A stretch of 64,000 nt of DNA from Aphanocapsa sp. GSE-SYN-MK-11-07L (GTDB lineage: Bacteria; Cyanobacteriota; Cyanobacteriia; Thermosynechococcales; Thermosynechococcaceae): the NCBI GenBank assembly GCA_019359715.1, contig JAHHGS010000079.1, forward strand, positions 1-64,000, written 5' to 3'. Every line of letters starts with the position of its first letter. Position 1 is the stretch's first letter. Shown in pieces: positions 1 to 64,000 of this stretch. The notes under the pieces are model-generated. The model did not search any database, was not told the origin of the DNA, and saw only the letters and a list, made by a program, of their open reading frames with translations. Both the position numbers and the translations under genes were made by a program.

Positions 1-123
1 GCTATCGCAATCGCAGAAAGCGTTTTGGACTGCGCTTCAATTTGATTGCAGGGCTGTACAACTATGAGCTTGCTCTCACTGAGCAATTACCAGAGGCAGT
101 AAGCTGACTTTTGCAAGAGGTCT
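1..123 (+). mobile_element. 3' end of an IS5-like insertion sequence (cut by window edge)
   Basis: The left edge holds the end of a transposase gene followed by a short sequence, about 108-123 (cttttgcaagaggtct), that looks like the terminal inverted repeat of cyanobacterial IS5-type elements. The other end lies outside the window, so the repeat and any target duplication cannot be checked. The element appears to abut, and probably truncated, the ccdA-like gene that starts open at about 130. The IS family is inferred from the style of the transposase tail and the terminus. Confidence 0.6.
3..107 (+). CDS. Transposase, C-terminal fragment (partial at window start)
   Basis: An open frame runs in from the window edge and ends at TGA 105-107. 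The 34 visible residues (YRNRRKRFGLRFN then LIAGLYNYEL) resemble the end of the DDE domain of IS4/IS5-type transposases, where a basic patch is followed by an N-L-I-A-G/A helix. Only the tail is present, so catalytic residues are not visible and activity cannot be judged. The stop lies just inside the putative terminal repeat, the usual compact layout of an IS. Confidence 0.6.
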   Translation, partial: YRNRRKRFGLRFNLIAGLYNYELALTEQLPEAVS

Positions 124-129
124 ATTGTT

Positions 130-811
130 GCCCGCATTCAAGAACCCTACCAGCATTGGTTTGAACAACAGAATACCGCTAATCCCCTGCTGCTAATCCC
201 TCTGGCGTTTATGGGGGGCTTGCTTTCCAGTATTTCTCCCTGCATTCTTTCCCTGCTACCTGTAAACCTAAGCTACATTGGCACGCTCAACATTCCCTCT
301 CGACGCACTGCCTTTGTTAAAGCCGCTCAGTTTGTCCTCGGTGTAGTGACGATTTTCAGTGTATTTGGGTTATTTTCCGCCCTAGCTTCAGCGGTGTATG
401 TGGACTATCGCGGCTATTTCAACCTCGGTGTCGGCACCATTATCCTCCTGATGGGCTTGAGCTTTGCTGGGTTAATTCATTTCCCTCTACCTCAGATTAA
501 TACAGTGCCGATTCCTGGCCCCTACGGTGTGGGGCTAACCTTTGCCTTGGTCAGTTCCCCCTGTGCCAGCCCCATCCTATTTGCGATTATTGCTGCTGCT
601 ACAGGTTCCCAATTGGTCAGTGTCGTCACCCTGGTGAGTTATGGTTTGGGCTATACCGCGATTATCTTTCTGGCTAGCCTATACACCGGGTTGGTGAAGC
701 AAAGACCGCGTCCTGCTCAAACAATCTGATCGGATCATGCGCCTAGGAAGTGCGGTACTGATTTTAGCAGGACTGTATTACATCTTCAATGGCATTCACT
801 GGTTTCTGTAA
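130..811 (+). pseudogene. ccdA: CcdA-like thiol-disulfide transporter, 5'-truncated and frameshifted
   Basis: CcdA carries reducing equivalents across the thylakoid or plasma membrane for cytochrome c maturation. The frame shows several membrane helices and the two conserved Pro-Cys motifs (SISPCILSLLP and SSPCASPIL) expected of the family. Two lesions are visible. The 5' end is open directly next to the IS terminus, with no convincing start before ATG 211. One base too many near 700-715 sends the main frame to a stop at 729, while the +1 frame continues through LLKQSDRIMRLGSAVLIL to TAA 811 with the expected last helix. Most likely a pseudogene; a sequencing error could explain the shift but not the missing 5' end. 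Confidence 0.7.
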
Positions 812-1002
812 ATGGGTTATTTCTAGAATTGGAACCAGCTCGAACACTGTTTTGAGGCTTAAACTCTGATTAGACCGTGGACGGGATATTTTTTCTCAAG
901 TCAAGGGCAGAGCTAACTTTGAGAAAATTAAGTCAATCCTTGAAGTATAAGCCTTGAAAGGCTTGTAAGACCCTTATAAGAACTGTCTGGAATATTGAGT
1001 TT

Positions 1003-1650
1003 TTAAAGGTTGAGGTTGGCTCGGATTGTCTGCAAAGGCTCTGACCAGAGCTGCTGCCACGGCATTCCAAACAGCGGCTTGGCCTGCTTGCCAAGTTGCC
1101 ATCCCTGGCAGATCGCCTTCATATATTGGGAGGACGCTTCAATGTCGTAAACGACAGCCTTAAGTAAATTCTTAGTCAAGAGAGCTAACCAAAAGCGAGT
1201 GGACTGTAGCTGGGCAACATAGAAAGCCTCAAGCTGAATTTCGCCCAGAATATTGGTGTTGCAGCCAGTGATCACATGCCAAATGTCGTGAGTTTCAGTA
1301 ATATGTGCCCCTAAATACTGCAAGTCGGTTTCAACCGGGCCAGCCGAAATTGGGTTGAGATGATTGGCCAGCATGTGCTGAGCATAGGCATAACCAAAAC
1401 TATCGGCAGGCAACTGAGCAAGCGTTGGCAAATCCACTGTTCCAACGCGTGGGCGCTCTAGAAAAGCCAGTTTGCCTTCTGGCAAACTTGACAGATAATC
1501 AAACATGGCTTGCAAACTGTTTGGCTCAGCCATCACATCTGCAAGTTTGTTGATGACGCCAAAGTCGCCATCAGGGGCTTTAGCGAGACTGATCACACTG
1601 GCGATCGCCGCCTCTTGCCAAGCGGGTGCTAATTGATTTGCGATCGGCAT
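1003..1650 (-). CDS. Coq4-family protein
   Basis: The 215-residue product matches the Coq4 family, which in mitochondria scaffolds ubiquinone synthesis and binds zinc. The family motif H-D-x2-H-x11-E is visible as HDIWHVITGCNTNILGE at about residues 121-137. Cyanobacteria lack ubiquinone but carry Coq4-like proteins of unproven role; a part in plastoquinone or other prenyl-lipid metabolism is only inference. The gene stands alone, convergent with the ccdA remnant. No signal peptide or membrane helix is seen, so it is probably peripheral or soluble. Confidence 0.8.
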   Translation of the reverse strand: MPIANQLAPAWQEAAIASVISLAKAPDGDFGVINKLADVMAEPNSLQAMFDYLSSLPEGKLAFLERPRVGTVDLPTLAQLPADSFGYAYAQHMLANHLNPISAGPVETDLQYLGAHITETHDIWHVITGCNTNILGEIQLEAFYVAQLQSTRFWLALLTKNLLKAVVYDIEASSQYMKAICQGWQLGKQAKPLFGMPWQQLWSEPLQTIRANLNL

Positions 1651-1990
1651 TTGTAGAAGTTCCTGGTTAAATTTGGATGTTGGCAGTGGTTTGAACCTGC
1701 CGCCAAAAGATCCATTAGCAAAAGTTTATCCCACGGATCAATCACAGTTTATAGGGCTGGCTCTATCTTACTCGCTAAACATTTAGGGCTTTGAACGGCG
1801 ATCGCGACTCCCCTCCCAACCCATTAATTGGCTAAGTCATAGATAAACCTCGCTGCCAAGATTGAAAATTGCAATTCAAGAATAGGTGGCATTTCTGAAT
1901 TTGGTTTCTAGAATGGGAAATTAAGTTACGAATTTCTTCCCTGGTCTCTGCGCGGTATCTTCTGATTCTCAGCAATTCTCACTGGAGGTT
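1651..1990. other. Intergenic region, 340 bp
   Basis: The region separates two divergent genes (the Coq4-like gene leftwards, a small secreted or membrane protein rightwards) and must hold both promoters. One HIP1-like site (GCGATCGC) lies near 1799. No open frame, RNA fold or repeat was recognised. GGAGG at 1984-1988 is the ribosome binding site of the rightward gene. Confidence 0.5.
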
Positions 1991-2395
1991 ATGATGCAAT
2001 CGAATCGCTCAAACTCAGTTTTAATGACGGCAGCTACTCTGACGGGGGCAGCCCTGATTGGCTTCGGTCTGACCGGCTCTGTTTTTGCCTGCCCATTTGG
2101 CGACAAGGTAAACGGTGTGCTGAAAGGGACGGGTAGCACTCCGACTGAAACCCCCACTCAACCGATTAACCTGACTAAGGCAGGGCTAATTGCGGGAAGT
2201 GTGGCGGCGATCGCGGGTCTAGTCGCAGCTAAAAAAGTTGGCGCTCAGCGCTTGGCCAAGGCTCAACAGCCTATAAATGCGACGACTGAAATCGATCACT
2301 TGGCAGCCGCAGCCTTCTCAATCCCGATTCCGGCTGAAGCCCTCAAGTCTCTGCCGGCTGAATCTGAAGCGCAGGATTTGACCCCAGCTCCTTAA
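1991..2395 (+). CDS. Small membrane or secreted hypothetical protein
   Basis: The 134-residue product is not recognised. It has a hydrophobic N-terminal segment (about residues 11-33, ending in GSVFAC, possibly a signal anchor or weak lipobox), a second hydrophobic stretch (about 60-78) and a Pro/Ala/Glu-rich tail. Tandem ATG codons stand at 1991 and 1994; GGAGG at 1984-1988 is spaced better for the second, so translation may begin at 1994. The gene is monocistronic, ending before a perfect 24-bp hairpin shared with the convergent thioredoxin-like gene. The codons agree with the neighbourhood and the frame is clean, so it is probably real. Confidence 0.6.
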   Translation: MMQSNRSNSVLMTAATLTGAALIGFGLTGSVFACPFGDKVNGVLKGTGSTPTETPTQPINLTKAGLIAGSVAAIAGLVAAKKVGAQRLAKAQQPINATTEIDHLAAAAFSIPIPAEALKSLPAESEAQDLTPAP

Positions 2396-2411
2396 TTTGA
2401 ATCAGTTCAAG

Positions 2412-2462
2412 AAAATTATTTCCTAGAAGCTTTGCGAGGCAAAGCTTCTAGGAAATAATTTT
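2412..2462. terminator. Perfect 24-bp inverted repeat, probable bidirectional terminator
   Basis: Arms 2412-2435 and 2439-2462 are exact reverse complements around a GAG loop. The outer ends are A-rich on the left and T-rich on the right, so in both orientations the stem ends in a U-tract (TAATTTT on the plus strand). It lies between convergent genes ending at 2395 and 2505, the expected place for a shared Rho-independent terminator. The stem is longer than usual and could also be a mobile palindromic repeat. Confidence 0.75.
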
Positions 2463-2504
2463 GATTAATTTAAGCGGCAGGCGCTAAAGAGCAAGTTTTC
2501 GACC

Positions 2505-2813
2505 CTAACCCAGAATCGCCTGCAAGCGAGCGCGAAATTCTCCCTTCGGGTGTCCGCCTTTGACTTCTCCAACAATTTTGAACTCCGGCTGATCAGGAGC
2601 TTCGCAAACTAAGTAGGTTGGCCAGCCCATTTCTGACTTGCCGGGATATTGCTTTAGCAAAATTTGGCGATATTTGCGGTAGGTGGCAGTATCCTGCATT
2701 TTGATATCAATAAACTCTAGTCCTAATTCTTCAGCCACCTTCTGATCATAAAAGGCCATCTTGTGGCAAAGACCGCAGTCCTCGGAAGAAAACTTGAGTA
2801 CGCTTAGTGTCAT
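2505..2813 (-). CDS. Thioredoxin-fold protein with CxxC site
   Basis: The product shows a thioredoxin-like start (a short beta strand, then SEDCGLCHKM with a Cys-x-x-Cys redox pair) and a later GWPTYLV with the cis-Pro context of the fold. It probably reduces disulfides in the cytoplasm; the partner is unknown. The start at 2813 (MTLSVLKF) is preferred because the fold begins there. An upstream in-frame ATG and an earlier alternative codon (frame open to 2867) would add 8-18 residues with no visible homology, and both ATGs have only weak purine-rich leaders. It is divergent from aat, leaving about 150 bp for both promoters. Confidence 0.75.
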   Translation of the reverse strand: MTLSVLKFSSEDCGLCHKMAFYDQKVAEELGLEFIDIKMQDTATYRKYRQILLKQYPGKSEMGWPTYLVCEAPDQPEFKIVGEVKGGHPKGEFRARLQAILG

Positions 2814-2962
2814 CCTTTCAGCCTCGAAACCTATTATTGTCATCCTACCGCCTGAGCAGAAATTCAACCCAGCCGCAGCATTTGATTGCCACCCCGTTGC
2901 AGTTCGTCCTCGACGGTGATAATTTCTGAGTTATGAACACCTGAGAAACACTGTAGCCAACG

Positions 2963-3541
2963 ATGCAATGGGATGTGAATGCAATTATTGCTGGCTATGC
3001 TCAGGGCTACTTTTTGATGGCGGACACAGATCAAGGACAGTTGGACTGGTACAGCAGCCGGGAGCGCACGATTATGCCTTTGGATCAGCGCTTTCATTAT
3101 CCGCGATCGCTGCAACGGGTTCTCAATCAAGATCGGTTTCGGGTGGCGATCAATCAAGACTTTAGCGGCGTGGTTAAAGGCTGTGCCAACCGCGACAGCA
3201 CCTGGATTTCTAATGATTTACAGCAAATTTATCTGGCGCTCCACCAGGCAGGCTGGGCCCACAGTTTTGAAACTTGGCAAGGCGATCAGTTAGCAGGCGG
3301 AGTTTTAGGGATTGCGATCGCGGGTCTATTTATTGGCGAATCCATGTTTTACCATGTGCCAGAAGCGTCTAAAGTCGCCTTGGTGAAGCTGGTAGAATAC
3401 TTGCGATCGCGGCAGTTTAGCCTGTTTGATGTCCAGATTAATAATCCCCATTTAGAGCGATTTGGGGCTTGTGCGATCGCTGATAGCGAGTATCAAACTC
3501 TGCTGGATCAGGCTCTCAGGCAAAATTGTGGCTTGAACTGA
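2963..3541 (+). CDS. aat: Leucyl/phenylalanyl-tRNA-protein transferase
   Basis: Aat transfers Leu or Phe from tRNA to proteins with N-terminal Arg or Lys, marking them for ClpS/ClpAP in the N-degron pathway. The 192-residue length is normal for the compact cyanobacterial form. Typical motifs are present: IIAGYAQGYFLMA near the start, WYSSRERTIMPL, AGGVLGIAIAGLFIGESMFY in the centre, and the C-terminal FDVQINNPHLERFGA. The start at 2963 places the first motif as in orthologues. The HtrA-type protease gene follows 41 bp downstream on the same strand, so the two may be co-transcribed. Confidence 0.93.
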   Translation: MQWDVNAIIAGYAQGYFLMADTDQGQLDWYSSRERTIMPLDQRFHYPRSLQRVLNQDRFRVAINQDFSGVVKGCANRDSTWISNDLQQIYLALHQAGWAHSFETWQGDQLAGGVLGIAIAGLFIGESMFYHVPEASKVALVKLVEYLRSRQFSLFDVQINNPHLERFGACAIADSEYQTLLDQALRQNCGLN

Positions 3542-3582
3542 GGCGATCGAATCCTGGAGTGTAGTTTTGGTAGGCTAAAGCT

Positions 3583-4737
3583 ATGCTCAATCTTCATTCT
3601 GAAATGCGGAAACCCCTCAACTATTCCCTGTTTGTTGCTTTACTTTTGGCGGGAAGCAACACAGCCTGTCTTGACATGAATCAAAGTCCCCTCACGCTGC
3701 CGCTAAATTCACCCTCGCCGCTGCTTGAGCTACAGCCTAGTAGTCCAGATGACAGTTCCTCAAACTTTATTGCCGGCGTGGTTGAAAAAGTTGGCCCTGC
3801 CGTTGTCAGCATTGATGCGACTCGGATTAAGCCTAGTCGGTCTTCCGACTTAAATCGGATCTTAGGGCGAGCGCCAGAACGGCGAGAGCGCGGCTCTGGC
3901 TCAGGATTCATCCTCAGTTCAGACGGCCGGATTCTCACGAATGCCCACGTCGTCAGTCAAGCCGACCAAGTGAGCGTTCAGCTCAAAGATGGGCGACGCT
4001 TTCAGGGTGAGGTGATCGGGATTGACCCCGTCACCGATATTGCTGTGGTTAAAATTGCCGCCACCGGGCTGCCGACGGTTAAATTAGGCAACTCCAGCAA
4101 CTTAGTGATTGGGCAATGGGCGATCGCGATCGGCAATCCGCTGGGGCTAAGCAACACGGTCACGGCAGGGATCGTCAGCGCCACCGGGCGCTCTAGCGCT
4201 CAAGTGGGGGCAGAGGATAAGCGGGTTAGCTTTATTCAAACCGATGCGGCAATTAACCCTGGTAATTCCGGTGGGCCCTTGCTCAACCAGCAGGGGGAAG
4301 TGATTGGGGTCAATACAGCAATTATCCAGGAAGCCCAAGGGCTGGGGTTTGCGATTCCAATTGCAACGGCTGATCGAATCGCTAAACAGCTCATTAGCAC
4401 CGGGCGGGCCCAGCACCTCTATTTGGGGATTCGGATGGTTGACCTCAGCCCAGAACTACGCGATCGCCTCAACAGCCCAGACACAGGTTTAACGGTGCAG
4501 CAAGACAAGGGGGTGCTGATTCTAGAAGTGCTGCCCGGATCTCCCGCTCAGCGAGCTGGCTTAAAAATTGCTGATTGGATCGCCAAAATCAACGGTCAAG
4601 ATGCCCCTAGCGCCCAGCAAGTTCAAGAACAAGTCGAAGCGACTCCCCTCGGCCAGAGCCTAACCCTAGAGGTTCAGCGCCAGGGTAAGTCTTTGCAAGT
4701 GCAGCTTCAACCCCAAGAATTGCCAACTCGCCGCTGA
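3583..4737 (+). CDS. HtrA/Deg-family serine protease with PDZ domain (HhoA/HhoB-like)
   Basis: This is a periplasmic or thylakoid-lumen quality-control protease. The N-terminal 30 residues form a signal sequence with a Cys at 29 in a weak lipobox (SNTAC), so it may be a lipoprotein. The trypsin-like domain carries the triad His122 (TNAHV), Asp152 (DIAVV) and Ser229 (GNSGGP). One PDZ domain follows, from about residue 280 to 375. Length 384 fits cyanobacterial HhoA/HhoB/HtrA; which paralogue it is cannot be decided here. The last 222 bp, from codon 312 to the stop, are repeated 980 bp downstream with 11 differences, so the 3' end of this gene may be recombinant. Confidence 0.92.
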   Translation: MLNLHSEMRKPLNYSLFVALLLAGSNTACLDMNQSPLTLPLNSPSPLLELQPSSPDDSSSNFIAGVVEKVGPAVVSIDATRIKPSRSSDLNRILGRAPERRERGSGSGFILSSDGRILTNAHVVSQADQVSVQLKDGRRFQGEVIGIDPVTDIAVVKIAATGLPTVKLGNSSNLVIGQWAIAIGNPLGLSNTVTAGIVSATGRSSAQVGAEDKRVSFIQTDAAINPGNSGGPLLNQQGEVIGVNTAIIQEAQGLGFAIPIATADRIAKQLISTGRAQHLYLGIRMVDLSPELRDRLNSPDTGLTVQQDKGVLILEVLPGSPAQRAGLKIADWIAKINGQDAPSAQQVQEQVEATPLGQSLTLEVQRQGKSLQVQLQPQELPTRR

Positions 4738-4891
4738 GCGTAGTTTTATCTCGCTGCTGTAACGCAGTTAACGGGTGAATCAGTGAGCAGCCAAAATACA
4801 CCATGCCAGGCATTGCCAGGGCACCGTAATATGAGTTGGTGAGAATAAATTATAGATGCTGTAATTCAATCTGGGATACCGAGCTTCGTGT

Positions 4892-5236
4892 ATGGCGCTA
4901 CCTTCTAACTTTACTGATTTGGTTCAGCAAATCGGCATCGAGCTGAATGAGTTGAACAGCGTTTTAATCCAATCGATCAGAATCGTTAGAGAAAGAATAA
5001 ACTTATTCCCAGAAAATATTATTTTGATGCAGCTATATTCTACCTTGAACAATTATGCTCTTTTTGCACAAAATACCCGGAGGCTCACTCAGGAGGCAAT
5101 TCAATATCTTGCGACCAATGAAAATATCTCTGAAGAAGATATCCGAGAATTTGGTGAGGATTTGTCGGAGCAGCTTGGTCGAATTATCGAAGCTAAAATA
5201 GTTGTCAATACCATTAAAAGTCGCTTGGAGAGATAG
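4892..5236 (+). CDS. Hypothetical protein, first gene of the inserted AT-rich pair
   Basis: The 114-residue product is not recognised. It is acidic, predicted nearly all helical, with regular Leu/Ile spacing, and has no signal peptide or membrane helix. The coding DNA is clearly richer in A/T than the surrounding genes and lacks HIP1 sites, which suggests foreign origin. The stop at 5234-5236 is followed after two bases by the GTG of a second small gene, so they form an operon. Only a weak ribosome binding site precedes ATG 4892. An immunity, antitoxin or regulatory role would fit the size and layout, but nothing in the sequence proves it. Confidence 0.6.
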   Translation: MALPSNFTDLVQQIGIELNELNSVLIQSIRIVRERINLFPENIILMQLYSTLNNYALFAQNTRRLTQEAIQYLATNENISEEDIREFGEDLSEQLGRIIEAKIVVNTIKSRLER

Positions 5237-5238
5237 CC

Positions 5239-5412
5239 GTGAATGAAATAGAGCTGACCGAAATCCTTAAAATAGCTCAAGATGGCGAAGCAAAACTTAA
5301 AGAGATGAGTAACCACGCAACAACTATGTCAGAGAAGTGGAGGGTCAAAACCAACACCTCCATAAATGCTGAAGCTATTCACAACCAAGATACAAAAGTT
5401 GAATCGCTGTAG
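5239..5412 (+). CDS. Small hypothetical protein (57 aa), second gene of the pair
   Basis: A GTG-initiated frame begins two bases after the preceding stop and ends at TAG 5410-5412. The product (starting VNEIELTEILKIAQDGEAKL) is hydrophilic, with a helical, Glu/Lys-rich N-terminal half and a polar tail. A/T-rich codon use matches the preceding gene. Directly after TAG the same frame continues from an ATG (5413) for 28 codons to TGA 5497-5499, just inside the repeat copy, so the natural end of this gene may have been longer. No family is recognised; translational coupling to the upstream gene is the main support. Confidence 0.5.
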   Translation: MNEIELTEILKIAQDGEAKLKEMSNHATTMSEKWRVKTNTSINAEAIHNQDTKVESL

Positions 5413-5494
5413 ATGCGGCTGTCTGACCAGCCAAATGCAATGGACGGAAGGAGCATGTCTGCCAAGTTATCCAAGCAACTTCTAGGTAGCAATC

Positions 5495-5717
5495 GCTGAT
5501 TCTAGAAGTGCTGCCCGGATCACCCGCTCAGCGAGCTGGCTTAAAAATTGCTGATTGGATCGCCAAGATCAACGGTCAAGATGCCCCTAGCGCCCAGCAA
5601 GTTCAAGAACAAGTCGAAGCGACTCCCCTTGGCCAGAGCCTTACCCTAGAGGTTCAGCGCCAGGGTAAGTCTTTGCAAGTGCAGCTTCAACCCCAAGAAC
5701 TACCGGCCCGTCGTTGA
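5495..5717 (+). pseudogene. Displaced 3' fragment of an HtrA-type protease gene (second half of PDZ)
   Basis: This fragment encodes the last 73 residues of the protease (from LILEVLPGSPAQRAGLKIAD to the stop), with Ala for Thr near the end (LPARR instead of LPTRR). It has no start codon of its own except a fortuitous GTG at 5508, no protease domain, and no plausible independent function. Nearly all differences from the intact copy are silent, so it was under protein-level selection until recently. It may be the original end of the resident gene, displaced by an incoming one, or a scar of duplication. Confidence 0.8.
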
Positions 5718-5745
5718 ACAAAGCGATCGCGGCGAGTCGGCAACT

Positions 5746-6582
5746 TTACTTCTGAGATAATCTGAATTTCTTGTAAGCTGCTACAGCCCCCAAAAACAAC
5801 AAGCCAAGGGGCGACGAAGGAAAAGGCACAGGAGTAGCTCGGATATTGCCCAAGGCAACAGTTTGTTGGGCTAAAGGCAAGCCTGGATCGCCAACCCGGT
5901 AAGTGAAGGTCAGGCTGGTGACTGGAGCTGAAAAGCTATAGATGACCGTAGCTTCAGTCGCATCATTAGTGTCGTCACCAGGAGGGTTCGTACCACCGCC
6001 AGAATCAATGGGATTGTCAAAAATCCGGAGCTGACCCGTTGCGGTGGTGCCCGCTACAGTGGGCCGAGTGCCTGGATTTGTCCCCTTAAGCGTCAGGGTC
6101 GGGGTTACAGAAATGACAGTGCCACTCCTGTCATCAAAACCTTGCAGATTCACGACATCTGTAAAACCATCACCACTCGTAAAAAATGGACGTCTTCTAG
6201 CATCGACATCAAAAATTTCCAATGTCAAGACATCTAGGGCAATGCTGAAATTTACTGTAGTGGTGGTGAAACTGCCAATGCTAGGTCCTAACTGAGTGAG
6301 TCGCAACGCCCGAGCAGGAACTCCAGCGACCAGGGAGTCAGAGTGAGAATCGTCAACTCGGGGCGTGGTAACGGTAAAGGCACCAGTATACGAAAAAGTA
6401 CTGGTTATCCCGTTTTCAGTAATCGAAGTCGGGACTGAATCTAGAGCTTGATTTTGCCAATTCACAATTGAGATAGCCTTCGCCTCAGGTGCAAAAATCA
6501 CGCCAGAGACAGCTAAGCCGATCAGGGTAGATCCGAGGAGATTAGACACACTCTTGGCCTGAAAGTGTTTCATTTGTTTCAA
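5746..6582 (-). CDS. Secreted protein with PFE-CTERM-like sorting tail
   Basis: The 278-residue product has a signal peptide (hydrophobic residues 15-35, cleavage after a PEAKA motif), a Ser/Thr-rich beta-sandwich-like body and a C-terminal sorting signal: TPVPFPSSPLG, a hydrophobic helix, and a basic tail (KKFRLSQK). The tail resembles cyanobacterial PFE/PEP-CTERM proteins processed by cyanoexosortase, so it is probably released to the cell surface or sheath. The body is not recognised; an Asp/Gly/Pro-rich linker (about residues 194-208) divides it. The gene stands alone and leftward, before rca. Confidence 0.7.
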   Translation of the reverse strand: MKQMKHFQAKSVSNLLGSTLIGLAVSGVIFAPEAKAISIVNWQNQALDSVPTSITENGITSTFSYTGAFTVTTPRVDDSHSDSLVAGVPARALRLTQLGPSIGSFTTTTVNFSIALDVLTLEIFDVDARRRPFFTSGDGFTDVVNLQGFDDRSGTVISVTPTLTLKGTNPGTRPTVAGTTATGQLRIFDNPIDSGGGTNPPGDDTNDATEATVIYSFSAPVTSLTFTYRVGDPGLPLAQQTVALGNIRATPVPFPSSPLGLLFLGAVAAYKKFRLSQK

Positions 6583-6656
6583 AGCTCTAAATTTATATAG
6601 CTCTCTGGGTTTTTAATGCTTCAGAATTCTAGCTGATAATCTGATGCTTGAATAGA

Positions 6657-7922
6657 TTAGTTTTTATCGGGACGCTGGATCATCTTTTCAACTAGGCGGC
6701 GGCGATTGGAAATGCCGACTAAGCGGACGTAGGCTTGGGGATGATCGCGCAGACAAGACTCTAAAGCGGCGATCGCCTGCTGAGGATCAACCGTGGCATA
6801 ACTCTGCCAGGAGTTAATCCGAAAATGTCGCTGATCGGCATATTCCAGCCCGATCCGATCGCTCTGGTCAATCAAATGGGTAACGGCTGGATCAGCCAAT
6901 TCTGGCTGAGCTTCCCTGATCTGAACCTCAGACTGAGGACTCTGCTGACCATTGAGGCTAACCTCTGGAGCCTTTGGTAGTTCAAGGGGAGATTCTGAAG
7001 TAAGCGGAGTCCGAGCAATTTCTCCGAGCGCGCGATTCCTTGTCCAGCTCTGGTTATATTCTTCCGCTAAGCGCATTTCTCGGACTCGCTGCTGTTCTTG
7101 CACCATTTGCTGACCGTGCTCTAGCAAGTGCGGCAGGCTGAAATCCGGTTTGCGAAACTCCGGGGGTGGCTCAGTGCTGTTGACCACCCGCATTGAAATT
7201 CGACCAATTCCGACGGCTTCAATCAACTGACGAACTTGCTGATCATAGAGCCGCGATCGCAGGGCGCTAAAAAAGTCGATCGCCTGCTCAGGAAACGCAT
7301 CCACCAATTTGACAATATCTGCCTGGGCAATCTGATCCAGCCCAAAAATGCTGCCGATAATCCCAATCCGATCGTCCCGATCCGGCTCCCAGTAAAATTT
7401 GTCCATTCGCCCATCTCGGATCAGCGGTGCATAGAGAGTCGAAAAATCATTCCCGGTCACAATAATTGGAATCCGCTGAATCGGCTCCAGTTCATAGCTG
7501 CCCGGCAGTTGAACATTGGTCGGGTTGTCGGCAATGTTCATCAACGTCCCATTTACCAACTGAGTATTGACGGTGTATTGGGTATAGGCATCCATCCGCC
7601 CCGCCCCCGCATCAATATCGTTGATCATCAGCACCGCCATTCTGCCCCGCACCTTGACCATTTCGGCTGCCTCTCGGTAGCGCAGCCGCACCAAGCGGGC
7701 GGAGTCTCCGGCATCTGGGCTTTCCAGCTCTCCGGCTGACATGTGGACAACTTGCACGCCCATTTGCTGATAGACCAGCTCGCACATAAAAGACTTGCCT
7801 TCCCCTTTGCGTCCATGAACGCCCAGAATCAAGGGCGCTTTGACTCCCGGCATCTCTAAGTAGTTTTTGGTGATATGAACCGAAAGTTTGTCCAGAAAGC
7901 GAGGAGAAATGTAGTAACTCAT
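6657..7922 (-). CDS. rca: Rubisco activase with C-terminal small-subunit-like (SSUL) domain
   Basis: A AAA+ ATPase that removes inhibitory sugar phosphates from Rubisco. Walker A is GRKGEGKS at residues 37-44 and Walker B is VLMINDID near 95-103. The N-terminal AAA module ends near residue 290. A Pro/Glu-rich linker follows, then an SSUL domain at about 349-418 (IGLEYADQRHFRINSWQSY and AYVRLVGI), the module that recruits cyanobacterial activase into beta-carboxysomes. The 421-residue length is normal for this form. It is monocistronic and far from any rbcLXS genes. Translation from the ATG at 7920-7922 gives the family N-terminus. Confidence 0.92.
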   Translation of the reverse strand: MSYYISPRFLDKLSVHITKNYLEMPGVKAPLILGVHGRKGEGKSFMCELVYQQMGVQVVHMSAGELESPDAGDSARLVRLRYREAAEMVKVRGRMAVLMINDIDAGAGRMDAYTQYTVNTQLVNGTLMNIADNPTNVQLPGSYELEPIQRIPIIVTGNDFSTLYAPLIRDGRMDKFYWEPDRDDRIGIIGSIFGLDQIAQADIVKLVDAFPEQAIDFFSALRSRLYDQQVRQLIEAVGIGRISMRVVNSTEPPPEFRKPDFSLPHLLEHGQQMVQEQQRVREMRLAEEYNQSWTRNRALGEIARTPLTSESPLELPKAPEVSLNGQQSPQSEVQIREAQPELADPAVTHLIDQSDRIGLEYADQRHFRINSWQSYATVDPQQAIAALESCLRDHPQAYVRLVGISNRRRLVEKMIQRPDKN

Positions 7923-8326
7923 AAATTTGGTTTTTAGCCAGCGATCGCGATTCTAAAGTGATCATGCAAGGCGCTTTCCTGAACAGAGCGGCTTGCATCA
8001 TCGTCTGTTGTGACGAATGAGGTCGGATGACGATCGTAACAAGATCTGAGATTTCAGTGATTCTGCTCTCCGATCGAGCTTAAAAAATCATTACACCTGC
8101 TGCGACGGCTTTGGCTGTCGCAGTTGATTAAACAGGCAAAATGATGGCCATGCGGTTCTCATATCCTTTGCAGAAAGCTAGGCGTGGTTAAATTGGTGAG
8201 GCTAAACAACCTCCAAATCGGCTGCTAAAAATTAACTAATTACGCCGTTGCGCCCCCAAATCCAGTAAGTTGGACTTGTTAAACCTCCTCACGACACCCT
8301 GGTTGCTCAGGGTTTGATTCATTTTC
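7923..8326. other. Divergent intergenic region, 404 bp
   Basis: This gap separates rca (leftward) from the HpsJ-like gene (rightward) and should carry both promoters. It contains a HIP1-like site near 7943 and a 10-bp hairpin at 8100-8123 (one G-U pair, loop TTTG). The hairpin lacks a U-tract on either strand, so it is not a convincing terminator; it could be in the rca 5' leader. No other coding or RNA signal was recognised. Confidence 0.4.
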
Positions 8327-9052
8327 ATGAAGGATATTGATCTTAAACCGCCGGCTCCTGTCGCTGCTCAAGTACTGAAATTAGTCGGCATACTGCTGAT
8401 TCTGAGCTTCTTTGTCGATTTGGGCGTGCTGATGACAGCGCCTCAGTTTGACAACTTACAGTGGCAACTCAATTTGATCAATCAGTTGATTGATCGCGGC
8501 GTTACACCGTTGATCGGGTTTGCTCTGCTTTATGCTGGCTTTTGGATTCACAATGCAGCAGACGGTAGCGTAGCTCCGCCTGGGCAAAATCCTCCCTGGA
8601 AAGACTGGCGCTTTTGGGCATTTGTGTTGTCGAGCTTGCTCGGACTGCTGTTTCTTTTAGTCATACCGATGCAGTTTAGCGTCACGGGGCAACTGGCTGA
8701 GCAAGCCAATGAGCAAATTAATCAGCAGGCGGCTCAAGCGGAAGCGCGGATTGAGCAAGAGCAGCAGCAGTTAAAGGCGATCGCTGACAGTGGGCGACTG
8801 GCAGACATTCTCAAAAGCGGTCAGGTGCCACCGCAGCAGCAGGCGATTCTCCAGCAGTTGCAGCAAGACCCGAAAGCCCTCGACAAACAGGCCGGACAAG
8901 CCAGAGACCAAGTCCGCAAAACCCAGAACCAGACGATCGCCCAAACTCAGCGCGATGCAATGACCTCACGCCTCCGCGGGGGTCTCCGCAGCTTTTTACT
9001 GGCGATCGGCTTTATTACGATTGGCTGGAGTGGCTTGCGAGAATCGCGCTAG
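8327..9052 (+). CDS. HpsJ-like membrane protein with coiled coil
   Basis: The 241-residue product has an N-terminal region with three hydrophobic helices (about residues 17-37, 57-70 and 90-107), a long Gln/Glu-rich coiled coil (about 120-205) and a C-terminal membrane helix. The architecture resembles the HpsJ family linked to hormogonium polysaccharide secretion and exosortase loci in cyanobacteria. The match is by overall pattern, not by a diagnostic motif, so the function is tentative. The next gene (DUF502) starts 139 bp downstream. Confidence 0.5.
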   Translation: MKDIDLKPPAPVAAQVLKLVGILLILSFFVDLGVLMTAPQFDNLQWQLNLINQLIDRGVTPLIGFALLYAGFWIHNAADGSVAPPGQNPPWKDWRFWAFVLSSLLGLLFLLVIPMQFSVTGQLAEQANEQINQQAAQAEARIEQEQQQLKAIADSGRLADILKSGQVPPQQQAILQQLQQDPKALDKQAGQARDQVRKTQNQTIAQTQRDAMTSRLRGGLRSFLLAIGFITIGWSGLRESR

Positions 9053-9191
9053 TCGAAGGTTTGCCAAGACCGGACAGGAGTCGTTAAGCTGAAGAGGAAA
9101 TTAACGATTCTTCATACAGTTGGGCATCGGTTCTAAGTTATACCCAGCGATTGAGAGTCAGGTTTAAAAGAGCGGAGGTTACCTCCAAGCG

Positions 9192-9932
9192 ATGGCCTCA
9201 ACTGTGCTTCAGCGTTTTAAGCAGGCGGTTAAAAACGACCTGATTGCCGGATTACTGGTTGTCATTCCGCTAGCCACAACGATTTGGCTGACGGTAACCA
9301 TTGCTCATTGGGTGATCAGCTTTCTGACCCAAATTCCCAAGCAGCTTAATCCTTTTAATGATCTGCACCCGGTCTTAACCGACTTACTCAACCTATTTGT
9401 TGGTTTATCCGTCCCCCTGCTCAGCCTGATCTTAATTGGCTTAATGGCCCGAAACATTGTCGGGCGCTGGCTGTTAGAGACAGGCGAAACAGTTCTCAAT
9501 TCAATTCCCCTCGCCGGGCCCGTCTATAAAACCCTCAAGCAGTTGCTAGAGACTATATTGCAAGACTCTAGAGAGCGGTTTAGCCGAGTCGTGCTAGTTG
9601 AGTATCCCCGCCGGGGAATCTGGGCTTTGGGGTTTGTGACTGGGACTTTGGGGGCCCAAATGGCTCCGTTTTTGTCGGGTGAAATGCTGAGTCTGTTTAT
9701 TCCGACTTCGCCTAACCCAACCACGGGCTGGTATGCTGTAGTGCCGGAACAAGATGTGATCACCCTCGATATGTCAATTGAAGATGCCTTTAAGCTAATT
9801 ATTTCGGGCGGAATTGTCAGTCCCAACTGGTCGGTTTTAGGTTCTAGCAATCAATTGAGCGATCGCCCGCTGGAATTAGAACCGCTGCCTGCCCTCAGCC
9901 GTCCTGAACGTCAAGAAGAGCTAGAGGTCTAG
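9192..9932 (+). CDS. DUF502 family membrane protein
   Basis: Typical DUF502 features are present: LIAGLLVVIPLATTIWL near the start, a second membrane helix with LLSLILIGLMARNIVGRW, IPLAGPVYKTLKQ, then a soluble part with PNPTTGWYAVVPEQDV and a final SGGIVSP. Length 246 is usual. The family is widespread in bacteria and plants (the LCV proteins) without a settled biochemical role. It lies 9 bp upstream of nusB and is probably co-transcribed, an arrangement common in cyanobacteria. Confidence 0.88.
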   Translation: MASTVLQRFKQAVKNDLIAGLLVVIPLATTIWLTVTIAHWVISFLTQIPKQLNPFNDLHPVLTDLLNLFVGLSVPLLSLILIGLMARNIVGRWLLETGETVLNSIPLAGPVYKTLKQLLETILQDSRERFSRVVLVEYPRRGIWALGFVTGTLGAQMAPFLSGEMLSLFIPTSPNPTTGWYAVVPEQDVITLDMSIEDAFKLIISGGIVSPNWSVLGSSNQLSDRPLELEPLPALSRPERQEELEV

Positions 9933-9941
9933 CTACACCCT

Positions 9942-10589
9942 ATGCAAGCTCGCCGTATTGCCCGTGAACTGGCTCTGCTCAGTATCAATCAGTTGCCCCA
10001 CAAGCCAGAGCGCCTAGCTACCCAAGAGATTCAAAATGTCGTGATTGCCGCCGTCCGCACCCTGAGCGGCGAAGTTCAAGACGCGCTAGAAACCGCCGCC
10101 ACAGAGCTTCAGCGCAGCAGCGATCGCCTATTATCGAGTGAGACTCGCGCCAGCGATGTCCAAAGCGCGAGGGCAATGGTGACAGAAGCGATCGAGCTAA
10201 CTCAAACGGCTCTCAATCGGTTGGGAATGGCGATCGACCTGCCAGAGTTTATCCAACTCTCGAACCAGCAAGATGTCCGAGATTACTCGATTCAGCTCTT
10301 GAGCACTCTCCATGATCATCAGACTGAAATCGAGCAGCTTTTAAGTCAATCCCTGGTTGATTGGCAGGTTAATCGGCTGGCCCAAGTCGATCGCAACATT
10401 CTGCGAATTGCCGTGACTGAAATTCTTTACTTAGATCTTCCGGCGCGGATTGCGATTAATGAAGCGGTCGAGCTAGCCAAACGGTACAGCTCAGAAGACG
10501 GACATCGATTTGTCAACGGCGTTTTGCGACGGGTCTTAGAGCAAATTAAAACTAGCAAAACTCAGGTTCCCAAACCTCACCTGTCCTAA
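9942..10589 (+). CDS. nusB: Transcription antitermination factor NusB
   Basis: NusB binds boxA RNA with NusE (S10) and promotes rRNA antitermination. The N-terminal MQARRIARELALLSINQL and the C-terminal half (VDRNILRIAVTEILYLD, AINEAVELAKRYSSEDGHRFVNGVLRRV) are the family signatures. At 215 residues it is longer than E. coli NusB because of the central helical insertion usual in cyanobacteria. It follows the DUF502 gene by 9 bp and so is likely translated from the same message. Confidence 0.93.
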   Translation: MQARRIARELALLSINQLPHKPERLATQEIQNVVIAAVRTLSGEVQDALETAATELQRSSDRLLSSETRASDVQSARAMVTEAIELTQTALNRLGMAIDLPEFIQLSNQQDVRDYSIQLLSTLHDHQTEIEQLLSQSLVDWQVNRLAQVDRNILRIAVTEILYLDLPARIAINEAVELAKRYSSEDGHRFVNGVLRRVLEQIKTSKTQVPKPHLS

Positions 10590-10687
10590 TTGATGATTTT
10601 TCTGAATCAATCAAACAATAGCTACAGCTTTCCGAGATCGTCCGCTCGGAGTAAAGATTTAGGTTGGGCCCGATTTAGACTGGAAGT

Positions 10688-11680
10688 ATGTCAATTATCC
10701 TTGCCGATCGCCTGTCTAAAGTCTATCCGGTTGCCGACAAACAACCTGGCTTTCAGGGCACCCTCAATCATTTTCTGAATCGCAAATACCGCCTGATTCC
10801 AGCCGTGCAGGAGGTGTCCTTTCTAATTGAGCCGGGGGAAGTGGTTGGTTTCTTGGGCCCAAATGGGGCCGGCAAAACCACCACCCTCAAGATGCTGACT
10901 GGATTGATTCATCCTTCTTCAGGTCAGGTGCAGGTAGCGGGGCAGATTCCGTTTCGGCGCAAGGCAGCCTTTTTGGAGAAAATTACGCTGGTGATGGGGC
11001 AAAAGCAGCAGTTGCTTTGGGATTTACCGGCTCTAGATTCCCTGCGGATTAACGCCGTCGTCTATGGGATTGCAGACCGTGAATTTCAGCGCCGCGTCGG
11101 GGAGCTAGCCGAGATGCTGAGCATCGGAGACAAACTGACCCAACCTGTCCGCAAACTGTCCTTGGGCGAACGGATGAAAGCCGAGCTGTTGGCCGCGCTG
11201 CTGCATCGCCCCCAAGTCTTATTTTTGGATGAGCCAACCTTGGGTTTAGATGTGAATGCCCAGGTGAGCGTGCGGGAATTTCTGCGAGATTATAACCAGC
11301 GCTATCAGGCGACGATTTTGCTAACTAGCCACTACATGGCGGATATTACGGCTCTGTGCGATCGCGTTTTACTAATTCATCAAGGCAGCCTGATTTACGA
11401 TGGCCGCCTAGACCAGCTTTTGGCTCAGTTTGCTCCCTATCGAGAGGTCAAAATTGAACTCAACTGCCCGGAATGCGAAAGCAATTTGGCAGATTATGGC
11501 GAGGTTGAGTCGGTAATTGGGCGAGCCGTGCGGCTGATTGTGCATCGGACAGAGTTGACTCGTACCGTTGCTCGGATTCTGGCAGAGCTAGATGTCCTAG
11601 ACCTCACCATTACCGACCCGCCGATTGAAGATGTGATTGGGCGAGTCTTTCGGGCAGGGCAAGTTGCGCCGATCGGCTAA
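10688..11680 (+). CDS. ABC-2-type exporter ATP-binding subunit
   Basis: A 330-residue ATPase with Walker A (GPNGAGKTT), signature (LSLGERMKAELLA), Walker B (VLFLDEPTLGLD) and the H-loop (TSHYMAD). The C-terminal 80 residues form the extra domain common in DrrA/NodI-like and viologen-exporter-like ATPases. Such proteins pair with ABC-2 permeases, usually in the same operon, but here the gene is followed by tRNA-Leu and a convergent gene, so the permease must be encoded elsewhere. Substrate unknown. The ATG at 10688 has only a weak purine-rich leader (GGAAGT). Confidence 0.9.
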   Translation: MSIILADRLSKVYPVADKQPGFQGTLNHFLNRKYRLIPAVQEVSFLIEPGEVVGFLGPNGAGKTTTLKMLTGLIHPSSGQVQVAGQIPFRRKAAFLEKITLVMGQKQQLLWDLPALDSLRINAVVYGIADREFQRRVGELAEMLSIGDKLTQPVRKLSLGERMKAELLAALLHRPQVLFLDEPTLGLDVNAQVSVREFLRDYNQRYQATILLTSHYMADITALCDRVLLIHQGSLIYDGRLDQLLAQFAPYREVKIELNCPECESNLADYGEVESVIGRAVRLIVHRTELTRTVARILAELDVLDLTITDPPIEDVIGRVFRAGQVAPIG

Positions 11681-11811
11681 ATTTCTGGCGTCGAAAAGTC
11701 AAGGCAATCCTCAAGCCATCGCTTGGATGACAATTACCAACGTTGAGTCGTTGAAAGTGTTGACGATTGATCACAAGTGCTAGATGATAAAAGACTGTGC
11801 CATTAACTTCA

Positions 11812-11895
11812 GCGGAACTGGCGGAATTGGTAGACGCGCTAGATTCAGGTTCTAGTGTCCTCACAGACTTCCGGGTTCAAGTCCCGGGTTCCGCA
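11812..11895 (+). tRNA. tRNA-Leu (anticodon CAG)
   Basis: The sequence folds as a class II tRNA: acceptor GCGGAAC/GTTCCGC with discriminator A at 11895, a D arm with GGTAGAC, an anticodon stem CTAGA/TCTAG enclosing loop TTCAGGT (anticodon CAG, reading CUG), a long variable arm, and a T arm with GGTTCAAGTCC. CCA is not encoded. It sits between the ABC ATPase and the convergent oplAH with its own promoter space. Confidence 0.93.
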
Positions 11896-11939
11896 TCTTG
11901 GTCATTCTAATCGTTTGCTCATTTTGAGCAGCGGAGTCC

Positions 11940-14900
11940 TTAATGTTGCTGCTTAGAATTGTGGCTTGACTGCTGCTTTTTGCCGTAGCCGCCTCCACCC
12001 GGGGTAGCGATCGCAAACACGTCTCCCGGTTGCATGGTCACAGTGGCAGTGCTATCAAGCATTTCAATCTTACCGTCCTGCCGCTCGACAAGATTTTGAC
12101 CCAAAGCACCAGGTTGACCGCCCGCCAGACCAAACGGTGCCACCCGGCGATGGTTGGAGAGAATTCCCGCCTGCATGGTTTCCCGAAAGCGCACTCGTCG
12201 AATCACACCATTGCCACCGCGATGCTGACCACTGCCGCCGCTGCCCCGCCGAATCGCAAAGCTTTCAAGTAAAACCGGGAACCGCCACTCTAATACCTCT
12301 GGGTCGGTGAGGCGAGAGTTGGTCATGTGGGTTTGGATCGCATCCGTGCCGTCAAAGTCGGGGCCAGCCCCAGAGCCACCGCAGATGGTTTCGTAATACT
12401 GATACTGCTGATTGCCAAAGGTGAAGTTATTCATTGTGCCCTGAGCGGCCGCCATCACGCCCAATGCCCCATAGAGGGCATCGGTAATCACCTGGGAAGT
12501 TTCAACATTGCCAGCCACAACGGCTGCTGGCGGGTGGGGATTGAGCAGACAGCCGGCCGGAATAATAATTTCCAGCGGCTTTAGACAACCGGCATTGAGC
12601 GGAATCGCATCATCAACCAGCGTCCGAAATACGTACAGCACCGCCGCTTTGCAAATGGCGGCGGGGGCGTTGAAATTGCTGGTCTGCTGAGCCGAGGTGC
12701 CCGTAAAGTCAATCAGAGCGCTGCGATCGCGAATCGTAATTTTGACCTGGATCTGAGCGCCATTATCCATCTCGTAGCAAAAACTGCCATCTTGAAGAAC
12801 GGCGATCGCCCGCCTGACTGCCGCTTCCGCATTGTCTTGCACATGCTGCATGTAAGCCTGCACTACAGACAATCCGTAGTGCTGCACTAGGCGCTGCAAT
12901 TCTTGGACTCCAGATTCATTGGCTGCCACTTGGGCCTGAATATCGGCCAAATTTTGAGTTGGGTTACGGGCAGGATAGGGCGGCTGGTGGAGTAAATCTA
13001 GAAATGCTTGCTCTTGAAACTGCCCTTGTTTGACCAGCAGCAAGTTGTCGATTAAGATGCCTTCTTCGGCCAGGCAAGTGCTGTGGGGCGGCATTGAGCC
13101 AGGGGTCAGCCCGCCAATATCGGCGTGGTGTCCCCGGGAAGCCACGTAGAAAATCGGAGGCGCGCCGCTGACCGCTTCCGCCGCAAACACGGGCGTAATT
13201 ACGGTAATGTCTGGCAGGTGCGTGCCACCGTTGTAGGGATTATTCAGGGCATAGACATCGCCGGGCTGAAAGCTGGTGCCTTTGGCAGCAATTAGGGCTT
13301 GGATGCTTTCCCCCATTGAGCCGAGATGCACCGGCATATGGGGCGCGTTGGCCACCAGTTGTCCCGGCTGGTCAAAAATGGCGCAGGAAAAGTCAAGCCG
13401 CTCTTTAATGTTGACCGAGTAGCTGGTATTTTGCAGGGTTAGCCCCATTTGCTCAGCGATCGCCTGAAATAAATTGTTAAAAATTTCCAGCAGCACCGGA
13501 TCGGGCGAAGAATCATTAGACTGACTGCGTGAATGATCTTTGGCCTCCCTTGCTCCCCCAGCTTGACGGTTACTGACCCGCTCCAAAATCAAATTGGCTT
13601 CGGCAGTCACGCTAGCCTGCCACCCCGGCTCAACGATCGTCGTGCCCGTCGCTTCCAGAATGATCGCTGGCCCGGTCAGCACTTGCTCAGGAGCCAGATC
13701 CGCTCGCTGCCAGACAGGCACCTCCAGCCAGCGATCTTGGCTAAACATCGGCACAGTCGCGATCGCGGTTCCTATTCCAGATGACCGCCGATCCATCAGA
13801 ATCTGAGTTGGTTGACCCGCCGCAATTGCTTCTACAGCCAAATATTCCACGACTAAAGGGCGATCGGGCACGACAAATCCATATCGCTGGCGGTGCAGTT
13901 GCTCAAACTCAGTTCGCATTGTCGCTAGGTCTGCCAAGTTAACCACCAGCGGCGCATCTGTTCCTTGGTAGCGCAGGTGGGCTTTAGTGAGTGTGGTCAT
14001 GGCCAGCCGATTGTCAGCTTGAATGCGCTGGCTCCAGAGTTCTGCCTCGGCCGCCTGGGCTAATTGAGCTTGGAGGGTAGCTAATTCTGACAGCAATTCT
14101 GGGCTGAGCAGCGCTTCAACCGCCTGTTGGCGCAGCACTCGCAGGTCTGCCAAGCCCATGCCGTAGGCAGACAGCACCCCCGCATAGGGATGAATCAACA
14201 CCCGCTGCATTCCCAGCGCATCAGCAATCAGACAGGCATGCTGCCCGCCCGCCCCACCGAAGCAGCAAAGGGTGTATTCCGTCACGTCGTAGCCCCGTTG
14301 GAGGGAAACTTTTTTGATCGCAGTGGCCATTTTTTCAACCGCGATCGCCAAAAAGCCTGCCGCCACTTGTTCCGGTCGAGGAGCAGGTTGATCCGGACAA
14401 GCTGCGGCAATTGCTTGGACCAAGGCTTGAAACTGCTCCTGAACAAGCTGCTGATTTAAGGGCAAATTGCCTTCGGCACCAAACACCGCTGGGAAAAACT
14501 GGGGCTGAAGCTTACCCACCATCAGGTTGCAGTCCGTTACCGTCAGCGGCCCGCCATTCCGGTAACAGGCCGGCCCAGGATCAGCCCCCGCCGAGGCCGG
14601 GCCAACCCGATACCTGCCCCCATCAAACTGCAAGATTGAGCCGCCGCCAGCCGCAACCGTATGAATGGCTAGCATTGGCGATCGCAGCCGCACTCCGGCG
14701 ACTTCAGTTTCAAACACCCGTTCGTATTCAGTCAATCTGCGTTCTTTGTTGTGGCTAAGGAATAAATCCTCTTCGCTTGCGCTTGAGTCTTCGCAGCCCC
14801 CTAAATCCCCCAGAATTGGGGGACTTTGAATGGTTTTTAGCCCCCCAGAATTGAGGGGTTGGGGGGCGGCTGTTCCGCAATAGTGCGAAACATCGGTTGA

Positions 14901-15764
14901 AGTACCGCCCATATCAAACCCAATCACTTGCTGAAAGCCGGCGGCGAGACTGGTCTGAACCGCCGCCACAATGCCCCCCGCCGGCCCAGACAGGATACTG
15001 TCTTTACCTTGAAACCGATCGGCATCGGTTAAGCCGCCGTTCGACTGCATAAACATCAGGCGAGTCTGGCCGAGTTGGGCGGCAATTTGTCCAACATATC
15101 GGCCCAGAATTGGCGACAGATAGGCATCGACAACCGTGGTGTCGGCTCGGCTGACAAGTTTAATCAGCGGACTAACCTGATGGGAAACCGACACTTGGGT
15201 AAAGCCGATCGCCCTCGCCAACTCTGCTACCTGCTGTTCGTGATCGGGATAGCGGTAGCCGTGCAGAAAGGCGATCGCGCAAGCCCGTATCCCTACGTCA
15301 TAGGCAGCTTGCAGCCCAATTTGCGCTGCGGTCAAATCAACGCTCACCAACTCCTCGCCTTGGGCGGTGTAGCGTTCGCTTATTTCTAGGACTTGCTCAT
15401 AGAGCATCTCTGGCAGCACAATCTGGCGCGCAAAAATCTGGGGGCGGTTTTGGTAGCCAATTCGCAGCGCATCGCCAAAGCCTTGGCTGATTACGAGCAG
15501 GGTGCGATCGCCCTTGCGCTCCAGCAGGGCATTAGTGGCAACGGTCGTGCCCATTTTGACCACAGCAATCTGGTCAGTTGGAATCGGCTGATTGGGCTGC
15601 ACGCCTAGAATTTCCCGCATCCCCTGCACGGCCGCATCTGGATAACGCTGGGGGTTTTCTGATAGCAGCTTGTGCACAATCAGCCGGCCATCCGGTCTGC
15701 GGGCGACAACATCGGTAAACGTGCCACCGCGATCAATCCAAAACTGCCAGCCACCATCCGTCAT
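11940..15764 (-). CDS. ATP-dependent 5-oxoprolinase (fused HyuA-HyuB type)
   Basis: The enzyme opens 5-oxoproline to glutamate with ATP. The N-terminal half is HyuA-like ([14 protein letters not shown] at residue 8, [24 protein letters not shown]) and the C-terminal half HyuB-like ([20 protein letters not shown] onward, ending [15 protein letters not shown]). At 1274 residues it is close to, and slightly above, the usual single-chain enzyme. Forty-eight extra residues lie between HYCG and EYERVFE, encoded by a GC-rich repeat at 14730-14873 and still in frame. The linker before HyuB is also long ([18 protein letters not shown]). Activity cannot be assumed because the first insertion is next to the nucleotide-binding motif. 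The copper amine oxidase lies upstream on the same strand. Confidence 0.9.
14730..14873 (-). repeat. 144-bp palindromic repeat inserted in frame in the 5-oxoprolinase gene
   Basis: The segment contains two near-palindromic units built on CCCCCAGAATTGGGGG and CCCCCCAGAATTGAGGGG, joined by a short spacer. This is the style of a repeat family widespread in cyanobacteria. Read in the gene frame it gives [15 protein letters not shown] and a Ser/Glu/Asp-rich tail. It adds exactly 48 codons, without a stop, between residues that are adjacent in canonical 5-oxoprolinases. The boundaries are set by comparison with my memory of the family sequence, so they may be off by a few bases. Confidence 0.75.
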
Positions 15765-15883
15765 CCTATTTCATCCGTAGCCGTTTCACGCCTTGCATTG
15801 GGTTTGATATTCTGAAGCCTCTGGAGGGAGAGATTTACTACTTCTTGCCTGTGATACCAGTATCATCTGAATTTTCCCGATCG

Positions 15884-17827
15884 CTATGGCTGAGCATGGC
15901 AGGTGCTGTGCTTAGGACTGGGGGGGACATCTAAGCCAGGATTGCAGTCAAAAAAGCCAGCCGGTTTGAGCTGAAAGCCAATGTAAGCGACGGGCATGAC
16001 CGGCCAATCTTCCGGGCGGGGAATATGATGATGACCAAACACATACCAGACAACTAAATCTGTATTTTCGAGCGGGCGATCGCCTTCAGTCCACTTGGGT
16101 AGCCCTTGGCCGCCGGGGTGTTGGTTCGGGTACTCACCGGCCGGATAGCGTTCGGCGGGGTGGTAGGGCGTGGCCCAAAAATGCTTGGTCATAAACCCAG
16201 CCCGCTTGAGGATGGACGAATCCGGGTGGGCAAACGGCAACACATTATCTCCTGGTAGCAGCTTATAGCTGACCGGCTGCCCCAACGCATTCAGCACATT
16301 CGAATTGCTAATTTGCCAGTAGCGAGCGGAAAAGGGGTCAATCAGTTGCTGTGCTTCCGACTCGCTGGCCAGCAGCGTTTTCTTAGCGACGAAGGCATTG
16401 CCATAGGGGTTGTCTGGGCCCAGCGGAATTGCTTCGGTGTGGACTTCGTAGACGGAATTCTGTTCGCCATCCACGCTCATGTCGAGCCGAACGCAGAAGG
16501 TGTGCTGGTGGTTGAGGGCATTCAGTTCTGGGGCTACCAGGGTGCCGTACTGGGGCGTGTTATTCAAAGCGGCGCAGAGCAAAATCCCAGTCAGCTTAAT
16601 TTCGCACTGGATTGTGCCATCTTGGTAAAAGTACCAAAAAAAGCCGTATTCGTAGTTATCAATTGAAGCAATAAACGAGATGACTAACCGCCGAGATCGC
16701 CGGACTTGCGTATCTTCAATTCGCCAATCGACGTGCTTCCAAAGTATCCCATAGTCTTCTTCATGCAGACAAATTGCATTCTCAATCAAGATGCTGCCAC
16801 CTCGACTGTCAGCCACGACAGCATCAAAGTAATGAATTTCGCCCAAACAGTCGCAGCCCAGCTTCAGGGAGTTGGTTAACGTGCCCAGTCCAATTTCTCC
16901 AACATCAAAGGCATTCTTGCGAAAGTGATTGGGGCGCGGATCGCCGTAGGGCACCACCATTTCCGCCAACGAAGCGCGGTAGAGAATCGGACGCAGTTTG
17001 CCGTTGTCCTCATAGCCAACGGTGTGCAGCACCAGCCCTTCGCGGGGGCAAAAGCCAACCCGAAACTGCCACTTTTGCCAGCGCACCAAGTGCCCCTCAA
17101 CTGTGAAGCTGGGCCCCTCTGGCTGAATAATCTGGAGCGGCTTCAGGTCTTGCCGATACTCCTTGATAAAATCTGGCCCGTAGTTGCCGGGGCTGGACGG
17201 GACGGGCACCACACCGTGGTCTTCTACCCGCACCACCTGCATTTTGTTCAAATCGACAATTGGCACTAAATTTTCGATCGGGTGGGCGTAGGCATTATCG
17301 GTCGGACTGGAGCGCAACCAGCACAGCGATCGGGCCAAACGCACACCTTCTTCTTCCGCCAAGCCAAAATGCCCTGGCACCCAGGGGTCAACCATGACTA
17401 AATCTAAATTGGTGATGCCCCGCTTAGCGAGGGCAGTTTGAAAATCTGGGTGAGCTTTGATCGCAGCTTCCGCTTCCACCACTTCGTCAGTCATAATTCG
17501 GGGCTGAATGCCAGGCATTGGCTGCCAGGAAATTAGACAATCTTGGTTCAGCGAAACGATCGCCTCGTAGCTAATGCCAGTGTCGTTGTCTAAGATAACC
17601 AAAAACACCTGCCGCTCGATTGGATCGCCTGGCTGAAAGCTATGGACAACGCTCTTATCCGGCTCTTGAAGGGAAACTACGGCAAACCGATAATGGCGAC
17701 CCAAGTGTTTATCGTTGCGGGCGATCGCCACTGCGGTTGCGACTTCTGAAATCGTCAGTGGGTCAAGGGGATGGCGAAACTGGTTTAGGTCTTGGGGCGA
17801 TCGGGCAACTGCCTGGGTGGTCGTCAT
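15884..17827 (-). CDS. Copper-containing primary amine oxidase
   Basis: The enzyme oxidises primary amines to aldehyde, ammonia and peroxide. The topaquinone precursor is Tyr392 in the N-Y-E-Y motif (IDNYEYGFFW), the catalytic base is probably Asp308 (AFDVGE), and copper ligands are His440/His442 (NHQHTF) and a C-terminal His in FGHHHIPRPEDWPVMP. Length 647 is typical of bacterial and plant-like enzymes. No signal peptide is seen, so it is probably cytoplasmic. It is followed 119 bp later on the same strand by the 5-oxoprolinase gene and may be co-transcribed. Aldehyde and ammonia release suggest a role in amine nitrogen use. Confidence 0.92.
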   Translation of the reverse strand: MTTTQAVARSPQDLNQFRHPLDPLTISEVATAVAIARNDKHLGRHYRFAVVSLQEPDKSVVHSFQPGDPIERQVFLVILDNDTGISYEAIVSLNQDCLISWQPMPGIQPRIMTDEVVEAEAAIKAHPDFQTALAKRGITNLDLVMVDPWVPGHFGLAEEEGVRLARSLCWLRSSPTDNAYAHPIENLVPIVDLNKMQVVRVEDHGVVPVPSSPGNYGPDFIKEYRQDLKPLQIIQPEGPSFTVEGHLVRWQKWQFRVGFCPREGLVLHTVGYEDNGKLRPILYRASLAEMVVPYGDPRPNHFRKNAFDVGEIGLGTLTNSLKLGCDCLGEIHYFDAVVADSRGGSILIENAICLHEEDYGILWKHVDWRIEDTQVRRSRRLVISFIASIDNYEYGFFWYFYQDGTIQCEIKLTGILLCAALNNTPQYGTLVAPELNALNHQHTFCVRLDMSVDGEQNSVYEVHTEAIPLGPDNPYGNAFVAKKTLLASESEAQQLIDPFSARYWQISNSNVLNALGQPVSYKLLPGDNVLPFAHPDSSILKRAGFMTKHFWATPYHPAERYPAGEYPNQHPGGQGLPKWTEGDRPLENTDLVVWYVFGHHHIPRPEDWPVMPVAYIGFQLKPAGFFDCNPGLDVPPSPKHSTCHAQP

Positions 17828-18136
17828 AAAAAATTGCTAAAAGTTAAGCGAGGGGCTGGTTTTAAGCTAGAAAATATCCTCTTCAATCTAGCTTGCTCCC
17901 GCTAATTTCGGCTAGCCGAAGTATAAAACCCTAGATATTGAGCCGACTGGTTAACAATTCATTTGCCCAGCAATTTACATGGCGATCGCTGTCCGAACTT
18001 CATCAGACTATTTGGGCATCTTCAGCTTTTGCTACAAAGGCGCAATACTCAAGCGGCAGCATAAACTGTGCTGGGTTCTGGCAGCGTTTCTCCAGTAGCT
18101 TCGTAGGCTATCACCAACGATTCAAGGGACTCAATT
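17828..18136. other. Intergenic region, 309 bp, with hicB remnant
   Basis: The left part should hold the promoter of the leftward amine oxidase gene. The right part contains degenerate leftward coding sequence that resembles the end of a HicB antitoxin (listed separately). A HIP1 site lies near 17980. No other feature was recognised. Confidence 0.5.
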
Positions 18137-18144
18137 CTATTCGC
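18049..18144 (-). pseudogene. HicB antitoxin C-terminal remnant
   Basis: A leftward frame ending at TGA (complement of 18049-18051) reads ESLVIAYEATGETLPEPST, then VYAAA. The E-x-A-x-GE-x-(I/L)P-x-PST pattern is that of HicB C-termini; the intact HicB at 28194-28412 ends similarly with EAWQAEGECIPQPST. The N-terminal part is absent because the frame runs into the TetR gene. It is most likely a relic of a deleted hicAB locus. The 5' limit given is approximate. Confidence 0.5.
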
Positions 18145-18739
18145 CTTCCGCCTTTTTTTGTTGGACGTGGGCGATCGCCGCCATCAGTGCGTCTAACATC
18201 ACGTCGTAACTCTGATCGGGAGAGCGCTCCAAGGTCATGATTCCGGCTTGCTCAATTGAAATAAATCCATAGATGGCCGCATTCAACATTCGCATCACAT
18301 CAATCAGTTGGGTATCGTTGAGGTCGTAAGCCTGGAGAGCTTGGCGCAGAAAGCTGAGGGCTTGCTGGATCACGGCAGCAGCTTCTGGATCGGTGGGCTG
18401 GAGCTGCACCTGCATCATCACCTGATATCGGGCGGGATGGGTTTTGGCAAAATTGCGGGTGAAATGCCCAAGTTGTTTGAGCAAATCGGGGCTGATCGAT
18501 TGATCAGCGATCGCGCTCTGGCAGTCGGCTAGGTATTGTCGCCAGAGTTCAATCACGGTGGCTCGTTGCAAAGCGGCACCGCTCTCTAAATGCTTGTAAA
18601 TGGCAGGCGGTTTGATCCCCAAATGTTCAGCTACACGGCTCACCCCCAGGGCTGAAGCTCCGACTTGATCAACGCAGCAAATCGCGGCAGCAATCACATC
18701 TTGCCGCGAGAGCGAATTTTCTTTGGTAGGACGCCCCAT
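18137..18739 (-). CDS. TetR/AcrR-family transcriptional regulator
   Basis: A 200-residue repressor-type protein. The N-terminal helix-turn-helix (about residues 11-57; SRVAEHLGIKPPAIYKHLES) is typical TetR. The C-terminal ligand domain carries the WHG-like pattern seen in regulators with KPPAIYKH recognition helices, with MLNAAIYGFISIEQAG in the dimer region. It starts 7 bp after the stop of the methyltransferase gene on the same strand, so the two form an operon and the regulator may control the pair. Ligand unknown. Confidence 0.88.
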   Translation of the reverse strand: MGRPTKENSLSRQDVIAAAICCVDQVGASALGVSRVAEHLGIKPPAIYKHLESGAALQRATVIELWRQYLADCQSAIADQSISPDLLKQLGHFTRNFAKTHPARYQVMMQVQLQPTDPEAAAVIQQALSFLRQALQAYDLNDTQLIDVMRMLNAAIYGFISIEQAGIMTLERSPDQSYDVMLDALMAAIAHVQQKKAEGE

Positions 18740-18745
18740 CGTCGA

Positions 18746-19573
18746 TTAATTTGGCCGAGCAATATGGAAGGCAGAAACATAGGACAATTCAACTGTATTG
18801 CCGTTTCGCTCTAACACCTGCTGCAAGCCTGCGAATAAGTGCTGTTTTTGCTGGGATTCTAGATTTAAGTGAGGCGAATAGGTGTTCAACAGCAGTAAGT
18901 ATTGATCAATTGTGTAGACAACTTCTACCTCTAACTGGCCAGATACCATGTTTCTAAAGTGACCGGAGGCGATCGCCATTTCTCCCAGTTGGTTAAGAAT
19001 AGCAGTCTGAGCAGCACTGTCTTCATAAGTACGCATTAAAGACGGGGCATGGGTTTCGTAAACCTGTGATAGCTGTTGATACACCTCGTAGCGGGGCTGG
19101 AGTTCTTTGTTCCAAAGCAATATTAGATGCCCCTCTGGGCGCAAAGCGGCGGCGGCTTTCGGGTAGCCAATCTCTGGCGAAATCCAATGAAACGAACTGG
19201 CAGCTAGTACGGCATCAAATTTTCCAGGCGTTAAAGCCCACTCTTCAAAGGCGCAATTTTGAATCTCTACATTTGGGTAGGGCTGGCAGTTTTGTTCAGC
19301 AAGGCGGACAAAATCAGGGTTTGGCTCCAGGCAAATCATCGGGCAACCGAGAGCAGCAAAGCCAGCAGTAGCGGTGCCCGGCCCGCAGCCGACTTCTAAG
19401 ATTTGGGAACGAGCAGAGAGTTGAGCGATCGCCACCACCTGATCAATCAATGCCTGTGGATAGCGGGGTCTGACCTGGTTATAAGCCTCCACCGCAGGCG
19501 AATACCAAATTTTTCGCTGCTCTAAATCTTTGGCATAACACTCATTCCGAAGGATTTGCTTCAGGTCTTTCAT
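18746..19573 (-). CDS. Class I SAM-dependent methyltransferase
   Basis: A 275-residue methyltransferase with the SAM-binding motif I (ILEVGCGPGTAT, about residues 58-69), an acidic residue ending strand 2 (ICLEPNPDF) and motif-like AASSFHWI and LRPEGHLILLW. The family (methyltransf_11/25 type) acts on diverse small molecules; the substrate cannot be read from sequence. It heads a probable two-gene operon with the TetR regulator, a layout often seen for detoxification genes. Confidence 0.85.
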   Translation of the reverse strand: MKDLKQILRNECYAKDLEQRKIWYSPAVEAYNQVRPRYPQALIDQVVAIAQLSARSQILEVGCGPGTATAGFAALGCPMICLEPNPDFVRLAEQNCQPYPNVEIQNCAFEEWALTPGKFDAVLAASSFHWISPEIGYPKAAAALRPEGHLILLWNKELQPRYEVYQQLSQVYETHAPSLMRTYEDSAAQTAILNQLGEMAIASGHFRNMVSGQLEVEVVYTIDQYLLLLNTYSPHLNLESQQKQHLFAGLQQVLERNGNTVELSYVSAFHIARPN

Positions 19574-19688
19574 GATTGAATCACAGCCGGGGTTTTATCA
19601 CGGTTTGGATTCCAGCAGACGGAGACGCACCCTTAAGCACATCCATAGCTTCCGCTGCAAACCCTGGTTGGTCGGCTGGCAAACTTAA

Positions 19689-19980
19689 TTATTTGCGATT
19701 TTCCCAGTATCCAGGTTCTCGGCTGCAATGCATAACCGCCAAAATGAGAATATCGTCTTTTTCAATTGTGTAAAGAATTCCGTAGGGAAACTTGCGTGTC
19801 ATGTATCGTCGGACATTCTCATCAATCACAGCATAACGATCAGGAGATTCTGGAATTCGATAAACTGCGTCCTCGACAGCGTTGATGAATATCTGTGCTA
19901 ATTCAGCCGGTTGCTCCGCATAATTATTGAACTGCCCTGGCATATTCTGCAAGGGCTTCAGGATGAAACACATACTTCAT
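19689..19980 (-). pseudogene. RelE/ParE-family toxin, frameshifted
   Basis: The intended start is the ATG at 19978-19980, which overlaps the antitoxin stop (ATGA) and gives MKYVFHPEALAEYARAVQ before a stop at 19924-19926. The rest of the toxin (YAEQPAELAQIFINAVEDA to HCSREPGYWENRK) lies in another frame; one extra base near 19921-19930 separates them. An out-of-frame ATG at 19971-19973 would give a 94-residue product with an unrelated first 16 residues. The family cleaves mRNA or inhibits gyrase. As read, the toxin is probably inactive, unless the shift is a sequencing error or programmed. Confidence 0.72.
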
Positions 19981-20216
19981 TGTTCAAGTGATTCAAGCAG
20001 TTGCCTCACTCGAGCCAAAGCTTCGTCTCCAGGAATCGGCGTTACTATGCCCTCCCGCACCTCATCTCTGCGCCTTTGAGCTTCAGTTACCCAAGCTGCC
20101 TGAATGCTTAGGTCGGTATCAAATTCTAAACTCTCTACTAGCTTTTCTGCTAGGAGTGCCCTTGATACGCTGGGTAGAGAAAGAATCTCTTCTGTCAGTT
20201 GCTCAATTGATCGCAT
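19977..20216 (-). CDS. Addiction-module antitoxin (RelB/ParD-like, CHP02574 type)
   Basis: A 79-residue protein beginning MRSIEQLTEEILSLPSVSR with an AEKLVESLE segment, the pattern of the 'putative addiction module component' family. The C-terminal half is acidic and helical, as expected of a toxin-wrapping tail. It overlaps the toxin start by ATGA and is transcribed first, the usual order for this type. Because the toxin is frameshifted, it may now be a free antitoxin. Confidence 0.8.
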   Translation of the reverse strand: MRSIEQLTEEILSLPSVSRALLAEKLVESLEFDTDLSIQAAWVTEAQRRRDEVREGIVTPIPGDEALARVRQLLESLEQ

Positions 20217-20274
20217 AGCCCCTCGCAGAACTCTAAAGCCTACCTATAATTTTAGCCTCGATTAAAAAGTAGGC

Positions 20275-20703
20275 TCATCCTTCCTTTGAAAATAAGACGA
20301 ATAACGAGTAATTATTTTCTAACTGCTTACACAATGCCGCCATCTCCAGAAGGAATCCCGCCAAATCCATGCGATTTACATCTGTATCCTTCCAACCCTT
20401 GCTTTCCGACCACGGAACTGAAGCAGCCAGCAAATCCTCGTGTTCAGCCGACGCCACCTTCTCACACAATTTCCTACTTGCTCTGTAAAAGCATGAACCA
20501 TCTGCCAAAGCATGATCTGTTAAGACGAGCACTGCTTTTTTACCTAAAAATATCTGAGCAAGAGAATTCATTGCTTCCAAGCTGATATATCCGCCAAGCA
20601 TTGGTTCTATTCGCTCAATGCTCCTCCAAACATCATCCATTGATTTCATCAGACTGACTTCTGCCTCTTCTCCAAGAAGAAAGTATGCAAAGTTTGTGCT
20701 CAT
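20275..20703 (-). CDS. Hypothetical protein (142 aa)
   Basis: The product is not recognised. It is soluble, mixed alpha/beta, with a central hydrophobic strand-like run (KKAVLVLTDHALADGS) and four cysteines or fewer, no signal peptide and no obvious catalytic motif. A/T-rich codon use sets it apart from the housekeeping genes, in line with the accessory character of this stretch. It lies just downstream, in its own direction, of a 20-bp perfect inverted repeat (20749-20793) that could be its operator or leader hairpin. Confidence 0.55.
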   Translation of the reverse strand: MSTNFAYFLLGEEAEVSLMKSMDDVWRSIERIEPMLGGYISLEAMNSLAQIFLGKKAVLVLTDHALADGSCFYRASRKLCEKVASAEHEDLLAASVPWSESKGWKDTDVNRMDLAGFLLEMAALCKQLENNYSLFVLFSKEG

Positions 20704-20748
20704 TTTACGAAGAGTAAAAGAGAGAAAATCTTTAACCCCTATTCTGGC

Positions 20749-20793
20749 TCATATCTGAAATTAGTTAAATGTATTAACTAATTTCAGATATGA
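20749..20793. repeat. Perfect 20-bp inverted repeat (loop 5)
   Basis: Arms 20749-20768 and 20774-20793 are exact reverse complements around ATGTA. It is A/T-rich and lies 46 bp before the start of the leftward hypothetical gene and 33 bp before the glycosyltransferase stub. No U-tract follows on either strand, so an operator, a regulatory hairpin or a mobile palindrome is as likely as a terminator. Confidence 0.6.
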
Positions 20794-20825
20794 TCAGGCT
20801 TAGCAAGCCCGATCGCGCTTAAACA

Positions 20826-20933
20826 ATGCAAATTACGATTCTGACCGCTGGCTCCCGTGGAGATAGTCAACCTTTGATTGTTTTGGGGATGGGTCTACAA
20901 CAAGCTGGATATAGCGAGGAAGTCTATGATTAG
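20826..20933 (+). pseudogene. N-terminal stub of a GT28/GT1-type glycosyltransferase
   Basis: A 35-codon frame from ATG 20826 reads MQITILTAGSRGDSQPLIVLG then MGLQQAGY, the N-terminal nucleotide-fold start of sterol or UDP-glycosyltransferases, and ends at TAG 20931-20933. The other 350 or more residues are missing. The stub carries the ribosome binding site (GAGGAAG) of the amidase, whose ATG lies inside its last codons. A deletion probably fused the glycosyltransferase start to the amidase; the stub may still be translated as a leader peptide coupled to the amidase. Confidence 0.65.
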
Positions 20934-22407
20934 CGATTTGGTCTTTCAGCCTGCTCACCAATTGGCTCAGATGATTCGCGATCGCCAAGTCTCGGCCATA
21001 GAAGTGCTGGAAGCTCACTTGGCGCAAATTGCCAAGCATAACTCGAAGCTGAATGCAATCTGTATCCTTGATGAAGACAATGCCCGCACCAGAGCTAAAC
21101 AGGCGGATCAGGCTTTAGAGAACGGTGAAATCTGGGGAGCTTTACATGGGGTTCCAATCACGATCAAGGATATTTTTGAAACCGCAGGACTTCGCACCAC
21201 AGCAGGGTATATTCCCCTCAAAGATTACATTCCACAGCAAGATGCAACGGCTGTTTCCAGACTGCGCTCAGCCGGAGCTGTCATTATCGGCAAAACCAAC
21301 CTAGCAGAACTGGCGGGGGATTTCCAAAGTACCAATTCGCTGTTTCCACGGGTGAATAATCCCTGGAATTTAGATTACACTGCCGGGGGCAGTTCGGGTG
21401 GCAGCGCAGCGGCCGTGGCAGCCGGGCTTTCAGCGTTGGATATTGGCAATGATATTGCGGGTTCTGTACGCCAACCGGCTCATTTTTGCGGTGTGTATGG
21501 CTTAAAGCCCACCGATCGCCGGATCTCCACAGCCGGAATGATTCCAGAAGTACCAGGCATGCCCTACTGTCTGCGGCAGATGATCACGGTTGGTTGTTTT
21601 GGGCGATCGCTGACCGACCTCAAACTCTGCTTTTCGCTAATTGCGGGGGCTGATCCGCGTCGTCCTGATGTGCCACCGATTCCTTTGGATCAAGCTTCTG
21701 GCAAATCTTTATCAGAGCTGAAAATTGCTTGGACTGAGGAATGGGCAGAGGTGCCCGTGGCGGCTGAAATTCGGGTTGCGCTGCAAACAACTGTCCAAAC
21801 CCTTGCCCAAGCAGGCGCTCAGGTAGAACACTGGCTGCCCCAAGGGTTTGACCTAGCGTCAGCCTGGACACTCTATGGACGAGTCGCTGCCTACGTTAAC
21901 AGGTACGCTCAACCCGTTGACCGCTATAACCTCCGCCGTAGCCTGACCTTACTCTGGCGCACGGCCACCCAAGGCGACAGGCAACTGCGGGCGATCGGCA
22001 ATTTCAGTCGGTTTCTGCCGGAACTGCTGAATCCTAGCCTCAAGGGCTATTTTGAAGCCCTGATGGAACGCGATCGGTTCACGGCCCAACTAGATCAAGC
22101 CCTAGAACCGTGGGATGTCTGGCTGACCCCTGTGGCCGCCACGCCAGCCTTTAGCCATCGTCCAGCCTGGAGTGCGGTTGAGATTGATGGCAGAGCCTAT
22201 CCGCATGCGGTAGCTAATGGCGCTTACACGATTCCCTTTAACCTGAGTGGACACCCGGCTGTTGTGATTCCAATTGGGCAGACGCAAAATCGCTTACCGA
22301 TTGGGCTGCAAATTATTGGTAAGCGGTGGCGAGAAATGGAATTGCTGGCGATCGCTGAAACACTTGACAGGGCGATCGGGGCTTTCCGGCAGCCAACTGG
22401 CTATTGA
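20926..22407 (+). CDS. Amidase-signature family amidase (GatA-like)
   Basis: A 493-residue amidase. The Ser-cisSer-Lys triad is visible: Lys81 (TIKDIF), Ser156 (GGSSGGS) and Ser180 (DIAGSVRQPA, with spacing of 24 as in the family). The substrate is unknown; it lacks gatB/gatC neighbours and differs from true GatA in the nucleophile loop, so it is more likely a general or indole/nitrile-pathway amidase. The start at 20926 is chosen because GAGGAAG stands 6 bases before it and homology begins at MISDLVFQPAHQLAQMI; a longer frame (from 20878) only overlaps the glycosyltransferase stub. Confidence 0.88.
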   Translation: MISDLVFQPAHQLAQMIRDRQVSAIEVLEAHLAQIAKHNSKLNAICILDEDNARTRAKQADQALENGEIWGALHGVPITIKDIFETAGLRTTAGYIPLKDYIPQQDATAVSRLRSAGAVIIGKTNLAELAGDFQSTNSLFPRVNNPWNLDYTAGGSSGGSAAAVAAGLSALDIGNDIAGSVRQPAHFCGVYGLKPTDRRISTAGMIPEVPGMPYCLRQMITVGCFGRSLTDLKLCFSLIAGADPRRPDVPPIPLDQASGKSLSELKIAWTEEWAEVPVAAEIRVALQTTVQTLAQAGAQVEHWLPQGFDLASAWTLYGRVAAYVNRYAQPVDRYNLRRSLTLLWRTATQGDRQLRAIGNFSRFLPELLNPSLKGYFEALMERDRFTAQLDQALEPWDVWLTPVAATPAFSHRPAWSAVEIDGRAYPHAVANGAYTIPFNLSGHPAVVIPIGQTQNRLPIGLQIIGKRWREMELLAIAETLDRAIGAFRQPTGY

Positions 22408-22498
22408 GTATTGACACCACTTAACCTAAAGTTCCATAAGGGTTGATTCCGACCCCTGTGAGTTCTTGTTTTTTATTTAGGAAATTTTTGTAGTCTCT

Positions 22499-23290
22499 AT
22501 GCGATCGCTGATTTTAACCCTGGCTCTCACCTGTATTGCGGCTCCTGCTGCTGCTCTCACCTGCGAGGAAAGTTTTCAAAAAAAGGGAGATTTTTTTAAC
22601 GGTTCTGCCTTTGCGGCGCGAGTGGAATTAGCAGGAGTCTCGATTGAAAAAGCCTTCTCCCAACTGCGACCGATTTTGGCCCGTGACGGCATCAGAACCC
22701 TCAGCACCGATCTGACCACTGGCGAAATGAAAGCCGAGAATCCGGCAACGCCCTTTCAGCGAGCCTTGCCGATCGATGTCTATGGCTCAACGGAAAACGA
22801 TCTGACTACGATTGAAATGGTTTTTACCCTGCCAGGGGGCGTTGGTGCCAAGCGGGAAACAGTTAAGAAACACCTCTGCGCGGCGCTCAATCAATTGCGG
22901 CCGGCTGGCACCGTCACTGCGACCGCCCCAGCCCCAACCGATACAACACCGATCGCAATTGATGCCAGCGATTTAGCGGCCCAAGTCAAAGAGTCGGCGG
23001 ATAATCCAGCTCGAATTCGCTTGAATTTTATTGGCAAAACTTTTCGGGTCAGTGGCAAAGTGATCAAAATTGCTGAGGGTAATGGTTCCTACGCCGTCTC
23101 GTTTGAAGGCAACCCCGCTGGCAGCGCTGCCAATCCAAACCAAATTGCGGTGACGTGCTCAATGGGCAAAAATCAAGACGCGACTGTGGCAGCGCTGCAA
23201 GCCAATCAGCGGGCGACTTTATTGGGTCGCTTCCAGCGCTTTAACAATGAAACGAATGCGATTATCCTCGAAAGCTGCACAGGCGGCTGA
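22499..23290 (+). CDS. Secreted protein with OB-fold (tRNA_anti-like) domain
   Basis: The 263-residue product has a clear signal peptide (residues 1-19, AAPAAA cleavage). A middle region of unknown fold (about 25-145) leads through a Thr/Pro/Ala linker to a C-terminal OB-fold of the tRNA_anti-like type (about 160-260: AAQVKESADNPARIRLNFIGK, VSGKVIKI, a late Cys strand). Such domains occur in periplasmic proteins of unknown role. Function not assigned. It stands alone between the amidase and the convergent permease gene. Confidence 0.6.
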   Translation: MRSLILTLALTCIAAPAAALTCEESFQKKGDFFNGSAFAARVELAGVSIEKAFSQLRPILARDGIRTLSTDLTTGEMKAENPATPFQRALPIDVYGSTENDLTTIEMVFTLPGGVGAKRETVKKHLCAALNQLRPAGTVTATAPAPTDTTPIAIDASDLAAQVKESADNPARIRLNFIGKTFRVSGKVIKIAEGNGSYAVSFEGNPAGSAANPNQIAVTCSMGKNQDATVAALQANQRATLLGRFQRFNNETNAIILESCTGG

Positions 23291-23309
23291 GTTAAGGATT
23301 CTAAAGCAG

Positions 23310-24167
23310 CTAATTGCCTCGACCTAATCTGCGCTCTAGGTAACGGGCCAGCAGCGACAAGGGGTAGCATAGCCCCAAGTAAAATAAGCCACCAAAAACG
23401 TAAACAAACAGTTTGGCGTTAGGGTCAAGCAAGACATTGGCAAAGGCGTTGGTTTGCTGTTGCAGTTCAATTACTCCCAGGGTTGAAAGCAAAGCGCTGT
23501 CTTGAATTAGGGTAATAAAATAATTGGTAAATGGCGGAATGATCAGCCGTACCGCCTGCGGTAAGACAATCCGACCTAAGGTTTGTTTGTTATCCATGCC
23601 CAGCCCAACGGCGGCCTCGGTTTGTCCTTTCGGAATTGACTCAATCCCAGCTCGGAAGACCTCGGTCAAATACGCGCCGTAGTTAAAGCTGAGTCCAATT
23701 ACGCCGTAAAAAATAAAGTTAAATCCGGCCGTGATCAGGCTGTTGTTTTGCAGCACCGTCATGACTTGAAAAGCGATCGCCCGTGGGTCAACGCCCAGAT
23801 TTGACATCAGGCTACCAATCCCAAACCCCCAGAGCAAAAGTTGCACCAGGGTCGGCGTGCCGCGAATGACTTCTACATACACCGTGGCTAGCCAGTAAAC
23901 GGGCGGAAACTTAGACAGCCGCCCCCAAACCCCCAAACCGCCCATGCAAATCGCCAGGATCATGCTGACGGCTGAAATCATCAGCGTGGTAATTGTGGCC
24001 TGGAACAGCAGCGGCCCGTAAAGAACAATCAAACGTCGAAAGTAAAACAGGTAGTAAGCAAAGGCAATTGCCGCGATCGCCACCACAACGTAAAAGCCAT
24101 AGTCTAGCCAGCGCAGCCAGCGCCGCTCTTCAGTTCCATTTCCAGTCCCGTTGAATACTGTTGCCAC
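23310..24167 (-). CDS. Polar amino acid ABC transporter permease (HisM/GlnP type)
   Basis: A 285-residue inner-membrane permease with about five or six helices and the cytoplasmic EAA loop (AGIESIPKGQTEAAVGLGMD, then RIVLPQA) that docks the ATPase. The motif VEVIRGTPTLVQLLLWGFG is typical of the amino acid subfamily. No ATPase or binding-protein gene adjoins it, so its partners are encoded elsewhere. Substrate not predictable beyond polar amino acids. Confidence 0.9.
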   Translation of the reverse strand: MATVFNGTGNGTEERRWLRWLDYGFYVVVAIAAIAFAYYLFYFRRLIVLYGPLLFQATITTLMISAVSMILAICMGGLGVWGRLSKFPPVYWLATVYVEVIRGTPTLVQLLLWGFGIGSLMSNLGVDPRAIAFQVMTVLQNNSLITAGFNFIFYGVIGLSFNYGAYLTEVFRAGIESIPKGQTEAAVGLGMDNKQTLGRIVLPQAVRLIIPPFTNYFITLIQDSALLSTLGVIELQQQTNAFANVLLDPNAKLFVYVFGGLFYLGLCYPLSLLARYLERRLGRGN

Positions 24168-24341
24168 AGACTTCTCCTTGCGAGAGCATAACCGCTATTG
24201 TAGGTAGATTTTCCCGTTGTCAGTTGTCAATCAGGCGACTCTGGTTAGACTAATTGATACAATTTCAATTAATTTTTGATACGGTGCGATCGCTCTAGGT
24301 CAAGTTGACACAAAGAAACTCAACATTTACTTTCCAATCCA

Positions 24342-24791
24342 TCAAGAGGTTAGAGAAGTGCCAATATCTTCACTCCACAGCGATCGATTTTTGAGGATAA
24401 AATCCTGCATTAACTGAAAGCAAGTTTCATCATCTAATACTTCAACTTTTACACCCCTCTCTTGAAGCAGTGCTTCATCACCCAGAAAAGTTTTGTTTTC
24501 GCCAACCACAACATGCCGAATTTTGTAAAGCAATATCGCGCCTGTACACATGCTGCATGGAGAGAGAGTTGTGTAGATTATTACATCCTCATAAAAGGAG
24601 GCGGGTTGACGACCAACACTTTCAAGCGCATCCATCTCAGCATGAAGAATGGCGCTCCCTTTTTGAACTCTTCTGTTATGTCCACGCCCAACGATTTGAT
24701 TATCTTTGACTAACACCGAACCAATCGGTATTCCTCCCTCTTCAAGACTTTTCTTTGCCTCAAAAATTGCTTCGAGCATAAAATTATCCAT
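24342..24791 (-). CDS. Cytosine deaminase, yeast Fcy1-like (CDA fold)
   Basis: The 149-residue product has the zinc site His50-x-Glu52 (LHAEMD) and PC79xxC82 (SPCSMCTGAI). The context, EGGIPIGSVLV, GRGHNRRVQKGSA, the YTTLSPCSMCTGAILLYKI region and the C-terminal SLWSEDIG, closely follows yeast cytosine deaminase rather than bacterial CodA or TadA. It probably converts cytosine to uracil, although related enzymes act on guanine or other bases. The start at 24791 has AGGAAG 6 bases upstream; the frame is open to 24851 but the extra 20 residues are not family-like. It is more A/T-rich than its neighbours. Confidence 0.85.
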   Translation of the reverse strand: MDNFMLEAIFEAKKSLEEGGIPIGSVLVKDNQIVGRGHNRRVQKGSAILHAEMDALESVGRQPASFYEDVIIYTTLSPCSMCTGAILLYKIRHVVVGENKTFLGDEALLQERGVKVEVLDDETCFQLMQDFILKNRSLWSEDIGTSLTS

Positions 24792-24888
24792 TGAACTTCC
24801 TTGCCTGTTTAGGATGATTGCCACCTGTGATTCTCTTGGAAAAATTGTCAATCTAACCCCTTAAAAACAAGTTCAGTCAGGGGTTGAC

Positions 24889-27039
24889 CTACTCTAAGCG
24901 CTGGAGATGTTTGATCACCTCTGGATTGTAAAGACGCAGATAGTTCCAATAGTTTTGCAGCACTTGTTTGACGTAATTTTGTGTTTCCGGGAAGGGAATC
25001 GATTCGACGAAGGCATCCAAATCATTGGTGCTGTAGCGTTTGAGCCAGTCATCTAGATTGCCGGGGCCAGCATTGTAGCTGGCTAACGCCATTAACGTGT
25101 TGTCTTGGTAGATTTTGTGGGTGTAGTCAAAATACCAGGTGCCAAGCTTCACGTTATCTTCTACTTGCTCTAAATTGTAGGTGCTGAGGTTTAACTGCTG
25201 GGCAATCCAACTGCCAGTGTCTGGCATAACCTGCATTAGCCCGATCGCCCCCGCCACAGAGCGAATTTTGGGCTGAAACCGCGACTCTTGACGAATCAGC
25301 GACATTACCAGCAGCGGGTTGAGCTGGCGCTGAGCTGACCATTGGTTGACCGTCTGCCAGTGAGGGATTGGATACAAGCTGTACCAATAGGCAGGCTGTT
25401 GCTGCCATTGCTCGAATTGCGGGCGGTTAGCCGGATCATCCTGCGATCGCTGGCGCAGGTTCTCCAGCATAAAAATCCCGTCTAAGTAATCGCTCACCCC
25501 TAACCGCAGCAGTCCATCGGTCTGCTGCTCAGCTAGGCTGGGCTGGACACGATTCTGAAATTCCCACTGCCAGCGCTCCCAAGCCGCTTGATTTTGGCCC
25601 AGCCGATAGAGGGCCTGCACAGTAGGCGAACCAGCCGCCAAGGGCAACCGCTGCACGTTGGCACTGAGGCTGGGCTGCAAGCTGCGAATGCTGCTGAAGT
25701 CTCCGACTGGCCACCCCGACAGGGCAGCGGCTCGCCAAGCATAGTAAGACTGGGGGTATTTTTGCCACAGCAGTTGAAACGCTTCCTTTTGGCGCTGCGG
25801 TTGATTGAGCTGCTCGGCCCATTTGCCGGCCCAAAAAACTGCTTGAGGGACTAAGTCACTGTGGGGGTGGTGTTGGGGAATCTTGATCGCAATTTGGCGG
25901 GCTTGATCGAGTTGCCCTTGTGATGCTTGCTGTTGCGCCGATCGCCAATCCAGTTGAGCCGCCGCCTCGGTTTGGCGATACTGAGTCAAAATCGTTTGGC
26001 GGGTTTGCGCAGCCGCCGCCCGATTTCCTTGTTTGTCGAGAATTTCAATTTTGTCGAGCAGGGCTTCCGCCGCTCGTTCTGGTAAGTTGAGGCGATCGCT
26101 GGCTTGGACGGACTGCTCTAAGTAAGCCAAAGCCGCTGCCGAATCGGAGCTGAGCCGAGCCAGCCGCAGCCAGGCCAGCGGCGTTTCAGGCGTGTTAGGA
26201 AACTGCTGCGCCATCCGCTGATAGAGAGGAATCGCGGCATCGGCTTTGCCCCCTAGCTGTAGCCCACGGGCGGCGCGGTAGGCATTCAGGGCGGTGTAGG
26301 GGGCGCGGGCGTAAGCCTGACTCGCTTTCAAATAGCCTAGTTTTTCCCAATAGGCAAAGCCGATCGCCTGCCAATCTGCTGGCTTCAACTGCTGAGCATA
26401 ATTCTTCGTCAGCCGATCCAACACGGTTGTAATCTCTGGCAGATAAAGCCCGTGGCGGGCCAACAGCAACAATAACGTTGGTTGGTTTGGGTTTTGCTGA
26501 AGCCGTGCTTGCGCCACCTCAACCGCCCTCGGATGGGCCGGAAACTTGGCAATTAATTGATCCCAGTTCTGGGGCTGGCTTTTACCGAGGGCATAGAGGG
26601 CTTGGGCTGCTTCTGGCTGGTCTGGAAACCGTTTGAGAATAGCTTGCCAAGTCGCGATCGCCTGCTCTGGTTTGCCTGCTAACTCGTAAGCCTGGGCCTG
26701 CGTGACCAAAATTGGCCCGGCCATGATTGGATCAGCCTGCTCTAGCCCCTCTAACCACTTGAGGGCTGGCTGAGGCTGCTGAGGCAAGAGGTCAACCGCC
26801 AGCAAGTACCGCGCCTGAGCTTGGTCTGGAGATCGGCCAGCTTGAGCCAGAGCCGTTAAGCGGGGCGATCGCTCGATCGGCGTTTGCAGCACCAACTCTG
26901 CTATTTCACCTTTGGATTTGGGCTGAGAGTCTAGCATCTTCCAGCCATACCAGCCCAGCCCGATCGCCAAGACCGTACCTACGCCAAGGCTAATTAGGGC
27001 GATCGAGGTTGACTTACTTCCAGCCCTAAATTTCCTCAT
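24889..27039 (-). CDS. Soluble lytic murein transglycosylase (Slt70-like)
   Basis: A periplasmic enzyme that cleaves peptidoglycan to 1,6-anhydro products. A single N-terminal membrane helix (about residues 13-32) anchors or exports it. A long helical superhelix with TPR-like repeats (about 60-540) leads to the SLT domain near the C-terminus: VMSLIRQESRFQPKI with the catalytic Glu, GAIGLMQVMPDT, and ALASYNAGPGNL. Length 716 is in the cyanobacterial range. Monocistronic. Confidence 0.92.
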   Translation of the reverse strand: MRKFRAGSKSTSIALISLGVGTVLAIGLGWYGWKMLDSQPKSKGEIAELVLQTPIERSPRLTALAQAGRSPDQAQARYLLAVDLLPQQPQPALKWLEGLEQADPIMAGPILVTQAQAYELAGKPEQAIATWQAILKRFPDQPEAAQALYALGKSQPQNWDQLIAKFPAHPRAVEVAQARLQQNPNQPTLLLLLARHGLYLPEITTVLDRLTKNYAQQLKPADWQAIGFAYWEKLGYLKASQAYARAPYTALNAYRAARGLQLGGKADAAIPLYQRMAQQFPNTPETPLAWLRLARLSSDSAAALAYLEQSVQASDRLNLPERAAEALLDKIEILDKQGNRAAAAQTRQTILTQYRQTEAAAQLDWRSAQQQASQGQLDQARQIAIKIPQHHPHSDLVPQAVFWAGKWAEQLNQPQRQKEAFQLLWQKYPQSYYAWRAAALSGWPVGDFSSIRSLQPSLSANVQRLPLAAGSPTVQALYRLGQNQAAWERWQWEFQNRVQPSLAEQQTDGLLRLGVSDYLDGIFMLENLRQRSQDDPANRPQFEQWQQQPAYWYSLYPIPHWQTVNQWSAQRQLNPLLVMSLIRQESRFQPKIRSVAGAIGLMQVMPDTGSWIAQQLNLSTYNLEQVEDNVKLGTWYFDYTHKIYQDNTLMALASYNAGPGNLDDWLKRYSTNDLDAFVESIPFPETQNYVKQVLQNYWNYLRLYNPEVIKHLQRLE

Positions 27040-27212
27040 CTCGCCTCTAATTTAGATGAATGCTTCTATTTTCCCCATAAGTTGCTTGAAGTCAGACCCA
27101 TCAACTTATGCAAAAAAAACAACTGTGTAAATGGCTGATTCAGGACGCTCCCTATTTTTTTGTCAGCCTGCGATCGCTATGCTAAAGGTGCCAGCTTATC
27201 GTTTACGGTGAC

Positions 27213-27470
27213 ATGTCCATCAACAAAGCTGAACTGATTCAACGAGCTGCTACACAAAGCGGCCTCAATCCTCATACAGTAGGGCTGGCATTTGATGCCG
27301 TGCTTGATCAAATCTATGCCTCCCTTAAGCAAGGTGAAAGCGTCTCGCTAAGAGATTTTGGCACATTCTATATCCGGGCCGAACGAGATGGCAGCGCGTT
27401 TAAATTTAATCCTTCCCAACGCCTACGTAAACTACTGGGCTGGTCTTCCACATACAAAGGCGAAACATAG
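27213..27470 (+). CDS. HU-family DNA-binding protein
   Basis: An 85-residue histone-like protein with MSINKAELIQRAA, a helical dimer core and SLRDFGTFYIRAERDG, though its C-terminus (NPSQRLRKLLGWSSTYKGE) differs from the main HU of cyanobacteria, so it is a side-branch member that bends DNA. The TAG at 27468-27470 is followed in the same frame by 43 sense codons ending at another TAG (27600-27602), so the protein may once have been longer. The gene is convergent with msrB. Confidence 0.85.
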   Translation: MSINKAELIQRAATQSGLNPHTVGLAFDAVLDQIYASLKQGESVSLRDFGTFYIRAERDGSAFKFNPSQRLRKLLGWSSTYKGET

Positions 27471-27664
27471 CGATACAGTCGATTTTCTGCGATTTCAGAA
27501 GATTTTGCCATTTCAGATGCTGGCTCATCGAATCAGGGTTTACGGCGTTTCCCCCAGAAGCAAATGCGGCAAGTTGTTAATGATTGGCTGATGGCGATCG
27601 CCTAGCAACCTTGGCTTGGGTGATCTAGGGAAAGCCCAGACCACCCAAAAATGAGGCCAATTGC

Positions 27665-28072
27665 TTAGCTGTTGGAATCGGCAGGTTTAAAGTTGAGGGC
27701 AACGGAGTTCATGCAGTAGCGTTGACCTGTGGGTGGGGGGCCATCGTTGAAAACGTGCCCTAAATGAGCATCGCAATTGGCGCAGAGCACCTCTGTGCGG
27801 CGCATTAATAGGCTGTTGTCTTCCTTCAAGATGACATTTTTGGTATTCATCGGATCCCAAAAGCTTGGCCAACCCGTGCCAGAGTCGAACTTACTGTCGG
27901 AAGAGAAAAGTTCAGTCCCACAGCAAACACAGTAATACATACCAGCGGCTTTGTTATTATTGTATTCGCCGGTAAATGCCCGCTCTGTGCCATGTTTGCG
28001 AGTGACGGCAAATTGTTCCGGGGTGAGCTGTTCTTTCCACTCGGCTTCGGTTTTTTGAACTTTTTCAGTCAT
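27665..28072 (-). CDS. msrB: Peptide methionine (R)-S-oxide reductase
   Basis: MsrB repairs R-methionine sulfoxide in proteins. The 135-residue chain has two zinc-binding Cys pairs (Cys48/Cys51 in YCVCCG; Cys97/Cys100 in LCANCDA), the GTGWPSFW motif and the catalytic Cys120 in RYCMNSVAL. Length is normal for a single-domain MsrB; no signal peptide. It stands alone; thioredoxin would be its reductant. Confidence 0.95.
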
Positions 28073-28193
28073 GGTTTTAGCAATAAGAGTTTAGCCTTCA
28101 CCTTCTTATTGTAGAAACGGCTGGTCTAATTTGCAGTCAGAAGCTTCAATTCTCTACTGTTAGTAAGGTATTGTGCCTTTAACAGGAAAGACC

Positions 28194-28412
28194 TTAAGCA
28201 ATTTGCAGCGTACTGGGTTGAGGGATGCATTCACCCTCTGCTTGCCATGCCTCTAAATACATTTCAATTACTTCTTCTCCATGACGGATTGCTTCTTCAC
28301 GAGATATACCGTGAGTGCAAGGCATAACAACACGATCAGCAAATTCGGGAATAGTGACCAAGAAGAGCTGATCTTCAATCGACCATTGGATAATCATGCT
28401 ATATCGGCTCAT
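28194..28412 (-). CDS. hicB: HicB-family antitoxin
   Basis: A 72-residue partial RNase H-fold protein: the MIIQWSIEDQLFLVTIPEF strand pattern, THGISREEAIRHGEEVIE and a C-terminal PQPST are typical of small HicB. It neutralises the HicA toxin encoded 3 bp upstream; both run leftward and are co-transcribed, with the toxin first, as in most hicAB loci. No separate DNA-binding domain is fused. Confidence 0.85.
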   Translation of the reverse strand: MSRYSMIIQWSIEDQLFLVTIPEFADRVVMPCTHGISREEAIRHGEEVIEMYLEAWQAEGECIPQPSTLQIA

Positions 28413-28415
28413 AAA

Positions 28416-28634
28416 TCATTGATCCTCCCTTAAATTATCTAGTTCAGCTAATAGCTGAGCTAATTGCTTTTCTAAATAGCGCGGTACATCATCTCCGTCT
28501 TTGCCTGAAATTGTCAGTGTTTTTTTAAGCAAAGAGTGCTGCCAGCATTCATGGCTACCCTTACCACGCTTGGGTAAATAAACAAATCCTTCGCGGGTAA
28601 TTTGAGCCTTCAACTCTCGAATTTTCCGGGGCAT
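28416..28634 (-). CDS. hicA: HicA-family mRNA interferase toxin
   Basis: A 72-residue double-stranded-RNA-binding-fold toxin. The N-terminal RELKAQITREGFVYLPKRGKG leads to the catalytic His28 in GSHECWQH, then LTISGKDGDD and a C-terminal helix with a PRYLEKQLAQLL core, all in family order. It cleaves mRNA when HicB is lost. The intact active site suggests a functional module, unlike the remnant near 18.1 kb. Confidence 0.87.
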   Translation of the reverse strand: MPRKIRELKAQITREGFVYLPKRGKGSHECWQHSLLKKTLTISGKDGDDVPRYLEKQLAQLLAELDNLREDQ

Positions 28635-28672
28635 AGATTTGATTAACCATCCATCCTATTTTCACATTTCAT

Positions 28673-28768
28673 CTAAGTAGGTAGGCGAGATTATTTTTCA
28701 GATGAGCTTTGACCCAGTAAGGTTTGCAGCCTTCAGCATCTTAAATTTAATTAAGCCCACCTACTTAG
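28673..28768. repeat. Candidate small MITE-like inverted-repeat element
   Basis: CTAAGTAGGTAGGC at 28673-28686 and GCCCACCTACTTAG at 28755-28768 are inverted repeats (13 of 14 match) separated by about 68 A/T-rich bases. The element lies between hicA and the ClC-type gene and has no coding capacity. A short non-autonomous transposable element is likely; copies elsewhere in the genome would prove it. Confidence 0.4.
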
Positions 28769-28821
28769 CTGATGATTTGATGTCCGATGCAGCACATACT
28801 TTTGACATTTCTAGAAAGCTT

Positions 28822-31431
28822 TTAGACAGAGGGGTGGGCTGAGATTGCGCCTCTGACTAGAATAACCGTGCACTTGCTATGACGGGCGATCGCCTCTGGA
28901 ATATTGCCTTTGATTGCATGTTGGAGCAGGCTTTCCCGGCTGGCTCCTAGCACAATCACATCATCTTGCTCAGAGTCGGCCAGATTAATCACCGCTTCGG
29001 CGACAGACTTAGAGCGGAGGCTGACGCTGCTGACGGCATCGGCAAAGGTTTGTTTAAGCTGGTCTAAGTCTTGGTTTAAGACCGCTGTATCGGGCGCACT
29101 TTGCCCAGGATTAAATACCTGACAAAGGCGAATTTGCGGGGATGGGCTAATCGCTGTTAGGGCGGGTAAAAGCTGAATCGCCCGCTGAGCATTTGGCCCA
29201 CCCGCGATCGGCACCAACCAGCGATCGAATTGGGGTTTGTCCTCAAACTGAGCCAGCTTCACCAACAGCACCTCGCACTCAGCCTGGTGAATGATTGTAT
29301 CAACCACATTGCCAAAAATCCTGCCGCTGGTTGAGGTTTTGCCTTCCCAGCCCATTAGCAGGCGATCAATATGGCGCTCTTTCAGCGTATCTAGAATTGC
29401 CTGAGCCACATCTTGGGCTGCCCTGGCTTGGGTATGGACGGGGACACCGGCTGCTTTGCCAATCCGTTCTGCCTGTTTGAGCAAGCGGCAACTAGCAGTG
29501 GTGCGAACAGGCGTGCGGGCGGGGTCGCTGTGGCGGGGAACCAGGATCACTTGCAGGCACTCCACCTCTAGCTCTTGGTGACGGGCGATCGCCACAGCCA
29601 GCTCAAGCAGGACATCGACTGTTTCTGGGTTAGCTAGGGGCACCAATAGCCGCCCTCTGCCAGTCGCCGGGGCACGGGTTTGATAGACCAAATACGAATT
29701 GGAGCGAGAACGAAATTGTCCGCGATCGCCGCCTAGCTCTGAGGCTTCCACCCGAATAATATCGCTGCGGGTAATAATGCCCACTAATTTGCGTCCTTCC
29801 AGCACCGGCAAGCGGCTAAGCCGATAGCGGTTGAGCAAATATAGGACATCGGTGAGGGAATCTGTTGGCTTCACAGTCACCAGCCAAGCCGTCATAATCG
29901 CACTGACCGGGCTGTCCCCTGGCAACTGCCGCTGAGTCATTGCTTGCAAATCGCTTTGGGTAACAATTCCGACCAGCTTGTTGCCCTCCAAAATTGGAAA
30001 ACCGCGATGGTGAGACTGAGAGAAAGCTAAAATCACCTGGTCGAGGGACATATTGCTGTTGAGCGTTTCAACTTGCGATTGCATCACCTGAGCGGCGCTG
30101 AGGCCAGCTAACCGACCGTCTGTGGTTGGGGCCGCCTCCAAATAAATGCCGTTCAATTCCAGCATTTTGTCGTAAAAAGAACCGGGAAACAGCCGCTCTG
30201 AGACTAAGTAAGCGCTCACCGAGACGATCATTAAGGGCAGCACCAAGTTGAAGTCGCGGGTAATCTCAAACACCATCACAATTGAGGTAATCGGCGCTTT
30301 TGATGTCCCAGCCATAAACGCGCCCATGCCAACTCGTGCAAAGGTAGTCGGCAGACCAAGCCCCAAGAAATCGGCTTGCAAAGACCCTAAACAACTGCCT
30401 AAAGATGCCCCCAGAATTAAAGTCGGCACCAACAATCCGCCCGGCGCGCCTGAACCATAAGCAATGATAATCAAGGCAAATTGAATTACAAAGGCGATCG
30501 CGGCTTGATGCCAATGGGCCTGCCCAGACAGCAATAGCTCCTTTAAGCCCGCCACATTTTGGAAAAAGCTAGGCAAGAGAGCAACGATCAGACCTGAGAC
30601 GACACCCGCCAAAGCCATCCGCCAGGGCAAGTTGACCCGGATATAGCGACGATTCAGCTTCAGTCCAGCCAAAATTCCTTGATTGAACAAGGCTCCCAAG
30701 GCCCCAGCCAAAAGCCCAAGTACGATGCACAGCGGAATTTCTTGAACCGTAAATCCAGTTGGGACTTTAAGCGCATCCAGGTTGACATCTAAACTGTTAC
30801 CCCCCAGCAGTCGAGAAACGCTACTGCCAATAAACGATGCCAAAATGGCCGTGCCTAAGGTGCCCCCAGAAACATCTTGCATTAACTCTTCGGCAACAAA
30901 TAACACCCCAGCGATCGGGGCGTTAAAGGCGGCTGCCAAGCCCGCTCCGGCTCCAGCGGCAATCAACTGGCGGCGATGTTCGGGTGAAGTTGGCAACCAG
31001 TGGCTCAACTGGGAAGCCAGAGCAGATCCGACCTGGACAGTTGGCCCTTCTCGTCCCAAGGCCAAACCAGAGCCGAGAGCTAAAACAGCGCTGATCAGCT
31101 TCACCAGCGCCGTCCGCAGATTCAAGGGCAGAGGGACTCGTGCCAGTACGGCTTTGACCTGGGACATCCCGCTCCCAGAAGCTTCCGGAGCCTCTGCCTG
31201 AATCAGCCAGCCCGATAGCAGCGCCCCGACAAAGCCAACTGCTGGTAAAACCAGCCAGGGCGACCATTGATTGGCTAGAGCAACTCTTAACCCGCCCAGC
31301 CAATCTACTCCTTGCGCCATCCAGCCTGCGGCTAGGGCAGAAACAAGCCCAATCAGGCAGGCCTCAAACACCGCAACTTGCCCTGGCTGGAGCCAGCGAC
31401 TGAAGCGTCGCATTACGGAGGTTGGCCGCAT
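28822..31431 (-). CDS. ClC chloride channel or exchanger with CBS pair and two USP domains
   Basis: An 869-residue inner-membrane protein. The ClC core (about residues 20-420) has the ion-path motifs GSGMS, GREGPTVQ (with the gating Glu) and GGLLVPTL. Two CBS domains follow (about 440-565: VMQSQVETL to IITRSDI), which may sense adenylates. Two universal-stress-protein domains close the chain (about 600-730 and 735-865). GREGP with the gating Glu suggests a Cl-/H+ antiporter rather than a pure channel. The fused tail is common in cyanobacteria. It runs alone and leftward. Confidence 0.9.
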   Translation of the reverse strand: MRPTSVMRRFSRWLQPGQVAVFEACLIGLVSALAAGWMAQGVDWLGGLRVALANQWSPWLVLPAVGFVGALLSGWLIQAEAPEASGSGMSQVKAVLARVPLPLNLRTALVKLISAVLALGSGLALGREGPTVQVGSALASQLSHWLPTSPEHRRQLIAAGAGAGLAAAFNAPIAGVLFVAEELMQDVSGGTLGTAILASFIGSSVSRLLGGNSLDVNLDALKVPTGFTVQEIPLCIVLGLLAGALGALFNQGILAGLKLNRRYIRVNLPWRMALAGVVSGLIVALLPSFFQNVAGLKELLLSGQAHWHQAAIAFVIQFALIIIAYGSGAPGGLLVPTLILGASLGSCLGSLQADFLGLGLPTTFARVGMGAFMAGTSKAPITSIVMVFEITRDFNLVLPLMIVSVSAYLVSERLFPGSFYDKMLELNGIYLEAAPTTDGRLAGLSAAQVMQSQVETLNSNMSLDQVILAFSQSHHRGFPILEGNKLVGIVTQSDLQAMTQRQLPGDSPVSAIMTAWLVTVKPTDSLTDVLYLLNRYRLSRLPVLEGRKLVGIITRSDIIRVEASELGGDRGQFRSRSNSYLVYQTRAPATGRGRLLVPLANPETVDVLLELAVAIARHQELEVECLQVILVPRHSDPARTPVRTTASCRLLKQAERIGKAAGVPVHTQARAAQDVAQAILDTLKERHIDRLLMGWEGKTSTSGRIFGNVVDTIIHQAECEVLLVKLAQFEDKPQFDRWLVPIAGGPNAQRAIQLLPALTAISPSPQIRLCQVFNPGQSAPDTAVLNQDLDQLKQTFADAVSSVSLRSKSVAEAVINLADSEQDDVIVLGASRESLLQHAIKGNIPEAIARHSKCTVILVRGAISAHPSV

Positions 31432-31519
31432 AGAAGTTTAAACCTGAGGCAGCAACACTACTTGCAGTCTTCTGAATTATCGCCTGCTAGCTGCACAAAT
31501 AGAGTAATTGAAACTTTCA

Positions 31520-31939
31520 CTAGGGCAAAATCACAAAACTGTTGCAATGTTTAGGTTGAAATAGACGAAAATCTCTCTGGTCAAGGGTAAGAACTTGAGT
31601 GCTGCCATAACGTTCAGCGATCGCCATCACACTCGCATCAACAAAATCGATTCGGCTGTCAGCATAGGTTTGCAGAATCTCAGCAACGCGATCAATATCT
31701 GCATCAATCAGGGCTATCAAACGAAATCGGCTTTTAGACAACCCTCTCAAAAAAGCAGCCACTGTTTTTATACCCGCATCTCTACCAACTAAATAGGCAA
31801 CTTCAGCTAGAACTGTCTGGGGAAGATAGATGAAAGATTGCTGGGTGTAAATGGGCACGACATCCAAATGTCTGGCATCAGTCTGATTTAAAAGGGCGAC
31901 CACAAAGCTTGTATCAGCAACGGCTACTTCCATGCCCAC
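31520..31939 (-). CDS. PIN-domain RNase toxin (VapC-like)
   Basis: A 139-residue PIN protein with the acidic metal-binding residues in VADTSFVVALLN, QTVLAEVAYLVG and SRIDFVDASVMAIAE, close to family order. VapC toxins cut tRNA or rRNA. It overlaps the preceding antitoxin frame by 16 nt, indicating translational coupling. All acidic positions look intact, so it should be active. Confidence 0.87.
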   Translation of the reverse strand: MGMEVAVADTSFVVALLNQTDARHLDVVPIYTQQSFIYLPQTVLAEVAYLVGRDAGIKTVAAFLRGLSKSRFRLIALIDADIDRVAEILQTYADSRIDFVDASVMAIAERYGSTQVLTLDQRDFRLFQPKHCNSFVILP

Positions 31940-32193
31940 CCTGATGGCGTAATTTCTTGCTGCAAGATTGTTTCTGCTTGGGTTGCTAATTCTGACGAAC
32001 CAGCAAATAAACCAATTAAAGGATCAGCTTCAAGAGTTGAAGGGGCTGATTCTGAGACTTTTTGAGCCTTCAAGTAGGTGACGATCGCCTCTGTTAACAA
32101 GGCGCTGACGGATTGCTCCCTTTTTTGAGCTAAATCCATCAATTGCTCAAGAAGTTGCGGGTCGGGTGTCCAATTAAGTGCAGAAGTTGACAT
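31924..32193 (-). CDS. VapB-like antitoxin (ribbon-helix-helix type)
   Basis: The 89-residue protein has an N-terminal half like CopG/RHH antitoxins (PQLLEQLMDLAQKREQSVSALL, then TEAIVTYLKA) and a C-terminal acidic tail (LIGLFAGSSEL) typical of partners of PIN toxins. It is transcribed first and overlaps the toxin gene. It probably represses its own promoter upstream of 32193, but no operator was identified. Confidence 0.78.
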   Translation of the reverse strand: MSTSALNWTPDPQLLEQLMDLAQKREQSVSALLTEAIVTYLKAQKVSESAPSTLEADPLIGLFAGSSELATQAETILQQEITPSGWAWK

Positions 32194-32362
32194 ACATTTT
32201 CCTGCTGAAGCTGGCTTTGAAGTGAACCAGAATTTACCAGACGTTACTTATTTTGAATTTAATAAGCAAAATCTATTGTAGCCTTGTTACCTCAATCACA
32301 CAGGTAACGGTAGCTCTAGGATTTTTATGATCAGATTCGCTCCAAGCCCGATCGCCGTCAGC

Positions 32363-33316
32363 TTAACCAGTAACTGATTTGACATAGCTGGCAATTTTGT
32401 GAAAGGCGGGTAAGGCGGCGCGGCAAAAGCCTGGAAAGCTGAGAAAACCATGCACCATGCCCGGATAGTCAACTAACATCACGGAAGTTCCGGCTGCCTG
32501 TAGACGCTGAGCATACATCTGGGCTTGGTCATGGAGCAGATCATATTCACAGGTGATAATCAGTGCGGGCGGCAGACGGCTTACATCTGCGGCTAGCAAC
32601 GGCGAGAAGTAGGGCTGGGGGATATCGGCTGGATTGCGGGCATAGTGCTGGATAAAACACTGCATTCTGTCTTTGGTCAAAACTGGCGCACTCCCATACT
32701 GGTCAACCGAGGGCTGATCCAGTTTGCCGCTAGTGACTGGGTAAATCAAAATTTGGTGGGCAATCGCCACCTGTTCCTGATCGCGTGCCATTAAGCAGAC
32801 CGCAGTTGCTAAGTTACCGCCAGCGCTATCGCCCATTACCATCAGCTTGGTTGGGTCGGCTCTCAAGTCAGCGGCATTCTCGACAGCCCAAAGCAGAGCG
32901 TCGTAGCAATCTTCTAAAGCAATTGGATATTTGCTGAATGGGGCAAGTCGGTAGTTGACGGCTAAAACGATCGCCGTTGTGTCTCTGGCTATTCGACGGC
33001 ACATGCGATCGTGGGTTTGCAAGTTTCCGTACACCCAACCGCCGCCATGAAAAAACAAAATCAGAGGCAGATGAGTTTGATCAGAAGGATAGTAGAGCCG
33101 AATTGGAATATTGCCATGCCGGCCGTTAATCGTTTGCTGCTCAACTTCAGCCAGAGCAATTTGTTTACCAGCCAATATGCGCTCCAGCAGCGGAGGAATC
33201 GGTTTTTCAGAGATTGCGCGCAGTTCCTCCAGACTCATTTTTTCTAAGGGTTTAAAGAAACTCAATATTTTGTCGAGTAGCTGAATTTTCCAATCTAGCC
33301 GGAAGGAGTTTTTCAT
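32363..33316 (-). CDS. Alpha/beta-hydrolase, HSL-type esterase
   Basis: A 317-residue esterase of the hormone-sensitive-lipase group. The oxyanion motif HGGGW, the nucleophile in GDSAGG and the later acid and His (ITCEYDLLHD and MVHGF) form the expected triad. No signal peptide; cytoplasmic. The substrate is unknown but small acyl esters are usual. The gene stands alone, divergent from the amidase gene at 33482, with about 165 bp between. Confidence 0.9.
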   Translation of the reverse strand: MKNSFRLDWKIQLLDKILSFFKPLEKMSLEELRAISEKPIPPLLERILAGKQIALAEVEQQTINGRHGNIPIRLYYPSDQTHLPLILFFHGGGWVYGNLQTHDRMCRRIARDTTAIVLAVNYRLAPFSKYPIALEDCYDALLWAVENAADLRADPTKLMVMGDSAGGNLATAVCLMARDQEQVAIAHQILIYPVTSGKLDQPSVDQYGSAPVLTKDRMQCFIQHYARNPADIPQPYFSPLLAADVSRLPPALIITCEYDLLHDQAQMYAQRLQAAGTSVMLVDYPGMVHGFLSFPGFCRAALPAFHKIASYVKSVTG

Positions 33317-33481
33317 GATCTCTGCTACTCATCAAAGTGAATACTCTTTGGCATATTTTATATTTGATGCCGATCGGCGACTGCTCTGGCAAGACCCCTC
33401 AAAACTTAACGTATTGAGGACTGGGGATGATTTTGGACTGGCCTATAATATTTGGCGAAAGCGGCTTAGAGAAGACTCAAC

Positions 33482-34402
33482 GTGTGGAAGCAACTGAGAA
33501 AGAGAGATTCAACCCGATCGCTGGCGATCGCGCTATTTATTTTAGTCAGCCTAGTCGTGGTGAGCTTTGGGGCCCTCCAAAGTTCAGCCCGCTCAGCCGA
33601 TTGGCTGGCTCAAAATCAACCCCGCTGGCAAACCGCCTGGGCTAACCCCACCAACTACGGCGATCGGTTTGCCAAGGATGTCTATGGGCAAACTGTCTCG
33701 AATGCGCCAATTGTCGTGCTTCACGAAACGGTTGCCTCTGCCAGCAGCACGATTCGGTTTTTTCAAACCCCACACCCGAACGAAGACGAGCAAGCTAGCT
33801 ACCACGCCCTGGTTCAGCGAGATGGCACAATTGTCTATCTGGTGCCGTTCGAGAAACGGGCGTTTGGCGCTGGCAACTCTGTTTTTGTCAGCGCTCAAGG
33901 CTACGAAGCCGTCAAAACTCATCCCAAATATTCAGCCTCTGTGAATAACTTTGCGGTTCACTTTTCTTTTGAGACGCCACCCGATGGCAATAACAACGGC
34001 AATGCCCACAGTGGTTATACGGCGGCTCAATATCGTTCGATTGCTTGGTTAGTCGCTTACACTCGCGTCCCCGATAGTCGAATTACGACGCATAAATTGG
34101 TCGATCGCTCTGGTACGCGTAAAGATCCGCGCAGTTTTAACATCAACCAGTTTTGGCGTGAACTCCACCGCTATCAGCGGTCTGCCAGGCTTCAGCCCAG
34201 TTCCTCCCGGCTGGCGAGCGACTTAAAGACGCCGATTACTGATCGTCCATCTTTTTCAGTAGGTTCTGAATCATCGCCTGGTCTTCGCGATCTGGGTCAC
34301 TCAGCAGATAGCGATTCAGGTCTTGACGGGCTTCATTCCAGCAGCCCAAATGGTAGAACAGAACGCCGCGATCGCGCAGTTCCATCAGCGCCTCAGGCGT
34401 AA
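33482..34402 (+). CDS. N-acetylmuramoyl-L-alanine amidase (amidase_2), exported
   Basis: A 306-residue peptidoglycan amidase. The N-terminal membrane helix (about 14-33) exports it. The amidase_2 domain shows the zinc ligands in IVVLHETVA (first His), VNNFAVHFSFE and TTHKLVDRSGTRKDP. The GTG start at 33482 gives a normal signal sequence. The last 50 residues (from about 253) are read antisense to the 3' end of the convergent gene, are Ser/Arg/Asp-rich and match no domain, so the original stop may have been lost. Confidence 0.83.
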   Translation: MWKQLRKRDSTRSLAIALFILVSLVVVSFGALQSSARSADWLAQNQPRWQTAWANPTNYGDRFAKDVYGQTVSNAPIVVLHETVASASSTIRFFQTPHPNEDEQASYHALVQRDGTIVYLVPFEKRAFGAGNSVFVSAQGYEAVKTHPKYSASVNNFAVHFSFETPPDGNNNGNAHSGYTAAQYRSIAWLVAYTRVPDSRITTHKLVDRSGTRKDPRSFNINQFWRELHRYQRSARLQPSSSRLASDLKTPITDRPSFSVGSESSPGLRDLGHSADSDSGLDGLHSSSPNGRTERRDRAVPSAPQA

Positions 34403-35054
34403 CCAGCAGAATCCGCTCTACAACCGCCAAGCACTTGCCAATTTCACCTTGATTCAGGTAAATCTGCTTTAGGTTCGTCAGCATTCTGACCAAAAATTGG
34501 CGAGGGTTAATTGGGTTAAAAAACCGCGGCTCAAGCTTTACCTCAGCCCCATAGAGCTCATAGAGCTGCTGCAATCGTGCTTGACAGTCTTGCTCAAACA
34601 AAATTTCGCCCCGCTCAAAGCAGTCAACGTAGATGCCGATTTCCTCTAGGTCAGGACGAATTAGAAAATGCCCTGGAAAGCCGACTCCAATCATCGGAAA
34701 GTCCAACCGCTGGGCAATTTCCAAGTAAATAAGCGAGAGCGTGATTGGAATGCCTGTTCGTCGATTAAGGACATCATTTAAGAAGCTATTGCGCGGGTCG
34801 TAGTAGTCTTGGCTGTTGCCGCTAAAACCTAACTCCTCGTATAAGAGACGATTGATCGCTTGGATAATTTTTAAGGGATAGCGATCGCTGGGCAGTTGGA
34901 CTTGTGCAGCCATCTGATCCAGCATTGTGAGATAACTGGCGACTTCTAATTGCGGATACTCTTCTTGGGCAATGTACAACGCCGCCTCGGCCAGATTAAT
35001 CACGTCAGGCTGCAAGGCTTGATAAAAGTGCAAGCGGGCTAGAGATAACTCCAT
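34236..35054 (-). CDS. SirB1-family transglutaminase-like protein with TPR tail
   Basis: A 272-residue protein. The N-terminal SirB1/transglutaminase-like fold is shown by DVLNRRTGIPITLSLIYLEIA and VGFPGHFLIR; the catalytic Cys of true transglutaminases is replaced, as usual in this family. The C-terminal 70 residues resemble two TPR units (LNQGEIGKCLAVVERILLV, then CWNEARQDLNRYL). Function unknown. The gene overlaps the convergent amidase gene by 167 bp and follows the pentapeptide gene by only 8 bp, with which it is probably co-transcribed. Confidence 0.85.
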   Translation of the reverse strand: MELSLARLHFYQALQPDVINLAEAALYIAQEEYPQLEVASYLTMLDQMAAQVQLPSDRYPLKIIQAINRLLYEELGFSGNSQDYYDPRNSFLNDVLNRRTGIPITLSLIYLEIAQRLDFPMIGVGFPGHFLIRPDLEEIGIYVDCFERGEILFEQDCQARLQQLYELYGAEVKLEPRFFNPINPRQFLVRMLTNLKQIYLNQGEIGKCLAVVERILLVTPEALMELRDRGVLFYHLGCWNEARQDLNRYLLSDPDREDQAMIQNLLKKMDDQ

Positions 35055-35062
35055 ACCACCCC

Positions 35063-35716
35063 CTATTGAACAGTACCATCGGGCATGGTGACTCCTCGCA
35101 GCGTGGCCCCCATTAGCTCAGCCTTATACAAATTAGCTTGATAAAGATTTGCCCGCTGCATATTCGCTTTTTTTAGATTCGCTTCGCTTAAATCGGCTCC
35201 TGCTAAATTGGCTTCGATCAGGTTAGCCCCTTCTAAACAGGCTCGGTGCAGGGCAGCCCCTTGCAAATTGGCCAACATGAGATTGGCTTGGAGCAGGTCG
35301 GCTGTATTCAGCTTTGCTCCCGCTAGTTTTGCCTCCGACAAGTTAACCCGCCGCATAATGCCGCCAGTCATGTTGGCTTCCCGTAAATCGGCGCCAGACA
35401 AATTAGAGCGGTACAAATCGGCTCCTTCTAAATTTCCTCCCTGTAAACAAGCTCCCTGGAGATTGGCCTCAATTAAGTCGGCCATAAAGAAGTTAATGTT
35501 TTTCAAATGACTGTTGCGGAGGTAAGCCCCCCGCAAATCCGTATTGCTCAGATTAGCAGCTTCTAAATTAGCCCCAGAAAAGTCAACTACCCGTAAGTCT
35601 GTCCCGCTTAGGTCAGCTCCCCCCAAGTCAGGCAAAATGTCTGGATTGTTCTCACGCCAGTTATTCCAGGCTTGAACGCCTTGCTTGAGAAGCTTCAGAT
35701 GCTCTAAATTTGCCAT
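35063..35716 (-). CDS. Pentapeptide repeat protein
   Basis: From residue 30 on the chain is built of A(D/N)LXX repeats (ADLSGTDLRVVDFSGANLEA and onward), about 33 pentapeptides forming a right-handed square beta helix. Cytoplasmic, no signal peptide. Such proteins are numerous in cyanobacteria, mostly without known role; some mimic DNA. The start MANLEHLKLLKQGV at 35716 follows GTAAGG closely; the frame is open to 35776 but the additional 20 residues look non-specific. It heads an operon with the SirB1-like gene. Confidence 0.9.
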   Translation of the reverse strand: MANLEHLKLLKQGVQAWNNWRENNPDILPDLGGADLSGTDLRVVDFSGANLEAANLSNTDLRGAYLRNSHLKNINFFMADLIEANLQGACLQGGNLEGADLYRSNLSGADLREANMTGGIMRRVNLSEAKLAGAKLNTADLLQANLMLANLQGAALHRACLEGANLIEANLAGADLSEANLKKANMQRANLYQANLYKAELMGATLRGVTMPDGTVQ

Positions 35717-35832
35717 CCTTACGATCCGCTCAGTTGAGTCATTATTAATTGGGGTTCGGAGCAAAATCATCACCATTCAGAATCAATAGACTCAAAGCAA
35801 ACGAATTCTGGCTTGCATCGTCATGAATGGGG

Positions 35833-36375
35833 CTATGAACGGAGATTGAGAATTTGTTGCTCTGGCACCACCGTGACCGCTGCAACCTGCTGGCGGGCGA
35901 TCGCCATTGTCTCGATAAACACGCCGACTAACCCAGCCATGAGTTCATCGGGAATTTGCTGTACAACGTCTACCCCCAGTACGTCCCCCAAATATTCCAG
36001 AGCTGAAAAGGCTCGCCGCAGCGGCGCTTCCCCGACCGTAATTTCTTGCAGGCGCTCTAAGTAGGTGATGCGAGCTTGAAACGCCCGTTTGCGATCGCTG
36101 GTTGTGGCTGGCACCAAAAATTGAACCTTACCCACCGCATATACAGAGGTACAGCCCGTATCAAACATGCCACCGACGGCTGCCCCTGGGCCGACGAATT
36201 CACAGTGAAACGCTTTCCGCAAGATCAGCCCCGTTCCAGGTAAATTGGCGATGGACAAGAGCTGTCCACTCTGGAGCATCTGCAAGGGTTGATGATTTGC
36301 TTTTTGCACTAAGCCTTTTGACTGGGTGTCCTGATGACCAGCCGACTGAGAATTCACTTCTCCCACGGGTTGCAT
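35833..36375 (-). CDS. Hypothetical protein (180 aa)
   Basis: Not recognised. The start at 36375 (MQPVGEVNSQ) has AGGA 9 bases upstream; the frame is open to 36444, but the added residues are hydrophobic and unlike a coding start. The chain is soluble, with a Gln-rich N-terminal 30 residues, a central Gly-rich LPGTGLILRKAF part with GGMFDTGCTSVYAVGK, and a helical C-terminus. Balanced codon use and length support a real gene. Monocistronic. Confidence 0.6.
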   Translation of the reverse strand: MQPVGEVNSQSAGHQDTQSKGLVQKANHQPLQMLQSGQLLSIANLPGTGLILRKAFHCEFVGPGAAVGGMFDTGCTSVYAVGKVQFLVPATTSDRKRAFQARITYLERLQEITVGEAPLRRAFSALEYLGDVLGVDVVQQIPDELMAGLVGVFIETMAIARQQVAAVTVVPEQQILNLRS

Positions 36376-36716
36376 AACTTTAATCCTAATCAGGAGCAAT
36401 AAAACAATAATTAGCGACAAACTCTGGTCAGACCTGGCGATCACTGCTTAAATAGCCAGCACTCTCACCAAACTTAAAGGTAAAGTCTGAAACAACGTAC
36501 CCAAACTGTCAAAGAATCACACTGCCAATAGGAATTGGTACCGAAACGCTTGCTTAGACTTTTATCTTGAGTCTCTATATAAAGTAGAACATTTTTGGCT
36601 AGATTCCGCCTCCGTAAAACTACGGGAGGACTGAGGTGAAAGGCAGAAGGCTAAGGACAGGAGACTAAGGGCAGAGGGAGTTAATTCCATTCTAGTCTGC
36701 TTGATTCTGCCTTTTC
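36376..36716. other. Intergenic region, 341 bp
   Basis: This region holds the promoter of the leftward hypothetical gene. It contains a short stem (CTCCGTA/TACGGGAG, 36610-36630) and a purine-rich stretch at 36632-36680 made of degenerate AGGA/AAGG units (GAAGGCTAAGGACAGGAGAC), a kind of low-complexity sequence common between cyanobacterial genes. No gene, riboswitch or RNA was recognised. Confidence 0.45.
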
Positions 36717-37319
36717 CTAAGCTACTTTCTCACCGCTGAGGATAAAAATTGGATCAACTGCGGCAAAAATTTGGTGTCTACCGCGGGTTTCGAGCCGGTT
36801 AATCACTGACTGGACAACTTCAACATTGCGGACTTGCAGTTCAGCAAAGGTTTCGGAAATGGCATAAAGATTTTCGAGGCTAACCGCAGTTGCGACAAGC
36901 CGCCCCTGGGGACGCAGCTTTTGCCAAACGGCCTGCAAAATAGCTCGAATTGGCCTGCCACCTTCAATGCAAACCCGATCGGGAGCTTGGCTGAGGGCGG
37001 CCAGACACTCTGGCGCACTCCCTTGGATCACCTCAACGTTCGCAACGGCAAAGCGATCGCAGTTGCGCTGAATCAAACTGGCTACCTCTTCATCTCGCTC
37101 AACGGCATAAATTTTTCCCTGGGGACAAAGTAAGCCGGTTTCAACTGGAATGGTGCCTGTGCCAGCGCCAATATCCCACAGTACAGTATCCGCCTGAAGC
37201 CGGAGGTGAGAAATCAGCAGCAGCCGGGTTTCTCGCTTGGTCATTGGGATGCCCGGTAGCCGCTCAAACAGTTGATCGGGAATCCCAGGGGTAATATAGG
37301 GCCAGAGTTCGCTAGACAT
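36717..37319 (-). CDS. cbiT: Cobalt-precorrin-6B C15-methyltransferase, decarboxylating (CbiT)
   Basis: CbiT methylates C15 and removes the acetate side chain during corrin-ring synthesis for cobamides. The chain of 200 residues shows ITPGIPDQLFERLPGIPMTKRE, the SAM motif WDIGAGTGTIPVE, AVERDEE and RVCIEGGRPI, all typical. In many bacteria CbiE and CbiT are fused; here CbiT is free-standing, so cbiE must be elsewhere. No other cobalamin genes lie nearby. Confidence 0.92.
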   Translation of the reverse strand: MSSELWPYITPGIPDQLFERLPGIPMTKRETRLLLISHLRLQADTVLWDIGAGTGTIPVETGLLCPQGKIYAVERDEEVASLIQRNCDRFAVANVEVIQGSAPECLAALSQAPDRVCIEGGRPIRAILQAVWQKLRPQGRLVATAVSLENLYAISETFAELQVRNVEVVQSVINRLETRGRHQIFAAVDPIFILSGEKVA

Positions 37320-37396
37320 TGCACGATGTTATCCCAAATCAATCAGCTCACCGCTGATTTTGCCCTCTAGATTCAGAAACTTGATTCTCAAACCGA

Positions 37397-37792
37397 ATGA
37401 GCGTTGCCTTTTACATTGTCATAGAGCGATCGATAGAAGCGGTTGATCCCTTTGTCAACGGCAAGGCCCTTGGCCACTGCGATCAGCTTGATCAGCTCGC
37501 CGAAATGGCCGGTGTACCACCCCTAATGGATTTTTGCAGCGGCGATCCAGAAGAAATCGCTGAATTTTTAGAGCAGGAAGGGCTGGCAACTGACGAAGAA
37601 ATTCCGGCTGAAGAGTGGTTCGCAGCCGAGGCCGGTCTGACAACGGTGCGTGGTTTGCTCTCAGCCTTGGCAGCAAATCCAGAAGCGGTTCCTAACCCGG
37701 AGGAAATCGCAGATGATTTGCACGAATTTGAAACCGTCTTGCAGCAGTTAATCCAAGCTGGGGTGCGCTGGCACCTGGCAGTGGATTATTAA
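37397..37792 (+). CDS. Conserved hypothetical protein (131 aa)
   Basis: A soluble, strongly acidic protein with a helical C-terminal half (DDLHEFETVLQQLIQAGV) and an N-terminal beta start (MSVAFYIVIE). It is not tied to a family with known function, although short proteins of this type recur in cyanobacterial genomes. It is divergent from cbiT and convergent with hfq. Confidence 0.72.
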   Translation: MSVAFYIVIERSIEAVDPFVNGKALGHCDQLDQLAEMAGVPPLMDFCSGDPEEIAEFLEQEGLATDEEIPAEEWFAAEAGLTTVRGLLSALAANPEAVPNPEEIADDLHEFETVLQQLIQAGVRWHLAVDY

Positions 37793-37798
37793 ATTCGA

Positions 37799-38014
37799 TC
37801 AAGGCTTGGGTTTAACAAAAACAACCGCCTGCTTCCAAATCACCGTTGGTTGATCGTAATGATCGACCAAGCAAATGCATTGCTCATCTTGCCAGCGCAG
37901 CTTGCCCACCAGCAAGTCATTGGTGCTGAGTTTGACTTCAACCTCGGTGTTGTCCTTGATCAGCGTTTGCACCTGTCGAACGCTGGGTAGCGTAATATTT
38001 AGTTCAGTTGTCAT
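37799..38014 (-). CDS. hfq: Cyanobacterial Hfq (Sm-like protein)
   Basis: A 71-residue Sm-fold protein. SVRQVQTLIKDNTEVEVKLSTN and WQDEQCICLVDHYDQPTVIWKQAV follow the cyanobacterial Hfq type, which lacks the usual YKHAI Sm2 motif. In Synechocystis this Hfq binds the pilus ATPase and controls motility and transformation, instead of sRNA pairing. It is divergent from dapF, an arrangement seen in many cyanobacteria, which supports the identity. Confidence 0.88.
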   Translation of the reverse strand: MTTELNITLPSVRQVQTLIKDNTEVEVKLSTNDLLVGKLRWQDEQCICLVDHYDQPTVIWKQAVVFVKPKP

Positions 38015-38076
38015 AGTTAAGTCAGTCCCCTATAGCCCTTTCGCTCAGTGTAGAGCCTTCATTAAGTAAAGCAAAG

Positions 38077-38922
38077 ATGAGTATTGAATTCACGAAGTAT
38101 CAAGGTTTGGGCAACGACTTTGTATTAATTGACAACCGCGCTCAAGCCGAGCCTGTGCTGACCCCAGAGCGATCGATCCAGTTGTGCGATCGCCATTTTG
38201 GGATTGGCGCAGATGGAATTATCTTTTTGCTGCCGAGTACGGGCGACACCGACTACACAATGCGGATCTACAACTCCGATGGCTCGGAGCCAGAAATGTG
38301 CGGCAACGGGATTCGCTGTTTGGCTCGCTTTATTGCTGATTTAGAAGGACAGGCAAACGCCACCTATCGGATTCATACCCTAGCTGGGGTAATGAAGCCC
38401 CAGTTGACCGCCAATGGTCTAGTGACAGTGGATATGGGTCAACCTCGCCTCCTAGCCAAACAAATCCCGACGACGCTAGCTCAGCCAGAGTTCAAGGTAA
38501 TTAATCAACCTTTAGAGGTGGCGGGGGAAATCTGGTCAGTCACCTGTGTCAGCATGGGCAATCCCCACTGCATTACGTTTGTTGAGGATCTGGCAGCGAT
38601 TCCCCTCTCCAGCTTGGGGCCACAGTTTGAGCATCATCCTGCTTTTCCGCAGCGAATTAACACTGAGTTTATTCAGGTGGTTCGCCCCGATTATTTAAAA
38701 ATGCGAGTTTGGGAACGAGGGGCTGGCGCTACCCTGGCCTGTGGCACGGGAGCCTGTGCCGCTTTGGTGGCAGCGGTGCTCAGCGATCGGGCTCAACCAC
38801 GAGCAACGGTAGAATTGCCTGGCGGCCCGCTAGAAATTGAATGGGCAGGCTACGATCAACCGGTGTTAATGACCGGGCCAGCCGAGCGGGTGTTTCGAGG
38901 CAAAATTGACTCAGCCAGATAG
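38077..38922 (+). CDS. dapF: Diaminopimelate epimerase
   Basis: DapF interconverts LL- and meso-diaminopimelate for lysine and peptidoglycan synthesis. The two catalytic cysteines are Cys75 (MCGNGIRC) and Cys222 ([10 protein letters not shown]). [13 protein letters not shown] at the start and 281 residues fit the family. The ATG of the DNA methyltransferase gene follows the stop by one base, so both are probably translated from one message. Confidence 0.96.
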
Positions 38923-38923
38923 A

Positions 38924-40198
38924 ATGCCGGAGCTAGACTACAGCAATCCAGAACTGAATCAGGTCAAAGCCGGCGATCGGGCAGCCCACGACTGGTATCG
39001 GTTTGTGCTGTCCTATCCGCCCCATTTGGTGCAGAGCTATTTGCAAAAGTTTGGGGTTGAGCCAACTCAGCAAGTGCTTGACCCCTTTTGCGGCACTGGC
39101 ACAACGGTTGTGGAGTGCAAAAAGCTAGGAATTCCCAGCGTTGGCGTTGAAGCCAACCCGATTGCCTGGTTCGCCGGATCAACCAAGCTGGATTGGAGTC
39201 CTGACCCAGCCCAACTGATTGCCTCAGCCCACCAAATTGCTGAATTAACTGAACCGCTGTTGAGACAGCATCCCTTGCGCACCCTGCCAGCGGACAGCCA
39301 GCAGATTATGCTCAAAAACTCGATTAGTCCTTTACCCCTGCATAAAACTTTGGTGCTGCTGGAGCAAATCGATCGCTTAGCCACCTACCCGAATCATCAC
39401 CGTCTTGCTTTGGCCAAAGCCGCTGTCAGCGCTAGCAATTTGCGGTTTGGCCCGGAAGTTGGACTAGGCAAACCAAAGCAAGATGCGCCTGTATTGGCGG
39501 CCTGGTTGCAAGAAATTAGCGCGATGGCGGAAGATTTACGGCAGCTCCAGCCCCTAAAGTCAACCTCCGCTAAAATTCATCATGCCGACTCTCGGCAGTT
39601 ACTCCAGGTTTTAGAACCCGCTTCGATTGATGCAATTATCACCTCTCCCCCTTATCCCAACGAAAAAGACTACACCCGCACCACGCGGCTAGAGTCTGTC
39701 TTGCTGGGGTTGATTCAAAGCAAAGCTGAACTACGGGCACTCAAGCAGGGGTTGATGCGCTCGAATACCCGCAATGTTTATAAAGCCGACACAGATGACG
39801 GATGGGTAGCCAAGCATCCCGAAATTCAACGGCTAGCGGCTGAAATTGAAGCTCGTCGGATTGAACTAGGCAAAACCAGTGGCTTTGAGCGCGTTTATGC
39901 TAGAGCCACCCAGCTTTACTTCGGTGGGATGACCAAACACTTGGCTGATTTGCGGCCAATTTTGCGCCCAGGCGCTCAGTTGGCGTACGTCGTGGGCGAT
40001 CAAGCCTCCTATTTACGGGTGCTGATTCGGACGGGGCAGTTGCTGGCCAGCTTAGCTGAGGCTTTAGGCTATGAGGTAGTTGAGATTGATTTGTTTCGCA
40101 CCCGTCTGGCAACTGCCAGTCAAGACCAACTCCGAGAAGAAGTGGTTGTGCTGCGCTGGCCAGGTAAAATGCCAATCTGGAAATATCCCTACGCGTAA
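38924..40198 (+). CDS. Site-specific DNA methyltransferase (SPPY type), orphan
   Basis: A 424-residue methyltransferase with the SAM motif DPFCGTGTT (about residues 53-61) and the catalytic SPPY at 241-244 (TSPPYPNEKDY). S/N/D-PPY enzymes methylate adenine N6 or cytosine N4; SPPY favours N4-cytosine. No endonuclease gene adjoins it, so it is an orphan enzyme like those conserved in cyanobacteria, one of which marks GGCC; the target here is not known. The frame is open from 38906, but the ATG one base after the dapF stop is preferred because earlier residues overlap dapF. Confidence 0.88.
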   Translation: MPELDYSNPELNQVKAGDRAAHDWYRFVLSYPPHLVQSYLQKFGVEPTQQVLDPFCGTGTTVVECKKLGIPSVGVEANPIAWFAGSTKLDWSPDPAQLIASAHQIAELTEPLLRQHPLRTLPADSQQIMLKNSISPLPLHKTLVLLEQIDRLATYPNHHRLALAKAAVSASNLRFGPEVGLGKPKQDAPVLAAWLQEISAMAEDLRQLQPLKSTSAKIHHADSRQLLQVLEPASIDAIITSPPYPNEKDYTRTTRLESVLLGLIQSKAELRALKQGLMRSNTRNVYKADTDDGWVAKHPEIQRLAAEIEARRIELGKTSGFERVYARATQLYFGGMTKHLADLRPILRPGAQLAYVVGDQASYLRVLIRTGQLLASLAEALGYEVVEIDLFRTRLATASQDQLREEVVVLRWPGKMPIWKYPYA

Positions 40199-40411
40199 AT
40201 TTCGTTTAATGAAGTTATAAATTGAGGCGATCGCTTTTTGAACTATCGTTGATTTTAGATTAAATCAACAAGAAGTTGCTTAACTCTTGACAACTATGAA
40301 TTTTGTCACTTAATCTCAATAACGGCGATCGCAGACTTTATTGAAAAACAGAGATTTGCTAATCAATATCGTCGCCGCAATATAACTCAAAAAATGATTG
40401 GAGTTCTTGAT

Positions 40412-40729
40412 ATGTCATTGCTAATTGCCATCATGGCCGCTTTTGCGTTCACAGTTGGAGGTGTTTTTATGAAATACTCCCAGGGACTATCGGTTTTATT
40501 GCCAACGATTGCGACCTATGGGCTGTTTTTAATTGGAACTACCTTACAAACTTTTCTGATGCATGGGGCCGATTTAGGAATTACCTACTTGCTAGTGTTA
40601 GGTTTAGAAGCTATTTTGGCTAGTCTATTCGGAATATGTATTTTTCATGAGAAACTATCACCTACTAATCTTTCTGGCATATTTCTGGTGGTTGTTGGTG
40701 TTGCTTGCCTACGTGCCAATATCAAATAA
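40412..40729 (+). CDS. Small multidrug resistance (SMR)-like membrane protein
   Basis: A 105-residue protein with four helices, the SMR length. The first helix aligns with EmrE through FMKYS (EmrE LMKFS), but Phe stands where EmrE has the proton-binding Glu14, so drug/H+ antiport by the usual mechanism is not expected. It could be a half of a heterodimer or have a different role. The start at 40412 is chosen because GGAG stands 8 bases upstream; an ATG at 40394 is in frame without that spacing. A/T-rich, alone, flanked by 190-bp gaps. Confidence 0.7.
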   Translation: MSLLIAIMAAFAFTVGGVFMKYSQGLSVLLPTIATYGLFLIGTTLQTFLMHGADLGITYLLVLGLEAILASLFGICIFHEKLSPTNLSGIFLVVVGVACLRANIK

Positions 40730-40895
40730 TTTTGATCCAAAGTATATGTTAGAAGTTACTTAAAATCCGTAAAAAGCAATTCTAAATCAGCTGTAAGAAA
40801 GAGTTTCCACTGAGCTGTTTTTGACAACTCTGCTGATGTTCACCAATCATCAGGATTGCCATGTTGAATCATCTTGATTTGAAACTGGCATCGCA

Positions 40896-42245
40896 TCAAT
40901 TTGCTGCCGATGGGCTTGGTATAGAGTCTGGGTTGCGGGCTTGCTGCTCGGTTTTGTAGATATCTTGGGCAGAAAAGCCCTCTCCTTGAGCGCCCACATA
41001 CCAGAGCGCAGCCGCCGCTTCAGCCCGCGTGACTGGCTTTTTCGGTTGGAGCAGCAGCGTCGAACCAAACAGGCGGCGGATATTCGAGAGGTCGCCATTT
41101 TGATGGTCTGCTAATACCGATTGCAATGCTTCTGGCGTAATTCGGTTCGCATCCTTGAATCCCCAGGCTTGGCGAACGCTGTCTACAGTGGCAGTTGGTA
41201 AATTTTGGCGCAAATCCACAGGCACTTTCCATTGCAGCAAAGCTTCACGGGTGAGGGGAGCATTGGGCTGAAACGCTTGTTTTGTCGAGTCGCCGGTGAG
41301 GGGGCTGGGCAAGTAGCCAGCTTCTGCTAAGCCTTGAATATAAGGAAAATCAGGATCGCGGCTAGGTACGTCTCGAAAAATGGGGGAACTGCTGGGGCTG
41401 GCGAGGCGAATCTGCTGAGCTGGGCGATCGCGGTAAATCCGATTATTGGTGGTGACTAGCCAGCGGGCAAATGTCCGTCGATCAATGGTTTGATTTGGGT
41501 TAAGCGTACTGCCGCTATTGGTTAATACGCCCAACTGAGCCAAGTCTCGAATATAAGTCTGAAAAGCGGCTGGCGCTTTAGCAACATCTGTAAAGGTTTG
41601 GGAGGGGGCAGGGGTTGGCGGGCTGTTAGTTTCAGCAGCAACCGGAGCAGGAGTGCCGGCGGGCAAGACTGGCCCAATAAAATTAGGGTCGCCTGGCTGA
41701 CCCGGCGGTTGTGCAGGCAAGGCAGAGACCGTTGGCGATCCTGATGGATTAGCCGAGTCAGCGGCCAGAGTGTAGTTGAGGCTAAATTCGGTTGGGCTAG
41801 CTGAGGTTGCCGGTAAAATCACCACCACTTGCCGATCAGCTTTGCGGGCAATCAGCAGATCTGCTTGAGCAGGAGCGGCTTGAGGTAAGAGCTGCCACCC
41901 TTGGGCTTGAAATTGCTGTCGGTAAAAATCTTTGACTTGAGTAGCTGGCTCGGCAGTTTGCCAGCGAGTTTGCTGCCAAGTTGGTGTTCCCGTTACACCC
42001 GCGATCGCCGCCAACTGCGGGTCTTGGATTTGAGTGCTAGCTAGCAGGATGGCATTTTGGTAGCGCAATTCAGCCGGGAAATCGACTGGGGGTTCAACGG
42101 TGGGAGAGCCATTGGGAGGATTGCCGCTCCACAGTCCAGCTTCGGGGTCAGCCGAAAAAGCTTGTTGGAGGGCGCCGTTGCCAGCACAGCCCGTTAACAT
42201 CAGGCTAAAGGCGATCGCCCATCCCGCCCGTTTGACCTCAACCAT
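40896..42245 (-). CDS. SLH-domain lipoprotein
   Basis: A lipoprotein with lipobox LTGC (Cys20). A first domain (about 60-170) resembles the hypothetical PilZ-free N-terminal part of cyanobacterial SLH lipoproteins; a Pro-rich linker follows. Three SLH-like repeats lie in the C-terminal half: TFTDVAKAPAAFQTYIRDLA, IFRDVPSRDPDFPYIQGLAE and a third ending RAEAAAALWYV. SLH domains tie proteins to the cell-wall polymer in the cyanobacterial envelope. Length 449. It lies 30 bp after a peptide ABC binding-protein gene, on the same strand. Confidence 0.85.
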   Translation of the reverse strand: MVEVKRAGWAIAFSLMLTGCAGNGALQQAFSADPEAGLWSGNPPNGSPTVEPPVDFPAELRYQNAILLASTQIQDPQLAAIAGVTGTPTWQQTRWQTAEPATQVKDFYRQQFQAQGWQLLPQAAPAQADLLIARKADRQVVVILPATSASPTEFSLNYTLAADSANPSGSPTVSALPAQPPGQPGDPNFIGPVLPAGTPAPVAAETNSPPTPAPSQTFTDVAKAPAAFQTYIRDLAQLGVLTNSGSTLNPNQTIDRRTFARWLVTTNNRIYRDRPAQQIRLASPSSSPIFRDVPSRDPDFPYIQGLAEAGYLPSPLTGDSTKQAFQPNAPLTREALLQWKVPVDLRQNLPTATVDSVRQAWGFKDANRITPEALQSVLADHQNGDLSNIRRLFGSTLLLQPKKPVTRAEAAAALWYVGAQGEGFSAQDIYKTEQQARNPDSIPSPSAAN

Positions 42246-42275
42246 AGTTAATTGCGTCGTTCTTATACCCTCACT

Positions 42276-43925
42276 CTAGCGCCCTGGGGTGATTTGCGTC
42301 TGGAGGGTTGAGCGGCGAATCGTCCAAAAGGCAAACTGCTGCGTTGGCTCTAGCCGCACCCCCTGTAAGCCTTTGCCAGCAAACACGTAGCTTTTACTCT
42401 GCCAGAGCGGAATAAACGGCACCTGCTGCCCCAAAATCGCTTGCAGTTGCTCAAATAACTGCTGCCGCTGGGTCGGGTCGGTTTCCAGCCGCTGCTGGTC
42501 GATCAACTGATTCGCCCGATCGCTGTAGAAAAAAGATCCCCAAGACGCACTCGCCCCCGACTGACAGCCAGCAGCGGCTGAACCTTTATCGCAAGCCAAA
42601 AAAGGCTCGATGTAGTTATCGGGGTCATAAAAATCGCCGTACCAGTCCAACATGATCAGCGGATAGACGCCTTTGTCTAAATTCTGGTAAGCAGTGGCAG
42701 ATTCAACGCTATCGAGTTGCACCTGTACGGTATCGCCCCAATCGCGCTCGATCGCTGCTTTAAAGACCATCGCTGCCAGCACATTGCTTGGTACATTTGA
42801 GCGATACCAGAGGTTAATCAGCAGGGGCTGGCGGGGCGAATAGCCCGCTTGGGTGAGCAGTTGTCTGGCTTTAGCCACACTACCATCGCCATAGCGGGTG
42901 TCGAACACAGGTTGGCTGGCCGCAAAAATAGTCGGGATCAGGCTAAACAGCGGATCAGACTGGCCCTGAAACACCCGATCTTTAAGAATTTGCCGATTGA
43001 TCATTGCCGCCAAAGCGGCTCTAGCGGCGGGTTGGTTCCAGGGCGGCTGTTGCAAATTAACCGTTAGCAGCGTAATCACATTGCTTGGCCCAGCGATCGC
43101 CTGCCATCCTTGCTGCGCTCGCCGCTCCAGCAGCACCCGAATCTGATCCGAGTCCAGGGTCTGGGTGGCAACATCGACAGCCCCTGTCCGAAAGGCATTG
43201 AATAAATTTGCCCCGCTGGAAAAAACTTGAATATCGATGCCAGGGTTAGCCGGTTTGGCCCCCCAATACTTTTCAAAGGCCTCCAGTCGCAACGAGTCGG
43301 TGCCGGACTGAACCAGTTTGTAGGGGCCAGTGCCCACAAAAATTGCCGGTTGAAACTTGCCCTCGCCAATTTGATACGCTTGGGGCGACACCGCACACAG
43401 CCCACTAAAGGCCAGCAGGGAGGGAAAGGCAACAAACGGTTTCTTGAGCCGAATTTGCATCTCGTAGTCGCCAGTCGCTTTGATCGAATCCACTCGTCCC
43501 GCTAGCAATGCAGAGGGCTGCCCGCCATTTTGGATAAATCGCTCTAGCGAAAACACCATCGCTTTAGCATCAAACTGGCTGCCATCGTGAAACAGCACTC
43601 CCTGGCGGAGCGGAATCCTGTAGGTCAACCCGTCAGCGCTAATCGTCGGTAAGTCCGTCGCTAATTCCGGTTTCAGGGTTGTTGTACCAGGTTTGTAACC
43701 GTAGAGCCGATCGCCCAGGTTGTAAAGTAAATTGCCCGGAAACACACCGTAGGCATCAGCCGGATCAAGGGTGCTCACCTTGGCAGTTGTACCCAAAACA
43801 ATGCGCGGATTAGGCGGCTGCTGGGCCGTCCGGCCGCAGGCGATCGCCAGCAGACAGCACAACGCAACTACACCAAGCAGTTTGCCCCAGTGTGATCGAT
43901 AGTTTTGGCTCCAATCCAAACTCAA
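42276..43925 (-). CDS. Peptide/nickel-type ABC transporter substrate-binding protein (family 5)
   Basis: A 549-residue solute-binding protein of the DppA/OppA/NikA group. An N-terminal hydrophobic segment ends in LLAIACGR, a weak lipobox (Cys30). Family features include TLDPADAYGVFPGNLLYNLG, GLTYRIPLRQGVLFHDGS and GTGPYKLV. The permease and ATPase genes are not adjacent. Substrate unknown. It probably forms an operon with the downstream SLH lipoprotein (30 bp) and follows the small lipoprotein gene. Confidence 0.9.
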   Translation of the reverse strand: MSLDWSQNYRSHWGKLLGVVALCCLLAIACGRTAQQPPNPRIVLGTTAKVSTLDPADAYGVFPGNLLYNLGDRLYGYKPGTTTLKPELATDLPTISADGLTYRIPLRQGVLFHDGSQFDAKAMVFSLERFIQNGGQPSALLAGRVDSIKATGDYEMQIRLKKPFVAFPSLLAFSGLCAVSPQAYQIGEGKFQPAIFVGTGPYKLVQSGTDSLRLEAFEKYWGAKPANPGIDIQVFSSGANLFNAFRTGAVDVATQTLDSDQIRVLLERRAQQGWQAIAGPSNVITLLTVNLQQPPWNQPAARAALAAMINRQILKDRVFQGQSDPLFSLIPTIFAASQPVFDTRYGDGSVAKARQLLTQAGYSPRQPLLINLWYRSNVPSNVLAAMVFKAAIERDWGDTVQVQLDSVESATAYQNLDKGVYPLIMLDWYGDFYDPDNYIEPFLACDKGSAAAGCQSGASASWGSFFYSDRANQLIDQQRLETDPTQRQQLFEQLQAILGQQVPFIPLWQSKSYVFAGKGLQGVRLEPTQQFAFWTIRRSTLQTQITPGR

Positions 43926-43956
43926 ATCAGACTCACAATTAACGAGAGACTAGACT

Positions 43957-44616
43957 CTATTGCGACGGCGGCAAGGGCGGTAAATCGCCAGAAACTGGAG
44001 AAAGCGCCACCGCTGTTCCCCCAATCGGAGCTTCCACACTCTGGCCAAACTGTTCCAAAATTACAACTGGCTCAGACCGATTGGCTTCAATCGCCCGTAC
44101 CAACACTAAACCATTAGAAATGCGATCGCCCGCCGCCACGGTTCGAGTCACCCGCTCATCAGGAGCCTGAATAATTGCTCTCGGAACCCCGCCCATCTGA
44201 GCAATACCTAAAACCTTAACTGCTAAAGCTTGGGTTGGCTGTGGTGGCATCCGCTTAACAGGCTTTCCTGAGCTAGTCCCTATCTTTCCTCCCGGAGCTG
44301 ATGGAGTCGATAGCGATCCAGATGTTCCAGATGTTGAGCCTTCTTCTGTAGACGCTTTAGGTTTGGGATAAGTCACACTGGAAAAAGGATCCACCCGCCC
44401 AGACTTTAATTCTTTCCGACGTACATCAGGGTCAGTGGAGGGAATCAATCCTATTGGGGCCGGAGGAACAGCAGTAGCGATGACTGGCGTAGGAGAAGGT
44501 GATAAAGGCAGTGGCTGTGGAACTTGGGTTGCGGTTTGACTATCGTCCCCTATCGTACAACCCACGGCTGTAGCAGCAGCCAAAGCTACAACAATCAAAT
44601 TTTTCAATCGATTCAT
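43957..44616 (-). CDS. Predicted lipoprotein with PilP-like C-terminal domain
   Basis: A 219-residue protein with lipobox AVGC (Cys20). A Pro/Ser/Thr-rich unstructured region (about 24-145) leads to a beta-rich C-terminal part (KVLGIAQMGGVPRAIIQAPD, VAAGDRISNGLVL) that resembles the PilP/GspC periplasmic HR-like domain of type IV pilus assembly. The match is by strand pattern only. It starts the co-oriented run of three envelope genes (44616 to 40896), so a shared envelope role is plausible. Confidence 0.6.
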   Translation of the reverse strand: MNRLKNLIVVALAAATAVGCTIGDDSQTATQVPQPLPLSPSPTPVIATAVPPAPIGLIPSTDPDVRRKELKSGRVDPFSSVTYPKPKASTEEGSTSGTSGSLSTPSAPGGKIGTSSGKPVKRMPPQPTQALAVKVLGIAQMGGVPRAIIQAPDERVTRTVAAGDRISNGLVLVRAIEANRSEPVVILEQFGQSVEAPIGGTAVALSPVSGDLPPLPPSQ

Positions 44617-44905
44617 AGCACACCTTGATCACTAATCACTCCACCTATGGCTATTCTACAGCAGGTATCCATAACTTCCCGCTATCTGCCTTTCTAATGC
44701 ATTCTTTGTTTTTCAATCTGCGCAAACTTAACCCTGGTGTAGCCTACGCGATTCACAAGCATGTCCTAAGTTTTATCTCCATTCTGACCATCATGGTTTT
44801 TAGGTAAACACTGTTCCAATATTGGGGGATGATGAACGGAAGGGGGGCAAGCCCGATCGCGCGCTCCTGCATTGGTCCACCAAGTTTAAACATTAGTGGT
44901 AAAGC

Positions 44906-45799
44906 ATGATCAAAACAGCATGGGTATTTCCGGGACAGGGTTCTCAGGCGATCGCAATGGGTCTAGATTTACTCGACACGGCGGCTGGAAGACTCAAATT
45001 TGCCCAAGCGGAAAACATTTTAGGCTGGTCAGTGCCGCAACTGTGCCAAACCGAAGCTAAGCTTTCGCAAACGCTGTACACTCAGCCTTGCTTATACGTT
45101 GTTTCTGCTATTTTGGCGGAGCTGATGCTAGAGCAGGGGCTGTCGCCTGATTTGCTAGCGGGTCACAGTTTGGGTGAGTATGTTGCCCTTTACACGGCGG
45201 GAGTGTTTGATTTTGAAACGGGGCTGAAGTTAGTCAAACGGCGGGCCGAATTAATGGATCATGCCGTTGAAGATGGCAAAATGGTTGCTTTAATTGGGTT
45301 TGACCGCAGCCAACTCCAAGCCCAAGTGGACAAGATTGAAAACGTAGTCCTGGCCAACGACAACCACGCCGGACAGGTGGTGATTTCTGGCACTACGGCG
45401 GCGGTTGATCAGCTCTTGAGCCAAATCAAGACTAAGAAGGCGATCGCGCTGAATGTGAGTGGGGCCTTTCATTCCCCGCTGATGGCCGCTGCCGCTGAAG
45501 AGTTTCAGAAAACCCTAGAGTCGGTTGTCTTTCAGCCGGCCAGGGTATCTGTGCTGTCCAATGTAGAACCGATCCCAGCCACCGACCCTGAAATTTTGAA
45601 AGAGCGCTTGGTGCAGCAAATGACTGGGACGGTTCGGTGGCGAGAAACCTGTTTACAATTTTTAGGATTAGGGGTTGAACAGGCGATCGAAGTTGGCCCA
45701 GGCAAGGTTTTAATTGGGCTGATTAAACGCACCTGTCCAGATATGGCTTTAGAAAAAGTCGGTAATTTGCCAGAGCTGCTGGCGGCAACGCATCGATAA
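44906..45799 (+). CDS. fabD: Malonyl-CoA:ACP transacylase
   Basis: FabD loads malonyl groups on acyl carrier protein for fatty acid synthesis. The nucleophile is Ser88 (GHSLGEY) and the partner His is His189 (GAFHSPLM). N-terminal FPGQGSQ is typical; length 297 is close to the family norm. It is followed after 3 bp by plsC, so acyl-chain and phospholipid synthesis genes are joined in one operon. Confidence 0.95.
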   Translation: MIKTAWVFPGQGSQAIAMGLDLLDTAAGRLKFAQAENILGWSVPQLCQTEAKLSQTLYTQPCLYVVSAILAELMLEQGLSPDLLAGHSLGEYVALYTAGVFDFETGLKLVKRRAELMDHAVEDGKMVALIGFDRSQLQAQVDKIENVVLANDNHAGQVVISGTTAAVDQLLSQIKTKKAIALNVSGAFHSPLMAAAAEEFQKTLESVVFQPARVSVLSNVEPIPATDPEILKERLVQQMTGTVRWRETCLQFLGLGVEQAIEVGPGKVLIGLIKRTCPDMALEKVGNLPELLAATHR

Positions 45800-45802
45800 A
45801 GT

Positions 45803-46441
45803 ATGGGCAAAGAGCGCGAACCAGCCGTTAGCCGATTTCTGTATCACCTGTTCAAGTGGTCTACAGTCAGTCCGCTTTTGCACACGTATTTTCAAGGACA
45901 AATCTATGGGGCTGAGCAGGTGCCCGCTCGCGGGCCGTTGGTAGTGGTGAGCAACCACGCCAGCCATTTTGACCCGCCGCTGCTGTCGAACTGTCTGCGT
46001 CGCCCCGTGGCGTATATGGCCAAGGAGGAGCTATTTCAAGTTCCAATTTTAGGAAAACTGATTCAACTGTATGGGGCCTATCCGGTCAAGCGAGGCTCAG
46101 CCGATCGCAGTGCGATTCGGGCAGCTTTGACTGCCTTAGAGCAGGGTTGGGCGGTTGGGATCTTTTTAGAAGGCACGCGCACGGAGGATGGTCGGATCAC
46201 TGACCCTAAACTAGGAGCGGCTTTGATTGCGGCCAAAGTGCAAGCGCCGCTTCTGCCAGTCAGCCTCTGGGGCACAGAAGGGATTTTGACCCCAGGTAGC
46301 CCTTTGCCCCACAGCACTCCCGTCACGATTCGGATTGGCACCCCCCTGCCGCCGCCCCGATCTGGCGATCGCGAGGGGCTGCTAGCGATCACTCAAAAAT
46401 GCGCTAGTCTGATCAACCAAATGCACAGCTTGGGGCGCTAG
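45803..46441 (+). CDS. plsC: 1-acyl-sn-glycerol-3-phosphate acyltransferase
   Basis: PlsC acylates lysophosphatidate to phosphatidate at the membrane. The 212-residue chain has the catalytic H-x4-D (NHASHFD), the glycerol-phosphate motif FLEGTRTEDGR and VPILGKLIQLYGAYPVKRG. One amphipathic N-terminal segment could anchor it. It lies directly behind fabD and before a DUF2288 gene. Confidence 0.92.
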   Translation: MGKEREPAVSRFLYHLFKWSTVSPLLHTYFQGQIYGAEQVPARGPLVVVSNHASHFDPPLLSNCLRRPVAYMAKEELFQVPILGKLIQLYGAYPVKRGSADRSAIRAALTALEQGWAVGIFLEGTRTEDGRITDPKLGAALIAAKVQAPLLPVSLWGTEGILTPGSPLPHSTPVTIRIGTPLPPPRSGDREGLLAITQKCASLINQMHSLGR

Positions 46442-46485
46442 TTGCTGCCCCAAAAAAGCAAAACTCAGGAGTCCAGCCAACCGCA

Positions 46486-46782
46486 ATGACAGCAGATTTA
46501 CGGGCAGAATTAGCCGCAAACCTTGACCAAGCCGAATGGAGTTGGCTGCTGCCCCACGTCGAGCGCGATGTTGTCGTGGTGGTGACGCCAGCGCTAGATT
46601 TGCTGGATGTCGGAGTGGCGATCGCCAGCGATCATGTCTTACTCGTCCAGCGCTGGATCAGCGAGGGTCTAATCCAAAAACCTGATCCAGCCCAGGTTTC
46701 CAACTGGAATCAGAACCCAAACATTTCTTTTCTGGCCCTGATTGTTCAACCTTATGTGTTGGTTCAACCTGGAATGGACTAA
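46486..46782 (+). CDS. DUF2288 family protein
   Basis: A 98-residue small protein with AEWSWLLPHVERDVVVVV, DVGVAIASDHV and a C-terminal ISFLALIVQPYVLVQ, the pattern of DUF2288. Function unknown. It follows plsC by 44 bp on the same strand and may belong to the fabD-plsC transcript. Confidence 0.8.
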   Translation: MTADLRAELAANLDQAEWSWLLPHVERDVVVVVTPALDLLDVGVAIASDHVLLVQRWISEGLIQKPDPAQVSNWNQNPNISFLALIVQPYVLVQPGMD

Positions 46783-47046
46783 AAGGGCGATCGCAATCTG
46801 ATTGAACTTCTTGGCGGTCAAGTCGATCGGGAACTGTTAAGCATTGGCAGCGTCGGGGCAAATAGCAAATCCCCACGCACGAAGATGCATAGAATGATCA
46901 GATAACCACTTGTTAACATGGGTGAGAAAGTCCTTACCTTTGTGTCATAAAAGTTAAAACTCAATCCCAGATTCGTCTGATCCACAATTCGATTGTGATG
47001 TAAGCTCAATCGGTCGGCAATTCTCTACTCTCCATCAGGAGTCATT

Positions 47047-47919
47047 ATGAAAGCATTAGTTCGTTGGGGTGCAATCCTCAGTTTGGTGGGCGGTACATTA
47101 GTCGGCCCGTCTATGATTCAGCAAATGTCGGCCATGGCTTTACCAGAAGAGCAAGTGCTCAAGCAGTTGACCAATGTGCCACTGTTTATGATCACAAATC
47201 AGCAAGGACAACCCCTGACTTACGCTGCGCCAAATCCGGCCACTCCGAATGATAAAACCAAGCAGGTTCAGGTGTTCACCTTTTTTGTCAGTCAGTCAGA
47301 TGCCCAAACGGCACTGACGACTCTCAAGAATGGCAAGCCGGACTTGGCTAAAGTTGCAAAAGTTAGTCCGGCCTCTCTGAGCGGTGTGATTCAATTTGCT
47401 CTCAACGGCAAGAAGCAAAACTCTAATGTTGGGGTGGATATTATTCCTAACCAGCAGCAGCTCCAGTCGGCGGTCAGTATTCTCAAGCAAAGTGGAGAGT
47501 TAGTTGACAAGGATGGCAAGCTTGTCACCAAAGCAGGTCAGCCTTTCCAAGGGGGAACACCTCTGTTCTTTGTGGCCGATAGCAAAACCGGCGGTCCGAT
47601 CGCCGTTGAAATTACTGGCAAAGAAAATGGGCAGGACAAGAAAGTGCGACTGGTGCCTTTTTACTTCAGTCAGCAAGATTTGCAGAGTGAGCTGGAGCAA
47701 GCCAAGAAGCAGCGTCCGGATCTCGCTACTAGCACTAAGATTAATGTTGTGATGCTAGATACGCTGGTGGCAACGCTACTCAGTAATAACGACCCAACGG
47801 TGTCTGAATTTCAGCTTGTGCCTCCGCGCGAGTCAATTGACTTCCTGCGCCAACAGCAGCCTGCTAAGGCTCCCGGTGCGCCTGTTCCTGCGGCACCCGC
47901 CCCTGCGCCCAAAAAGTAG
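47047..47919 (+). CDS. Tic22-family protein
   Basis: A 290-residue secreted protein with a signal peptide (residues 1-31, MSAMA), two tandem Tic22-like halves (VPLFMITNQQGQPLTYAA and GTPLFFVADSKTGGPIAVEI) and a Pro/Ala-rich tail. In chloroplasts Tic22 is an intermembrane chaperone; the cyanobacterial homologue acts in the periplasm and thylakoid lumen and is essential where tested. AGGAG stands 7 bases before ATG. A strong hairpin follows its stop. Confidence 0.88.
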   Translation: MKALVRWGAILSLVGGTLVGPSMIQQMSAMALPEEQVLKQLTNVPLFMITNQQGQPLTYAAPNPATPNDKTKQVQVFTFFVSQSDAQTALTTLKNGKPDLAKVAKVSPASLSGVIQFALNGKKQNSNVGVDIIPNQQQLQSAVSILKQSGELVDKDGKLVTKAGQPFQGGTPLFFVADSKTGGPIAVEITGKENGQDKKVRLVPFYFSQQDLQSELEQAKKQRPDLATSTKINVVMLDTLVATLLSNNDPTVSEFQLVPPRESIDFLRQQQPAKAPGAPVPAAPAPAPKK

Positions 47920-47941
47920 ACTGTGGGGCTTAGCACTAGGT

Positions 47942-47984
47942 AAAACTGTTAAAGGCTGTGCTAAGCGCAGCCTTTAACAGTTTT
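47942..47984 (+). terminator. Rho-independent terminator after the Tic22 gene
   Basis: Arms 47942-47958 (AAAACTGTTAAAGGCTG) and 47968-47984 are perfect reverse complements and extend inward by G-U and G-C pairs. The plus-strand stem ends in TTTT. It begins 22 bp after the Tic22 stop. Confidence 0.78.
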
Positions 47985-48033
47985 AAACAGATTTTGTCGG
48001 ATTGCGATCGCTATCAATGACCCTTGCGAGATT

Positions 48034-49002
48034 ATGCTCTTAAATCATCGTTTCCTGCTGCGGTTAATCACTAACCTGGTGATTTTCGCCTTGGCGTTAT
48101 CCAGCCTGGGTGTTTTGCTCTGGATTGTGGATGAGTTTATTGGTTGGGATATTTTACCGGATGCGCTCAGCATTTATGTCCGCGCAATTGTGATTGGGGT
48201 TGGCTGGGTGACAATGACGCTAATTATTGCCCATATCCTGCTGAGCCTAACCTTGTTTGCTGAATCAACAGCTCATCGCGCTCAACTGCCCGACTTTCAG
48301 ATTTCAGCTCAATTAAGCCGAAGGCTCAAACGCATTCTGCTGGTGGCTGGGCTGATTAGCATTTTAGTGATTGCTGGCTTGCAGGTGACTGACATGGTTC
48401 GGAAGAATCTTGCTCAGCAAGCCGCTAAGCAACAAGCCATCTAGGAACAGCAAAAGGAGTTTGATCAGGCCAAGCAAAAATTTAATCAGATCCAGCAAGC
48501 TTTAGATCAATCCCTGCCCAAAATATTGCCCTTATTCACCCCTCCGCTCTTGGCGGCGATCGCAACCAATCAAATTCCAGCCGCTGATTTACGCCAACTT
48601 CTACAATCTGTGACGATTTCTTTTCCAAATCAGCCCGCCCTCGCATTGCTGATCCCGGCTGATCCTCCCTACAAATATTCCAGAATTGACCAGCAAGCGA
48701 TCCAGTTGAATCGCAAAAGCAATGCATTTTTTCTCAGTCCCCAGCGATTTGTCGGTTTTCCGAGCAGTTTAGAGGCGAAAGTTGTAGACCAGCTTTTCAG
48801 TGGACAAAATCCCAAATTTACCAGCGGCTTGAACGGCGTCTTTATCAACAATACCCAACCCAGCTCTTGGGGAGTGCTCAGGTATAACAATCGAGTGATT
48901 GCCCTTGTTTACCTTGGCGTGGACTATCAATGCCCTGGCCCGTCAGAATTTGTCAAAGCACGATGTGTTCACCCAGGCCCAGTCTCCCTTCATGCCAACT
49001 GA
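48034..49002 (+). pseudogene. Membrane-anchored hypothetical protein, interrupted by an in-frame TAG
   Basis: From ATG 48034 the frame encodes three hydrophobic helices (about residues 9-32, 49-77 and 104-121) and a coiled-coil start, reaching TAG at 48442-48444. The same frame then continues without a stop for 185 codons to TGA 49000-49002: a Gln/Lys-rich coiled coil, then a compact domain (SVTISFPNQPALALLIP, WGVLRYNNRVIALVYLGVD). The two halves are clearly one gene. One base change would restore it. It may be a recent pseudogene, make a 136-residue fragment, or be read through at low level. The coiled coil after membrane helices recalls the HpsJ-like gene at 8.3 kb, but the C-terminal domain is not recognised. 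Confidence 0.75.
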
Positions 49003-49026
49003 GACAGATTTTAGTCCGCTTAACTC

Positions 49027-49791
49027 ATGCTCAGCCACAGGAACTTACCTCAGCGACAAAACTTATCGCGGCTACAGCGGATCGCGATCGCTCCTGAGCA
49101 ACGCCAGCAGCAGCAGATTCAGCTTACCCCAGCCCAGCACCACTATTTAACTCGCGTTTTGCGGCTGCGGACGGGCGATCGATTTTTGGTGCTAGAGTCC
49201 CTAGGAGATCGCTGGTTGGCCGAGCTTGCGGGCAATTGTGCCCAACTGTTAGAACTGGCTCCAGCCGAGACAGAGTTATCTACGGCAGTGACCCTGTTGG
49301 CAGCCTTACCAAAGGGCAGCGGCTTTGAGCAGGTCGTCCAGCAGGCGACAGAGTTGGGGGTAACGCAAATTATGCCGTTAATGAGCGATCGCACGCTGCT
49401 CAAACCGAGTCCGCAAAAAGTAGAACGCTGGCGACGGATTGCTCAAGAAGCGGCGGAGCAGTCGCAGCGGCAGCAAGTGCCGATCCTGACTGACCCGGTC
49501 ACGTTTGAACAAGGGATAGCAACTCGCCAGGGCTGGCTGTGTGTGACGGAACCAGAGGCCGAGCATTTATGGAATTGCTTGCAGGGTGAACTAGGGGCAG
49601 AAATTGCGATCGCCACCGGCCCCGAAGGCGGTTGGACTGAGGCGGAAGTTCTACAGGCGGTTGCCGCTGGCTGGCAACCAGTTTCTCTGGGTCAAAGAAT
49701 TTTGCGGGCCGTCACCGCTCCGATCGTTGGGTTATCTTTGGTTGCTGCCAGATTAGAATTGGCACAGACAGCAAAAAGACCCGAAACATGA
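49027..49791 (+). CDS. rsmE: 16S rRNA (uracil-1498-N3)-methyltransferase
   Basis: RsmE methylates U1498 of 16S rRNA with SAM. The N-terminal PUA-like part (HHYLTRVLRLRTGDRFLVL) and the SPOUT knot (GPEGGWTEAEVLQA and SLGQRILRAVTA) are characteristic. Length 254 is normal. Its stop overlaps the ATG of the next gene (ATGA), so they are translationally coupled. Confidence 0.93.
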   Translation: MLSHRNLPQRQNLSRLQRIAIAPEQRQQQQIQLTPAQHHYLTRVLRLRTGDRFLVLESLGDRWLAELAGNCAQLLELAPAETELSTAVTLLAALPKGSGFEQVVQQATELGVTQIMPLMSDRTLLKPSPQKVERWRRIAQEAAEQSQRQQVPILTDPVTFEQGIATRQGWLCVTEPEAEHLWNCLQGELGAEIAIATGPEGGWTEAEVLQAVAAGWQPVSLGQRILRAVTAPIVGLSLVAARLELAQTAKRPET

Positions 49792-50882
49792 TTCAAAGTG
49801 TAGCTGAAGCCCTGGAACGTCAAGACTATTTAGAAGCAGCCCGTCTACTGCAAGAGCTACCGCCATCAGACCCTTGGGTGATCCTCTACCAGAACCAGCT
49901 CCAAGAAGCAAAGGGGGAGTGGGAGGTAGCAGAAGAAGCTTACCGCCAACTGCTGCGCATGGATCATGGGCGTAAGCTGACGACTGAGGCGCGGCAAGGC
50001 TTGCAGCGGATAGAGATATTGAGGCAAGCCCAGCGCCAGCAAGCCTTAGACCAAGCCAGCGCCATTCCAGGCAGTCAAGAACTAGGAATGCTGGTTTTAG
50101 AAGCAATTGCAGCCGAAGCAAAGACCGAAGCAGCCAAAAACTTTGCCCGGATCATGAAGCTAGAGCCTTATCTGACGCGGCTGTTGTTGCCGAGTCGCGG
50201 CTGGCGGCTGTATCGGTCTGCCCCCTTGGCAGAGATTCAAGTCTACGGCCAAGAATTACGAGAGGCTGGAATTCCCCTGTTTTGGTTGCCCTTGGCTGAG
50301 ATTCAACAGATTGAGGTGTTAGAAGTCAGCCATTTTGCTGCCGTCACTCCCAAAGCCGCAGTTATTTGCACTCACAGGCAAAAGCCAGAGCCGTTTGGGT
50401 TTGAGTTTGAGTGGTCAGAAGTCAGCCAGCGGGTGGAAGGACTGGTGCCGATCTTTGAACTTGTGGTTGAGCAAGACCGCCAGCGCAAGATTCAGCGCAA
50501 AGAGCAAATTCAGGATCATGCTCAATTTTGCGATTTGCACTTGCCGAGCCGAAACACCATTTTGCGAATTTATCATGGCGCTTACCAGTTTCAAAAAGGG
50601 ATCAGTCTGATGCCGAGCCAAAGATCGGGTCAGACGATCGACCAGGGCACCTCTTGGGCCCGCTGGCAAGGCTTACAGGCTTTGTTCGATCGCTACTTGC
50701 CGACTGCACCCGTTTGGTCAGAGTTCACTCCCTTTGGCGAATCTGTGCTTGACCAAACCGATTTGCTGGATCGGATTCACCCTCACATCAAGCTGCTGCG
50801 CCGCCAAGACAGCTATTGGGATCAAGCGTTTCAGCTCTATAGCTGTTTGGCTTTCTGCCACGCTAGCGGTTTGACTCGTTAG
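49788..50882 (+). CDS. TPR-containing hypothetical protein
   Basis: A 364-residue soluble protein. The N-terminal 100 residues form TPR-like helices (ALERQDYLEAARLLQEL, AEEAYRQLL), then comes a longer globular region (about 130-364) with no recognised domain but strand-like segments such as AAVICTHR and LRIYHGAYQ. It is coupled to rsmE (ATGA overlap). Similar rsmE-adjacent genes occur in cyanobacteria; the role is unknown. Confidence 0.72.
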   Translation: MIQSVAEALERQDYLEAARLLQELPPSDPWVILYQNQLQEAKGEWEVAEEAYRQLLRMDHGRKLTTEARQGLQRIEILRQAQRQQALDQASAIPGSQELGMLVLEAIAAEAKTEAAKNFARIMKLEPYLTRLLLPSRGWRLYRSAPLAEIQVYGQELREAGIPLFWLPLAEIQQIEVLEVSHFAAVTPKAAVICTHRQKPEPFGFEFEWSEVSQRVEGLVPIFELVVEQDRQRKIQRKEQIQDHAQFCDLHLPSRNTILRIYHGAYQFQKGISLMPSQRSGQTIDQGTSWARWQGLQALFDRYLPTAPVWSEFTPFGESVLDQTDLLDRIHPHIKLLRRQDSYWDQAFQLYSCLAFCHASGLTR

Positions 50883-50934
50883 AGAGTGGTTAACAAGTCT
50901 CTGGGACTACGTTGTCAGTGTCAAGCAGCATTGC

Positions 50935-52545
50935 TTAATCCATTGGCATCAGGGTGAGGGTTCCAAGTCCGGTTGGAGCAGTGCAAGGCATTTCATACAG
51001 AGCAATTAAATCTCGCAGCGAGGGGTTGCCGCGGGCAACTCCGGTGACTCCTTTGGCAATCACTAGCCCACACCAGCCGCCCGTCTTTTTGCAGCGCTGA
51101 TCCCACTTCTTACGGGCCTTGATGTGAACCGGATCATCGGCTTCAAATTCACCGAACAGTTCCATCTGTCCGGCTTGGGTTGAAAGAATGCCTAAGTCAA
51201 ACCGATCGCCGCTAAACGGATTCAAGCCCGTCTGAAAAAACGCAGCCTGAATGCCACCGCTGGCTTCGATCTGCTCAATTAACCGCTTTGCTTTAGGTTG
51301 AGAGGTTTGAATCAAAATGATCGGAAAGAGATCACCCTCCCGCTTTACTTTGCCTGGTTGCCGAACTTTGCCAATCTCGTGCAGGGTTTGCACCATTTCC
51401 CAGGGCAGCCCGCCAATGCTGAAGAAAGCTCCCTCTGGGACTAACGTATCTTGCAGCGCAATCGTCGATTCCCCAAATGAGCCAGCCGCCTCCAATCCGG
51501 CTGATGTTAGCTCAGACATTTCTGGCAAGAGGGCATCCGCAATCTCCGGTTGAGTCGCGACGGTGACAGTAATTTGCTGCGGTTCAGCAAAAGCGGGAAG
51601 GTCAATCTTAAGGCGCGTACTCAGGGCAGGAAATTCCCGCCGGAGGCGAGTTCGGTGCTGCTTGTAGAAGCGATGCAGCGCCTCTAAGGCCACATAAACC
51701 GCGATCGCCTCTTCTTCGTATAGCTCTGGCCGCATCCCTTCTAGGGGATGTAAGCTGCCAAACTGAATTTCCGGGTCATCATTTTCGACCACGCCCAAGT
51801 CATCAGGGTCAAGGTCAAAGTTGACAAACAGGCAATCTTGCTGCAGGAAAGCGGCTTCCATTTCAGATTGGGAGTGCCCACTGCTGCTGGCCTGCTGGTA
51901 AAACTGCTGCAGCGATTCTAAGGAACGATAAAGTAAAGCCCCGAATTCCATCCCCAGATTGCCCATCAGGGAGACATAGAGGGTGTCGATGTCCCACTGA
52001 TTGAGGGTAATCGCTAGCACTTGATTGTCTGTGAGGGCTTCCCAAGGTGCGTCCTGCCAAATCTGCAAGGCAGCAGTTTCCAGCAAATCGACATACTGGG
52101 GCGGTAAACTGGGAGGCTGGTTGCCGACAGCAGCCAGCAAGCTCTCAAAAACTTCTTGAATCAGCGGCAGCTCGGCGGCATGTTCGACTTTAATGTTGAG
52201 GTCTTGCAGCACTCCCCGCAAAAAAAGTTGCAGTTGGCGATCGCGTACCAGAATTTTTTGGGGCCGGGCTGGGCTGACGGGGCCTTTAGGGCGTTCCATC
52301 GCTTCAATCAGTGCCCGCACCATTGCTTCTGGCCCGGCTTGGGCAGTGCTGACCAAATCCATAGACCGCACCATGCCTTCGACTCCGTCCACCCAGAGGA
52401 TGCAGACCCCTTGTTCTTCTGTATCAAGTTCGGTAGCTTCACCCTCATCCCCTAGCGGCAGCACTTGACTGTCACCCTCCCAAATATGGGGCAGTTGGGG
52501 GAGGGCTAACAGGCGGCGACGGGTGGCTTGATTGAGTCCTTGCAT
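50935..52545 (-). CDS. Conserved cyanobacterial protein (DUF6930-like)
   Basis: A 536-residue soluble acidic protein. The N-terminal part (NQATRRRLLALPQLPHIWEGD, EQGVCILWVDGVEGMVRSM) resembles the DUF6930 type, followed by a helical region (about 130-330) and a C-terminal beta-rich section ending in GLGTLTLMPMD. No catalytic motif is seen. Family assignment is from memory of the pattern; function unknown. Monocistronic. Confidence 0.68.
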   Translation of the reverse strand: MQGLNQATRRRLLALPQLPHIWEGDSQVLPLGDEGEATELDTEEQGVCILWVDGVEGMVRSMDLVSTAQAGPEAMVRALIEAMERPKGPVSPARPQKILVRDRQLQLFLRGVLQDLNIKVEHAAELPLIQEVFESLLAAVGNQPPSLPPQYVDLLETAALQIWQDAPWEALTDNQVLAITLNQWDIDTLYVSLMGNLGMEFGALLYRSLESLQQFYQQASSSGHSQSEMEAAFLQQDCLFVNFDLDPDDLGVVENDDPEIQFGSLHPLEGMRPELYEEEAIAVYVALEALHRFYKQHRTRLRREFPALSTRLKIDLPAFAEPQQITVTVATQPEIADALLPEMSELTSAGLEAAGSFGESTIALQDTLVPEGAFFSIGGLPWEMVQTLHEIGKVRQPGKVKREGDLFPIILIQTSQPKAKRLIEQIEASGGIQAAFFQTGLNPFSGDRFDLGILSTQAGQMELFGEFEADDPVHIKARKKWDQRCKKTGGWCGLVIAKGVTGVARGNPSLRDLIALYEMPCTAPTGLGTLTLMPMD

Positions 52546-52851
52546 AGGCCTGACACGGTAGAAAGAATGTGGGCAAAAGCCTTGAGCAGCGTACAGAGTG
52601 AATAGATGCCGGTTGGCAGAGGCAAAATTTACTGGGTCAAATTTACTTGGTCATCGGTTCAGTCTTCCTTTGCCCTTCGGCTTTCAATTATGTTTAGCTT
52701 ACCGCTTGACTACAAATCTGACAGATTAGCAAACTCAAAAAAAGCCTATCATCTCCTGACAATCCGCTCGGCGGGATCGGTTATTCTTATAAGTCAAACA
52801 AGTCAAATCAGAACCCTGTTTTAATCGCAATTGGGGTGTTTGGGAGCAACC
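52546..52851. other. Divergent intergenic region, 306 bp
   Basis: The region separates the leftward DUF6930-like gene from the rightward aminotransferase gene and should hold both promoters. It includes a TTGACT-like box near 52706 and a short stem around 52773 (CGCTCGGCGGG). The frame open from 52606 shows no coding character. No RNA gene was recognised. Confidence 0.4.
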
Positions 52852-54018
52852 ATGAAACTGGCAACGCGCGTGAGTCAGGTTAGTCCTTCGTTGACCTTAG
52901 CGATCGATGCAAAAGCGAAGGCCATGAAAGCAGCGGGGGTCGATATTTGTAGTTTCAGCGCTGGGGAACCTGACTTTAATACCCCGGAGCATATTAAAGA
53001 AGCCGCCAAACAGGCCTTAGATCAAGGCAAAACCAGGTATGGCCCAGCAGCCGGTGAGCCTGGATTAAGAGCGGCGATCGCCCGTAAACTTCAGCAAGAC
53101 AACGACCTTTGCTACGAAGCCGAGCACGTCATGGTCACAAATGGGGGCAAGCATTCCCTCTATAACCTGATGATGGCGCTGATTGAGCCAGGGGATGAGG
53201 TAATCATTCCAACCCCGTTTTGGGTTAGCTACCCAGAAATGGTCAAACTAGCTGGCGGCGTGCCGGTGATGGTGCCGACTGATGCCAGCAGCAGTTACAA
53301 AGTTACGCCAGAGCGGTTGCGCCAGGCGATTAATGCTAAAACGCGGCTGTTTGTGCTGAATTCGCCCTCTAACCCAACCGGCATGGTCTATACACCAGCC
53401 GAGGTAAGAGCGATCGCTGAAGTAATTGTTGAAAAAGAGATCTGGGTGGTCTCGGATGAGATTTACGAAAAAATTCTCTACGATGGCGCGACCCATTTGA
53501 GCATTGGTGCTGTCAGTGCCGCCGTTTTTGAGCGGACGATTATCAGCAGCGGGTTTGCCAAAGCCTACGCAATGACGGGCTGGCGCATTGGCTATTTGGC
53601 CGGGCCGGTGGATTTGGTGAAAGCAGCAACCAAAATTCAAGGCCACACCACCTCTAATGTGTGTACGTTTGCTCAGTTTGGAGCGATCGCCGCCCTCGAA
53701 AGCCCCCAAGACTGCATTGAAACCATGCGGCAAGCCTTCGCCCAGCGGCGGCAAGTCATGCTAGACGGGCTAAATTCGATTCCGGGCTTAACCTGCCTCA
53801 AACCCGACGGGGCGTTTTACCTGTTTCCCGACATCAGCAAAACAGGCTTAACCTCGCTGGAATTTTGTGATGCCTTACTAGAATCCCAGCAAGTAGCCGT
53901 GATTCCAGGCATTGCCTTTGGAGCGGATGACCACATTCGCCTCTCCTACGCCACTGACCTAGCCACAATTGAAAAAGGGCTAGAACGCCTTTCTACCTTT
54001 GTCCAATCTCGTCTCTAA
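52852..54018 (+). CDS. Aspartate-type aminotransferase (PLP, class Ib)
   Basis: A 388-residue aminotransferase. The PLP-binding Lys is Lys237 ([17 protein letters not shown]); [25 protein letters not shown] and [10 protein letters not shown] are class I markers. It probably uses aspartate, and enzymes of this subgroup also aminate prephenate to arogenate for tyrosine and phenylalanine. ATG 52852 is preferred: family similarity starts at [10 protein letters not shown], and an upstream in-frame codon at 52831 adds only seven residues. The gene is separate from the following ABC gene. Confidence 0.9.
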
Positions 54019-54156
54019 GTAGCAGTTAGGGTCTAGTTGATTTTTGCCGGGTTTCTGGCCACCGATTCAGAATAAACCGATTTGAGGATAGACCCTGCAT
54101 AATTACCCTGCGAAACTATACTGAGTGGAGAAGTTGGTAATTGTGCCGCGTTTACT

Positions 54157-57135
54157 ATGCCTGGATTGGCCGCTAAGCTAACCCTTCGACAGCGGGGGCA
54201 GCCCTCCCAAGATCGACTGCTTGATCAGCAACCTCTGACGCTGGGCACTGATGCCAGTAATTCCCTGGTTTTAGTTGGTAAAGGCATTGCTAGCCATCAT
54301 TGCCAAGTTGTCTGGCGGACTGACCACTACGAAATTGCTGACTTAGAAAGCAATACTGGCACCTGGGTAAACGATCTACGCCTGCCTGCCCTTGCCCCCC
54401 ATGCTCTGCAAGCGGGCGATCGGATTCGGATTGGCAGTTATCATCTGCAATTTTTGCTGAGTGAGTCTGCGCCACCTTTACCTGGCACAGAGGTAATGGA
54501 AGCGACGAGTGCCCACATGTTGCAGGTGTCAACTCCGACTTGGATTCAAGAATTTCCGCTCAAGCAAGATCTGTTGACGCTAGGGCGCGATCGGCAATGC
54601 GAGATTTGCATTGATCTGCCGATGGTTTCTTATCAGCACGCCCGCCTCAGCCGGGTAGGTAACACTTACAAAATGACTGACCTCGGCAGCAAGAATGGAC
54701 TGCTGTTTGAGGGCAGCTATGTTTCTGAGCGATCGCTGGCCGATGGCGATGTGATCAAAATTGGCGAAGAGCTGACCCTCACCTTTATTGCTGTCCCGGC
54801 AACTCAAGTCGCCACCACCATGACTCCGCTCAATTTGCGCGAGCGCACTCTGATTCGGCTGGGGCGAGATCCGAGCAATGACACCGTGATGGATCATCCA
54901 GTCGTCTCTCGTTTTCATGCCAAAATTGAGCTGCTGTTGGGCAATTGGATCATTGTTGACCTGGATTCCTCCAATGGCACCTATGTCAACGGTAAGGCGA
55001 TCAAAGAGCCTCGCCGCCTTCGCCCTGACGATACGATTCGGATTGGCCCCTATCAACTGGTTTTTAGCGTTGATGAAACCCTGGTTTCTCAAAATGACGC
55101 TGGCAATCTGCGCCTAGATGCCGTGCATTTGAGCAAAGTCACAGACAAAGGGATCACGCTGCTGGACGATATTTCGCTCTCGATTTTGCCACGGGAATTT
55201 GTGGCGATCGTGGGGGGGAGCGGGGCGGGTAAATCGACTTTGCTGGACGCCCTGAATGGCTTTCGCCCCGCCAGCACTGGCCTAGTGTTTGTGAATGCCA
55301 ACGACCTGTACAAAAACTTCAACGCCTACCGGACAGAAATTGGCTATGTCCCGCAGGATGACATTATTCACCAGGAATTAGCGGTTGGGCAAGCGTTAGA
55401 CTACGCTGCTCGTCTGCGGCTACCGCCCGATACAAGTCTGGCTGAACGTCAACAGCAGGTGCAGTCTGTGCTGGCAGATTTGGAATTGACCCACCGCCAG
55501 CAGGTGCGGGTCAAAAGTTTGAGCGGGGGGCAGCGGAAGCGGGTGTCGATCGGGGTGGAGCTATTGACCAAACCCAGCCTGTTTTTCTTGGACGAAGCCA
55601 CCTCTGGGCTTGACCCCGGCACCGAGTTACAGATGATGCGCCTGCTGCGGCGGCTGGCTGATCAAGGGCGGACGATTTTGCTGATTACTCACGCCACCAA
55701 AAACGTGATGATGTGCAATATGGTGGTGTTTCTAGCCAAGGGCGGACGGGTTGCCTACTTTGGCCCACCGGATCAAGCCTTAACTTATTTTGGGGTGAAA
55801 GACTTTGACGAAATTTATCTCAAGGTTGAGCGTGAACTGTCTCCCCAAGACTGGCAGACCCGCTACAAGCAGTCTCGACAATACCAACAGTACGTCGTCA
55901 ATCGCCAGCAGCCGCTAGAAATTGATACCTTGGCGGGTCGGCAAACCCGCTCTAGCCAGTCGCCGCCGCCAGTGCAGGGCAAAGGCGTTTCAGCTTGGCG
56001 ACAGTTTTTGATTCTCAGCCAGCGCAATTTAGCGATTTTGCTCCAAGACCGAGCCAGCTTGATCCTAATGCTGGCGCTAGCGCCGCTGCTGGGACTGCTC
56101 GATTTTGCAATGTGGGAGCGGCAATTGTTTGACCCGACCACGGGGGATGCTGGGCAAGCCTTTACGATGGCGTTTGTGGCGGTGCTGATCGCGGTGATTG
56201 TCGGCAGCTTGGCCACCATGCGGGAGATTGTCAAAGAAGCCGAAATTTATCGGCGGGAACGGATGGTAGGACTAAAGCTTTTACCCTACGTGTTTTCTAA
56301 AATCAGTTTAGGGGCGGGCTTAGCCTTTTACCAGGCAGCGATCTTTTTATTAACGAAGCTGCTCTCAGTCAACATTCCGATCGCCGGTTGGGCGATCGTC
56401 AGTCTCTACATCACGCTTTTGCTGGCGACGATGGGCGGCATGGTAATGGGGTTGATGGTTTCTGCCCTTTCACCCACTCAAAATGTGGCACCGCTGCTGA
56501 CGATTTTATTTCTGGTGCCCCAAATTACCTTTGCTGGGGCAATTTTGCCTTTACAGAGCATGGGTTGGGTCGGACAGGGCATCAGCCAGCTAACCATCTC
56601 CCGCTGGGCCTACGAAGCAGTTGTCACCACAACCGGGATTGCCCGCGATGTGGCTGCCGATTCCTGCTGGCAACTGTCTGACCAAGCCCGAGACAAGCTG
56701 AGCGATTCTCAAAAGCAAACCTGCCAATGTTTAGGCGCAAATATCTTTAAGCGCTGCGACTTCCCCGGTGTGCGACAAGAGTACGATCCCGCCGTTGATC
56801 AGCCAGAACCGGTTAAACCGACTGAACCAGGCGATCCACCGGACATCCCCGACAACCCTTTGGCTGGCGGTTTTCAAGATGACCTAGAGGCCTACAACGA
56901 TAAAGTCAAAGCCTACAGTCAAGCGATTGACACCTGGCAAGACAAATTTTCGACTTGGAAGCAAAATCGGGAAACGGCGATCGCCTCTGGCGAAACCCTC
57001 GTCAGTCGATTTAGAGACACCCAAGGCCCGACTTTCTCAGTCAATGTCCCGCTCAACTGGGGCAAGATGGGGCTAATTATGCTGGGCATGCTGGGAATAT
57101 TGCTAGTCGTCCAAAAGCGCAAAGACATCATCTGA
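54157..57135 (+). CDS. ABCG-type transporter with three N-terminal FHA domains
   Basis: A 992-residue fusion. Three FHA domains, which bind phospho-threonine, span about residues 25-100, 125-205 and 225-310; each has a GR/S-x-H-x2-(V/A/I) core (ASHHCQVVW, SYQHARLSR, SRFHAKIEL). Next is an ABC ATPase with GGSGAGKST, LSGGQRKRVSIG and FFLDEATSGLD, of the White/ABCG group. Membrane helices follow at 620-810, a hydrophilic Cys/Pro-rich segment at 830-950, and a last helix before KRKD. It may export a lipid or surface polymer under kinase control. Substrate unknown. It stands alone. Confidence 0.9.
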   Translation: MPGLAAKLTLRQRGQPSQDRLLDQQPLTLGTDASNSLVLVGKGIASHHCQVVWRTDHYEIADLESNTGTWVNDLRLPALAPHALQAGDRIRIGSYHLQFLLSESAPPLPGTEVMEATSAHMLQVSTPTWIQEFPLKQDLLTLGRDRQCEICIDLPMVSYQHARLSRVGNTYKMTDLGSKNGLLFEGSYVSERSLADGDVIKIGEELTLTFIAVPATQVATTMTPLNLRERTLIRLGRDPSNDTVMDHPVVSRFHAKIELLLGNWIIVDLDSSNGTYVNGKAIKEPRRLRPDDTIRIGPYQLVFSVDETLVSQNDAGNLRLDAVHLSKVTDKGITLLDDISLSILPREFVAIVGGSGAGKSTLLDALNGFRPASTGLVFVNANDLYKNFNAYRTEIGYVPQDDIIHQELAVGQALDYAARLRLPPDTSLAERQQQVQSVLADLELTHRQQVRVKSLSGGQRKRVSIGVELLTKPSLFFLDEATSGLDPGTELQMMRLLRRLADQGRTILLITHATKNVMMCNMVVFLAKGGRVAYFGPPDQALTYFGVKDFDEIYLKVERELSPQDWQTRYKQSRQYQQYVVNRQQPLEIDTLAGRQTRSSQSPPPVQGKGVSAWRQFLILSQRNLAILLQDRASLILMLALAPLLGLLDFAMWERQLFDPTTGDAGQAFTMAFVAVLIAVIVGSLATMREIVKEAEIYRRERMVGLKLLPYVFSKISLGAGLAFYQAAIFLLTKLLSVNIPIAGWAIVSLYITLLLATMGGMVMGLMVSALSPTQNVAPLLTILFLVPQITFAGAILPLQSMGWVGQGISQLTISRWAYEAVVTTTGIARDVAADSCWQLSDQARDKLSDSQKQTCQCLGANIFKRCDFPGVRQEYDPAVDQPEPVKPTEPGDPPDIPDNPLAGGFQDDLEAYNDKVKAYSQAIDTWQDKFSTWKQNRETAIASGETLVSRFRDTQGPTFSVNVPLNWGKMGLIMLGMLGILLVVQKRKDII

Positions 57136-57253
57136 ATCTCGCTTGAGTCAATTGCAGTGGGCTTTCAACAATTAACCTAAAGCCCCTGTAGATGACCGCT
57201 ACATTCGCAGGTAAGATACTGGGCAGGATGTTCCGTCATTGAAGGGATTCGGG

Positions 57254-58261
57254 ATGTTGAAAACTCTGCGCGATCGCTTGCAAGCGTTTAGAAACCAGGA
57301 ACAGAATCTGATCCAGGTACAGCAACTGCACACAGAGCTACTGTCAGAATCGACGCCTGACTCGTCTTATTTGGTCTTGATTGTCAGTTCCTGCGCGATC
57401 GCCAGCTTTGGATTGTTGGCCAACAGCACTGCTGTGATCATTGGGGCGATGATCATTGCGCCGCTGATGTTGCCGATTCGCGGACTTGCATTTGGGGCCT
57501 TAGCCGGAAATGTGCTGCTGTTTCGGCGGGGCTTGCTGGCGGTTGCGATCGGCACCGTATTGGCGGTGCTGCTGGCCTGTGGCTTAGGGCGGCTGGTTGG
57601 GATCGCCAATTTTGGCAGTGAGGTCTTAGCTCGCTCAGAACCGACGCTGCTGGATTTAGGAATCGCGATCGCTGCAGGTGGGATCAGTGGCTATGCCAAA
57701 GTCCAGCCCAAAATTTCCGGCAGTCTGGCGGGAACGGCGATCGCGGTCGCTCTGATGCCACCGATTTGTGTGGTTGGCTTAGGCTTATCGCAAGCTGACT
57801 GGGCCCTCAGCCAGGGGGCAACGCTGCTCTACCTAACCAACCTGCTGGGGATTACCCTCTCCTGTATGCTGGCTTTTTTGTTGACTGGCTACGCTTCCTT
57901 TCACCATGCCCGTCAACCGCTGATTTGGGCCTCAGTTCTGACGGCGATTTTATTGATTCCACTCGGACTTAGCTTCGTCAGGTTAGTCAGACAGGCCCAA
58001 CTCGAAACCAGTTTACGGCAGGCATTGTTAAAGCGCACTGTTACCTTTCAGCGTTTAGACCTATTGAGCAGCACGACAAATTGGCTAGCCAATCCCCCAG
58101 AAGTTCGCCTGAATGTGCGGGCGAGAGAACCCGTCACCCCCAGACAGGTTGCCCTGTTAGAGGAATTTGTCCAGCAGGAAATGGGGCAGCCCTTTACGTT
58201 GATATTTGTGGTTGGGCAGGTGGCAGAAATTCGTCGAGAAGAGCCTGATGCTCCGAATTAA
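57254..58261 (+). CDS. DUF389 membrane protein
   Basis: A 335-residue membrane protein. Six or more helices carry the DUF389 markers: LVLIVSSCAIASFGLLANSTA, VIIGAMIIAPLMLPI, GISGYAKVQPK and IAVALMPPICVVGLGL. A C-terminal soluble part follows. The family is thought to handle small molecules or osmotic stress, without proof. ATG 57254 has GAAGGG 8 bases upstream; a TTG at 57239 would only add five residues. Confidence 0.85.
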   Translation: MLKTLRDRLQAFRNQEQNLIQVQQLHTELLSESTPDSSYLVLIVSSCAIASFGLLANSTAVIIGAMIIAPLMLPIRGLAFGALAGNVLLFRRGLLAVAIGTVLAVLLACGLGRLVGIANFGSEVLARSEPTLLDLGIAIAAGGISGYAKVQPKISGSLAGTAIAVALMPPICVVGLGLSQADWALSQGATLLYLTNLLGITLSCMLAFLLTGYASFHHARQPLIWASVLTAILLIPLGLSFVRLVRQAQLETSLRQALLKRTVTFQRLDLLSSTTNWLANPPEVRLNVRAREPVTPRQVALLEEFVQQEMGQPFTLIFVVGQVAEIRREEPDAPN

Positions 58262-58284
58262 TCAAACGAAGTTAAGCAAATAAA

Positions 58285-59739
58285 TCAGGATGTAGAGATA
58301 AAAACACTTTTGAGTTCGCTGTAGTGGTCTAACACAGGTAGCCCTAGCTCTCGTCCTAGTCCACTTTGCTTGATACCGCCAAAGGGAGCTTCCAAATGAA
58401 CGCTGTGGCCGGTGTTGACTGAGATTACGCCTGTTTCCACCCCTCTGGCTACCCGAAGCGCCCGCCCAATATCCCGCGTCCACACCGAGCCAGACAGACC
58501 GTACAAGCTGTTGTTGGCGATCGCCACTGCTTCAGCTTCAGTGTCAAAGGGAATCGCACAGATCACCGGCCCAAAGATTTCTTCCTGGGCAATTTGCATT
58601 TCAGGTTTAACGTCGGCAAAAATAGCTGGCACCAAGTAAGCTCCAGCGGCCAGCGGCCCCTGAGTCGGGATTTCGCCGCCGCAAACCAGTCTGGCTCCCT
58701 CTGATTGACCGATTTCAATGTACTGATGGACGCGATCGCGCTGAGCTACCGAAATCAGGGTGCCGATTTCGGTACTTTGATCTGAGGGTAAGCCTAGCTT
58801 CAGGGCCAAAAACTTGTCTTTGAGCCGCTCAACAAATTCCTGATAGATCGAACGCTCCAGCAGCAGGCGCGATCGAGCGCAGCAGTCTTGACCCGCATTG
58901 CCTAAGACAGTCCACATGGCGGCTGGCACTGCTTTTGACAGGTCAGCATCAGCAAACACAATATTGGCCGATTTGCCGCCCAATTCTAGGGTGACGCGCT
59001 TAATTTGATCGGCCGCCAACCGCATCACCTGCGCCCCAATTTCGGTTGAGCCAGTGAAAGAAACCTTTCTGACTAAGGGGTGGCGAACCAAGGCATCACC
59101 CGCGATCGCTCCCGATCCGGGCACTACATTCAACACTCCAGCCGGTACGCCAGCCGCCAGCGCTAGCTCGCCCAACCGAAGCGCCGTCAGCGGCGTTTGA
59201 GACGCTGGTTTCAGCACCATCGTATTCCCCATCGCTAGGGCTGGTGCCAACTTCCAAGCTGTAATCGCGATCGGGAAGTTCCAGGGCGCAATTAAACCGC
59301 AAACGCCGATTGGCTCTCGAAAGGTCATACAGATTCCAGCGGCGGCGACGGGAATCGTCTGTCCACCAACTTTATTGATCGCCCCAGCGTAATATTCAAA
59401 GCAGTCAGCCGCTAAGCCCACCTCGTCACGAGCTTGCGAAATTGGCTTGCCGACGTTGCGGCTTTCGAGTTGAGCCAAGCTTTCAGACTGCTCCCGAATC
59501 AAGTTGGCTAGGCGTAATAAGATATGCGTGCGATCGCGGCTGTTTAAATTCCGCCATTCCCCCTTTTGATGGGTTTGATCAGCAATTTGCACCGCTTGCT
59601 CAATATCTTCAACTCCGGCTGCCGCCACTTGGGCCCAGGCTGCTCCGGTGGCTGGATCAATTAAATCAGTTGTCTGTTCAGACAGTGCAGGGCGGCGATC
59701 GCCCCCGATTAGCAGCAACTCAGTTGAATTCATGCCCAT
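58285..59739 (-). CDS. Aldehyde dehydrogenase (NAD(P)+-dependent)
   Basis: A 484-residue class 1/2-type enzyme. The catalytic Cys lies in GNAGQDCCARSRLL, the general-base Glu in LELGGKSANIVF, and the coenzyme motif in FTGSTEIGAQV. IGVCGLIAPWNFP and SGLGRELG fit betaine-aldehyde or aminoaldehyde dehydrogenases, so it may act on aldehydes from amine breakdown, but substrate specificity cannot be read. Cytoplasmic; alone. The amine oxidase is 41 kb away, so no operon link. Confidence 0.9.
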   Translation of the reverse strand: MGMNSTELLLIGGDRRPALSEQTTDLIDPATGAAWAQVAAAGVEDIEQAVQIADQTHQKGEWRNLNSRDRTHILLRLANLIREQSESLAQLESRNVGKPISQARDEVGLAADCFEYYAGAINKVGGQTIPVAAAGICMTFREPIGVCGLIAPWNFPIAITAWKLAPALAMGNTMVLKPASQTPLTALRLGELALAAGVPAGVLNVVPGSGAIAGDALVRHPLVRKVSFTGSTEIGAQVMRLAADQIKRVTLELGGKSANIVFADADLSKAVPAAMWTVLGNAGQDCCARSRLLLERSIYQEFVERLKDKFLALKLGLPSDQSTEIGTLISVAQRDRVHQYIEIGQSEGARLVCGGEIPTQGPLAAGAYLVPAIFADVKPEMQIAQEEIFGPVICAIPFDTEAEAVAIANNSLYGLSGSVWTRDIGRALRVARGVETGVISVNTGHSVHLEAPFGGIKQSGLGRELGLPVLDHYSELKSVFISTS

Positions 59740-59764
59740 TTACCTAATATATCTAGTGGCTTAA

Positions 59765-60928
59765 TCACTTCAGCAGCAAATAGTAAAGCTGACCTGGCGT
59801 GTTAATTAGCCCTGCTCTAGCCTTGGCTTTAGCTCCAGTCCCCATAAAAATATCAACTCTTCCAGGGCCTTTGATGGCGCTGCCGGTGTCTTGGTCAAGG
59901 GTAAAGCGGCTGACCAAGCGCTTTTCCAGCTTGCCAGCCCGGTTCGGGTAGGGAATGGCGGTGTAAATTAGAGCCAAGGCCCCCGGCGGCATCAGGGTTT
60001 TGTCGGTGGCGATCGATCGCTCCGGCGTTACGGGGACACTCAGGCTACCCGTGGCGGCTCCACCTTGAGTGTTCTTAAAAAAGACAAAGCTCTGGTTACG
60101 GGGTAAATAGGTGTCCATTGCCTGCGGGTGGGCTTGGAAATAGGCAATCAGACGCGGTAGGGTTAGCTCTTCTCGCGTTAGCTTGCCATCCTTAATTAAT
60201 TCTTGACCAATGCTGACGTAGGGATAATCGGTTTTACCGGCATAGCCGACGGTCATCACTTTACCGTTGGTCAACTGCAACTTCGCCGACCCCTGAACTT
60301 GGACTAAAAAGGCTGCCATCCGATCGCGCAGCCAAACCAGTTCCAGCCCCCTTAGCTGCCCTTTTGATCCTTGCAGTCCATCCGTGCCCTCTAGCTCTGT
60401 CCGGGTCGGGTGAGGTTTGTCCCACTGCTTGAAGTCAGGCGGTAAACCGTAAAGCGGATAGCGATAGGTGGCAGTTGGCACCGGACTAGCTGGATAAACT
60501 GCTTCGTAGTAGCCTGTAAACTCTACTTTGCCAGCATTGTCTTTACCGGCCGCTTGGTAAAAGGCAAACTCTCGCTTGACGGCTGCCTGAAGCTGTCGGG
60601 CTGATTTTGACTTGACTACCAGTTGCCGAAACCGTTGCAGGCTCTTGGTTACTCGCAGCTTTAAGTTACTGCCCAAGGCGCTGCCGGGTTGACCAGGGGC
60701 AGTATACGCCTTGTAGTTTTTCTCAGCTTTTTCGGTTTTGAGGTAGTCCAGGCTGTAGTCGATCGCCCGCAGTAAACGAGCCCGATCGCCAGGTTTACCC
60801 GCTTGTGCCCAAATTTGGTCATCTAAACCTACGTTGGCAGGCGGTTGAGCGATCGGGCTGAGGGCAACGGTTGGAGTATTGACAGCCAGCCCTATTGTTA
60901 AACACAGAGCGGCAAAAGGTTTGAGCAT
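59765..60928 (-). CDS. mltA: Membrane-bound lytic murein transglycosylase A
   Basis: MltA cuts peptidoglycan strands to anhydro products. The 387-residue chain has a signal peptide (1-22, AVNTP), the MltA domain (GKVEFTGYYEAVYPAS, LVWLRDRMAAFLVQVQGSAKLQL) and the C-terminal 3D domain with catalytic Asp in GPGRVDIFMGTG. No lipobox Cys is visible, unlike E. coli MltA, so it may be soluble or uncleaved. Third peptidoglycan hydrolase of the window. Confidence 0.9.
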   Translation of the reverse strand: MLKPFAALCLTIGLAVNTPTVALSPIAQPPANVGLDDQIWAQAGKPGDRARLLRAIDYSLDYLKTEKAEKNYKAYTAPGQPGSALGSNLKLRVTKSLQRFRQLVVKSKSARQLQAAVKREFAFYQAAGKDNAGKVEFTGYYEAVYPASPVPTATYRYPLYGLPPDFKQWDKPHPTRTELEGTDGLQGSKGQLRGLELVWLRDRMAAFLVQVQGSAKLQLTNGKVMTVGYAGKTDYPYVSIGQELIKDGKLTREELTLPRLIAYFQAHPQAMDTYLPRNQSFVFFKNTQGGAATGSLSVPVTPERSIATDKTLMPPGALALIYTAIPYPNRAGKLEKRLVSRFTLDQDTGSAIKGPGRVDIFMGTGAKAKARAGLINTPGQLYYLLLK

Positions 60929-60976
60929 AGGAAGCGCAGCAATCAGAAAAATTGAGTGATTGGCTCTAATCGCGAT

Positions 60977-61228
60977 TTAGTAGCGATCGACGCTGGATGA
61001 AAAAATTGGCTCAACTCGAATCGCAATAATTCGAGAGGGGCGAATTACCATATATTCCCCCTGAACATTTTTGATTGGGACTGTAATGAAATCCGTTGAG
61101 TTTGCCTTGGGTGTCAATTCATTGCTGTACCACTGCTGAAACTCTTGAATTGTCATAAAGCGAACTTCTTCCCGATGTCCCCCTTCAAGCAGCATGTGGA
61201 CAACAAATTCTGTGGGAGTTCTGGCCAT
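60977..61228 (-). CDS. Small conserved hypothetical protein (83 aa)
   Basis: A soluble protein with a beta-rich start (TEFVVHMLLEGGHREEVRFMTIQE) and a GEYMVIRPSRIIAIRVEP sheet end. It resembles short cyanobacterial proteins of unknown role. It lies 48 bp upstream of mltA on the same strand and so may be co-transcribed. Alternative in-frame starts upstream do not add family-like sequence. Confidence 0.7.
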   Translation of the reverse strand: MARTPTEFVVHMLLEGGHREEVRFMTIQEFQQWYSNELTPKANSTDFITVPIKNVQGEYMVIRPSRIIAIRVEPIFSSSVDRY

Positions 61229-61295
61229 GAGCTACCGCCTCTGCAAACCGCATTGCAACTATATAGCAATTCTGAGGCGGATGGAATATGGCTGA

Positions 61296-61332
61296 TGTTT
61301 TGAAAGCCCTGCTCTGCCAGGCTTTCAAAACA
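61296..61332. repeat. Inverted repeat, 13-bp arms
   Basis: TGTTTTGAAAGCC (61296-61308) and GGCTTTCAAAACA (61320-61332) pair perfectly across 11 bases that themselves can pair partly. The element lies between two divergent genes, so it is not a terminator of either. It may be a leader hairpin or an interspersed repeat. Confidence 0.5.
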
Positions 61333-61479
61333 CAACTCTCATTGCTGCAAGCGCGAAGCGCTATAGACTGAAAACAAAGGAGCAATCCAACTTTCAGGTC
61401 AACTAGACCGAAAAGATGTCTAATTAGCCTGTAACCAAAAGCCCTGTGTCAGAATACCTAATGGTTTTGTTTGCCCGCC

Positions 61480-62133
61480 ATGCTAGTTGCCCTCACTCGG
61501 AAAAAATTTGAACAACTGATTCCCGCCGCTTCAACCGGTGCTCAGTATGTGTATGTCTGGGGCAAGGTATCAGACTTTTTGCGGCGGCTGCTGTTTTCTG
61601 TGTTAGCGATTGTGCTCGACTGGCTGATTCTCGGCTTTTTAGACACGGGTATCCAGCTCTTTGTGGGCTTAATTGCTGGGCTGTACTGGCTGTGGTCGCC
61701 AGCTATTGTTGCCAGTCTGCGAAATTTGCAGTGTCGCCGCTATCGCTACAGTGGTTTCTGGCAAGGGGAAGTGTTTGATGTTTATATCAGCGAAGACCTG
61801 ATTGGCAAAGAAGAAACCGTGAACAAACGTGGGGAATTGGTAATTATTGAAAACCGTGAGCGCCGTCTCAACCTAGAAATTGGCGACGAATCAGGATTTT
61901 CAACTCGAATTCAGGTGCCGCTCAAACGGGAGCATCAAGCAGTGCGGCCGCGCGATGTGGCCCAACTCTTGGTAATGTCCAATCAGTCGGACATGGGCAG
62001 AATTACGAAAGTGTCTGATGTTTATATTCCCGCTCACAAACTTTGGGTCAGCGACTACCCCTATCTCCAGCGCGATGTGTTTGAGCAAATGAGTCGTACC
62101 CTGGCTCAGAGAGGGAGATCGCAGGCTAATTAA
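61480..62133 (+). CDS. Conserved membrane protein of unknown function
   Basis: A 217-residue protein. Two hydrophobic helices (about residues 33-49 and 53-75) near the N-terminus are followed by a soluble beta-rich domain (GEVFDVYISEDLIGKEET, RVDSxF-like FSTRIQVPLKREHQA). It is a type common in cyanobacteria and sometimes named 'phosphate ABC transporter permease' without sequence support. The start MLVALTRKKF at 61480 is chosen; the frame begins three codons earlier. Alone, before petF. Confidence 0.68.
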   Translation: MLVALTRKKFEQLIPAASTGAQYVYVWGKVSDFLRRLLFSVLAIVLDWLILGFLDTGIQLFVGLIAGLYWLWSPAIVASLRNLQCRRYRYSGFWQGEVFDVYISEDLIGKEETVNKRGELVIIENRERRLNLEIGDESGFSTRIQVPLKREHQAVRPRDVAQLLVMSNQSDMGRITKVSDVYIPAHKLWVSDYPYLQRDVFEQMSRTLAQRGRSQAN

Positions 62134-62364
62134 CGGCAGCTTGGCTCAAATCAGCCATTACCATAAGTAATTCACATCTTCAACCTCGATTTGATTACAA
62201 ATACCATTCAGTAAGTCAATGGATTCCAGGCCATAAAGCTGATTTTTTCCCGTAGTATCAGAGATGGGTTTTCCCCACAGAGGTGAACTTTGCCAAACAT
62301 TGCCGATTGGTAAGCTCCCTGGGGGTTACTTCAATGCCGTTTCCATGAATGAGAGGATCGCCGC

Positions 62365-62664
62365 ATGGCAACTTTTAAGGTCACACTAGTAAATGAAGAT
62401 CAAGGACTCAACACTACGATTGAAGTTCCTGATGATGAGTACATTCTTGATGTTGCAGAAGAGCAAGGACTAGACCTGCCCTTTTCCTGCCGGGCTGGAG
62501 CTTGCTCTACCTGCGCCGGCAAGTTGGTCGAGGGGACTGTTGATCAGTCTGACCAGTCTTTCTTAGACGACGATCAGATTGAAGCTGGGTTCGTACTGAC
62601 CTGTGTTGCTTACCCCACCTCTGACTGCACGATTAAAACCCATCAAGAAGAAGAACTGTATTAG
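62365..62664 (+). CDS. petF: [2Fe-2S] plant-type ferredoxin
   Basis: PetF carries electrons from photosystem I to FNR, nitrite reductase, thioredoxin reductase and others in the cytosol. The 99-residue chain has the cluster ligands Cys42, Cys47, Cys50 ([12 protein letters not shown]) and Cys80 (VLTCVAYP). N-terminal [13 protein letters not shown] and the acidic C-terminus EEEL are canonical. A purine-rich GAGAGGA ribosome site stands 8 bases before ATG. Monocistronic, with 230-bp leader sequence. Confidence 0.95.
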
Positions 62665-62902
62665 TTTACCCCCTTGCCAACTAAGCTGACGGGAAATTGC
62701 AACTGCGTTTCCCCGCTATTAATCTTGCCCAAGCAGCAGTAGCGTAAACCCTGATCTACGCTATCGCTGCTTGCTATTGTGCCCACCCCCTAACATCCTG
62801 ACGACTCCCATTTTTGGCAAGTCAGATTGTTTTTGATCAGCTTGGCGGCGAGACCCTTTAGATTTAGCTAGGATGAGGGCTAAGTCAGTACGGCTGCTCT
62901 CC

Positions 62903-63886
62903 ATGAACCGAGTCGATTATTTACGCATCAGTCTGGTCGATCGCTGCAACTTTCGCTGCCAATACTGTATGCCCGATGAGGCAGAGCTTAAGTTTTTGGC
63001 TCAAACAGAGGTTTTGACAACTGAAGAACTGCTGCATTTATTGCAAGAAGTCCTGATTCCGGTTGGATTTACGCGGTTTCGGCTGACTGGCGGTGAGCCA
63101 CTGCTGCATCCTGGTGTGGTGGAGATTGTGCAAGCGATCGCCGAGTTGCCCCAGGTGGAAGACCTCTCGCTCACGACCAATGGCTATTTATTGCCAAAAC
63201 TGGCTGAGAAGCTCTATGCGGCTGGGCTGCGTCGGATCAACATCAGCCTAGACTCTTTAATTCCAACCACCTTTGACCAGATTGTCGGTCGGCGGGGGCG
63301 CTGGCAGCAGGTTTGGCAAGGCATTCAAGCTGCCCACAGAGTTGGGTTTGATCCCCTAAAGCTAAATGTGGTGGTGATTCCGGGTGTGAATGACCAGGAG
63401 ATCACCGATTTGGCAGCGCTCAGCCTTGATCGGAACTGGCATATTCGGTTCATTGAGTTTATGCCAATTGGGAATGCTGACTTATTTGGCCAGCGGGGCT
63501 GGATTCCTTCTGAACAACTGCGGCAGCAAATTCGCGATCGCTGGGGCTTAACCAGCGGGCAAGTGCAGGGCAATGGCCCGGCGGAGGTGTTCCAAATTCC
63601 GGGTGCCCAAGGCACAGTCGGATTCATCAGCCAAATGTCAGAGTGCTTCTGCGATCGCTGCAACCGGATGCGCCTCTCGGCCGATGGTTGGCTGCGCCCC
63701 TGTTTGCTTAATGAAACCGGGCAGCTTGACCTCAAAACCAGTCTCCGGGCCGGGGTGCCCACGGCTGACCTGCGCGATCGGGTGCGAGAGCTTTTGCTGC
63801 TCAAACCAGAAATTAACTACAAGGGACGCGACTCTGGCACCGGCGAGGCTGCCTATGTTCGCACCATGTCTCAAATCGGCGGCTAG
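62903..63886 (+). CDS. moaA: GTP 3',8-cyclase MoaA
   Basis: MoaA, a radical-SAM enzyme, starts molybdopterin synthesis from GTP. The N-terminal cluster Cys are in CNFRCQYC (residues 15, 19, 22) and the C-terminal cluster in CFCDRCNR plus a later Cys in RPCLL. Radical-SAM [10 protein letters not shown] and the GTP-binding tail ([15 protein letters not shown], ending GG) are present. The start [14 protein letters not shown] at 62903 is used, as the frame open from 62873 adds ten residues without family match. Length 327. It ends 11 bp before a convergent gene. Confidence 0.94.
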
Positions 63887-63897
63887 TCCGCTGAATT

Positions 63898-64000
63898 TTA
63901 TGGTTTGAGGATCACCAACAAACTAGCAGGCTGACTAAGGTTACCCTGGAGTTCAATCCCGCGATCGTTGGCGGCTAAGTGGCGGAGAATTTTGTAGACG
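63898..64000 (-). CDS. Unidentified gene, C-terminal fragment (partial at window end)
   Basis: A leftward frame runs in from the right edge and ends at TAA (complement of 63898-63900). The visible 33 residues (VYKILRHLAANDRGIELQGN and on to LVILKP) are too few to name a family. The frame carries a HIP1-type GCGATCG, as in coding sequence here. It is convergent with moaA. Confidence 0.5.
   Translation of the reverse strand, partial: VYKILRHLAANDRGIELQGNLSQPASLLVILKP

Follow-up and report, generated by a model that had tools for sequence, protein, structure and literature searches.

The reading frame at positions 48034-49002 (forward strand) of the window, by which we mean the whole 64,000-nucleotide stretch of DNA that was analysed, translates into 136 residues, a TAG (amber) codon at 48442-48444, a further 185 residues and a terminal TGA, which bears out the original prediction of a 322-codon frame interrupted by a single internal TAG. 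The 5′ part of this split gene (48034-48444, +) encodes a hydrophobic N-terminal part of 136 residues that ends at the TAG and aligns with 12 intact homologous loci. The 3′ part (48445-49002, +) continues in the same frame with 185 codons and the TGA, its first in-frame start codon being a TTG at 48526.

Upstream lies a gene for a Tic22-like protein (47047-47919, +; Pfam PF04278, E 1.5e-20), and between it and the split gene there is a hairpin of 21 uninterrupted pairs (47941-47985, +; −32.1 kcal/mol, z −6.21) which is probably a terminator, though it is absent from the results of a consensus terminator scan. Downstream, 24 bases past the TGA of the split gene, starts a gene for an RsmE-type 16S rRNA (uracil1498-N3) methyltransferase (49027-49791, +; NF008697, 254.9 bits against a cut-off of 234), which is overlapped by 4 bases by a following gene without family match, the pair spanning 49027-50882. 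The family's other 28 genomes contribute 29 rsmE loci, and this pair was present at 16 of them, which belong to 15 genomes, one with two such loci. At none of the 29 was tic22 or the split gene detected in the flanking sequence, which covered about 1.5 kb and less at some loci. Because the rsmE pair recurs at other loci without them, the split gene appears to be an accessory one placed ahead of a more widely kept pair. Likewise, none of the window's neighbours was found in the flank examined at the 12 homologous loci.

The single internal stop contrasts with the other frames of 48034-49002, which contain 22 and 12 stops in the forward and 16, 19 and 17 in the reverse direction. Mononucleotide shuffles of the same segment gave a mean of 14.7 stops, and one stop or fewer was reached in 0 of 20000. 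GC contents at the first, second and third codon positions were 0.56/0.35/0.53 before the TAG versus 0.56/0.38/0.49 after it, and the order 1 > 3 > 2 was the same in the split gene and in three neighbouring genes that were measured. That the sequence is coding on both sides of the TAG, as had been proposed, is confirmed by homologues which align from residue 1 to residue 322 across the stop in the same frame. In a DNA search of its own genome the split gene was found at one place.

As for the family of the encoded protein, Pfam and NCBIfam searches with the whole protein and its halves gave only weak matches far below the curated cut-offs, which we treated as chance. Two relatives had no Pfam match at E values up to 0.1, the window protein and one relative had no PHROGs match at E up to 0.001, and a PDB profile search with an E limit of 1 returned no matches. 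We infer a cyanobacterial membrane protein with a hydrophobic N-terminal half, a helical linker and a C-terminal part that is probably soluble. A scan of genome contigs yielded two full-length cyanobacterial relatives, L002 and L003, with 57-58% identity, and a profile built from these and the window protein was searched against 388 genomes of the class. Thirteen genomes matched, including the own genome; ten others had full-length or near-full-length matches with no internal stops, and the remaining two had weak fragments with stops. The full-length relatives are 38-58% identical to the window protein, and the genomes searched for them included none of the same genus.

All 12 homologous loci (L002, L003 and L053-L062) consist of a single uninterrupted frame. 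They represent 11 distinct proteins, since L053 encodes the same protein as L003 and was dropped before columns were counted. Comparison with relatives at the TAG codon, which the original prediction had put forward as a check, showed a stop in none of these 12 full-length loci: the column holds a sense codon in three (L003, L053 and L054) and a gap in the other nine. The TAG sits in a variable linker that is probably helical. The helical character comes from a structure model of L003, in which one long helix (residues 92-167) spans the stop position. The claim that the stop falls exactly at a coiled coil is made plausible by this helix, though not firm, the model being of low confidence with a mean pLDDT of 50.

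The two weak fragments, L063 (E 4.4e-4) and L064 (E 7.5e-4), were set aside before the homologous loci were counted. The L063 match covers 86 codons with one TAG inside, runs antisense to an open frame of 890 codons and has its stop away from the linker position, and we take it as chance. The L064 match covers 72 codons at 24-41% identity with one TGA and two TAG inside, and we take it as chance or a remnant. Neither has a bearing on the stop position in the window.

The split gene yields ORFs of 136 and 158 amino acids, which speaks for a reading in which the stop produced a stable membrane stub and a C-terminal protein with its own start, both of them functional. We consider this reading highly improbable, given that each of the 12 relatives is unsplit and that a suitable start is missing near the stop. 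The first in-frame ATG, GTG or TTG past the TAG, the TTG at 48526, lies 27 codons on and beyond conserved residues, and inspection by eye of the 20 bases before it revealed no purine-rich stretch that could serve as a Shine-Dalgarno sequence. A purine run does follow the TAG directly, but none of these three start codons comes after it in frame at a spacing that could be used. The window holds four other pairs of long same-frame segments separated by one stop, and in each of them, unlike here, an ORF starts 3 to 30 bases beyond the stop, as expected for two genes each. Two separate genes in relatives, the arrangement that had been named as speaking against one interrupted gene, were not encountered, each of the 12 loci carrying one intact gene. 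Two genes instead of one at 48034-49002 were accordingly rejected.

With regard to decoding, TAG ends 20 of the 54 greedily picked ORFs of at least 100 amino acids in the window, that of the split gene included, and the genome encodes RF1 (TIGR00019 match of 520 bits, cut-off 423). A second TIGR00019 match, of 256 bits and thus below the cut-off, probably corresponds to RF2. Because of this frequent terminal use and the presence of RF1, TAG is an ordinary stop here; neither avoidance of TAG in the window nor loss of RF1, which suppression or reassignment would lead one to expect, was seen.

A suppressor tRNA was looked for in several ways. No CUA anticodon occurred among 50 Rfam tRNA matches, a search that scored 150 of its 265 candidates and in which tRNA-Phe and tRNA-Leu(UAA) were likewise unseen; tRNA-Leu(UAA) often bears an intron in cyanobacteria. 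For two of the 50, which ARAGORN did not report, the anticodon was read from the alignments. A loose CUA-loop pattern gave 247 hits versus 375 in a reversed control and by itself says nothing about a suppressor tRNA, and a strict pattern gave 9 versus 16 in the control. ARAGORN, run on 37 pattern loci (all 9 strict ones and 28 loose ones from among the places listed), found no CUA anticodon. It placed tRNAs at 4 of the 9 strict loci, where the pattern falls in a tRNA-Asp, two tRNA-Leu and one tRNA-Arg.

Two side observations were made on the tRNA complement of this genome. A tight array of nine tRNAs (Asp, Glu-CTC, Cys, Met, Trp, Glu-TTC, Arg, Ser and Ile) lies on contig C22 (L037:7308-8540); several of them duplicate tRNAs from other parts of the genome, and none has a CUA anticodon. 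Such arrays occur in cyanobacteria. On contigs C120 and C37, respectively, there are tRNA-like sequences (L048:134-199 and L050:201-257) reported by Rfam and not by ARAGORN, one with a three-base anticodon loop and one without a D-arm.

These results bear on leaky or regulated readthrough, in which the stop would be real and some ribosomes would pass it, giving the stub plus a little full-length protein. The conserved 3′ half speaks for it, as do bacterial in-frame stops under purifying selection that PMC7918605 reports and reads as frequent readthrough. The in-frame stops suspected of readthrough there resemble the present case in having both halves conserved, but that study focused on stops shared by at least two species, whereas this one was found in a single genome. 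Against readthrough, the stop is conserved in 0 of the 12 full-length relatives, genes in the window commonly end in TAG, and RF1 is encoded. In addition, no CUA tRNA appeared among the 50 Rfam matches, within the scored candidates, or at the 9 strict-pattern hits, and the folding of the 101 bases 3′ of the TAG is on a par with that of shuffles (z 0.16), giving no sign of a stimulatory structure. We regard such readthrough as quite unlikely, and its regulated form, one of the three alternatives first offered for this locus, found no support. A narrower version, a strain-specific and inefficiently terminated amber codon that would give mainly the stub, accompanied by a little of the full-length protein, and be under selection in this lineage, is in our view more improbable still.

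We also compared the condition of the two halves over columns invariant among the 11 distinct relatives. Before the stop the window protein keeps 30 of 31 invariant columns, and the intact L002, scored alike, 30 of 32; after the stop both keep 26 of 28. L003 and L054, which are close relatives of each other, lose 0 or 1. The window protein and L003 were 62.5% identical in the part before the stop and 55.4% identical in the part behind it, and the intact pair L002-L003 was 66.4% and 56.8% identical over the same two parts. In the downstream half there was no excess decay, further stop or frameshift, and relaxed selection was not visible against these relatives, which lie too far off for a useful dN/dS on the last branch. 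Because the downstream half is without extra decay compared with an intact relative, its sequence points to a stop that is recent, or to a base error. A base error, or some residual readthrough, would explain its good preservation equally well.

A base-calling or assembly error, with the gene intact in the living strain, is the main rival, second to a nonsense mutation and ahead of readthrough, which is unlikely. It would account for a lone stop in an otherwise unharmed gene with conserved residues kept on either side, and the assembly is a draft of 159 contigs (5.1 Mb). Counting against an error are a genome completeness of 99.48% and a contamination of 0.31%, although these values are little informative on single bases, and the position of the site in a variable linker tolerant of change. 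Consensus substitution errors are moreover rare relative to real nonsense pseudogenes. On balance we hold an error to be possible but doubtful.

The distribution of the gene was examined within the families concerned. In the family of the window's organism it was matched in 1 of 29 genomes, its own; the 28 others, 19 of which are at least 90% complete, gave no match. Of 36 genomes in the family to which the best match (G091) belongs, 2 matched. The split gene is patchily distributed, part of the searched genomes being incomplete, and because of this patchiness, including the lack of any match among the other family genomes searched, it looks dispensable.

Among the three alternatives of the original prediction, a recent nonsense mutation fits best. 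We assign a probability of about 0.72 to this reading, in which an accessory gene of patchy distribution, coding for a membrane protein, would recently have been split in this strain by a nonsense substitution in the variable linker. Given an encoded RF1 and the common use of TAG as a stop, translation would end at the TAG, presumably efficiently, and the product would be a membrane stub of 136 residues that lacks the C-terminal part and is probably useless. Provided that the base is real, the locus would be a young pseudogene or an allele on its way to being lost.

The locus resembles bacterial nonsense pseudogenes in its one in-frame stop with homology across it, in its intact relatives and in a stop that these do not share; its frame is interrupted compared with 12 of 12 intact loci, and its downstream half has no independent start. 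It differs from them in carrying a single lesion with no sign of decay, which suggests a very young pseudogene whose dispensability would follow from the patchy distribution. Within the membrane protein family formed with L002, L003 and L053-L062, homology extends over the full length and the window copy alone is interrupted. Since in-frame stops are widespread in bacterial genes, according to PMC7918605, the split gene is an ordinary finding of a kind already known.

Annotations should treat this locus as a single interrupted gene and not as two, a matter of little wider import. It offers a clean, single-lesion example of a very young pseudogene in a patchy cyanobacterial membrane protein family and, if a full-length protein were detected, would let natural amber readthrough be tested in cyanobacteria.
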